A stretch of DNA of 25,432 nucleotides, taken from positions 1-25,432 of IMG/VR virus record IMGVR_UViG_3300032073_000222; one strand, 5' to 3'. Below, in pieces: positions 1-25,432 of the stretch (its first letter is position 1; each line of letters opens with the position of its first letter). Source of the stretch: a virus. The translations under genes and the position numbers were made by a program. The notes beneath the pieces are model-generated. The model saw nothing but the letters and a program-made list of their open reading frames with translations, had not been told where the DNA came from and ran no database searches.

Positions 1-135
1 ATGAATATAGACTCTAGGGATAAACGTCCTACCTCTATGATTGCTTATACATACGATATGATGGGCAATAGAACTACATATAAGTTTAAGATGGAAGATA
101 TTAAAGTAGGTAACGTACACCCAAAGAAGAAATAA
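1..135 (+). CDS. Small hypothetical protein, possibly 5'-truncated
   Basis: The reading frame is open from the first base and stops at a TAA at 133-135, giving 44 residues that begin MNIDSRDKRP and end VHPKKK. The window starts exactly on an ATG, so this may be the true start or an internal methionine of a longer protein. No domain is recognised. The sequence is polar, with a lysine-rich tail. The next gene starts one base after the stop, which suggests co-transcription. Confidence 0.5.
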   Translation: MNIDSRDKRPTSMIAYTYDMMGNRTTYKFKMEDIKVGNVHPKKK

Positions 136-136
136 T

Positions 137-334
137 ATGAAAGTAATACTATATACAGCAATGGTCTTTATAGGCCTTATAATAGTTACAGGTATAGGCT
201 ATGCTATGATACAATTGTTTAATGATCTACTATATCAGGTATTTGTATATCCTGAACGTACATTAGGTATATCTATGGCAATACTCACTATATATAGCTT
301 TATCCTATATAGAAGAAGAAGATACAAGGCTTAA
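137..334 (+). CDS. Small two-helix membrane protein
   Basis: This 65-residue protein has two hydrophobic segments, about residues 4-27 and 43-58. They are separated by a loop containing YPERT, and the protein ends in a basic tail (RRRRYKA). By the positive-inside rule the C-terminus should be cytoplasmic, which makes a hairpin inner-membrane protein. Size and topology are compatible with a holin-like or membrane-modifying phage protein, but no family signature is visible and no lysis gene lies beside it, so function is left open. The start follows the previous stop by one base and has no SD sequence. Confidence 0.6.
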   Translation: MKVILYTAMVFIGLIIVTGIGYAMIQLFNDLLYQVFVYPERTLGISMAILTIYSFILYRRRRYKA

Positions 335-363
335 CCTTACTTACCCTTAATCTTGTCTAACCT

Positions 364-469
364 GGTCGGCATCCTGCCCTCCGGGTGATGGCATGTAGAT
401 ATCACTCTGATATAACACTGACAGTATAGTTCCCTAAAGGGTTGGTAATCTGCAAGATTCTGCCAGACC
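364..469. ncRNA. Candidate structured RNA in a GC-rich intergenic block
   Basis: The non-coding gap between two convergent genes (335-597) contains a block much richer in G+C than its flanks. Its ends pair: GGTCGGCA at 364-371 with TGCCAGACC at 461-469 (eight pairs, one bulged A). Inside lie several short hairpins. CATC (370-373) pairs with GATG (387-390) around CCC/GGG (377-379/383-385), although this helix shares two bases with the closing stem. ATATCA (399-404) pairs with TGATAT (408-413), CCC (432-434) with GGG (439-441), and AATCT (447-451) with AGATT (455-459). The result resembles a multibranch RNA. The strand is undecided, because inverted repeats fold on both. It does not fit a tRNA, having no T-loop motif or CCA-end geometry. 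No family is recognised. Confidence 0.35.
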
Positions 470-501
470 TATTCGCATAATTCCTACGATTTTTAGGTAT
501 A

Positions 502-532
502 TAGTAATATATATTTATATATGTTTATACAA
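502..532 (-). promoter_or_regulatory. Possible host-type promoter reading into 469-364
   Basis: On the minus strand TTGT (529-532) is followed after 19 bases by TATTACTA (502-509). This is the spacing seen at other candidate promoters here, but the -7 box is a poorer match to TAnnTTTG. Transcription would start near 496 and run through the structured block. The region is extremely AT-rich, so a chance match is quite possible. Confidence 0.2.
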
Positions 533-597
533 TAATATAAGATAACCAATATACTATAACAAGGATTAGTACATAAATTAAGGTAGAAATGTCTTTT

Positions 598-798
598 TTA
601 TTGTTCGTCTCCATATTTTTCTATCCATTTACGTGTTTTAATGGCCTTTTGCTTGGCTTTTCTCTTCTTCATAGAGGGTTTTATATACTCCTTCTGTTCT
701 CTAATGGATTGAATCTGTTTGGTATTACGGACTTTCTGTTTATACCTCTTTAAGGCTCTCGTTATCTGTTCACCTTTCTTTACTTTAATTATTAACAT
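598..798 (-). CDS. rpsU: Phage-encoded ribosomal protein bS21
   Basis: This 66-residue basic protein matches small-subunit ribosomal protein bS21 over its whole length without gaps. It has the MLII start, VK-GE, RALKRYK (residues 14-20), IKPS (39-42) and a lysine/arginine-rich helical tail. bS21 sits on the 30S platform near the 16S rRNA 3' end and anti-SD. Phage copies of bS21 are known from marine phages and metagenomes. In Bacteroidota, bS21 helps hide the anti-SD; from memory, Tyr54 in Flavobacterium johnsoniae is part of that pocket. Here the ungapped alignment puts Lys at position 54. The gene is second in a minus-strand pair, 30 nt behind the 59-aa gene. No SD precedes its ATG (upstream bases are AAATAACTTAT), whereas cellular flavobacterial rpsU reportedly has a strong one. 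Confidence 0.93.
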   Translation of the reverse strand: MLIIKVKKGEQITRALKRYKQKVRNTKQIQSIREQKEYIKPSMKKRKAKQKAIKTRKWIEKYGDEQ

Positions 799-828
799 AT
801 AAGTTATTTACTATATATAGGCTATCTA

Positions 829-1008
829 TCATGTGGTCTCTGAGATTATACCCTCTTTGACTAGTTCTCTCCATGCTAAATTATATACATCAGACTGTTC
901 AGACCATTTATGTTGCGGTGCCGACCGGATTTTCTCGGCTCTTTTAAGTAGCTCTTCTCTTTTACCTTGAGCGTGTGCAGCATATAACATATCTTCTACT
1001 TGTGACAT
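829..1008 (-). CDS. Small hypothetical protein upstream of bS21
   Basis: This 59-residue ORF (ATG complement at 1006-1008, TGA complement at 829-831) begins MSQVEDMLYAAHAQGKREEL and ends EGIISETT. It is charged and probably mostly helical, with a conserved-looking core around SEQSDVYNLAWRELV. Support for it as a gene is its position: it is the first ORF behind a good candidate promoter on the same strand, is followed after 30 nt by bS21, and fills a gap otherwise without coding. No domain is recognised. Co-transcription with bS21 is inferred, and a translation-related role would be guesswork. Confidence 0.65.
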   Translation of the reverse strand: MSQVEDMLYAAHAQGKREELLKRAEKIRSAPQHKWSEQSDVYNLAWRELVKEGIISETT

Positions 1009-1027
1009 ATGACTTTCTATATATTAT

Positions 1028-1058
1028 TTAATATAAGAACTTTTTGGTTAAAATCCAA
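1028..1058 (-). promoter_or_regulatory. Host-type promoter for the bS21 operon
   Basis: On the minus strand TTGG (1055-1058) and TATATTAA (1028-1035) are separated by exactly 19 bases. This agrees with the Bacteroidota housekeeping pattern TTTG-N19-TAnnTTTG, though the last G is missing. Initiation would fall near 1021, giving a leader of roughly 13 nt before the ATG at 1008. It overlaps the 5' end of the plus-strand gene that follows. Confidence 0.5.
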
Positions 1059-1571
1059 CAGATCTTGGGGAAATTTTTTGACAAATTTTTCCGTCTATAC
1101 AAACTACCTATTTATTATCAGATGAATAAGTTAGATCCACATACGTTATTCAGCATCTTTGAACAAGGTGACGAAGAGATTTACATAGAGCACGGTCAGC
1201 AAGATGTTCTTAAAAACCCTTTTGTCTTAATGGGTATGGTACTTAGAGGGTTAGAGAACTATAGGCTTATGGCTCTTATATATCATCGTAAGTACCCAGA
1301 GATGTTCGAAAGACAAGAAGGACATATAAAACACAAATACTACAATAAGCTTTACGGTTACCTCAATCGAATAGATATTAGACAATTAGAAATAGCCTAC
1401 CATGTAGGAGAAAGCTATTCTCGAGATGAAATCTCGTTAGCTTTAGACGAACTAACAAATTTCTTTATAAAAGTAGAAGAGTATGAGAAATGTGCTAAAA
1501 TAGTCGAATATAAAGAACTATTAGTTTTAGAAGAAGTCTACGATATAATCAACAAACCTTTCTTAAAATAG
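1044..1571 (+). CDS. Hypothetical phage protein, start uncertain
   Basis: The longest frame uses a TTG at 1044 (175 residues). The first ATG is at 1122 and would give 149 residues beginning MNKLDPHTLF. I favour 1122, because the TTG region overlaps the opposing promoter. The stretch between the two starts (ILGKFFDKFF and following) still reads like protein, so 1044 cannot be excluded. The body is helical and charged, with no signal peptide or membrane segment, and contains NPFVLMGMVLRGLENYRL and a tyrosine/lysine-rich middle. No family is recognised. It is followed by a weak terminator-like hairpin and then the promoter of the lipoprotein gene, so it is probably transcribed alone. Confidence 0.65.
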   Translation: MVKIQQILGKFFDKFFRLYKLPIYYQMNKLDPHTLFSIFEQGDEEIYIEHGQQDVLKNPFVLMGMVLRGLENYRLMALIYHRKYPEMFERQEGHIKHKYYNKLYGYLNRIDIRQLEIAYHVGESYSRDEISLALDELTNFFIKVEEYEKCAKIVEYKELLVLEEVYDIINKPFLK

Positions 1572-1576
1572 TCACT

Positions 1577-1604
1577 AAAATAGTTGGCTAACTAACTTAT
1601 TTTT
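1577..1604 (+). terminator. Weak terminator-like hairpin
   Basis: TAGTT (1581-1585) and AACTA (1590-1594) form a stem with a GGCT loop, followed closely by a T-rich run (TTATTTTT, 1597-1604). An alternative fold pairs AAAATA (1577-1582) with TATTTT (1598-1603). The stem is AT-rich and weak. It lies just after the preceding stop and overlaps the next promoter. Confidence 0.3.
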
Positions 1605-1614
1605 CGTATCTTTA
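1584..1614 (+). promoter_or_regulatory. Host-type promoter for the lipoprotein gene
   Basis: TTGG (1584-1587), then exactly 19 bases, then TATCTTTA (1607-1614). The -7 box matches TAnnTTTG at all but the last position. The predicted start is near 1620, leaving a leader of about 19 nt to the ATG at 1639. This is the best plus-strand match to the Bacteroidota consensus in the window. Confidence 0.5.
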
Positions 1615-1638
1615 ATTATAAATTAAAATAAAGGTTAT

Positions 1639-2280
1639 ATGATAATGAATAATAAAATTTCGTGGCAACTTCGCGCGTTTCGCGCGGCGGCGTCCTTGGC
1701 CATAATCGCCCTCATTTCCTCATGCGAAAAAGAAGTATTGATACCTAACACATGTGAAAGTGGTGATTGTGATGCATATATATTTAGTAACTATCCCGTA
1801 GACAGTAACGGTTATACACATGTAGATTTAGAGTGGAATAGTGTGTACGACCCGTATTTTACGTTAAACATTGAAGCATCCCGTACCTCTCCCGAATGGT
1901 ATTACAATGATCAACCCGTAGTGTCTGCTGAATTTGATACCGATAGTTATTACGTATTAGGTGATAGTTTAGCGTTTACTTTACCATTATACAACTCATT
2001 TACCGGTTTAGAAACGTATGAAGGTTACCCTATAGCTGTTCAAGACACTACAATTTACCTTAATCAATTCGAAGGAATGGTATTTCCAGTGGTACAAAAT
2101 GACACTAGAATATACTTCTCAGATGATTTTAACGGTAGATTTACCTCAAAACGTACAGTTGGACCTATTCCACAAGGGTTTTTAGGTGATACAATCACGG
2201 TTTATATGAAAGTATTATGGGATGCCGGTAACTATTCAGTAGAAAAGAGTGATTATATAGGAAAATATATTATAGAATAG
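1639..2280 (+). CDS. Secreted lipoprotein, probably surface-exposed
   Basis: This 213-residue protein starts with a classic lipoprotein signal: a basic n-region (K6, R12, R15), a hydrophobic stretch LAIIALISS, and the lipobox ISSC with Cys29. The next residues are EKE. In Flavobacteria and related Bacteroidota, acidic residues straight after the lipidated Cys act as a signal for export to the outer face of the outer membrane. The mature part is acidic, aromatic-rich and probably beta-structured. C39 and C44 (CESGDC) may form a disulphide. No family is recognised. A phage lipoprotein made from its own host-type promoter could mask the receptor and exclude superinfecting phage, as T5 Llp does; this is analogy only. 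Residues 11-29 are written in GC-rich codons unlike the rest. Confidence 0.8.
   Translation: MIMNNKISWQLRAFRAAASLAIIALISSCEKEVLIPNTCESGDCDAYIFSNYPVDSNGYTHVDLEWNSVYDPYFTLNIEASRTSPEWYYNDQPVVSAEFDTDSYYVLGDSLAFTLPLYNSFTGLETYEGYPIAVQDTTIYLNQFEGMVFPVVQNDTRIYFSDDFNGRFTSKRTVGPIPQGFLGDTITVYMKVLWDAGNYSVEKSDYIGKYIIE
1671..1687 (+). other. GC-only hairpin inside the lipoprotein signal sequence
   Basis: CGCGCG (1672-1677) and CGCGCG (1681-1686) flank TTT, giving a perfect six-pair G:C stem with a three-base loop, plus a possible T:G pair at 1671/1687. It lies 30-50 nt after the start codon, in the strongly GC-rich segment 1669-1725 of an otherwise AT-rich region. Confidence 0.6.
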
Positions 2281-2311
2281 TTGCCTTTCTGCTTTATTTT
2301 TAATATCTTCT
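2281..2311 (+). promoter_or_regulatory. Host-type promoter ahead of the HD/sigma-factor genes
   Basis: TTGC begins directly after the lipoprotein stop (2281-2284), followed by 19 bases and TATCTTCT (2304-2311). Initiation near 2318 would leave about 108 nt of extremely AT-rich, featureless leader before the ATG at 2426, so a closer unrecognised start is also possible. Confidence 0.35.
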
Positions 2312-2425
2312 ATATATGTTAATTATAAATTAATAAGTAATTAAGTAATATATTAAGTATTTAAATAATATATAATATAAATTAATAATATAATTAAATA
2401 ATAACTTAAAAGAAAAAGGATACCT

Positions 2426-3157
2426 ATGTTAAGTGCCGAAAATATACAAAAAAACTACGAAAAACACGTTAATATCATTAATCACTACATTGGTGATAGG
2501 AAAGATGCTGTTCTTTCTATGTTAAACCACATGGAAGACAATTATGTTATGGCTCCTGCCTCTGGACGTACTTGGTATCACAATGCTTTTGCTGGTGGTT
2601 ATGTAGACCATGTTAATAGGGTAATTCAGTATGCTTTAGAACAACATAAGTTATATGAAAAGATGGGCGGTAATATAGATTATACCGAAGAGGAATTAGT
2701 ATTCTCAGCTCTATTTCATGATTTAGGTAAATTAGGTGATGGAGATTCACCAAATTATATACCTCAGACCGATAAATGGAGGAGAGATAAACTCTCAGAA
2801 GCATATACATACAATGGAGATTTAGATTTTATGCTTATTCCAGATAGATCTCTATTTATCTTACAGAAATTTGGTATAAAAGTATCTCAAAAGGAATTTT
2901 TAGCTATTAGGTTACATGATGGAGTGTTTGATAAAGCAAATGAAGCTTATTTCTTTAGTAATATGGAATCCTCTAGACAAAAAACATCTATCATCTCAGT
3001 CCTACATACAGCAGATTTTTTAGCTTCTAAAGTGGAGTACGATATGTGGAAAAGAAATGGCGGTACTTCAACACCGAAAACTAACAAAACACAAACTTCA
3101 ACTGGCAGAAGAGTAAATTCCTCAAAAGGACTTACAGATATGCTTAAAAAATTATAA
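2426..3157 (+). CDS. HD-domain metal-dependent phosphohydrolase
   Basis: This 243-residue protein shows the metal-binding pattern of the HD superfamily: a first His in GGYVDH (H62), the HD doublet in SALFHDLGK (H98-D99), a further His in RLHDG (H164), and a final Asp in LHTADFL (D197). The C-terminal 35 residues are low-complexity and basic (TPKTNKTQTSTGRR). HD proteins hydrolyse phosphate esters, often nucleotides or cyclic nucleotides, with divalent metals. The substrate cannot be read from sequence; a role in nucleotide metabolism during infection is plausible. It has no membrane segment. It heads a close run with the next two genes (1 nt gap, then an overlap), ending in the late sigma factor. 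Confidence 0.8.
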   Translation: MLSAENIQKNYEKHVNIINHYIGDRKDAVLSMLNHMEDNYVMAPASGRTWYHNAFAGGYVDHVNRVIQYALEQHKLYEKMGGNIDYTEEELVFSALFHDLGKLGDGDSPNYIPQTDKWRRDKLSEAYTYNGDLDFMLIPDRSLFILQKFGIKVSQKEFLAIRLHDGVFDKANEAYFFSNMESSRQKTSIISVLHTADFLASKVEYDMWKRNGGTSTPKTNKTQTSTGRRVNSSKGLTDMLKKL

Positions 3158-3158
3158 T

Positions 3159-3479
3159 ATGAACATTAATCCTACTACATTTTACATAATTTCCGGAATA
3201 TTAGTTGGAATTACAATTATTTTATCATATATTATATATAATCTACTTAAGAAAGTAGAGAATTATGAAGATGTAACAACTAATCAAGCAAATTACTTAG
3301 TTAATGTATCTAATATAATAGTAGAATCACAAAAGCACCTAAACACACTTGACGAAAAAGGGGTTTTCAAGTCTGATGACGAGGTCGGTTATTTTTTTGA
3401 AAATTTAAAACTGATACAGAAAACGTTGGATCAATACCAACTACCCGAAAATTATGCCAAGAAAGAGATCAAAAGCTAA
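3159..3479 (+). CDS. Single-pass membrane protein with helical tail
   Basis: This 106-residue protein has one strong transmembrane helix (about residues 8-29, YIISGILVGITIILSYIIY) and then a charged helical, probably coiled-coil part (30-100) ending KKEIKS. There is no cleavable signal and no lipobox. The layout resembles small phage membrane proteins such as spanin-type or holin-associated subunits, but neighbours do not support a lysis cassette and no family is recognised. It starts one base after the HD gene stop, and its last 26 bases overlap the sigma-factor start, so the three are likely translated from one transcript. Confidence 0.65.
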   Translation: MNINPTTFYIISGILVGITIILSYIIYNLLKKVENYEDVTTNQANYLVNVSNIIVESQKHLNTLDEKGVFKSDDEVGYFFENLKLIQKTLDQYQLPENYAKKEIKS

Positions 3480-4158
3480 CTACTTTACAAAAGAAACTGA
3501 AGAATACATAAACAAATATAATGCCTCAGAAGATATTGAGTATAGAAACTCTATCTTTACCGAACACATCTACTTTCCCTTTTATAAACTAGCAGAGAAT
3601 ATTATACATACTTTTAAATTTTACTACACTGATGTAGATAAAATAGAAGATTTAAAGCATGAAATAGTCTCTATGTTACTTGAAGAGAAAATAATGAAAT
3701 TTGATAAAGACAATGGAGCTAAAGCTTATTCATACTTTGGTACGATTGTTAAAAGGTGGTTAATCAACTATAATAATAAGAATTATAAGAAACTAAAAAA
3801 GATAGGGAGTTTTGATGATATGGAAGACTCTTATGAAACTCCGTATATCAAGAACGAAGAACACTCTATATCCCTCAGTCAATTTTTAGATATGTATATT
3901 GACCATGCATATAGTATTTTAGATGAGGTATTTACTAAAGAAAGTGAAAGGAAGATAGCAGATGCTATATTAACTATATTTAGAACAAGACAAGATTTAG
4001 ATATATTTAAGAAAAAAGCTCTTTATATTTACATAAGAGAGATGACTGATTGTGAGACTCCACACCTTACTAAGGTAGTAAATAAGTTAAAAGAACAGTT
4101 TTACGTTCTATACGATAAATATAATGATGTAGGTTTAATTCGCACAAAAGAACTTTAA
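3454..4158 (+). CDS. 55: Late-transcription sigma factor, T4 gp55-like
   Basis: This 234-residue protein has the compact sigma region 2 arrangement of T4 gp55 and its relatives. A helical segment (about 63-80, KIEDLKHEIVSMLLEE) is followed by FDKDNGAKAYSYFGTIVKRW (83-102) and a basic patch (NYKKLKKI). In T4 the corresponding segment is [20 protein letters not shown]. gp55 directs host RNA polymerase to late promoters that have only a -10-type element. It needs the sliding clamp and co-activator gp33 for full activity. The C-terminus here (GLIRTKEL) does not resemble the clamp-binding tail of T4 gp55. The gene immediately precedes the structural block it would activate. The start overlaps the previous gene by 26 nt; a later start is possible but M1 fits the spacing. 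Confidence 0.8.
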   Translation: MPRKRSKANYFTKETEEYINKYNASEDIEYRNSIFTEHIYFPFYKLAENIIHTFKFYYTDVDKIEDLKHEIVSMLLEEKIMKFDKDNGAKAYSYFGTIVKRWLINYNNKNYKKLKKIGSFDDMEDSYETPYIKNEEHSISLSQFLDMYIDHAYSILDEVFTKESERKIADAILTIFRTRQDLDIFKKKALYIYIREMTDCETPHLTKVVNKLKEQFYVLYDKYNDVGLIRTKEL

Positions 4159-4161
4159 ATC

Positions 4162-4169
4162 TATTTATA
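4162..4169 (+). promoter_or_regulatory. Candidate late promoter box
   Basis: TATTTATA lies 11 nt before the ATG of the first gene of the structural block. No TTG-type upstream element is present at the expected distance, as expected for a gp55-dependent late promoter. The same octamer precedes two other genes (6573 and 18624). AT-richness makes chance matches common. Confidence 0.3.
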
Positions 4170-4180
4170 TATAAAAACGT

Positions 4181-4555
4181 ATGAGTACTGACAAAGAAAT
4201 ATTTAAAGGTAAATCTTTATCTGATCTTTTTGGCGAAATCTACGATAACTCTAAAGAGACTAAATCTCAAGTAAAAGCACTTATTGGAGAACTTAAACCT
4301 CTTATAGAGAATATCGGTGATGCAACATTAATTGTCCCTATGATTAAGGAGTATATGGAAATAGGGGTTAAGAATGATGACGCTTTAGTTAAACTTGCTA
4401 CCATTATACAAAGAATGGAAATAGCACAAGCTAAAGGTGCTACCGGTGAAGACTTTTTAGATTTTGATTCCTTACAGCAACTTTTAGAAGAATCTGAGGA
4501 TATCAAAGAAGAGTTAGTAGATAAACAAAAAGAAGAAGACGAAGAAGAACTATAA
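4181..4555 (+). CDS. Conserved-looking acidic helical protein, late region
   Basis: This 124-residue protein is mostly helical, with a hydrophobic centre (LIVPMIKEYMEIGVKN) and a very acidic end (EEDEEEL). The segment EDFLDFDSLQQLL (about 96-108) vaguely recalls the LDFL clamp-binding tail of T4 gp33 and gp55. Together with its place between the late sigma factor and the baseplate genes, this raises the possibility of a late-transcription co-activator. Evidence is thin: T4 gp33 is similar in size but shows no overall match that I can see. It could equally be a small baseplate or chaperone protein. The stop overlaps the next start by one base (TAATG). Confidence 0.7.
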   Translation: MSTDKEIFKGKSLSDLFGEIYDNSKETKSQVKALIGELKPLIENIGDATLIVPMIKEYMEIGVKNDDALVKLATIIQRMEIAQAKGATGEDFLDFDSLQQLLEESEDIKEELVDKQKEEDEEEL

Positions 4556-5721
4556 TGGCAAGAGAAAGAAAAGGCCCTGGATTAAAGAGTAGAGATCAAG
4601 CTGCATTATATCCCGTAAGAGTCATTGAGGTGATTGATGATAAGAATCATCCTATGTACGAGACTCTAGATATGAACCCAGACGAGATTGGTTCGATACT
4701 TTATAGACCTGTTGATACATCAGCAGGAGATACCTCAGATGAAGGAGATAAGGTATACACGGGACAGGCTTACCCTTTGAATCCTAGTATGAATACACTA
4801 CCTCTTAAGAACGAAGTAGTTCTTATAGTAAAAGCTCCTAGACGAAATCTTAGAGGAAGTGCAAACGATGCTGAAGATTACTATATGTCTGTAGTTAATA
4901 TACTCTCTCATCCTCACGTCAATGCATACCCTGTATTTGATGATCCCGGTGCTCCGGTAGAAATAGGAGAGGGTATAGACTTAAAAGACGATATAGCCCC
5001 TCTGCAACCATACCCTGGTGATTTTCTTATCGAGGGAAGGTTAGGACAATCAATAAGGTTATCTGGAGGGGCCTCTAAAGAGAATCCATTTACTGATGAT
5101 TCTAATAAAAATAAACCATTTACTTTTATAAGTAACGGAGTTACGATACCAGAAGGAGGTAACGGATTTACTCATGTATTAGAAGACATAGATAAAGACC
5201 CTGCTTCTATATATTTAACTTCTGACCATACTGTACCCTTAACCTTGGCAAATACAAAGAGAAAATCTTACGATAATGAACCTGATCTTCCATCAGCATA
5301 TAAAGGTGAGCAAGTAATAGTAAATGCTGGGAGGTTGACCTTTAATGCTAAAACTGATGATATATTACTTTCCAGTGTGAACTCTATAGGGGTGAATTCT
5401 AATACTGTTAACTTAGATGGTGATAAATTTATATGTTTAGATGCTGATAAAATATTTTTAGGCAGCAAAGCAAGAGAAATATCCGACGTAGGTAAACAAC
5501 CTGTAATGTTAGGACATGAAGTAGAGAGGTACCTACTAGACCTTATAGCGATAATAGAGGGTATGTGTAATGGAATGGTTAGCGCTGCAAACGGTGGAGG
5601 ACCTGTAGCAACAGTAAATTCAGCAGGAACGTCCGCTTTAACGCAATTCACCGGCTTAAAAGCTCAGATAAATCCATCAGGTACATCTAAACTAAAATCA
5701 CGTAAAACCTTTGTAGAATAA
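4555..5721 (+). CDS. 5: Baseplate hub/spike protein, gp5-like
   Basis: This 388-residue protein has the layout of a membrane-piercing spike. The N-terminal part (about 15-110) has beta-rich, OB-fold-like sequence with PLKNEVVLIVKAP. It continues through GDFLIEGRLGQSIRLSGG (about 160) into a repetitive beta-strand section (about 255-305) with short alternating strands such as LTFNAKTDDILLSS and NTVNLDGDKFICLDADKI, typical of spike beta-prisms or helices. It then has GKQPVMLGHEVERYLLDL. I see no lysozyme domain of the T4 gp5 kind. It would form the central trimeric spike under the tail tube. It sits just upstream of wedge genes and overlaps both neighbours by one base. Confidence 0.65.
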   Translation: MARERKGPGLKSRDQAALYPVRVIEVIDDKNHPMYETLDMNPDEIGSILYRPVDTSAGDTSDEGDKVYTGQAYPLNPSMNTLPLKNEVVLIVKAPRRNLRGSANDAEDYYMSVVNILSHPHVNAYPVFDDPGAPVEIGEGIDLKDDIAPLQPYPGDFLIEGRLGQSIRLSGGASKENPFTDDSNKNKPFTFISNGVTIPEGGNGFTHVLEDIDKDPASIYLTSDHTVPLTLANTKRKSYDNEPDLPSAYKGEQVIVNAGRLTFNAKTDDILLSSVNSIGVNSNTVNLDGDKFICLDADKIFLGSKAREISDVGKQPVMLGHEVERYLLDLIAIIEGMCNGMVSAANGGGPVATVNSAGTSALTQFTGLKAQINPSGTSKLKSRKTFVE

Positions 5722-6566
5722 TGCCTTGCGGAGTACCACATTCATTACTATCTAAATTCGTAGCCCAAATGGTTGGAAAGCTAGAAGGTATGATAATGTC
5801 TAAGGTTCAAAAATTAGTAGCCGAAGTACAGAAGGAACTACAAGGAGTATGTCCTGATTTAAGTAGGTTAAAAGAAATATTAAAAACTAGAGATAACCTT
5901 GTAAGTGCTATAGAGAGGGTTGAAAGAAAAATAGAACCGATAAACAAGTATGCTGATAATTTAGATAAACCTATAAAAGTAGCAAAAATTATTATACTGA
6001 TACTAGAACAACTTCCTATACCTAATACAGTAGGTACCCCACCAACAGGTTCTCCCTCAGATGTAGGAGGTCAGATATACTCTATACCCGTAGGTAAAAT
6101 GAATAGATTCGGTTCTCTTTTAAGGCTTGCATGTAAGATGGTTGAAATGCTAACCGACGAAGTATCAGCTATAAAGATCGTTACAGAGAATGGTTTAGGT
6201 TCAATACAACCTACTAAAGATAAACTATTAAGTATAGACATAAAATTATTTGAATGTGTAGATAAATTAGACGATGAAGATAAAGAGCAAATAATGAGAG
6301 ATATTAAAAATCTACCTTCAAATGTAGGACTGTTAGATGAAAATGATGAAGATCCTGGCAGCTACAATTATACTAAACCGGGAGGTGAAACCTACACTAT
6401 AAAAGTAATAGAAGACCCAGAGTCTCCTTCCATTGCTAAACGAAGGTATGCAGTGGTATTAAACCAAGAAGGAGTTACAGTTTTAAGAGGTCCTATGTCC
6501 TTCAGTTCTTCTACAAGAGTACTAGTAGATGAAATAAAATTTAGAATTAATAACCAACTTCCATAA
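5721..6566 (+). CDS. Hypothetical virion/baseplate protein
   Basis: This 281-residue protein has a long helical N-terminal half (about 10-95, with MSKVQKLVAEVQKEL and RVERKIEPINKYADNL). A Pro/Gly-rich linker follows (IPNTVGTPPTGSPSDVGG), then a second helical section, and a C-terminal beta domain from about 205 (TYTIKVIEDP, RYAVVLNQEGVTVLRGP). It begins on the last base of the spike gene (TAATG), which suggests translational coupling and a role in the hub or tail tip. No family is recognised. No signal peptide or membrane span is seen; the hydrophobic IIILILEQLPI stretch is short. Confidence 0.7.
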   Translation: MPCGVPHSLLSKFVAQMVGKLEGMIMSKVQKLVAEVQKELQGVCPDLSRLKEILKTRDNLVSAIERVERKIEPINKYADNLDKPIKVAKIIILILEQLPIPNTVGTPPTGSPSDVGGQIYSIPVGKMNRFGSLLRLACKMVEMLTDEVSAIKIVTENGLGSIQPTKDKLLSIDIKLFECVDKLDDEDKEQIMRDIKNLPSNVGLLDENDEDPGSYNYTKPGGETYTIKVIEDPESPSIAKRRYAVVLNQEGVTVLRGPMSFSSSTRVLVDEIKFRINNQLP

Positions 6567-6572
6567 CTTAAC

Positions 6573-6580
6573 TATTTATA
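6573..6580 (+). promoter_or_regulatory. Candidate late promoter box
   Basis: TATTTATA ends three bases before the ATG at 6584, within the only visible gap (17 nt) in this part of the block. If it acts as a -10 element the mRNA would start at or just inside the gene, so leaderless translation or a chance match must be considered. Confidence 0.2.
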
Positions 6581-6583
6581 TAT

Positions 6584-7009
6584 ATGAAACTAGATCAATT
6601 AAGAAAGATAATTAGGGAAGAAGTACGCGATGCTGTTAAATCAGAGTTACAAGAAGTAATGAATGAAGCAGTAAAAATAGCAAGTACCCCTAAAGTTCAA
6701 CAGGTTACAGAGAGTAAACCAGTTCAAATAAAGAAACAAACAACCCAACCTACTTTTAACACAGGTAAAGCATCTTTAGATGAAATGCTACAGATGACTA
6801 AAAAGTCTATGACAAGCGAAGAGTATAAGAATGTATTTACCGGTACTGCTGATATGGTATCAGGTATGCCAAATATGGCTTCTAGTATGGCTAATCAGAT
6901 GGGAATAGGAGGTAACCAACCTGGAATAGATATTTCCAATTTGGACTTTGTAAAAAGAGCAGGTAAAGTGTTAAAAGCATCTGAAGAAAAAGATGCATTA
7001 AAAGTATAG
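6584..7009 (+). CDS. Hypothetical late protein with MKL..L..II.EE leader
   Basis: This 141-residue protein begins with an amphipathic helix (MKLDQLRKIIREEVRDAV). A polar Gln/Thr/Lys linker (about 38-58) follows, then a Met- and Gly-rich region (MVSGMPNMASSMANQMGIGG, about 92-111) and a helical end. The N-terminal pattern MKL plus hydrophobics plus Glu resembles short leaders of several proteins at the far end of this window, and T4-type capsid-targeting peptides. It may therefore be an internal head or assembly protein lying among baseplate genes. No family is recognised. Confidence 0.7.
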   Translation: MKLDQLRKIIREEVRDAVKSELQEVMNEAVKIASTPKVQQVTESKPVQIKKQTTQPTFNTGKASLDEMLQMTKKSMTSEEYKNVFTGTADMVSGMPNMASSMANQMGIGGNQPGIDISNLDFVKRAGKVLKASEEKDALKV

Positions 7010-7014
7010 ATTAA

Positions 7015-7422
7015 ATGGCATTTGAAGCAAAAAGAATTAATCCACTTGACTTACAACCACGTAAGGCGATAGGAGTAAATTTACCGCTATCCGGTAAAGC
7101 AGTTTTTAATTCTACTTTTCAAACAGTAGACGCTTTGAAAGCCAATCTTATAAACTACCTTTTAACAGGAAGAGGAGAGAGGTACTTTAGGCCTACATTT
7201 GGCTCAGGTTTACGTAATTTGCTTTTTGAGAACTCAACAAACAGTTCTCTAGAAGATATAGAAATACTAATAAAAGAAGCACTTTTACAATATTTCCCTA
7301 CTTTAGTAATCACAGATCTATCTTTAGATAATCAATTAGATAATAATTTAATTGTATTTAGCTTAAGATTTAAAATTGCAGGGACTAGAATAGAAGATGA
7401 AATCTCAATAAACTTTGAATAA
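7015..7422 (+). CDS. 25: Baseplate wedge protein, gp25-like
   Basis: This 135-residue protein fits the GPW/gp25 family in size and motifs. LINYLLTGRGERYFRP (residues 46-61) and FGSGLRNLLFE lie in the family's characteristic region, followed by a helix (DIEILIKEALLQYFP) and paired strands (LIVFSLRFKI). gp25 proteins are small lysozyme-fold-like wedge components that stay next to the tube and help start sheath assembly. It lies 2 nt upstream of the gp6-like gene, the usual 25-6 order in T4-like and many other contractile systems. Confidence 0.9.
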   Translation: MAFEAKRINPLDLQPRKAIGVNLPLSGKAVFNSTFQTVDALKANLINYLLTGRGERYFRPTFGSGLRNLLFENSTNSSLEDIEILIKEALLQYFPTLVITDLSLDNQLDNNLIVFSLRFKIAGTRIEDEISINFE

Positions 7423-7424
7423 AT

Positions 7425-9221
7425 ATGGCCCAAGAAATTAACATAAAATATACAGATAAGAATTTTACGAATTTAAGACAGCAATTGATAGAGTTGTCTA
7501 AAAACTATTTTCCTGATTCTTATAACGACTTTACTCCTACATCGCCCGGTATGATGTTTATGGAAATGTCGGCATACGTAGGGGATATATTATCTTTCTA
7601 TCAAGACTCACAACTTCAAGAAACATTCCTACAACACGCACAAGACCCAAGTAATCTTTATACGCTAGCTTACATGTTAGGGTATAGACCTAAAGTATCC
7701 TGTGCAGCAACAGTGCCAATAACAGTAACTCAGAGAGTTCAAGCAGATGGAGCAGACTACATACCTAAATGGAGCCAAGCTTTAGCTATAAACGGAGGTG
7801 TTCAATTACAAACAGGTAATCAAAAGTTTTACATAAGTGAACCTATAAACTTTGCCTTATCAAGCTCTGCTGACCCTACAGATGTAGGAGTTTATGCAAT
7901 CTCAGGAGACTTTCCTTCTGAATATATACTTACTAAGACAGTTCAAGCACAAGCAGGAGAAGTCACTACAACCACAGTACAGGTAGGAGACTTAGTAAAG
8001 TACTATACTTTTGATATTGACGATAATAATATTTTAGGAATTTTAGATATAACAGATTCAAGTGGTAATAGATGGTACGAAGTACCTTACTTGGGACAAG
8101 AAACAGTTATGTTATCAGGTAGTTACGGTAGTTTATCAAATCCAGTACCTTACCCATTAGGTTTAACTCAAACGTCTAGAAGGTTTGTATCTAGATTTAC
8201 TTCGACAGGTAAACTAAAAGTACAGTTTGGACCAGGTTCTGCTGCTACATCTAATGCATCTATAGTACCTAATCCTGATATTATTGGAGCAAAAACTACA
8301 TTAGGAGTAAATAGGTTAGATCAAGCATATGACCCTTCTAACTTCTTATACACAGACACTTACGGAATATCTCCTAGTAATACAACGTTAACTGTAAGGT
8401 ACCTTAAAGGAGGAGGAGTATCATCTAACGTTGAAGCTAATACTTTAACAACCGCTACTTCGGTAACATCTACAGCAGCAGATACTTCGTATCAAGGTAC
8501 TTTAGCTTTTAATAACCTAGTTCCAGCAACAGGGGGTAAGGATGGTGATACAGTTGAGGAATTAAGACAGAATACTTTAAGAGCATTTAATGAACAAGGG
8601 AGAATAGTAACAAGAGAAGATTTTAGTTATAGAGCATTAACTTTAGACCCTAAACACGGAGTAATAGCTAAGGCATATGTAACTAATAGAGAGGCAGTAT
8701 CCCCGGCTAATAATAAAAATAGTGATCCTTTAGATATCTGTCTATACGTCTTAAGTTACGACGCTAATAAGAAACTAATTGCAGCAGACTCGCAAATAAA
8801 AGAAAACCTTAAAACATATTTATCAGAGTACATGATGTTGACAGATGCAGTAGAAATAAAAGATGCATATGTAATTAACATAGGTATAAAATACGATATT
8901 ATAACACTACCTAATTATAATTCTAGAGAAGTTCTATTTAACTGTTCTGAAGCACTAAAGACTTACTTTAATGCTGACAGCTGGCAAATTAATCAAGCTA
9001 TTAACCTCTCTACTATATACACTCTATTAGATAGAATAAAAGGAGTTCAAACAGTAAAAAATTTAAAAGTAGATTCTAAAGTTGGTGGAGACTATGGAAC
9101 TTATGATTATGATATAGATGGAGCAACTAAAAACAACATTGTATACCCTTCTTTAGATCCTATGGTATTTGAAGTTAAATTTCCTAATAGAGATATAGAG
9201 GGTAGAATAACAACACTATAA
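7425..9221 (+). CDS. 6: Baseplate wedge protein, gp6/Baseplate_J-like
   Basis: This 598-residue protein carries the hallmarks of gp6/J-type wedge proteins. The N-terminal segment is NYFPDSYNDFTPTSPGMMFM with EMSAYVGDILSFYQDSQLQE (about 27-68), and LYTLAYMLGYRP follows. A central beta insert ends near 370, and the Baseplate_J core begins at VEELRQNTLRAFNEQGRIVT with REDFSYRAL (about 380-410). gp6 dimers form the inner baseplate ring that clamps the wedges together and changes shape on contraction. The protein is close in size to T4 gp6. It is tightly packed between the gp25-like gene and the next structural gene (2 nt each side). Confidence 0.88.
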   Translation: MAQEINIKYTDKNFTNLRQQLIELSKNYFPDSYNDFTPTSPGMMFMEMSAYVGDILSFYQDSQLQETFLQHAQDPSNLYTLAYMLGYRPKVSCAATVPITVTQRVQADGADYIPKWSQALAINGGVQLQTGNQKFYISEPINFALSSSADPTDVGVYAISGDFPSEYILTKTVQAQAGEVTTTTVQVGDLVKYYTFDIDDNNILGILDITDSSGNRWYEVPYLGQETVMLSGSYGSLSNPVPYPLGLTQTSRRFVSRFTSTGKLKVQFGPGSAATSNASIVPNPDIIGAKTTLGVNRLDQAYDPSNFLYTDTYGISPSNTTLTVRYLKGGGVSSNVEANTLTTATSVTSTAADTSYQGTLAFNNLVPATGGKDGDTVEELRQNTLRAFNEQGRIVTREDFSYRALTLDPKHGVIAKAYVTNREAVSPANNKNSDPLDICLYVLSYDANKKLIAADSQIKENLKTYLSEYMMLTDAVEIKDAYVINIGIKYDIITLPNYNSREVLFNCSEALKTYFNADSWQINQAINLSTIYTLLDRIKGVQTVKNLKVDSKVGGDYGTYDYDIDGATKNNIVYPSLDPMVFEVKFPNRDIEGRITTL

Positions 9222-9223
9222 TT

Positions 9224-10300
9224 ATGGCATTATATAGAATATTTCCAACACAAGACGCATCACTTTACTCTCAATCACCTACACAGAATACAGGTAGAGA
9301 TGAATTACTAGAAGTAGGTGGTTATCCTCAAGCAGGTGTAGGTAATACAGTTAGATCACTAATACAGTTCTCCACTACTGAAATTACAGACGTACTAAAA
9401 AATAAAGCAGGAATTACTACAATAGCTCACGGCGGCCCTTTTAGTGCTAGTTTAAATTTATCTTTAAATTTCGCACAAGAACTTCCTAACAGCTTTACAT
9501 TAAACTTTAGAGCTGTATCTGCAGCGTGGTCAGAAGGTTTAGGTAAATTCGGAGATAAACCTGTACAAACAGATGGATGTTCGTGGACAGCTAGTAATTC
9601 AGGAGTAAATTGGACTTCTGTTGGAGGTGATATAGTAGCTACTAATAACGGAGTAGCATTGAACAGTGATCAAGTATTTAATAAAACAACAACTTACGAT
9701 ATTAACACAGATGTTACAAATATGGTAGGGCAGTGGGCTTCTGGATCATCACCTTTAGCTAATAACGGTATTTTGATGAAAATTCAAGACTCTTATGAGA
9801 ACTATACCTCTGCATCTATTCGATTAAAGTACTACGGTAGTGATACAAATACAATATACCCTCCTTATTTAGAACTGAAGTGGGATGATTTTACCCATAC
9901 CACAGGATCTTTAACTGAATTATCTGACTCAGATGCTATTATAACAATAAAGAATAATAGAGGAGAATATACTGATGAAGGTAAAGTACGTTTTAGATTA
10001 CATGCAAGACCTAAGTATCCTACTAGAACATTTACAACATCTTCTAATTACCTTAAAAATTTCTTCTTACCTACAGCATCATACTGGGGTATAAGAGATG
10101 AATACACAGAAGAAATGGTAGTAGATTATGATACTACTTTTACTAAGCTAAGTTGTGATAGTACGTCAAATTACTTTGACTTTTACCTAGACGGAATACA
10201 GCCAGAAAGGTTCTACAGGTTATTAGTAAAAACAGAAATAGACGGTTCAGATATTGTTATTGATAATGATCAAATATTTAAGGTAGTAAGAAATGGCTAA
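9224..10300 (+). CDS. Baseplate-associated beta-sandwich (DNRLRE-like) protein
   Basis: This 358-residue protein begins YRIFPTQDASLYSQSP, with NTGRDELLEVGGYPQ and a later RSLIQF. This is the typical opening of DNRLRE-type beta-jellyroll domains (about residues 4-225, with TTTYDINTDVTNMVGQWASG and a closing YPPYLELKW). A second beta domain follows (about 235-358). Such modules bind carbohydrate or serve as structural sandwiches on cell-surface and virion proteins. Directly after gp25 and gp6, it probably decorates or completes the wedge, in the place of T4 gp7/gp8, although I see no direct likeness to them. The last 8 bases overlap the next gene. Confidence 0.65.
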   Translation: MALYRIFPTQDASLYSQSPTQNTGRDELLEVGGYPQAGVGNTVRSLIQFSTTEITDVLKNKAGITTIAHGGPFSASLNLSLNFAQELPNSFTLNFRAVSAAWSEGLGKFGDKPVQTDGCSWTASNSGVNWTSVGGDIVATNNGVALNSDQVFNKTTTYDINTDVTNMVGQWASGSSPLANNGILMKIQDSYENYTSASIRLKYYGSDTNTIYPPYLELKWDDFTHTTGSLTELSDSDAIITIKNNRGEYTDEGKVRFRLHARPKYPTRTFTTSSNYLKNFFLPTASYWGIRDEYTEEMVVDYDTTFTKLSCDSTSNYFDFYLDGIQPERFYRLLVKTEIDGSDIVIDNDQIFKVVRNG

Positions 10301-11300
10301 AAAGGTACAAATAAAAAAAACAGTTTTAGATAGAACTGCTTTCGAATCTGCTATAGATAGAAAGTTTACTTTCTTTGCTACTCCTATACCTGAAACAGAC
10401 CCAGATACAGTAAGTGAATTATTTAGACTGTATGATAAGTTATACTTACAGGTACCTATAGAAGGACCGACAGAAACTCATCAATATTTAGTAGAAAGAA
10501 GTTCTGAATTATATCAAGTAGATGCTAATTTAGAAAGTATTCAACCGCTACTAGATGAAATATCTCAACTAAGAGTACAAATACTAGAAGCAAACAGAAG
10601 AATATTAGAGTTAGAACTTCAATTAGCTAACGGTACAGAAGTAAGTTTTGAAGATGCAGAAAAAGTAGCGGGATTACAAGCAGATCTAGCAGCATCACAA
10701 ACTCAGGTAGCAGCATTAGAACAAGCAAACACTATTGCAAATGCCGCCGCTACAGCAGCAGGAGAAGCAGCAGCAAAAGCTTCAGAAGCAGCAACTAAGG
10801 CAGCTGAAGAACAAGCAAAAAATGCAGCAAAAGCTAATAACACTGCCGATGACTCAGAAGTTAAAGAGATAGAAAAAATAATAAGTAACTATAAAAAAGA
10901 CGCAATAGGCTTAGCATTTAGGTTTATAAGAAAAAGATGGAGCCGTTCTTATTTTTATGATGCATTTAGCTACGGTTACAACAGTAGAGTACAGTGGGCT
11001 ACTCGTTGGAAAACTAAATTTTACTGGTTATATGGAAAAGATAAAGATGATAGAGTTTACCCATCTTATAGAAGAGGTAATTACGGAGGAAGTTACTTTA
11101 TCCCAGCATCTATACCTGAAATTGATGATATGACACTAGACTTTTTTGTTGAAGAGTTAGTACAGGCAGGATACTCAGCAAGATCAATAGTACAGGCAGT
11201 AAAGAATAAAGGTAATATGTCAGGAAGAGTATCTTTTAGAGTTATAACTTTTAAAGACGAAGATAAAGAAGATAAAGTAGGGTATAGATTGAAAAAATAA
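10293..11300 (+). CDS. Structural protein with coiled coil and aromatic-basic C-terminal domain
   Basis: This 335-residue protein has three parts. The globular N-terminus spans about 1-75. A long helical coiled coil (about 80-180) contains an Ala-rich section (AAATAAGEAAAKASEAATKA). The unusual C-terminal domain is rich in Trp, Tyr, Arg and Gly (RKRWSRSYFYDAFSYGYN, WATRWKTKFYWLYG, YRRGNYGGSYF). The coiled coil suggests oligomerisation, perhaps as a trimeric connector in the baseplate or a fibre base. No family is recognised. The start lies inside the end of the previous gene. Confidence 0.7.
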   Translation: MAKKVQIKKTVLDRTAFESAIDRKFTFFATPIPETDPDTVSELFRLYDKLYLQVPIEGPTETHQYLVERSSELYQVDANLESIQPLLDEISQLRVQILEANRRILELELQLANGTEVSFEDAEKVAGLQADLAASQTQVAALEQANTIANAAATAAGEAAAKASEAATKAAEEQAKNAAKANNTADDSEVKEIEKIISNYKKDAIGLAFRFIRKRWSRSYFYDAFSYGYNSRVQWATRWKTKFYWLYGKDKDDRVYPSYRRGNYGGSYFIPASIPEIDDMTLDFFVEELVQAGYSARSIVQAVKNKGNMSGRVSFRVITFKDEDKEDKVGYRLKK

Positions 11301-11305
11301 AATAT

Positions 11306-14300
11306 ATGGCTAACGTAACATATGAAATATTAGATGAGAATTTAAACTCATTTCCAGATATAGAAAAATTTTCTGATAAAGATTTAAGTCTTATAGATAA
11401 TTTCACTATTAATAAAGGGTATGACTTTAACAAACATTACATAGAGACGCATTTCTACTCAGTAAATAATGTAAGGCTTTTTTCATCGTATGATTACAAA
11501 CTACCAATTCCTAACCTAACCGCAGATGGAGAACTTTCAACAGAAATTAATGTTGATCCTGCCAGCATCGCTAGAGAGTTTGGTTTTTCTAGATCTGATA
11601 TAAAAATCCTTTTTCATTTTCTAAATGACCTATTTACAACAGGTAAGGATAAGAAAGAATTATACATTCAACAGATTTCTAAAGATAGAACTGAAGTTCT
11701 ACTCTACTCAGAAAAACTTACAACTAACGAATTAATAAATAAAACAGAAGAACTAAAAGATAAATTAAATTCAGATAGCTTCTTTGATGAGTTCCTTTTA
11801 AACCTTGGTGATAATGACCTGTTTATAGTAACTAATATAGATACTTGGGAATTAGATAATAAATTTACTATAGCATTAAAGTTATACGAACCTCTACCTG
11901 ACAAATATGAACTAAAAGAAAAAGCACAGCTAGTACGTAAAGTTGCAGACTCTATAGCAGTAAAGGTATTAGCAGATGTTGTTCTTGATCCACCTACAGT
12001 TCCTAAACTTAGAGGACCTAATTTTACAGCAAAAACTACTGATAGTGAAGCAGAACCAACACAATACTTTAATTTTGACGACTTATTTAGTTTCTCTAAC
12101 ACAAATAGTAATAGAGAACTACTATCAACTATAAGAGATAAAAGTATAGATTTAGGTATAGATTATAGTAGCTATGATAACTTTATACACTTTTCTTCTG
12201 CTGAAGAAAGACTGAAGAACTTCAGGTATAAGGTACAGCTACTAGAGACTTATCAAGCAGATCTAAACTCAGAAGAAGCATTATTAAACACGAGTACAAC
12301 AGCTACTAGCGGAAGTATTGAAGCTACTAAAAACTTAATAAAGGGTGTTATAGATAATTTTGACCACTACGAAAGACATTTATACTTTGAAAGTGGTTCT
12401 GTAAACTGGCCAAAGAGTAATACTACAAAGCCGTTTGTTAATCTACATACAACATCTTCTGATGCTATTACTTGGTATAACCAACAGCTTACTAGTGCAT
12501 CAAATTATGATGTAAGAAATTATGATTTACTAACTAATTTCTTGCCTGAATACTTAGCAGATGATTCAAATAATGCTAATGGGCTTTTATTTACTCATAT
12601 GATTGGTCATCATTTTGACAATTTATGGATATACACAAAAGCCATTACAGATAAATACGATACAGATCACAGATTAAATGTAGGTATATCTAAAGATTTA
12701 GTTCAAGAAGCAGTAAAGAGTTTAGGTATAAAAATACACAACTCTAAAGAAGGATCTAATGATTTATTTAAGTACTTTATTAATGATAGTTACGATAGTG
12801 GGAGTATAGGTGAAGTTGTTAACACATTTAATAGTTCTGGAAGACCTACAGTTTCTAATAAAGATTATGAAGCTGAAGTATATAAAAGATTATATCATAA
12901 TATCCCCCTACTTTTAAAATCTAAAGGAACCAAAAGAGGATTAAGAGCACTTATAAATTGCTTTGGAGTACCTAGTAATTTCTTAAAAATTAGAACTTTC
13001 GGTGGAGAACCTTTTGACAAACCTAGATACTCAGGACCGGATTTTGAAGTTACTGATCAACTTACTAAAATTACACACGCTTCTGGTAGTACAGATGGAC
13101 ATGTTTTGACTCAAAACACATCTATTTTTAGACAACAAGAATTAACCTCACCTGATCAACATAGACTTGAAGTTGGATTTTCCCCTTCTAATGCTATAAA
13201 TGCAATGATAACAGCATCCCTTGGTGCTAATTTTAATATAGACGATTGGATTGGAGATCCAAGAGACCTATACGACTCATCGTATAACGAGGTATACCCT
13301 TTCTTCGGTAATACTAGCTTAGAAGCCTATAGAAATGGAATTCTTATACAGAACACAGCTGGGTACCCTTATCTAGATCCACCTAACTTAAAAGACTTTG
13401 TAAGATCATTTAAATTTTACGATAATGTACTCTTTAAAATGATCAAAGATTTTGTACCTGCTAGAGTTTCATTAGATACTGGAATTATAATCAAACCTCA
13501 TTTACTAGAAAGAAGTAAAATAAAATCACCGGTAGTAACAGGTGTAGATGAAACATATTCAGGTAGTATGTCAACAGCATTTATGTCCGGTTCTTCAGGA
13601 GGAGGTTACAATGATTTAGATATAACTGCTGATGGTTTTCAAGAATCTAGACTTAAACATATAGAAGCACCTTGGCCTGGAACTATAGGAGGACACTCAG
13701 ACCTACAGTTTAGAGTTAATTTTAGAACTGATATAGAAAGAGGAGATGATGGTGAAATAATAGTAGAAGGAAATGATTTTTACCATCCTGATGGTACATA
13801 CTATAATATAAGAGAAGTAAATTACGCAACAAACCCACCAAGAAGTAAACTTATAGGAACTCCGTATGAAAACGGAAACATAGCAGGTAACACCTCTGGT
13901 GAATTTGATTTCTATGTTATGTTTACTTCTGAATCTAGAATACAGAGATTCCCTACACTAACACAAGGTAACGGTGGAAGTCTTACCAATTGGCACCATG
14001 AACACTTAATAGCTATAGACTATAGTCCACACGGACAAAACATGTGGGTAGCAAGAGGTAACGCAGCAGTTAATAGTGCTTCTTTCGCACCACTTAAAAG
14101 TGATGTAATAGTTGCAGCATTTACACATTCTGGTTCTAATGCAGAACCTTCATTTGGAATTAATACCGAAAGATTTAGATTCTTCAATTCTTTATCCGGG
14201 TATGTAATGAATACACCTACCACAGCTTCTACAGAGATAGTAATGGCACCAAGAACTGGTAGTGCAATATTAGGTGTAGTGAGTATTATTTCAACAGCAG

Positions 14301-16684
14301 GTAATCAACAAAACTTCCACGGTACTACAGGTACTCCTTTTACAACTTATGGAGGAGGAATAACTTTCTCCGCTAATGTAAGTGCAGCACAAAGAGCTGA
14401 ATCACTTCGAGGAGCTATAACATCTAGTAATTCAGCCATTAAAAATGACTTTAGGTTTACTAAAAAAACAACTTATGAACAAGATGATACTTTAGTACTT
14501 CATCAAAAAGTAGCAGGGACAGCAGGTAATACAAAAATAACTGCCTATTCACAGGCTTATGGAGCTAATATACTAACAGCATCATTTGAACCAAACGACT
14601 TTGTAGGAGGTGCTGATAATTTTAAAACCTACGGTAGAATAAACGATACAACATTTTATGCTGATACTATAACGACTAAGAGTGGTTCTGTAAGTAAGTT
14701 AGTAGGAGATGAATCACCTAAATTTAATGGTGAATTAAGCGGCAGCCAAATTACTCTAACAGACGGGGAATTGAACAGAGATAACCCTTTTAAAAGACAA
14801 CAACACCCACAGACTTTGTTCCATATAACAACTGTTAACCAAACCGTTGCAGATATATTAACACCTGTACTTGTAATGAATACAGGCACTGATCCATCAG
14901 AATACTCATCTAACACAGCTGCATGTGCAGCATTTCTAATATCAGATGCCACTAACTTTTATCATGGAGGTTCTGGTACAGTACCGGTCGATGGTGATAT
15001 ACTATATTACGATATTAATGGTGTTAACCCCGTTACATCTGTAGAAAATAACGACTTTATTTCTTTTGCAGTAGATGTGAATGGAACACTGACAAGCTAC
15101 ACAGCAAAAGTATCAGCATCAGGTGACCCAGGTGAAATGTACGGTATTACAGCCTGTAGTGCTCTCGATACAACAGCACCTACAGGTTATACAGCAGCAT
15201 GGCAAAACTCACAAATAACCGCAGCAAATGTTTCAGCCGTACCATGTGGCGTATTTGGAACTGTGGAAGCAAATGCTACAATGTTTGCTACTGCATCTGA
15301 TCAGAGTAATAATAAGGTATTAAAAGAAGTAAACACTGGAGGTAGTGGAGGTGGTTTTATGTTTAATATGGACTGTTCTACATTAGATGATGGAGAAAAC
15401 GTAACAATCGATGTAAAATTGAGAGATGCAGCAGGTAATGCAGGTTCCTCAGCAGCAGCACATACAGGTTTTGGTACTAATTTTGGATTAACGATACCTA
15501 AGCAGGTAGCAGCTCCTTCAGGCTACTCTATACACGGAGGCTGTTTTAGAATTCAAGAAGCAGCAGGATTATTTGGAGCTTCTGGTCCTACACAAAGTGC
15601 CAATTATACTGCGAAGTATAATTTAGTAGTACATTATGATGTACATTTCTCTGGTCAAATAAATTATCAGCTTTCCGGATCTCATGGACATACACAAATA
15701 ATATCAGATTCAATACTAGTAGTTAGTGGTGCAAGTCCAACACCTGGTACTGCCAGTATTTTTGTAACTGACGATAATAGTGCTTACGGGACAGGTAACT
15801 ATATGATATCAAACACAGGCTCAGGCGGCTGGAACCAGAATGCTGGTAATACAGTTAAGGGTTTTGTATGGTTAACAGATGGAAATAGTAATAACGGACC
15901 TGTAGTTTCTGCATCAGTAAGCTACTACCCTTACATTTTCCAATTCTGGGACTCGAACAGTCAGGTGCAAACTAGTATTTCGGTTTCACATTTCGCTCAA
16001 TCTGCTAATATGTCCATCGTATCACGAGGTAGTGCCGCACAGGCATTAGTAGGAACAAACCCAGACCCTACATTCTTTACTGTAGAGACAACAGATTTTG
16101 GTGCTAATAATGATCAAATATACGGTAACTCACCCGTACAGTTTTCAATACAGCAAAATACATCTGGTGCAAGATCTGCAATGACAAAAATTACAAAGAC
16201 TAACACACAAGATAATTACACATACACTTTCGGTAACTCTGCTGGAGGTAGTTCACCTAACCTTATTATCTCTCAACAGACTAATCTTAGTTGTGTAGAC
16301 CCTGACGTATTGATTTTAATGAAAACAGGTAATCAAAAGAAAGCATCAGAACTTAAAGTTGGAGATGTAATAAGAAGTAAGCATGAACTTTCAAAAGAAT
16401 TACTTGAAGATATAATAATAAAAGCAACATCAGCATCAGGACAAAATAAACTAAAGTTAATATTTGATGACGATACTGATTTAATTACTTCTATAAAACA
16501 TAGGGTATATTTAGATAAAGTTGATGATTTCGTATCTGTAGATTCTCTTGAAGTAGGAGACATAGTATCCGGTAAGGTAATAGAGATTATAGAAGAATGT
16601 GAGGACGGAACAGTAATAGAAATAACAACAGAGAAAACACATACATATATTAGTAATGGAGTTTTATCTCACAACGGTAAATAA
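11306..16684 (+). CDS. Giant baseplate/adhesin protein with C-terminal Hint domain
   Basis: This 1792-residue protein is the largest gene here. The N-terminal third looks like a baseplate wedge component: LLTNFLPEYLADDSN (about 408) and HIGHHFDNLWIYTKAI-type helices are followed by YKRLYHNIPLLLKSKGTKRG and LRALINCFGVPSNFLKI (about 525-565). From about 770 it turns beta-rich (FRVNFRTDIERGDDGE, NWHHEHLIAIDYSPHG), as in lectin-like folds. At about 1286-1398 there is an Ig-like adhesin repeat (DTTAPTGYTAAW, later NVTIDVKLRDAAGNAG). Residues 1663-1792 form a Hint domain, described separately. The protein may link baseplate to fibres and contact the cell surface. No frameshift is seen. The start follows the previous stop by 5 nt. 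Confidence 0.75.
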   Translation: MANVTYEILDENLNSFPDIEKFSDKDLSLIDNFTINKGYDFNKHYIETHFYSVNNVRLFSSYDYKLPIPNLTADGELSTEINVDPASIAREFGFSRSDIKILFHFLNDLFTTGKDKKELYIQQISKDRTEVLLYSEKLTTNELINKTEELKDKLNSDSFFDEFLLNLGDNDLFIVTNIDTWELDNKFTIALKLYEPLPDKYELKEKAQLVRKVADSIAVKVLADVVLDPPTVPKLRGPNFTAKTTDSEAEPTQYFNFDDLFSFSNTNSNRELLSTIRDKSIDLGIDYSSYDNFIHFSSAEERLKNFRYKVQLLETYQADLNSEEALLNTSTTATSGSIEATKNLIKGVIDNFDHYERHLYFESGSVNWPKSNTTKPFVNLHTTSSDAITWYNQQLTSASNYDVRNYDLLTNFLPEYLADDSNNANGLLFTHMIGHHFDNLWIYTKAITDKYDTDHRLNVGISKDLVQEAVKSLGIKIHNSKEGSNDLFKYFINDSYDSGSIGEVVNTFNSSGRPTVSNKDYEAEVYKRLYHNIPLLLKSKGTKRGLRALINCFGVPSNFLKIRTFGGEPFDKPRYSGPDFEVTDQLTKITHASGSTDGHVLTQNTSIFRQQELTSPDQHRLEVGFSPSNAINAMITASLGANFNIDDWIGDPRDLYDSSYNEVYPFFGNTSLEAYRNGILIQNTAGYPYLDPPNLKDFVRSFKFYDNVLFKMIKDFVPARVSLDTGIIIKPHLLERSKIKSPVVTGVDETYSGSMSTAFMSGSSGGGYNDLDITADGFQESRLKHIEAPWPGTIGGHSDLQFRVNFRTDIERGDDGEIIVEGNDFYHPDGTYYNIREVNYATNPPRSKLIGTPYENGNIAGNTSGEFDFYVMFTSESRIQRFPTLTQGNGGSLTNWHHEHLIAIDYSPHGQNMWVARGNAAVNSASFAPLKSDVIVAAFTHSGSNAEPSFGINTERFRFFNSLSGYVMNTPTTASTEIVMAPRTGSAILGVVSIISTAGNQQNFHGTTGTPFTTYGGGITFSANVSAAQRAESLRGAITSSNSAIKNDFRFTKKTTYEQDDTLVLHQKVAGTAGNTKITAYSQAYGANILTASFEPNDFVGGADNFKTYGRINDTTFYADTITTKSGSVSKLVGDESPKFNGELSGSQITLTDGELNRDNPFKRQQHPQTLFHITTVNQTVADILTPVLVMNTGTDPSEYSSNTAACAAFLISDATNFYHGGSGTVPVDGDILYYDINGVNPVTSVENNDFISFAVDVNGTLTSYTAKVSASGDPGEMYGITACSALDTTAPTGYTAAWQNSQITAANVSAVPCGVFGTVEANATMFATASDQSNNKVLKEVNTGGSGGGFMFNMDCSTLDDGENVTIDVKLRDAAGNAGSSAAAHTGFGTNFGLTIPKQVAAPSGYSIHGGCFRIQEAAGLFGASGPTQSANYTAKYNLVVHYDVHFSGQINYQLSGSHGHTQIISDSILVVSGASPTPGTASIFVTDDNSAYGTGNYMISNTGSGGWNQNAGNTVKGFVWLTDGNSNNGPVVSASVSYYPYIFQFWDSNSQVQTSISVSHFAQSANMSIVSRGSAAQALVGTNPDPTFFTVETTDFGANNDQIYGNSPVQFSIQQNTSGARSAMTKITKTNTQDNYTYTFGNSAGGSSPNLIISQQTNLSCVDPDVLILMKTGNQKKASELKVGDVIRSKHELSKELLEDIIIKATSASGQNKLKLIFDDDTDLITSIKHRVYLDKVDDFVSVDSLEVGDIVSGKVIEIIEECEDGTVIEITTEKTHTYISNGVLSHNGK
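16292..16684 (+). other. Hint (intein-like) domain ending the baseplate protein
   Basis: These 130 residues (1663-1792) show all main Hint blocks. The N-terminal catalytic Cys1663 lies in SCVDPDVLILMKTG, with ASELKVGDVI completing block A. A block B-like ITSIKH carries the His. SLEVGDIVSGKVIEI is a second core strand pair. Block F is GTVIEITTEKTHTYIS, and block G is NGVLSHNG, with His1789-Asn1790. After Asn only Gly-Lys remains, so there is no Cys/Ser/Thr at +1 and no real C-extein. Normal splicing is not expected. N-terminal thioester formation and cleavage, or Asn cyclisation, remain possible, as in bacterial intein-like domains. No homing endonuclease is inserted. Confidence 0.85.
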
Positions 16685-16697
16685 TAAAATATAAAAT

Positions 16698-18596
16698 ATG
16701 GCTAATTTATTTCAATTTGCATCTACTGCCCCTTCAGATGGAGAAATACGTGCGTTTATAAAAGAGGATATTGACGGTACAAAAATTGTAAGAGCTTTGA
16801 CAGTTGATAATAATTCTTTAGACGGTAGAAGTATAGTACCTACCCTTGAAGATATACAGAGTGTAAATTTTAAATTAACTAGTTCCTTAGAGGTTAGTAC
16901 CTTTCAAAGACTTACAGTCGCACAGAAACCTACGTACTTTTTTATTGATAATGTAGATATATCGCTAGCAGAAGTTTCTTCAAGCTTATCATCATCAGTT
17001 ACTTTTTCACCGTTTCAAATTAGAAGTTTCTTTAATGATGATTATAATGCATTAATTAGTAACGCATCAGACTTTAGACCCTCTCCAACAAGACAGGTAC
17101 TCGAAAGATCATCAGGTGATCCTTTCGCTACAAACTATGAAGCAGCATTAGGTATAGAAGTAAGAAACTTATTTTTAAATAGCGCATTAACAGGTAGTAA
17201 TCCAATACCAGATTCCCTTGTATACAACATAGATGACCAACTATACTACACAGGATCATCAGTTAGTTTTCCTAACGATGAAGATATTACCCTTGTTATT
17301 ACCCGTGACGAAATTGTGAGAGCAACTCAAGGATACACTGACATGTTTAATGTAGGTACGACACCAACACCAGCAGGTGAAGAAAGGACTTTAGCCTTTT
17401 ACTTACAGTTAGTAGTAGATAGAGAACCGGAGATGAATTCTCCTTTCTCTTTATTTCAAACAATTTTAGGAGCCGGTTGGAGAAACGGACAGTGGTTTAA
17501 TCAGTCAATAGTACCTATTCATATGCCTGTCCGTTCAGGAAGTGCAGCAACAGCAACTGGAGGAGGAACAGCAGATACTAATTTTTATGCTAGGTTAGAT
17601 ATGATAATAAGTAGAGTATATCCTGGGATGAGTGGTACTATATCTGATAATTTTACAATTAAACCAGATATACTCTCTCTAGATAATAGTCAAAACTACA
17701 TAACATTAAGGTGCCATAAAAACGTAGCTCAAAACAATGGCTCCGCCGGCGGATCATACGTTAGCACACCATACGGACAACCAGCAAGTGTACCTGAATC
17801 AAACTATACCGCAATTGGTTTTTCAAACGGAAGATACAACGGATCAAAAACTACAGCTCAAGACTACGGAGGTATTGAACCTGCTTTAACTGCTAAGGCT
17901 GTTAACATACTTCCATTAACTGAAGGATCAATTTCTTCTTCTTTCGATGCACTACCCGGTAATTATGCACGTTCTTGGGCTAATATGAATCACTTATTAA
18001 GCGGATTATCAGGTTCAGATGGTGAGAGAGCAGAGTATGTTCAGCAGTATGAAGAAATAGCTTTTGCAGGTCTAAGAGATACACCCGATGTAAATGTAGG
18101 AATTGTAGGAGAATTTTACTCAGGAAGTAATACTATAAATCCAGACCTTCTTTCAACTAATACCGATACTACTTTTGATTTAAATACTTTTGGATATGGA
18201 GATAAAGTATCAGTAGGAGATTTAATTCAATTTACATCAGGAAGTGGTGGTGCTGCAAGAACAGAACAAGTACAGATTGCATCTAAAAGCCCTAAAGTTA
18301 ATACACAACTAGGGAAGAACTTTTTAAATGTATTTTCAGTTACAGTTTTAAGAGGTCAAGGACCAACTGGGCAAATAAATAACGGCCATGATCCTTCTCA
18401 ACTTGAACTTACCTTAAAGCAAGGAGACAGGTTAATAAAGATAGAAGGTAACAAAATTATACCTCAACAACAACTCCGCGCAGTACTAAATCCAGATAAA
18501 GTAAAAGATAGCCCACAAGATATGGTAATAGTTGAAACAGACTTTAAAGGCTTTATAATTAATGCTTATACTTCTGGATCACAAGATGGAAGTTAA
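16698..18596 (+). CDS. Large baseplate/fibre structural protein, unknown family
   Basis: This 632-residue protein is rich in Ser, Thr, Asn and Gly and appears beta-dominated, as virion surface proteins usually are. Features include a helical stretch with DEIVRATQGYTDMF (about 205), a Gly/Ala linker (SAATATGGGTAD) and a C-terminal beta part (GYGDKVSVGDLIQFTSGSGG, QGDRLIKIEGNKII). There is no signal peptide or membrane segment. Its place between the giant baseplate protein and the fibre genes suggests the outer baseplate or fibre attachment. No specific family is recognised. It starts 13 nt after the previous stop, in an A-rich leader without SD. Confidence 0.75.
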   Translation: MANLFQFASTAPSDGEIRAFIKEDIDGTKIVRALTVDNNSLDGRSIVPTLEDIQSVNFKLTSSLEVSTFQRLTVAQKPTYFFIDNVDISLAEVSSSLSSSVTFSPFQIRSFFNDDYNALISNASDFRPSPTRQVLERSSGDPFATNYEAALGIEVRNLFLNSALTGSNPIPDSLVYNIDDQLYYTGSSVSFPNDEDITLVITRDEIVRATQGYTDMFNVGTTPTPAGEERTLAFYLQLVVDREPEMNSPFSLFQTILGAGWRNGQWFNQSIVPIHMPVRSGSAATATGGGTADTNFYARLDMIISRVYPGMSGTISDNFTIKPDILSLDNSQNYITLRCHKNVAQNNGSAGGSYVSTPYGQPASVPESNYTAIGFSNGRYNGSKTTAQDYGGIEPALTAKAVNILPLTEGSISSSFDALPGNYARSWANMNHLLSGLSGSDGERAEYVQQYEEIAFAGLRDTPDVNVGIVGEFYSGSNTINPDLLSTNTDTTFDLNTFGYGDKVSVGDLIQFTSGSGGAARTEQVQIASKSPKVNTQLGKNFLNVFSVTVLRGQGPTGQINNGHDPSQLELTLKQGDRLIKIEGNKIIPQQQLRAVLNPDKVKDSPQDMVIVETDFKGFIINAYTSGSQDGS

Positions 18597-18623
18597 TAAT
18601 TAATAGAAAAGATTAAAACAATA

Positions 18624-18631
18624 TATTTATA
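18624..18631 (+). promoter_or_regulatory. Candidate late promoter box
   Basis: TATTTATA lies 19 nt before the ATG at 18651, in the longest gap (54 nt) of the structural block. No TTG element stands upstream. Initiation near 18638 would leave a short A-rich leader. Of the three such boxes this has the most natural geometry. Confidence 0.35.
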
Positions 18632-18650
18632 ATAAACAAATAGTTAGAAA

Positions 18651-19310
18651 ATGGGATACTTAAATAACGGTGTCGTAACAGTCGACGCAATCTTAACAAA
18701 AAAAGGGAGAGAGTTACTTGCAAGAGGTGACGGATCTTTTAGAATTACTCAATTTGCATTAGCTGATGATGAAATAGATTATACTCTGTATAACACAACT
18801 CATCCTTCAGGTTCAGCTTTTTTCGGAGAAGCAATAGAAAATATGCCTCTTTTAGAAGCATTTGCAGATGAAACACAAGTCATGAAGTATAAATTAGCAA
18901 CTCTACCAAGAGGTACTGCTAAACTTCCAATACTAGAACCAGGCTTTGCTTCAATAACTCTTAAACAAGGAGCTTCATTAACGATTACACCTCAAACATT
19001 AAACTTTTTAGGAGCTTCCCAAGCTTTTGAATCGAGTGGATACACTGCTACTATAGCAGACGTAAGGCTACTTTCTAACTATACAGGTGTAGGAATTAAT
19101 ACTGCAGAAGCAGAAAGGTTAAATGCATCATCTACTCTAGGAACTAACGTATCTAAAACTGTTGTAGGTACATCAATAAACTTAACAGGAACAACAATTA
19201 ACACATTATTTGGTGCAGCTAATACTAGTTTATCTAGTACTCTTACTATTATAGGTAGAGATAGTGGAGCAAGAATTACTATTCCTATAACAATAACTAA
19301 AACAAACTAA
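18651..19310 (+). CDS. Conserved-looking baseplate/tail structural protein
   Basis: This 219-residue protein starts MGYLNNGVVTVDAILTKKG, then RELLARGDGSFRITQFALAD (to about residue 39). Marine T4-like phages carry proteins with similar openings among their tail genes; this is recalled, not searched. The middle has TLPRGTAKLPILEP and a beta-rich end (SLTIIGRDSGARITIPIT-type strands). It is a probable small structural component at the base of the fibre set. It may head its own late transcript, because the only sizeable gap in the block precedes it. Confidence 0.7.
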   Translation: MGYLNNGVVTVDAILTKKGRELLARGDGSFRITQFALADDEIDYTLYNTTHPSGSAFFGEAIENMPLLEAFADETQVMKYKLATLPRGTAKLPILEPGFASITLKQGASLTITPQTLNFLGASQAFESSGYTATIADVRLLSNYTGVGINTAEAERLNASSTLGTNVSKTVVGTSINLTGTTINTLFGAANTSLSSTLTIIGRDSGARITIPITITKTN

Positions 19311-19316
19311 TAAGAT

Positions 19317-20327
19317 ATGTCTTTTAAAACATTTGATAACGAAGATATTGTTGTAAGTGCTGATGCAGTTTCATCAACAGTATGGAGCACAGGTAACTAC
19401 CAGCTAGCAACATTTTTTACATCTTCTACACAAGATTCTTCAACCAGTGGAGACTATTATTTGAATATCTTCCAAACAGGTTCAACACTTACAAACGCAG
19501 CTGTACAATTCTCTATAGCATATGGACATAAGGATGGTTTAGGCGCAACAGCTTATAATTCAAACGTAACAGGTAAATCACCTTCTTCTACAGTATACGG
19601 TCAATATAGATCTTTAGTACTTGGAGATGAAGAATCTGATTTCTCTTTTGGAGGAGTTACTTCTGCAAAGGGAATATATGCTATCTCTTTAGATAGAGCA
19701 AGATATAAAGAAAAATTACTACCAGGTACTTTTAACCTTACTTTATTTTCTGGGTCTATTGCTAGACATTTAACAGATAATAGTGGAATGGCAACAACCA
19801 TTACATATACCGATGCAGGTAGAGTATACGAAATCATATCAGGTTCAAACGGAGTATCTCATGATGGAGGTACAGGATACGCTGCTAACAACCTTGGTTC
19901 ATACGGTAAATTTTTACCGGATATCGGAGTAATGATTTTAAATGCTGCTGCTCTTAATGCTGAACACGGCAATAATGTTTTATTTAAAACAGGCTCTAGT
20001 GATACTAATGGAGATAATAATGCATTTCTATTTAACCTTATAGATGGAGGAAACAGCTTTAAACTAAATGCAGAAGAGACAGTATCGTCAAACTATGTAT
20101 TTGTAAGAGTAAGAAATAGTGAATTCAACTATTCTAACAACCCTTCTAATATCTCAGGCTCAGGAGAATTAAGACATAATTCTATGGTAAATAACCCACA
20201 GGCGTATATCACTACAGTTGGACTATATAATGATACTAACGACCTTTTAGGGGTTGCTAAACTATCTAAACCTTTATTGAAAGATTTTACAAAAGAGGCT
20301 TTAGTAAGAATTAAGCTTGATTATTAA
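19317..20327 (+). CDS. Fibre/baseplate protein, first of two relatives
   Basis: This 336-residue beta-rich protein contains SIAYGHKDGLG (about 68) and GKSPSSTVYGQYRSLVLGD (about 86-104). Its last 69 residues (268-336) contain SEFNYSNNP, AYITTVGLYNDTNDLLGVAK and VRIKLDY. They closely match the end of the next gene product, so the two share a C-terminal module, probably by duplication. No signal peptide or known family is seen. It is likely a fibre or baseplate-edge protein, and the shared end may be the attachment or oligomerisation part. Confidence 0.75.
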   Translation: MSFKTFDNEDIVVSADAVSSTVWSTGNYQLATFFTSSTQDSSTSGDYYLNIFQTGSTLTNAAVQFSIAYGHKDGLGATAYNSNVTGKSPSSTVYGQYRSLVLGDEESDFSFGGVTSAKGIYAISLDRARYKEKLLPGTFNLTLFSGSIARHLTDNSGMATTITYTDAGRVYEIISGSNGVSHDGGTGYAANNLGSYGKFLPDIGVMILNAAALNAEHGNNVLFKTGSSDTNGDNNAFLFNLIDGGNSFKLNAEETVSSNYVFVRVRNSEFNYSNNPSNISGSGELRHNSMVNNPQAYITTVGLYNDTNDLLGVAKLSKPLLKDFTKEALVRIKLDY

Positions 20328-20330
20328 TGA

Positions 20331-21392
20331 ATGAGTGCCTACAAGAAACTAAACAAAGAAGATTCGTTTTTAACGACCTATACTGCTCATAAGTCTTTCA
20401 TTTTAAGTGGAAGTCAACATGATGCTGGTGGTATAGAAACCTATGTAGGTGTATCTAGCTCTCTAGCTTTTCATCCTACCGGAAGCACACAGAGGTTAGT
20501 AGGAACAAATTTCGTACATTATCAAGACTTAGTATATAGAAGTATTAAACACTTATACTACTCTGGTTTTGATAATGCAGAACCTTCCACATCTACTTAC
20601 GATATAACAGGCTCATCAGTAGAAAACTATTTACAGAGTTCATATACATCACAACAAAGAAGAGCAGAGGATGTATTTACAGTTATATCAATACCAAGAA
20701 ACTTAATAGGTACACATATTAAACCAGAAAGCGTAACACTGAGAACACCCCACGGAGCAAATGATGATTTTCTAACAGGAGGTTATACTTTTGATGATTA
20801 TATGGAAGATGTTTTTGAACCCTATGGTGCAGGAGAAGATTCAGAACCATCAGCAACTATAGACCCACAGAACTTTATAAACGGGTATAGAAACCTATCT
20901 AAACAGGCATATCTTTCTGCTTCAAAAGCTATAGTCGAACCGTGGGAAGATACAATTATAGATGACGGAAATGGTAATTTAATACTGAGTAGTTCAATAC
21001 AATCAGGTTTAATGATGGAAAGAACAGTAGTTGGTAATGTTATATATCCTCACGGATTACTTATACTAACCAACCCATATGTAGCTGATTATTATGCTAA
21101 CTATTTTTCCGGTAGTGTAGAATGGAAGGCTTCACACCCTATTTATACATATAGTTACCACTGTAGTATAGGAGAAAGTGAATTTAACTTCACTCAACAT
21201 CCAACAGCTATAAAGAACGGGTCAACCGGATCGATTGCTGATAACATATCAGGAAGTGAATTTCAACCTTACTTTACTACTGTAGGACTATATAATGATA
21301 CAAATGAATTAATTGCTGTTGCTAAAATGGCACAACCAGTACCTGTTTCTGACAATACAGAAATGACGGTAGTAGTAAAACTAGATATGTAA
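20331..21392 (+). CDS. Fibre/baseplate protein, second of two relatives
   Basis: This 353-residue protein follows the previous gene by 3 nt. The N-terminal 280 residues differ from its neighbour, with a helical, Tyr-rich YQDLVYRSIKHLYYSG and a loop-rich centre. The last 71 residues (283-353) repeat the shared module: SEFNFTQHP, YFTTVGLYNDTNELIAVAK and VVVKLDM. Divergent fronts on a common end suggest that the C-terminus docks to a shared partner while the front carries specific contacts; this is inference. No family is recognised beyond the pairing. Confidence 0.75.
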   Translation: MSAYKKLNKEDSFLTTYTAHKSFILSGSQHDAGGIETYVGVSSSLAFHPTGSTQRLVGTNFVHYQDLVYRSIKHLYYSGFDNAEPSTSTYDITGSSVENYLQSSYTSQQRRAEDVFTVISIPRNLIGTHIKPESVTLRTPHGANDDFLTGGYTFDDYMEDVFEPYGAGEDSEPSATIDPQNFINGYRNLSKQAYLSASKAIVEPWEDTIIDDGNGNLILSSSIQSGLMMERTVVGNVIYPHGLLILTNPYVADYYANYFSGSVEWKASHPIYTYSYHCSIGESEFNFTQHPTAIKNGSTGSIADNISGSEFQPYFTTVGLYNDTNELIAVAKMAQPVPVSDNTEMTVVVKLDM

Positions 21393-21394
21393 TT

Positions 21395-23131
21395 ATGGCT
21401 ATAACTTTAAGAGCAGACAAAGGTGCAAAACTGACGTACGGTGAAATGGATACTAATTTTACATCCTATTTCTACTCAGCATCTATAAACACAGCACAAA
21501 CAATTTTATCCTTACATTTTACAGGAAGTGGAGGTCTAGGAATAAACGCCTCATCAGTTGCCGTACCTCTTAACCCTTATACAGGATCTGGAATATCACC
21601 AGGTGGGTCTAACGGAAATGTACAGTTTGATAATTCTAATCAATTTGGAGGAACAGCAAATTTTCAATGGGACAATTCTAACTCTGCCTTAAGTATAGGT
21701 CAAGCAGGAGTAGTAGGTTCCGATAGGTTAGTAACAAGAAATGGTGAAATAAGATCTTTAAGTACTATGACCTCTAGAGAAGCTACTTACAGGTTACATT
21801 ATGCAAGTGCATCTGTAGAATTTAGCAGTAGTATAGCACTTCAGACAGATGACGCAGTAATGAGATTTAAAAACTTCTCTACAATAGGAACAGCAGCATC
21901 AGATTCTGGAATGCAGTTTATATTAACTCGGTATAAAACTACACCTGTATTTGAACTGACAGGTTTAGGTAAAACTGTATTTAGAAACGCTAATACAACC
22001 TATGGAGAAAATAACTTTTCTGGTTCGATACTAGTAGACGGTAATGCCGGTAACATAAACAGAATGTTTAGAATTAGAAGTGTTGATTCTGGAGCAACTC
22101 AAATACCTTTTACTACTGCAACTGTTATGAACAGTGTAGGTAATGCTAGAGGTGCTGTATTAGATGGACCTGATAAAGGACATGTAATAGTAGGACTTAC
22201 TTCTACAGGAGCAGCAGCATCTTCTCAAACGTTTTCTATACTATCCGGACCGCCTACATCTTCTAATTTTAATACATCGTATAATAAGTTAGTAGCTATG
22301 TTTAGAGGTAACGGTCAAGTAGGTATAGGAACTACAGATCATATTAATACAGACTATAATTTAGTTGTTAAAGGTGGAATATCCGGCTCTAATATGATTC
22401 ACGCTGGTGGAATGATAAAAGCAGGTGGTATACTTTCCGGTAGTACGTCTTTATATGTTAGTCAAAGCGCTTATTTCTCTGGTTCAGTTACACTAAGATC
22501 AGTTGCAAATGCATCATCAGCTACAAACTACGATTTCTTAGTTAGAGAATCTAACGGAAATGTAACAAAACAAGTCAATGCAGCCCCTATACCTATAGGA
22601 GGAATAATAATGTGGTCTGGAGCAGTACAATCTCTACCAACAGGCTGGACACTTTGTAATGGAGCAACAGTTAATGGAACAGCTACACCAGACTTGAGAA
22701 ATAAATTTATTTTAGGCTCTAACAACGCTTCAGGAACTCCAACATCTACTTTAGAAGGAGGAGGAGCAGTTTCAACAGGAGGGTCTACTACTCATAATCA
22801 CGGAGGTACTGTTGGTGCAACTACCTTAGCGACTTCTCAAATACCAGCACACGGTCATGATTACAAAGACGGTTACTACATGGAGATAAATAATCCTGGA
22901 ACAGGTCAAAGCGGTACATTAGACGGTGCCGATAATGTTAGTGCTCAAAATGGAGGTATTACTTTTAAAGGAAGCGGTGATAGTGATAATGATAATAAAT
23001 ACATATACTATAGAAATTTAACAACTCAGAATGCAGGTGGAGGCGGCAGTCACAACCATACTATTTCAAACCAAACCCTTCTTCCATCGTACTTTGCTTT
23101 AGCATATATTATGTACGTAGGTACACCGTAG
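21395..23131 (+). CDS. Tail fibre with phage tail-collar domain
   Basis: This 578-residue protein opens with MAITLRADKGAKLTYGEMDT and NF, a common start of phage fibre proteins that bind the baseplate or another fibre. A long beta-rich shaft with fibre-like phrases (GQVGIGTTDHIN, GSTSLYVSQSAYFSGS) leads to a tail-collar domain from about residue 397: IPIGGIIMWSGAVQSLPTGW, LCNGATVNGTATPDLRNKF. The tip is rich in His (THNHGG, PAHGHDY, GSHNHT) and ends LPSYFALAYIMYVGTP. In T4 gp12 and relatives the His clusters hold metal in a trimeric receptor-binding tip. It is the last gene of the structural block and probably the receptor-binding fibre. Confidence 0.85.
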   Translation: MAITLRADKGAKLTYGEMDTNFTSYFYSASINTAQTILSLHFTGSGGLGINASSVAVPLNPYTGSGISPGGSNGNVQFDNSNQFGGTANFQWDNSNSALSIGQAGVVGSDRLVTRNGEIRSLSTMTSREATYRLHYASASVEFSSSIALQTDDAVMRFKNFSTIGTAASDSGMQFILTRYKTTPVFELTGLGKTVFRNANTTYGENNFSGSILVDGNAGNINRMFRIRSVDSGATQIPFTTATVMNSVGNARGAVLDGPDKGHVIVGLTSTGAAASSQTFSILSGPPTSSNFNTSYNKLVAMFRGNGQVGIGTTDHINTDYNLVVKGGISGSNMIHAGGMIKAGGILSGSTSLYVSQSAYFSGSVTLRSVANASSATNYDFLVRESNGNVTKQVNAAPIPIGGIIMWSGAVQSLPTGWTLCNGATVNGTATPDLRNKFILGSNNASGTPTSTLEGGGAVSTGGSTTHNHGGTVGATTLATSQIPAHGHDYKDGYYMEINNPGTGQSGTLDGADNVSAQNGGITFKGSGDSDNDNKYIYYRNLTTQNAGGGGSHNHTISNQTLLPSYFALAYIMYVGTP

Positions 23132-23162
23132 TTGTTATTCTGATTTTATATTCTTATATTAT
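23132..23162 (+). promoter_or_regulatory. Possible host-type promoter for the downstream cluster
   Basis: TTGT (23132-23135), 19 bases, then TATATTAT (23155-23162), straight after the fibre stop. The predicted start is at or next to the ATG at 23168, so the mRNA would be almost leaderless. The box matches the one proposed for the bS21 operon. Confidence 0.3.
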
Positions 23163-23167
23163 ACCTT

Positions 23168-23647
23168 ATGGTAACAATCCCAGGTTGGAAATACAATAAC
23201 AACTATATTACAGATATATCAGACATGCCTAAAGGCTGTTATGGATTTATATACGAAACTTTTCATATACCGACAGGTAAAAAATACATAGGTAAAAAAG
23301 TTTTATTTTTTGAACGTAATAAAAAGTTAGGTAAAAAAGCACTTGCTGCCTTAAAAGAAGAAAGAAAAGCTAAAGGAATAGGCGGTAGGACACCTCTTAA
23401 ACAGAAAGTTATAACTGAATCAGATTGGAAAGACTATTACGGTTCTCATAAAGATATCTTAAAGTATGTTAAAGAAGGTACTCCATATGACTTCAATAGA
23501 AAAATACTTTGTTTTGTTCCTAATAAAAAGCTTTTAACTTATTTTGAGTGTAAATACCTATTTATAAATGAAGTACTAGAACAAGAAGATGTTTATATAA
23601 ACGATAATGTTCTAGGTAAATTTTATAGAAAAGACTTTAACAAATGA
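23168..23647 (+). CDS. GIY-YIG nuclease-like protein
   Basis: This 159-residue protein shows the GIY-YIG signature in variant form: YGFIYE (25-30) and KYIGKK (39-44), spaced as in the family. A basic helix follows (NKKLGKKALAALKEERKAKG), then WKDYYGSHKD (87-96) and FECKYLF with a candidate metal-binding Glu127. GIY-YIG domains cut DNA in phage-encoded restriction-like and homing enzymes. The gene sits between the fibre gene and a tight run of late genes, with a 4-nt overlap to the next. It interrupts nothing visible, so it reads as a resident phage nuclease rather than an inserted homing element, but a free-standing Seg-like endonuclease cannot be excluded. Confidence 0.7.
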   Translation: MVTIPGWKYNNNYITDISDMPKGCYGFIYETFHIPTGKKYIGKKVLFFERNKKLGKKALAALKEERKAKGIGGRTPLKQKVITESDWKDYYGSHKDILKYVKEGTPYDFNRKILCFVPNKKLLTYFECKYLFINEVLEQEDVYINDNVLGKFYRKDFNK

Positions 23648-24063
23648 AATTAAAAGACTTACTGCTCAAAGGCGATGACAAATCTTGCCCTGCATCAACT
23701 CAAGACTTAATGTTAAACACTAAGAATAGAGACGCAGCAATTAAAGCAGAGCATATCCAATACGGTCCATTAAACGTAGATAAACCAGGTAGTTTTTGGA
23801 AAGATATAGCTAAATACTGGAACACAGCAGAAGAAGCAGCTATAGCATCAAAATGTAGTAGCTGTGTAGCTTTTGATATCTCTCCTAGAATGGACGACTG
23901 TATGCCAGGAGTTACATCAGATGATGATGGAAGATTGGGCTACTGTTGGATGCATCATTTTAAATGTCACTCAGCTAGAAGCTGCAGAACTTGGGCAAAG
24001 GGTGGACCTATAACTAAAGATTCAATCTCTAATGATTGGCAAGAACGAAGTAAAACAGTATAA
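23644..24063 (+). CDS. Cys-rich phage protein, possible metal-binding
   Basis: This 139-residue protein starts MKLKDLLLKGDD. Its core (residues 71-114) has six Cys plus His: CSSC (71, 74), C86, YCWMHHFKCHS (C101, H104, H105, C108, H109) and C114, followed by RTWAKGGPI. The spacing suggests a zinc or iron-sulphur site. Similar Cys/His phrases occur, as I recall, in uncharacterised proteins of cyanophages and other T4-like marine phages. The MKLKDLL leader resembles those of neighbouring genes, which fits an internal virion protein. It overlaps the preceding gene by 4 nt and the next by 1 nt. Confidence 0.7.
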   Translation: MKLKDLLLKGDDKSCPASTQDLMLNTKNRDAAIKAEHIQYGPLNVDKPGSFWKDIAKYWNTAEEAAIASKCSSCVAFDISPRMDDCMPGVTSDDDGRLGYCWMHHFKCHSARSCRTWAKGGPITKDSISNDWQERSKTV

Positions 24064-24803
24064 TGATACAGTTAAAAAATATAATAGGATTACCATCATT
24101 ACAGTACCATTTAGATAATGATCTTACCTTACATGAGAATGTCTACCGTTATTCTAGCGAGAGCTTTATACAACTATTTGCTGAAGCAAGAGAATTATGG
24201 AGAGACGGTTATATTCAACTAAACGAAGAAGATACTCAATTAATAGAATCAACCGATATTGGATTGTACGGGGTATACGAAGGTAATAAAGTACCTTTAG
24301 ACTTGCCTATGTTAAATGAAGCTAATAAAATATCTGACGATAAGTTAATGAGGTTAATTCCAAAAATGCCTAAAGGCTATGTTGGTAAAAATACAGGAAT
24401 TAGAAAATATACCATTTCAACACCAGACGGTGAAGATATAGTTTTAACACAGAGTAAAGATAAGAAAAATTGGTCCTATGAACCATCTAATGTTGCATTA
24501 AAAATATTAAATGAAGCTGAATATAGAGGTAAGGATGTACCTTTAAATAAACCAAAACGTGGTGGTTCTAAAAAATTCTACGTATACACAAAAAATAAAA
24601 AAGGAAATGTTGTTAAAGTATCTTTTGGAGGTACAACAGGTTTAAATGTAAAGATAGATGAACCTGGAGCAAGAGCATCCTTTGCTGCACGTCATAAATG
24701 TGCACAGAAAAAAGATAAGACAAAACCAGGATACTGGGCTTGTAATATTGGACGTTATTGGAAATCATTAGGTGGAAAAAGAAACTTCTCAGGATACTGG
24801 TAG
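24063..24803 (+). CDS. Phage protein with C-terminal His/Cys module
   Basis: This 246-residue protein begins MIQLKNIIGLPS. An N-terminal domain (about 23-85) contains LHENVYRYSSESFIQLFAEA and DIGLYGVYEGNKVPLDLPM. The middle is basic (KRGGSKKFYVYTKNKKGN, about 165-182). The C-terminal module (about 190-246) has ARASFAARHKC, KPGYWACNIGRYWKSLG and ends FSGYW, with H211, C213 and C227 as possible metal ligands. I recall similar ARHKC...YWSC modules in many uncharacterised phage proteins, but cannot name a function with confidence. Candidate roles are DNA packaging or an internal head component. The TAATG junction couples it to the upstream gene. Confidence 0.7.
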   Translation: MIQLKNIIGLPSLQYHLDNDLTLHENVYRYSSESFIQLFAEARELWRDGYIQLNEEDTQLIESTDIGLYGVYEGNKVPLDLPMLNEANKISDDKLMRLIPKMPKGYVGKNTGIRKYTISTPDGEDIVLTQSKDKKNWSYEPSNVALKILNEAEYRGKDVPLNKPKRGGSKKFYVYTKNKKGNVVKVSFGGTTGLNVKIDEPGARASFAARHKCAQKKDKTKPGYWACNIGRYWKSLGGKRNFSGYW

Positions 24804-25047
24804 ACCGTATATAGAAGACGGCGACATAAGGTACTTTGATCAACATACAGATGAAGAAGAGTTTGTATGGCATAGAGATCGAGAGGATCGTTATATAGAA
24901 TCACTTCATAAAACAGACTGGCAATTTCAATTCGATAACGAACTACCTGTTTCTTTACAAGAGTCAAAGCTATTTATACCAAAGGGAGTCTATCATCGTC
25001 TTATAAAAGGAACAGGTGATTTGACTCTTAAAATAGAAAAAAGATGA
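24772..25047 (+). CDS. Small cupin-like phage protein
   Basis: This 91-residue protein uses a GTG start inside the previous gene (32-nt overlap); no ATG is available in frame. The sequence fits a one-domain cupin-like barrel: FVWHRDREDRYIES (H34, D36) and DWQFQFDNELPVSL are followed by the second cupin-style motif LFIPKGVYHRLIKGTGDL (68-85, H75). Similar short proteins are common in T4-like marine phages, as I recall. Whether metal binding is intact is unclear, since only two His are well placed. It ends in a 4-nt ATGA overlap with the next gene. The start could lie a few codons later at a non-canonical codon. Confidence 0.65.
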   Translation: MEKETSQDTGRPYIEDGDIRYFDQHTDEEEFVWHRDREDRYIESLHKTDWQFQFDNELPVSLQESKLFIPKGVYHRLIKGTGDLTLKIEKR

Positions 25048-25391
25048 AACTGACTAACATCATATTAAACGAATACGGAGAGTATAAACCTGAAGTTGAA
25101 AAGCTTGAAAAAGAATTGTCTACACAATTAAGTCAAACTTATAAAGTACATGGGCATATGGCAGCCTATAGTCAAGACAGAAAAGATGATGATCCTTTAA
25201 AAGGTAAAGGTTTTGGTTCTGTAATGTTTTTTTATAAAGACGACTTACCTGAAGACGACTTTAAAAAGGCAAAAGAAATAGTTTCTTCTAATGGATATGA
25301 AGTTATAGAAGATCAATCTACTAACTATTACGATAGAGAAATAGGAGAAAGAGATTATTTTCCTAAAATAAAATTTACATTCAATTTGTAG
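25044..25391 (+). CDS. Hypothetical protein with MKLTNIILNE leader
   Basis: This 115-residue acidic protein starts MKLTNIILNEYGEY. The leader shape (short, hydrophobic, ending in Asn-Glu) resembles T4 capsid-targeting peptides, which are cut after a Glu by the prohead protease. The body is a mixed alpha/beta domain (LEKELSTQLSQTYKV, GFGSVMFFYKDDLPEDDF, FKKAKEIVSSNGYEVIED). No family is recognised. The next gene begins 4 nt later with a very similar leader, so this may be the first of several small internal head proteins. Confidence 0.7.
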   Translation: MKLTNIILNEYGEYKPEVEKLEKELSTQLSQTYKVHGHMAAYSQDRKDDDPLKGKGFGSVMFFYKDDLPEDDFKKAKEIVSSNGYEVIEDQSTNYYDREIGERDYFPKIKFTFNL

Positions 25392-25394
25392 TAT

Positions 25395-25432
25395 ATGAGA
25401 CTGTCGCATGTCATATTAGGAGAGATTCTTTA
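25395..25432 (+). CDS. Start of a gene with MRLSHVILGE leader, cut by window end
   Basis: Only twelve codons are visible: MRLSHVILGEIL. The ATG lies 3 nt after the preceding stop. The peptide matches the leader of the previous protein (MKLTNIILNE) in length and pattern, which supports it as a real start. The next codon begins TA, so an immediate stop (TAA, TAG or TAT/TAC if coding) cannot be ruled out. Confidence 0.4.
   Translation, partial: MRLSHVILGEIL

Follow-up and report, generated by a model that had tools for sequence, protein, structure and literature searches.

Tyr54 of ribosomal protein bS21 has been treated as a hallmark of the sequestration of the anti-Shine-Dalgarno (anti-SD) sequence in Bacteroidota, and also of phage bS21 proteins that are fitted to the ribosomes of these bacteria. 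In Flavobacterium johnsoniae this residue, stacked on A1534, directs the 3' tail of 16S rRNA into a pocket formed by bS21, bS18 and bS6, and a strain with bS21(Y54A) is viable and gives higher output from strong-SD reporters (McNutt 2023, PMC9976891). All 61 phage bS21 proteins analysed by Chen (2022, PMC9723584) have an aromatic residue at position 54 (Tyr, His or Phe) and may work like host bS21. The locus described here encodes a phage bS21 with Lys at this position, which raises the question whether ribosomes carrying it would expose the anti-SD or keep it hidden by other means. A sequence-only reading of the same DNA, in which the role given to Tyr54 agrees with McNutt (2023), had favoured the former, suggesting an altered pocket and reprogrammed or tagged ribosomes; replacement of host bS21 and ribosome tagging have already been proposed for phage bS21 generally (PMC9723584, PMC6375957).

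The window, i.e. the whole stretch of DNA that was analysed, is a fragment of 25,432 bases from a marine virus. Since it also carries baseplate and tail fibre genes, the bS21 gene is a phage gene. The features of interest are:

598 to 798, minus strand: phage rpsU-like gene encoding a bS21 of 66 amino acids (open reading frame, Pfam, PHROG, alignments)
637 to 639 (complement), minus strand: codon 54, AAA, Lys, at the position of F. johnsoniae Tyr54 (sequence and alignment)
625 to 627 (complement), minus strand: codon 58, TGG, Trp, an aromatic residue one helix turn on (sequence and alignments)
799 to 828, minus strand: region upstream of the bS21 start, without SD (duplex energy +0.6 kcal/mol)
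829 to 1008, minus strand: open reading frame of 59 amino acids just upstream of bS21, with relatives in phages L002 (68%) and G777/G780 (51%)

The bS21 frame runs on the minus strand from an ATG at 798 down to 598 and gives the product MLIIKVKKGEQITRALKRYKQKVRNTKQIQSIREQKEYIKPSMKKRKAKQKAIKTRKWIEKYGDEQ, while the plus strand of the same segment contains stops. The protein matches the Pfam family Ribosomal_S21 (PF01165; E 1e-12, 48 bits at a cut-off of 27, residues 4-56) and PHROG 21469, 'ribosomal protein S21' (E 2.5e-7). Its closest solved relative is F. johnsoniae bS21 (7JIL chain z), to which it aligns ungapped over residues 1-53 (phmmer, E 3.8e-10), and in a MAFFT alignment the ungapped register extends through residue 54, which is Tyr in F. 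johnsoniae and Lys in the window. The ungapped alignment and the Lys at the Tyr54 position, both claimed from the sequence alone, are thus confirmed. An AF2 model contains three helices (12-26, 28-36 and 41-65) in a plan that resembles solved bS21, and the top PDB matches in a fold comparison are bS21 chains (best E 0.07, TM 0.6-0.8). Residues 54 and 58 lie within the single continuous helix 41-65 (pLDDT about 91-92). With a spacing of i+4 in a helix, they are one turn (about 6 angstroms) apart and point to nearly the same face. Trp58 was overlooked in the sequence-only reading but belongs to the same story.

The named best matches of the protein in genome contigs are Bacteroidota records, in agreement with the Bacteroidota type assigned earlier, and its top bacterial matches are the Y54 bS21 proteins of Lutibacter and Lewinella. 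An origin outside the Bacteroidota was rejected on the basis of these best named bacterial matches. The putative assignment of the phage to Bacteroidota rests on the bS21 matches, on the visual similarity of a lipoprotein signal to those of Bacteroidota and on genes without SD. The protein resembles the Bacteroidetes-phage bS21 clades a-e of Chen et al. (2022, PMC9723584) in being of Bacteroidota type and encoded on the strand opposite to late structural genes (here the bS21 gene is on the minus strand and the adjacent structural genes are on the plus strand), the phages being in both cases large, myovirus-like and aquatic. It differs in having Lys54 with Trp58 instead of an aromatic residue 54, and in its small neighbour gene on the same strand as bS21. 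Furthermore, the neighbours in the phages of Chen et al. are terminase, portal, protease and capsid genes, whereas those in the window are baseplate and tail genes only, and the others may lie beyond the fragment, which begins close to bS21. Searches for tRNAs and Rfam families across the window gave no match.

Lys54 is kept in the close relatives L002/L003 (89% identical) and L004 (82%), and the more distant phage proteins include three with Lys54 and one with Met54. The 39 nucleotide differences between the bS21 genes of the window and L002 are distributed 5, 4 and 30 over the codon positions, and dN/dS is about 0.05-0.2 where computable. Because third-position changes dominate and dN/dS is this low, the gene is considered to be under purifying selection, as stated for the close relatives below. 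Judged from these comparisons, Lys54 is not a chance substitution, being kept in close relatives under such selection, and the protein is an exception to the rule published for Bacteroidetes phages, whose 61 examined bS21 proteins all have an aromatic residue 54.

To what extent residue 58 accompanies this change is indicated by a survey of 56 distinct phage and 114 distinct bacterial full-length bS21 proteins, collected by four IMG/VR scans and by scans of bacterial genomes. Residue 54 is Tyr in 46, Lys in six, His in three and Met in one of the phage proteins; in the bacterial set the numbers are 103 Tyr, seven His, two Phe, one Lys and one Gln. The weak matches in deposited phages, which came from huge phages and a single gut contig, turned out on checking to have Tyr54. 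An aromatic residue 58 (Trp, Tyr or Phe) is present in all nine proteins without an aromatic residue 54 (seven phage, two bacterial) as compared to 29 of the 161 others. The association (Fisher p 7e-6 for phages, 0.047 for bacteria) is uncorrected for kinship, and as the phage members are kin, these statistics overstate the number of events and the association rests on two to three independent ones. Tabulation of residue 54, as the sequence-only reading had suggested, thus confirmed Lys54 as real, but it also revealed in every protein lacking aromatic 54 an aromatic residue on the same helix face, which speaks against an opened pocket. Six phages (the sister phages L198-L208) have both, with Tyr or His at 54 and an aromatic residue at 58. 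Since phages with Tyr54 need no aromatic 58, this residue could also have another reason.

Within the lineage of the window, the 13 distinct bS21 proteins all have an aromatic residue 58, while their residue 54 is Lys, Met, His or Tyr. The lineage is defined by more than bS21: the baseplate, sigma-like, HD-hydrolase and lipoprotein genes of the window are common to L002, L004, G777, G780, G781, G782 and G783, and the Tyr54 phages G785-G792 share hardly any of them. A tree based on five other phage proteins places the K54 and the H/Y54 members in one lineage, with on one side the window, L002 and L004 (54/58: K/W), G777 (K/Y) with G780 (M/Y), and G781 (K/Y), and on the other side G782 (K/F) with G783 (H/F) and G784 (Y/F). 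The constancy of an aromatic 58 next to a variable 54 suggests that it is position 58 that is constrained in this lineage, leaving residue 54 free. It is reasonably secure that the swap arose at least twice independently, once in phages and once in a bacterial family (support 0.976). A third origin, with G782 separate from the branch of the window, is likely, the alternative being one loss followed by regain.

We consider it fairly probable that in the bS21 of the window, otherwise an ordinary phage protein of Bacteroidota type, the aromatic residue packing on the 16S 3' tail has moved from position 54 to position 58, so that the anti-SD would be kept hidden; the grip on the tail was probably moved rather than lost. 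A competing explanation is that Lys54 is a product of neutral drift without function, the protein being needed only for its indispensable N-terminal bS21 part or acting off the ribosome, and that the aromatic 58 is hitch-hiking ancestry. Such drift would fit the variability of the C-terminal residues of bS21 (PMC9723584), the growth of F. johnsoniae without bS21 residues 43-64 (PMC9976891) and the fact that the phage cases belong to one lineage. Nevertheless, we regard it as rather unlikely, since residue 58 stays Phe, Tyr or Trp while its neighbours and residue 54 change, since the same pairing arose separately in the bacterial family, and since the gene is under purifying selection.

The sequence-only reading had also considered that host bS21 might itself lack Tyr54. 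A profile of the K54 proteins, used against 395 Bacteroidia genomes, gave among the best 30 loci one K54/Y58 protein, in the flavobacterial genome G171 (L302), where it is the sole bS21. The gene is followed by a tyrosine recombinase gene and an HPF-like gene, which corresponds to the standard rpsU-xerC-hpf neighbourhood. Proteins of the same family have Q54/Y58 (G201, L329), Y54/F58 (L328) or Y54/M58, so that one bacterial family, too, shows both aromatic residues as well as 58 alone. Bacterial bS21 without Tyr54 therefore does exist, in a single-copy canonical rpsU as well as in G201, but neither bacterium is tied to the phage as its host. The two proteins resemble that of the window in having an aromatic residue at 58 and none at 54, whereas they differ from it in being chromosomally encoded and in sequence (about 40% identity by inspection). 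The bS18 proteins of G171 and G201 are, by inspection, much like those of Tyr54 relatives, and a pattern search for 16S 3' ends in the K54/Q54 bacterial genomes found none.

These bacteria make it conceivable that the phage copy mirrors a host whose own bS21 has a non-aromatic residue 54 (Lys or other) and an aromatic 58. K54 appears to be rare, however, since a DNA pattern for it matched no bS21 beyond that of G171 in 395 Bacteroidota genomes, a search that may miss K54 genes with different flanking residues, and the best bacterial matches of the phage protein are the Y54 proteins mentioned above. Host matching is thus unlikely in our judgement, and it is compatible with a shifted aromatic residue rather than an alternative to it. 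Apart from the K54 state, most of the checked genomes among Flavobacteriia G001-G019 hold two to four bS21 paralogues, of which one is canonical; the non-canonical ones are closer to the phage type and lack a strong SD, and may be phage-derived or the source of phage copies.

If the aromatic residue has indeed shifted, the following course of events can be envisaged. The phage bS21, being of Bacteroidota origin, would be made in infected cells and built into the host 30S subunit in place of host bS21. Entry of a phage bS21 into ribosomes is known by analogy, from another protein only: that of Pelagibacter phage HTVC008M enters E. coli ribosomes (Mizuno et al. 2019, PMC6375957), and this phage protein is of the alphaproteobacterial type and was tested in an SD-using bacterium. 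An aromatic residue may have arisen at position 58 of the C-terminal helix in an ancestor of the lineage, after which residues 54 and 58 could both pack on the 3' tail. Residue 54 would then have been free to change, giving Lys54 in the branch of the window, with Tyr or Trp at 58. Intermediates with both aromatic residues (L198-L208, and L328 with Y54/F58) support such a stepwise move. In the Lys54/Trp58 protein, Trp58 would do the job of Tyr54 by stacking on or beside A1534, one turn along. As compared to F. johnsoniae bS21, with which the protein shares the three-helix plan and the ungapped residues 1-53 (7JIL; PMC9976891), Lys54 replaces Tyr54 and Trp58 replaces Leu58. The anti-SD would stay sequestered and the ribosome tuned to SD-less mRNAs, as are the phage's own genes. 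A further possibility is that the 3' tail is gripped again in a shifted register, with Trp58 for Tyr54 and with Lys54 on the RNA backbone, that mRNA choice differs from that of the host by non-SD means, and that phage ribosomes form a distinct functional class during infection; we see this as quite unlikely.

The use of SD sequences by the organisms concerned was compared by counting strong SDs, defined as a pairing of -5 kcal/mol or better, with expectations derived from shuffled leaders; start codons were set as the first ATG, which blurs the counts. No enrichment was found in the K54/M54 phages (12 of 211 genes, 16.4 expected), nor in the K54/Y58 bacterium G171 (6 of 100, 7.2 expected) or the Q54/Y58 bacterium G201 (12 of 114, 9.2 expected). 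Tyr54 phages had strong SDs in 13 of 200 genes (8.5 expected, rows summed), and phage T4, used as a control in the same test, showed clear enrichment (27 of 42 genes, 8.3 expected). The absence of SDs from the phage genes argues only indirectly against an opened anti-SD, because any Bacteroidota phage shows the same. That Lys54 un-stacks A1534 and frees the anti-SD, phage mRNAs with an SD or special leaders outcompeting those of the host, is nonetheless very improbable: it would agree with the Lys itself, with the increase in strong-SD reporters and the about threefold in vitro yield on rpsU mRNA caused by Y54A in F. johnsoniae (PMC9976891), and with a Lys at the equivalent place in Borrelia bS21, for whose pocket a weaker hold on the tail has been suggested (PMC10618245), but it is opposed by the aromatic 58 in every case without aromatic 54, by the occurrence of K54/Y58 in an SD-blind bacterium, by the lack of SD enrichment in K54 phages, and by the fact that loss of Y54 in F. 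johnsoniae profits very strong SDs only, the strongest in the window being -6.0 kcal/mol.

The earlier proposal of an opened pocket favouring SD-bearing mRNAs is accordingly unsupported; its observation was right and its significance partly misread. The bS21 genes themselves also differ in their leaders: the best SD before a phage bS21 gene is -4.8 kcal/mol (n=34), as compared to values stronger than -13 kcal/mol before 20 of 73 bacterial genes, and the gene of the window lacks the extended autoregulatory SD of F. johnsoniae. This difference fits an escape of the phage gene from the SD-dependent autoregulation of host bS21, which it might achieve because it is without the strong SD of host rpsU.

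The phage lineage and the bacterial family together show that Lys, Met or Gln can occupy position 54 when residue 58 is aromatic, which corrects the literature rule on residue 54 and predicts a compensating contact. If the shift is true, the phage protein is predicted to keep the anti-SD hidden. Single-residue swaps in phage ribosomal proteins should therefore not be read as reprogramming.

Several other features of the window deserve mention. The 59-residue frame upstream of bS21 differs from that of L002 at 11, 6 and 9 sites by codon position (dS 0.11, dN 0.16), i.e. mostly by non-synonymous changes, unlike the adjacent bS21 gene; this pattern may reflect diversifying change, relaxed constraint or constraint at the DNA level. 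Directly downstream of the bS21 gene, about 150 noncoding bases (380-530, minus strand) are conserved above the level of neighbouring proteins. This stretch has an AT-rich start like TATAAATA, followed by a conserved part that contains ACCAACCCTTTAGGGAACTATACTGTCAGTGTTATATCA; the core of the stretch recurs in 23 viral contig stretches, from many of which bS21 is absent. A structured RNA was rejected, as stability did not exceed that of shuffles on either strand, 12 sequences gave no covariation and there was no Rfam family; the stretch is perhaps a promoter plus small RNA, or a DNA site. In the gene at 1639-2280 of this otherwise AT-rich phage, a GC-rich run, CTTCGCGCGTTTCGCGCGGCGGCGTC, lies in the lipoprotein signal peptide (1668-1694), and a 21-base core of it is identical in L002, L003 and L004 and also occurs in three further viral contigs. 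The 234-residue protein encoded at 3454-4158 is 89-96% identical in the close lineage and is also found, at 26-31% identity, in the unrelated bS21 phages G785, G786 and G788; it looks like a phage sigma factor by eye and has no Pfam or PHROG family match. Finally, the tail-region protein of 1792 residues encoded at 11306-16684 has a C-terminal Hint/intein-like domain (residues 1675-1790; PF14890, E 2.8e-6, below cut-off), which ends with a final HN that is followed only by Gly-Lys and the stop codon.
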